5,182 nt of DNA from Alistipes sp. (GTDB lineage: Bacteria; Bacteroidota; Bacteroidia; Bacteroidales; Rikenellaceae): assembly GCA_017646785.1 (NCBI GenBank), contig JAGCLX010000043.1, positions 1 to 5,182 on the forward strand. Reading direction: 5' to 3'. Below the pieces are notes generated by a model that saw only the letters and a program-made list of their open reading frames with translations, searched no databases and was not told the origin of the DNA. A program made the position numbers and the translations under genes. This document shows positions 1-5,182 of this stretch, in pieces (position 1 is the stretch's first letter; every line of letters begins with the position of its first letter).

Positions 1-1660
1 CAGCAGGAAGCTTATCGCCATACTCCTTGAGCTGCTTCTCTGTTGCGAAGATGTTAGAGTCGGCAGCGTTGATCTTCTCGATGCGCTCCTTCTCCTTCTT
101 ATCCTTCTCCTCGTTAGCCTTAGCCTCGTCTCTCATTCTCTGGATCTCAGCATCAGAAAGTCCTGATGAAGCCTCGATACGGATGTTCTGCTCCTTACCT
201 GTAGCCTTGTCCTTTGCAGAAACGTTGAGGATACCGTTAGCGTCGATATCGAACGATACCTCAATCTGTGGCACGCCACGTGGTGCTGCAGGAATGCCAT
301 CGAGGTGGAAGCGACCGATAGACTTGTTGTCGGCAGCCATAGCACGCTCACCCTGGCATACGTTGATGTCTACAGAAGGCTGGTTGTCAGCAGCTGTAGA
401 GAAGACCTGGCTCTTGCGAGTGGGGATTGTAGTGTTAGCCTCGATGAGCTTAGTCATCACGCCACCCAATGTCTCGATACCGAGTGAAAGGGGAGTAACG
501 TCGAGGAGGAGCACATCCTTAACCTCACCTGTGAGGACACCACCCTGAATTGCAGCACCTACAGCTACCACCTCGTCGGGGTTCACTGAGCGGTTAGGAG
601 TCTTACCGAAGAACTCCTCTACTACGCGCTGAATAGCGGGGATACGTGTTGAGCCACCTACGAGGATAACCTCATCAATCTGGCCTGCCTGAAGACCTGC
701 GTCACGAAGTGCGATGCGGCATGGCTCGATAGTCTTCTGCACGAGGTGGTCGCAGAGCTGCTCGAACTTAGCACGTGTGAGCGACATCACAAGGTGCTGA
801 GGTATGCCGTTAACGGGCATGATGTATGGAAGGTTGATGTCTGTTGTAGTAGCCGATGAAAGCTCAATCTTAGCCTTCTCAGCAGCCTCCTTCAAACGCT
901 GGAGCGCCATAGGATCCTGACGGAGGTCGATGTGGTGCTCAGCCTTGAATGCCTCAGCCATGTAGTCGATAAGCACGTGGTCGAAGTCGTCACCACCGAG
1001 GTGTGTATCACCATTTGTTGACTTAACCTCGAATACGCCATCGCCGAGCTCGAGGATAGAGATATCGAATGTACCACCACCAAGGTCATATACAGCAATA
1101 TTCGTGTCGTTCTGCTTCTTGTCAAGACCGTATGCCAATGCTGCAGCTGTAGGCTCGTTGATGATACGACGCACCTTGAGGCCAGCAATCTCACCCGCCT
1201 CCTTAGTAGCCTGACGCTGTGAGTCCGAGAAGTATGCAGGCACGGTGATAACCGCCTCAGTAACCTCCTGGCCGAGGTAGTCCTCAGCTGTCTTCTTCAT
1301 CTTCTGGAGTGTGATAGCCGAGATCTCCTGTGGAGTGTACTGACGGCCGTCAATCTCAACACGTGGAGTGTTGTTGTCACCCTTAACGATTGTGTAGGGA
1401 GCGCGTGCGATATCAGCAGCTACGTTGTCGTAACGCTCACCCATGAAGCGCTTGATAGAGAAAACAGTACGCTTTGGGTTGGTGATTGCCTGACGCTTTG
1501 CGGGATCACCCACCTTACGCTCGCCCTCGTTTGTAAAAGCCACTACTGAAGGTGTTGTGCGGTGACCCTCAGCATTTGGGATTACAACGGGCTCGTTACC
1601 CTCCATTACAGATACACATGAGTTTGTTGTACCTAAGTCAATACCAATAATCTTGCTCAT
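1..1660 (-). CDS. dnaK: Molecular chaperone DnaK (Hsp70), C-terminal end cut by window edge
   Basis: DnaK is the ATP-driven cytosolic chaperone that works with DnaJ and GrpE on unfolded proteins. The minus strand reads open for 553 codons from ATG at 1660-1658 to the left edge. Visible motifs are DLGTTNS (residues 8-14, phosphate loop), K70 in SIKR (matches the catalytic lysine), [12 protein letters not shown] (167-178), DLGGGTFD (192-199), VGGSTR (334-339), the interdomain linker VLLLD (383-387), the beta substrate-binding domain (about 390-500) and the start of the helical lid (about 501-553, KEYGDKLPA at the edge). Family members are about 635-640 residues, so roughly 85 lid and tail residues lie outside. 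No frameshift or missing key residue is seen. The start is fixed by the canonical [10 protein letters not shown] opening. It is transcribed away from the lipoprotein gene. Identity is near certain. Confidence 0.98.
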
Positions 1661-1690
1661 AGTTTTAATTTTTTTATTTGTTTGTTACTT
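1661..1690 (-). promoter_or_regulatory. A-rich translation leader of dnaK, no Shine-Dalgarno
   Basis: Read on the minus strand, the 30 bases before the dnaK ATG are almost only A and T with a few C and one G, and contain no GGAGG-like site. AT-rich leaders of this kind are the usual pattern for well-expressed Bacteroidetes genes, which make little use of Shine-Dalgarno pairing. That it serves as the ribosome entry region is inferred from position and composition. Confidence 0.5.
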
Positions 1691-1706
1691 ACTTACACAT
1701 TTGGGG

Positions 1707-1730
1707 GTCGAGCCTACCATTCCGCTCGAC
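1707..1730 (-). repeat. Perfect 7-bp inverted repeat in the dnaK leader
   Basis: GTCGAGC (1707-1713) and GCTCGAC (1724-1730) are exact inverted repeats around a 10-base spacer, 47-70 bases upstream of the dnaK start codon. It could be an operator or a hairpin in the dnaK 5' leader. The arrangement recalls the CIRCE heat-shock operator (inverted arms with a 9-base spacer just upstream of the gene), but the arm sequence does not match TTAGCACTC, so I do not call it CIRCE. Which role applies is not decidable from sequence alone. Confidence 0.45.
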
Positions 1731-1794
1731 GTTATGGTAATAGGCAAATGGTGTACCAAACAAAAAAACGCGCAAAATGTGGCATAATTATCTC

Positions 1795-1886
1795 TGGCAC
1801 GCTGCCACTACCGCCATTTTTACGTCACACGCATGACATTTTGTCAGTCGCAACGCTCTTCACCCCACCAATCTGTCACCATGCCA
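1795..1886. promoter_or_regulatory. Three spaced copies of TGNCA-N3-TGNCA, likely binding sites
   Basis: Three sites share one plan: TGGCA-CGC-TGCCA (1795-1807), TGACA-TTT-TGTCA (1834-1846) and TGTCA-CCA-TGCCA (1874-1886). Since TGNCA is its own reverse complement pattern, each site is a 5-3-5 dyad readable on both strands. The centres lie at 1801, 1840 and 1880, spaced 39 and 40 bp apart, about four helical turns. A lone TGGCA also occurs at 1780-1784. The sites are 135-226 bp upstream of the dnaK start and about 100-190 bp upstream of the lipoprotein promoter. Regulation of dnaK (stress response) is the more natural guess, but control of either gene is possible. No regulator is encoded in the window. 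Confidence 0.55.
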
Positions 1887-1953
1887 AACACTCCACCCCG
1901 ACACACTTACCCTACTAACGCGGATATTAAAATTCACCACGTCAAAACATACC

Positions 1954-1966
1954 TTATATTATATAA
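1954..1966. repeat. 13-bp perfect AT palindrome
   Basis: TTATAT-T-ATATAA is an exact palindrome about 15 bp upstream of the -33 element of the lipoprotein promoter. Its position would suit an operator or an AT-rich upstream element, but AT-only palindromes arise easily by chance, so no function is assigned. Confidence 0.3.
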
Positions 1967-1981
1967 TGTCCCCCAGTGAGT

Positions 1982-2013
1982 GTTGTTTGTTTCGGAAATT
2001 CTTTTTAATTTTG
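1982..2013 (+). promoter_or_regulatory. Bacteroidetes-type promoter for the lipoprotein gene
   Basis: TAATTTTG at 2006-2013 is an exact match to the Bacteroidetes -7 consensus TAnnTTTG. GTTG at 1982-1985 lies 20 bp upstream and matches three of the four bases of the TTTG -33 element at the usual spacing; a full TTTG at 1986-1989 sits at a shorter 16-bp spacing. The predicted start of transcription is near 2018-2020, giving a leader of about 45 bases that is A-rich and without a Shine-Dalgarno site, again typical of the phylum. Confidence 0.65.
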
Positions 2014-2063
2014 TGATAAGTATTATTCCCACACAACTAATATAAACAAAACGTATAATCACT

Positions 2064-4442
2064 ATGAAAAAAATTTTTACTTTGGCGGGATTGCTATTTG
2101 CACTCTGTGTCGTTGGCTGTACCTACGACGACTCTGCAATTATCGACCGCATCGAGAGGCTCGAGAACGACAGCAAGATCGCCTCTATTCAGCAGCAGAT
2201 TGACGCTATCAACGCATCGCTCATCGAAATGAAGGGTGTCAATTCGGAGATTAAGGGTTACATCACCGTATTCCAAGATGCCGTTGAGGATATCGAAGCT
2301 TCGCAATCTGATATTGAAGAGCTTAAGTCGATCATCAGCACACTAACCGCCAAGGATAAGCAGTTGGTTGCGAGCATTGAGGAGCTTGAGGAGTATGTCA
2401 ATGAGGAGCTTCAAAACACCAAGGACTGGGCAACTGCTACCTTTGCCACCCTGGAGCAGTACAATGCGCTTGCTGAGTTGGTTGCCGAGTTGGATGAGTA
2501 CATCAAAACTATTGAAGAGGAGATAGATGGCAAAATTTCCACATCCATTGCAGACCTCGAGGCATCGATGAAGCAGTGGGTAAACGAGCAGCTTACCGGT
2601 TACTACACCATTGCAGAGGTTGATGCCGCTCTTAAGTTGTTGGAGGAGTCTATCACAGCTGTAGAGGGTGACTTCCAGACTGAGATAGAGACATTATCTA
2701 ACCGTATCGACACTCTCGAAGAGGATATTACAACAGCATATACCACTGCTATTACTGAGGCGATAACCAGCAATAATGGTATCATAGACACAAAAATTGC
2801 AGACGAGATAGACTCGGTTAATAGCCGTATCGATAGTGAGATAGCAACTATTAATGCGAAGATTGTGGCACTCGAGTCGCGCCTTATTAAGGTAGAGAAC
2901 GACATTGAGTACCTCCTTTCTCGTGTGCAGTCTGTGAGCTATGTACCCACACATAGCGATGGCAAGGCCACATTGAAGTATAGTGGCGATAACGGCTACC
3001 TGGATTTGGATTTTGAGATTAGCCCCAAGGAGGTGCTTCCCACCTTGGCAGAGGTGTGGCAGTATGCCGTAACTGTCAAGGCTGTGGTTACCGAGACTCG
3101 CGCCGTGGAGTTTATATCGCTCCCCGTAAAGTCATTTGAGGTGGATAGCGCTAATGGCATTGCGTCGTTGCGTGTTGAGTGCGACAATCTTCTATCTCTT
3201 GGCCTTGCTGACAACCAGGGTGTTAGCGTAGCAATGTCAATCTCTGATGGCAACACCTCTGTCGTTTCAGCATATATACCTGTTGTCTTTGAGGAGTCTG
3301 ATGATATCGAGGAGGACCTGGAGGACGACCAGCCCGCGCCAATACTCAGTTTCTATGCACCAGAGGTTACTCTTGATGCAGCAGCATACACAAACAGCCG
3401 ACTTATCTATAAGCTTCAGAACCCCGTTGATGGTGGCGTTCTTACCGCAGAGTCTAAGGTTAATTGGATCACAAACATCAAAGACAACGACGGTTACATC
3501 ACATTCGCTGTTGCTGAGAACGAGGGCGAGGAGCGCACAGGTAAAATCACTGCTACATACACGACAGACAAGCACGAGGTTAAGGCAACTGCTACTATCA
3601 TCCAGTCTAAAGCAGACATCAACGAAACCGTAGAGTATGAGACATTCACCATCACAGAGGTACACGCTAACGCAAGCTCAAGCGACACTTGGAACCTTAT
3701 CTTGTTCGAGAACGACCCTATCCTCGGCGAGGTGTACACACGTATCACTGTTAAGCTTCCAAAGGCTAACGCACAGTACATCACTGATGGCGCATACAGC
3801 GTTGCAGCTGGCACTATCATTCCTAACACATCTGGTGACGCAATGTATAACAGCTACTACCGCTTTAATACAGTCAGTACAGGTGGAGCTATCACCGACG
3901 CCACACTCACAATCGCTATCGACAAGGAGAACAAGACCGCACAGTTCAGTGGTTCATTTATTGCCGAAAGAAAGATTACTGTAGACAACGAGGTTACCAT
4001 AGAAAAAAAGGCCTTAACATTTGAGTGGGACGGTGCAGTAGATGGTTTCGTATACCAGGATATCGACGCAGGCATCACTGAGTGGGACTACTTCTACATC
4101 TACAGCCACTGGGATGACACTAAGTATGTAGTAGGATACTCTGACAAGATTCGTTTCGACTGGTACCTCAAGAAGCTTGGCGGTAAGAAGTCTGACCCAG
4201 TTGCTGCTGGTACTTATGTAGTAAGCGAGTGGGAGTCAACAACAACAAAGGATTATGTTGATGCTTCTGCAACTAAGATTAACGGCGTACTTCTCCAGAC
4301 TGGTGGTGTAGTGACTATCAATGAGGTTGCCGAGGGTCTCGAGTTCACATTCGATGTAACTGATGTTAACGGCACTAACTGGAAGGGTACTTATGTAGGT
4401 CCTATCGATCCTAACTTGTACTACAACCCATACGCAAACTAA
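2064..4442 (+). CDS. Predicted surface lipoprotein: coiled-coil stalk, BACON-like domain, duplicated C-terminal module
   Basis: No specific gene is recognised. Residues 1-18 form a signal peptide ending in lipobox VVGC, with C19 as the lipidated residue; the following T-Y-D-D-S has the early acidic residues seen in some Bacteroidetes surface-export signals. Residues 26-290 are a highly acidic coiled coil with clear heptads, for example hydrophobic positions I256, I260, I263, I267, L270, L274, V277, I281 and L284. Residues about 291-409 are a middle domain containing KAVVTETRA and SISDGN. An acidic hinge (410-422, 10 of 13 residues D/E) precedes a BACON-like Ig domain (427-516: VNWIT, ENEGEERTGKITATY). 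Two similar modules follow (about 541-664 and 672-781). No enzyme motif is visible. Binding of glycan or protein on a long stalk is inferred from BACON's association with carbohydrate-active proteins. ATG 2064 is set by the signal peptide and the promoter. It is monocistronic, with a terminator just after. Confidence 0.93.
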   Translation: MKKIFTLAGLLFALCVVGCTYDDSAIIDRIERLENDSKIASIQQQIDAINASLIEMKGVNSEIKGYITVFQDAVEDIEASQSDIEELKSIISTLTAKDKQLVASIEELEEYVNEELQNTKDWATATFATLEQYNALAELVAELDEYIKTIEEEIDGKISTSIADLEASMKQWVNEQLTGYYTIAEVDAALKLLEESITAVEGDFQTEIETLSNRIDTLEEDITTAYTTAITEAITSNNGIIDTKIADEIDSVNSRIDSEIATINAKIVALESRLIKVENDIEYLLSRVQSVSYVPTHSDGKATLKYSGDNGYLDLDFEISPKEVLPTLAEVWQYAVTVKAVVTETRAVEFISLPVKSFEVDSANGIASLRVECDNLLSLGLADNQGVSVAMSISDGNTSVVSAYIPVVFEESDDIEEDLEDDQPAPILSFYAPEVTLDAAAYTNSRLIYKLQNPVDGGVLTAESKVNWITNIKDNDGYITFAVAENEGEERTGKITATYTTDKHEVKATATIIQSKADINETVEYETFTITEVHANASSSDTWNLILFENDPILGEVYTRITVKLPKANAQYITDGAYSVAAGTIIPNTSGDAMYNSYYRFNTVSTGGAITDATLTIAIDKENKTAQFSGSFIAERKITVDNEVTIEKKALTFEWDGAVDGFVYQDIDAGITEWDYFYIYSHWDDTKYVVGYSDKIRFDWYLKKLGGKKSDPVAAGTYVVSEWESTTTKDYVDASATKINGVLLQTGGVVTINEVAEGLEFTFDVTDVNGTNWKGTYVGPIDPNLYYNPYAN

Positions 4443-4449
4443 TTGCTAA

Positions 4450-4467
4450 TATCGCCACTGAGCGATA
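4450..4467 (+). other. Small hairpin just after the lipoprotein stop codon
   Basis: TATCGC (4450-4455) pairs with GCGATA (4462-4467) across a 6-base loop, between the stop codon and the terminator. It may help protect the 3' end of the mRNA, but it is short and could be incidental. Confidence 0.3.
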
Positions 4468-4475
4468 ATATACTG

Positions 4476-4509
4476 AGGGCTATCCGCAAGGATGGCCCTT
4501 TATTGTTTT
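4476..4509 (+). terminator. Rho-independent terminator of the lipoprotein gene
   Basis: A 10-bp stem (4476-4485 with 4490-4499, one T-G wobble, the rest Watson-Crick) closes a GCAA tetraloop of the stable GNRA class and is followed by the T-rich run TTTATTGTTTT (4499-4509). It begins 33 bases after the stop codon, so the gene is very likely transcribed alone. Confidence 0.9.
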
Positions 4510-4537
4510 GGCCGTGATCGCCCGAGAAGTCGTTTTT

Positions 4538-4564
4538 GTCTCTTCGGTCTCTTTGGTCTCTTTT
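4538..4564 (+). repeat. 9-bp tandem repeat GTCTCTTYK, three units
   Basis: GTCTCTTCG, GTCTCTTTG and GTCTCTTTT follow one another without gaps. The 9-base period keeps the frame, so open frames crossing it show tripeptide repeats (RDQ-RDR-RDK on the minus strand). A looser repeat of GGGACATAA-like units continues to about 4600. Confidence 0.75.
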
Positions 4565-4566
4565 TT

Positions 4567-4612
4567 GGACATAAGGGACGGAAGGGACAGAAAAGACATA
4601 AGTGAAGTCGCG
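4567..4612 (+). repeat. Left arm of a long imperfect inverted repeat
   Basis: This 46-bp arm matches the reverse complement of 4968-5014. The outer 14 bases (GGACATAAGGGACG) are identical, 16 of the 18 inner bases match, and a short indel-bearing middle is weaker. Overall identity is about 80 percent by hand alignment. The arms enclose 355 bp. Both arms are made of degenerate GGGACATAA-like units, so part of the match may reflect a shared simple repeat. Confidence 0.7.
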
Positions 4613-4670
4613 GACAAGCGTTGTCGCGGGCAGGGGTTGACAAGCGCACTCCCCCAACAAAACCCACCGT

Positions 4671-4770
4671 CCTCTGTCGTCCTGAGCTTCCCTCTGTCAT
4701 CCTGAGCACCCCTCTGTCATCATGAGCCCCCCTCTGTCATCCTGAGCCCCTCCTCCTGTCATCCTGAGCG
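4671..4770 (+). repeat. Five tandem copies of a 20-bp unit CCTCTGTCATCCTGAGCNCC
   Basis: Four exact-length units start at 4671, 4691, 4711 and 4731. They differ at a few positions (CGTCC in the first, CATCATGAGC in the third, and the two bases after GAGC). A fifth, slightly shifted unit (about 4752-4770) runs on into GAAAGCGAAGGATCTCC. From memory, the GTCATCCTGAGCGAAGCGAAGGATCT motif recurs in intergenic DNA of many bacteria, including Bacteroidales. Here only its first half has been multiplied. Confidence 0.85.
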
Positions 4771-4782
4771 AAAGCGAAGGAT
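4761..4782 (+). other. Hairpin with tandem G-A mismatches and GAAA loop
   Basis: ATCCT (4761-4765) pairs with AGGAT (4778-4782). Inside it GA (4766-4767) faces GA (4776-4777), which can form tandem sheared G-A pairs. GC (4768-4769) pairs with GC (4774-4775), closing the GNRA loop GAAA (4770-4773). All 22 bases are accounted for. It completes the repeat whose 5' half is tandemly multiplied just upstream. Confidence 0.55.
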
Positions 4783-4882
4783 CTCCTACGCGACAACTAA
4801 CCATAAACGCTGCAACTCTTGTCAGCTTCAAGGAGATTCCTCGACAAACCTTAAGTTATCGGAGCGACAAGCCCTCACAAAA

Positions 4883-4923
4883 CCCACCGAACCCACGAAA
4901 CCCACAAGAACCCATCAAAACCC
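4883..4923 (-). repeat. Five evenly spaced CCC runs; G-quadruplex potential on the minus strand
   Basis: AACCCA recurs at 4881, 4890, 4899, 4909 and 4919, a degenerate repeat of 9-10 bp. On the minus strand this gives five GGG runs separated by 7, 7, 6 and 6 bases, meeting the usual G3-N1-7 quadruplex pattern. A related 13-base stretch ACAAAACCCACCG occurs at 4657-4669 and again at 4877-4889. Confidence 0.6.
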
Positions 4924-4967
4924 AAAGCTCCCTGCACCAACCTTCCTTGCTGCACAATCACTCACCC

Positions 4968-5014
4968 CGCGACCTCGCTTATGTCCCTTTTATCCCTTGT
5001 CGTCCCTTATGTCC
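4968..5014 (-). repeat. Right arm of the long imperfect inverted repeat
   Basis: This is the inverted partner of 4567-4612. No target-site duplication is evident outside the two arms (TTTTTT on the left, ATTCTG on the right), so a clean transposon boundary is not supported. Confidence 0.7.
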
Positions 5015-5022
5015 ATTCTGTC

Positions 5023-5057
5023 CCCTCACTGCAGGTGAGGGTAAGTCGTAGGCTTAC
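5023..5057. repeat. Two adjacent 7-bp hairpins
   Basis: CCCTCAC (5023-5029) pairs with GTGAGGG (5035-5041) around TGCAG. GTAAGTC (5041-5047) pairs with GGCTTAC (5051-5057), including one T-G wobble, around GTA. The two share base 5041. Neither has a T-run, so they are not terminators. Confidence 0.5.
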
Positions 5058-5059
5058 AA

Positions 5060-5090
5060 CAAACCCCTCCTTTTCAAATGGAGGGGTTTG
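5060..5090. repeat. 11-bp perfect inverted repeat, CAAACCCCTCC / GGAGGGGTTTG
   Basis: The arms at 5060-5070 and 5080-5090 are exact inverted repeats around a 9-base loop, followed by GGGTGG. From memory, AAACCCCTCC...GGAGGGGTTTGGGG-like elements recur in intergenic DNA of Bacteroidetes, which would make this a REP-type palindrome. It lacks a T-run after the stem. Confidence 0.7.
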
Positions 5091-5109
5091 GGGTGGATTG
5101 TATACATAA

Positions 5110-5134
5110 CCGGCTTAGCCGGCTCTTTAAGCCG
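5110..5134. repeat. GCCGG module with three competing hairpins
   Basis: CCGGC-TTA-GCCGG (5110-5122), CGGCT-CTTTA-AGCCG (5120-5134) and CGGCTTA (5111-5117) with TAAGCCG (5128-5134) are mutually exclusive pairings within 25 bases. This could be a switch-like structure or simply a decayed palindromic repeat. Confidence 0.45.
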
Positions 5135-5164
5135 AAGAAGGGTTCGACAGTTGTGTGTAAACAC

Positions 5165-5182
5165 AAAAAAAAGTCTCCCTTC
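5165..5182 (-). terminator. Possible distal part of a terminator for a minus-strand gene beyond the window
   Basis: An unbroken A-run (5164-5172) followed by GTCTCCCTTC at the right edge reads on the minus strand as GAAGGGAGAC then a T-run, the typical descending arm and tail of an intrinsic terminator. The other arm would lie to the right of the window, so this is a prediction only. Confidence 0.3.

Follow-up and report, generated by a model that had tools for sequence, protein, structure and literature searches.

A phased dyad upstream of dnaK in an Alistipes genome as a probable sigma-54 enhancer, with a candidate activator for Bacteroidia chaperone genes

Sigma-54-type promoters have already been described at chaperone genes of the Bacteroidota. 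Start-site mapping in Flavobacterium psychrophilum placed such promoters (SM4 promoters) before groESL, lon, dnaK, grpE-dnaJ, and htpG, which belong to one co-expression cluster, and before clpB, which belongs to another; the same report points to three PF00158 proteins that might act as distinct activators, and lists a sigma-54-dependent regulator gene that is followed by lptE (PMC9723704). A position-matrix study of the Bacteroidota found sigma-54 promoters enriched at groESL, dnaK, grpE-dnaJ, htpG, and clpB (PMC12316311). The targets and the −24/−12 type are the same as those we describe here; but the portions of the two reports drawn on here contain no enhancer sequence and do not settle which protein is the activator (PMC9723704; PMC12316311), whereas we supply a site, a rule for its phasing, and a candidate for the activator.

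We analyzed a 5,182-bp stretch of Alistipes DNA (hereafter the window). We consider it probable that the sequence upstream of dnaK in this window is a sigma-54 enhancer region, served by an activator of the NtrC/PspF class, a bacterial enhancer-binding protein or bEBP (most likely one that we call bEBP-B), and that it belongs to a chaperone regulon. The basis for this reading was obtained by computation and consists of the promoter form, the enrichment of the motif, its helical phasing, the membership of the regulon, and synteny. No report of this enhancer or activator was found in the literature searched, outside which most subscription papers lay; what is new here is the enhancer and its candidate activator, the sigma-54 promoters of these chaperones being already published.

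The dnaK gene occupies positions 2-1660 of the window (reverse strand; an open reading frame that runs off the window, Pfam HSP70, 850 bits), and its product is 95 and 94% identical to the DnaK proteins encoded by two Alistipes MAGs from the sheep gut (L002 and L001, respectively), which makes the window Alistipes-like (Rikenellaceae). Divergent from it lies a large gene with a BACON match and a lipoprotein-like start (2064-4442; open reading frame and domain match). By eye, TTTG...TAATTTTG at 1986-2013 could be a primary-sigma promoter of this BACON gene; downstream of the gene, a CCTCTGTCATCCTGAGC-like unit can also be seen in several near-copies (4670-4770). The gap upstream of dnaK (start at 1660, minus strand) is as an earlier note on this DNA described it, and the three exact matches to TGNCA-N3-TGNCA (exact dyads) that the note reported there are real: they are located at 1795-1807, 1834-1846, and 1874-1886, with centers 39 and 40 bp apart, and are the only ones in the 5,182-bp window. 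Since TGNCA is its own reverse complement, the direct and inverted readings of this pattern are identical. When one mismatch is allowed, the window has five matches vs. 2.8 in dinucleotide shuffles, so the exact matches are what matters. The interval given in the note starts at 1780 and thereby takes in an extra half-site, TGGCA (1780-1784), which lies between the dyads and the promoter.

That promoter, which the note had overlooked, is about 35 bp from the nearest dyad: a sigma-54 −24/−12 promoter of dnaK, TTTGGTACACCATTTGCC (1743-1760, reverse strand), aligned with 49 other strict matches. Read on the dnaK strand (1760-1743), it has GG at 1757-1756 and GC at 1745-1744, giving a TGGCA-type −24 element and a TTGC-type −12 element at the fixed spacing of sigma-54 promoters; the dnaK start point is expected near 1732. 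We compared 81 dnaK loci, namely the window and the best 80 of 588 relatives, using a strict form of the promoter (TTGG[CT]A-N6-TTG) and a relaxed one (TGG[CT]A-N6-T.G). The relaxed form is present in all 81 loci, 30-180 bp upstream of dnaK, and the strict form in 50 of them, vs. 0.33 in shuffles (which here, and in the dyad, one-mismatch, half-site, and phylum-wide htpG comparisons below, keep base counts only). At the −12 position the window has a C; the 50 strict promoters have C in 6 cases, A in 29, and T in 15. RpoN is encoded in all 17 related genomes. A scan of the window for sigma-70-type promoters gave five matches vs. 5.9 in shuffles. An RNA thermometer or other RNA family was rejected as a candidate, with no Rfam match at gathering thresholds.

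Of the 81 loci (window plus best 80 of 588), 41 have at least one exact dyad in the 450 bp before dnaK, vs. 0.36 loci in shuffled sequence. In the 80 relatives (best 80 of 588), the 250 bp upstream of dnaK contain 43 dyads in 20,000 bp (2.15 per kb), vs. 31 in 882,108 bp from other parts of these loci (0.035 per kb), so that the dyads are about 60 times denser upstream of dnaK. Among the 41 loci that have no exact dyad in range (window plus best 80 of 588), 33 contain one-mismatch dyads (44 sites, vs. 1.5 in shuffles) and the other 8 have no one-mismatch dyad either. The presence of the motif at dnaK in relatives, on which the earlier note had made its proposal depend, was thus borne out, and the motif is commoner there than chance would give. 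The logo of the sites is approximately CTG[AC]CA-(A/T)3-TG[TG]CAG.

The distances between the dyads and their promoters are also patterned. Pooled over dnaK, groES, htpG, and clpB, the dyad centers are found at about 18, 28, 40, 50, 61, 71, 81, and 92 bp from the −24 element, a 10.5-bp periodicity with R = 0.86 for 72 sites (where there were several promoter candidates, the best-looking one was taken). Since the loci are related and the Rayleigh values overstate their independence, the 26 distinct distances were tested separately and gave R = 0.72; the phasing of the 34 sites more than 30 bp away was matched in none of 20,000 random placements. The 44 one-mismatch sites keep the phase of the exact dyads (R = 0.72, mean offset −0.5 bp). 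An enhancer (UAS) is marked by variable distances on a fixed helical face, and the dyad appears to behave as an enhancer of the adjoining sigma-54 promoter. The commonest position of the dyad is about 45 bp before the expected start, which is nearer than usual for a bEBP.

The three dyads of the window are not equivalent when judged by these rules. The middle one (1834-1846, TGACA-AAA-TGTCA on the dnaK strand) is a perfect palindrome and is in phase, its distance to the −24 element being 81 bp, or 18 bp and six helical turns; with a matrix built from 61 other sites it scores 20.7 bits, the 84th percentile of those sites. It is probably the working enhancer in the window. The proximal dyad (1795-1807, TGGCA-GCG-TGCCA on the dnaK strand) lies 42 bp before the −24 element, misses the phase by 3 bp, and scores −0.2 bits; the distal dyad (1874-1886, TGGCA-TGG-TGACA on the dnaK strand) is 121 bp away, 2 bp out of phase, and scores 5.3 bits. 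Both are exact matches to the pattern, and neither reaches the lowest score among the 61 comparison sites (10.7 bits; median 19.1 bits).

The earlier note had taken the three dyads as a regular array of cooperatively bound sites, about four helical turns apart on one face of the DNA. The 39-40 bp between centers correspond to 3.7-3.8 turns of 10.5 bp, and the equality of the sites is contradicted by the scores of the outer two. The array as a conserved design also fails: the window is the only one of the 81 dnaK loci (window plus best 80 of 588) with three exact dyads, and four others have two. Placement on one face survives as a relation between each dyad and the promoter, but not along the triple array. 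We therefore regard it as unlikely that all three dyads act together as a cooperative array of sigma-54 enhancers, the outer two being atypical and 2-3 bp off phase and the triple occurring once in 81 loci, even though three exact matches do stand in one gap, and the 150 bp before the promoter are enriched in TGNCA half-sites (262 vs. 38.8 in shuffles; window plus best 80 of 588), so that several subunits may bind. The atypical outer dyads are also the one point in favor of functionless chance matches, an explanation to which we give practically no credence in view of the enrichment, the phasing, and the regulon pattern; for the middle site these already refute it.

The same dyad is found at other chaperone genes. 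For example, the single contig of an Alistipes MAG (G012; 1,883,277 bp, 3,500 of them N) contains eight exact dyads. Chaperone operons account for five of these: groESL, dnaK, and htpG have one apiece in their upstream regions, and grpE has two within it, upstream of dnaJ. The remaining three are within reading frames lacking an assigned name (the genes of this contig, and of the bEBP-B neighborhoods below, were called with a simple script, which missed grpE). Across the 17 genomes searched, an exact dyad was found at 15 of 18 groES loci (one locus being a second, weak match in G017) and at 12 of 15 htpG loci, where 11 of the 12 dyads are 18 bp from the promoter and one is at 19 bp. The relaxed promoter form is present at 15 of 18 groES, 15 of 15 htpG, and 14 of 15 clpB loci. 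The proposal that the dyad marks chaperone genes thus held for groES, htpG, and grpE (see below), but less so for clpB, which has an exact dyad near the gene in only 3 of 15 loci despite its promoter; in two loci of the clpB set (L270 and L272) the match to the model does not begin until about residue 142, so that their true start may be absent, and a third (L271) is cut by the contig end. By their common dyads, dnaK, groESL, grpE-dnaJ, and htpG appear to belong to one chaperone regulon, perhaps together with clpB.

The htpG sites bear on another explanation, in which a different factor uses the dyads as its operators, e.g., RprY, an OmpR-type protein that represses chaperones in Porphyromonas gingivalis. 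In gel shifts RprY bound the groES, clpB, and dnaK promoters, which would suit such a role, but not the htpG promoter (PMC3646045, in the portion drawn on here), the very gene at which exact dyads are frequent and held at one distance. Placement at whole helical turns from a sigma-54 promoter also better suits a sigma-54 activator, and we consider an operator of this kind very unlikely.

In grpE the dyads take an unusual position. An exact dyad is present in 12 of 15 loci, in the early coding sequence and downstream of the promoter (which was found in 9 of the 15). Two dyads with at most one mismatch each are exactly 33 bp apart in 10 of the 15 loci (L229, L230, and L234-L241), and L231 and L232 have a single one-mismatch dyad each. 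Dyads within a reading frame might instead reflect a conserved protein motif; but the residues that they encode vary (e.g., CANMAD, DANVAD, ADNMSE, and CVNVSD) while the dyad is kept, which suggests that selection acts on the DNA. Paired dyads within the early grpE coding sequence would be unusual in-gene enhancers.

To find a reader for the dyads, we compared the PF00158 proteins scoring above 200 bits in the 17 genomes (a few that did not fit the script motif were left unclassed). Family B, or bEBP-B, is present in 16 of the 17 genomes and has a length of about 400 residues, a G[SA]FTGA motif in all 16 proteins, and a Fis-type HTH; in the three proteins checked with Pfam the AAA+ domain starts at residue 12-15, with no N-terminal sensor domain. 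An AAA+ domain with a GAFTGA loop and a Fis-type HTH is the combination that characterizes a bEBP. Each of 40 further genomes gave exactly one bEBP-B match (E up to 1e-80). In 44 aligned bEBP-B proteins, the HTH contains SERTLYR in at least 95%, and there is partial conservation of a helix that joins the AAA+ domain to the HTH. The closest structures solved are those of AAA+ domains from NtrC-class proteins, NifA and ZraR among them; among the NCBIfam matches listed, 25 for each of two bEBP-B proteins, no model was over its cut-off.

Family A is present in 15 of the 17 genomes, one copy each (L082-L086, L088-L096, and L098), and has a receiver-like N-terminus, lacks an HTH, and carries GAFTSA or GSFTSA at the GAFTGA position (Pfam check of three proteins, as for bEBP-B). 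It was rejected as the reader of the dyads for the missing HTH in the three proteins scanned and for the GAFTSA/GSFTSA motif in all 15; it may act with bEBP-B as a partner, or inhibit it. In seven genomes (G002, G003, G006, G008, G009, G012, and G016) these two families are the only PF00158 proteins above 200 bits; bEBP-B is then the sole strong PF00158 protein with an HTH, so it alone would be expected to bind DNA there.

The genomic context of bEBP-B points in the same direction. In 4 of 12 bEBP-B neighborhoods (L353, L354, L356, and L359), the genes for bEBP-B, an lptE-like protein, a TPR-like or unnamed protein, a secG-like protein, GroES, and GroEL stand in a row, the neighbor names being assigned from short motifs and by eye. 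In 8 of 40 distinct genomes (L328, L331, L343, L353, L354, L355, L361, and L364), the start of the bEBP-B gene, or of the first gene in its presumed operon, has an exact dyad no more than about 120 bp away; the scan covered 52 loci, omitting 9 more without a start-motif match, and many of the rest lack the region before miaB. In several cases this dyad is close to or over a TAnnTTTG-like element, and the dyads at the bEBP-B promoter suggest self-repression, which is known for PspF and NtrC.

On these grounds bEBP-B is likely the reader of the dyads. It seems improbable to us that the sigma-54 promoter is real and the dyads are read by a bEBP other than bEBP-B: the larger genomes do carry further PF00158 proteins with an HTH, and the dyads occur without a close bEBP-B in G001 and some distant genomes, but the seven genomes with a single strong HTH-bearing PF00158 protein, the synteny with groESL, and the dyads at the bEBP-B promoter itself all speak for bEBP-B. 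Along with the scarce clpB dyads, the nearness of the commonest dyad position to the promoter, and the atypical outer dyads of the window, some further results weigh against our reading. In the MAG G001, one of the two nearest relatives and maybe incomplete, bEBP-B was not found, and exact dyads are present at dnaK, groES, and htpG. In Parabacteroides (G017) and Barnesiella (G013), where both bEBP-B and sigma-54 promoters are present, dnaK, groES, htpG, and clpB have no exact dyad, and dnaK has one-mismatch sites only.

A comparison across the phylum supports the link between bEBP-B and the dyad weakly. Among 31 genomes drawn, 23 had an HSP90 match, giving 22 new htpG loci (G012, already counted, was omitted), of which 7 have the relaxed promoter form. 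A dyad with at most one mismatch is present at htpG in 6 of the 7 genomes with a bEBP-B of at least 57% identity, and in 5 of the 15 genomes without such a bEBP-B (9% of shuffled regions); three of those five (G063, G068, and G073) have an identical exact site in nearly the same position, perhaps through one event. At three similar loci (L376, L377, and L378), the exact dyad TGACATCGTGACA stands upstream of htpG and the best bEBP match is only 45-46% identical.

In the mechanism we propose, a bEBP of the NtrC/PspF class would bind the dyad CTG[AC]CA-(A/T)3-TG[TG]CAG together with nearby TGNCA half-sites; from the matching helix face, it would reach the sigma-54 RNA polymerase held closed on TTTGGTACACCATTTGCC and open that complex through ATP hydrolysis. 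The activator would most likely be the sensor-less bEBP-B, of about 400 residues, which would repress its own gene via the dyads at its own promoter. The earlier note had suggested a stress regulator or an alternative transcription factor acting on dnaK; a regulator working with an alternative transcription system agrees with our results, and the stress stimulus we only infer (induction by protein-folding stress), as we do binding by bEBP-B, the sign of the control, and the self-repression.

A wider proposal can be put forward tentatively, as one that is possible and rather less than even in our estimation: bEBP-B might be the regulator dedicated to chaperones (heat shock) in the Bacteroidia, a sensor-less and self-repressing sigma-54 activator, controlled by free chaperones or through a partner, e.g., family A, that drives dnaK, groESL, htpG, and grpE-dnaJ from phased dyads, some of them as near as −45, and grpE via an enhancer pair in the sequence coding for the GrpE N-terminus. 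Now that a site, a rule for its spacing, and a single candidate gene, removable in a laboratory strain, are available, the question of how these chaperones are switched on can be tested directly.

Several known systems can be set beside this one. HrcA-CIRCE likewise provides common control of chaperone operons via an inverted repeat, but HrcA is a repressor of another class than bEBP-B; it was rejected as an explanation, HrcA being found in none of the 17 related genomes (7 of 14 control genomes were positive), in agreement with the earlier view that CIRCE does not account for the dyads. In Myxococcus xanthus, HsfA/HsfB and lonD represent an NtrC-class activator acting on a heat-shock gene; HsfA is a phosphorelay response regulator, whereas bEBP-B has no receiver domain (three proteins). 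PspF, of the phage shock response of E. coli, resembles bEBP-B in having an AAA+ domain and a Fis-type HTH with no N-terminal sensor, and in having sites at its own promoter, where bEBP-B has dyads at its own. The two differ in that bEBP-B scores below the NCBIfam cut-off for PspF (258.1 and 257.2 vs. 443.55 bits, two proteins), and in that PspF targets the psp genes, whereas the candidate targets of bEBP-B are cytoplasmic chaperones.
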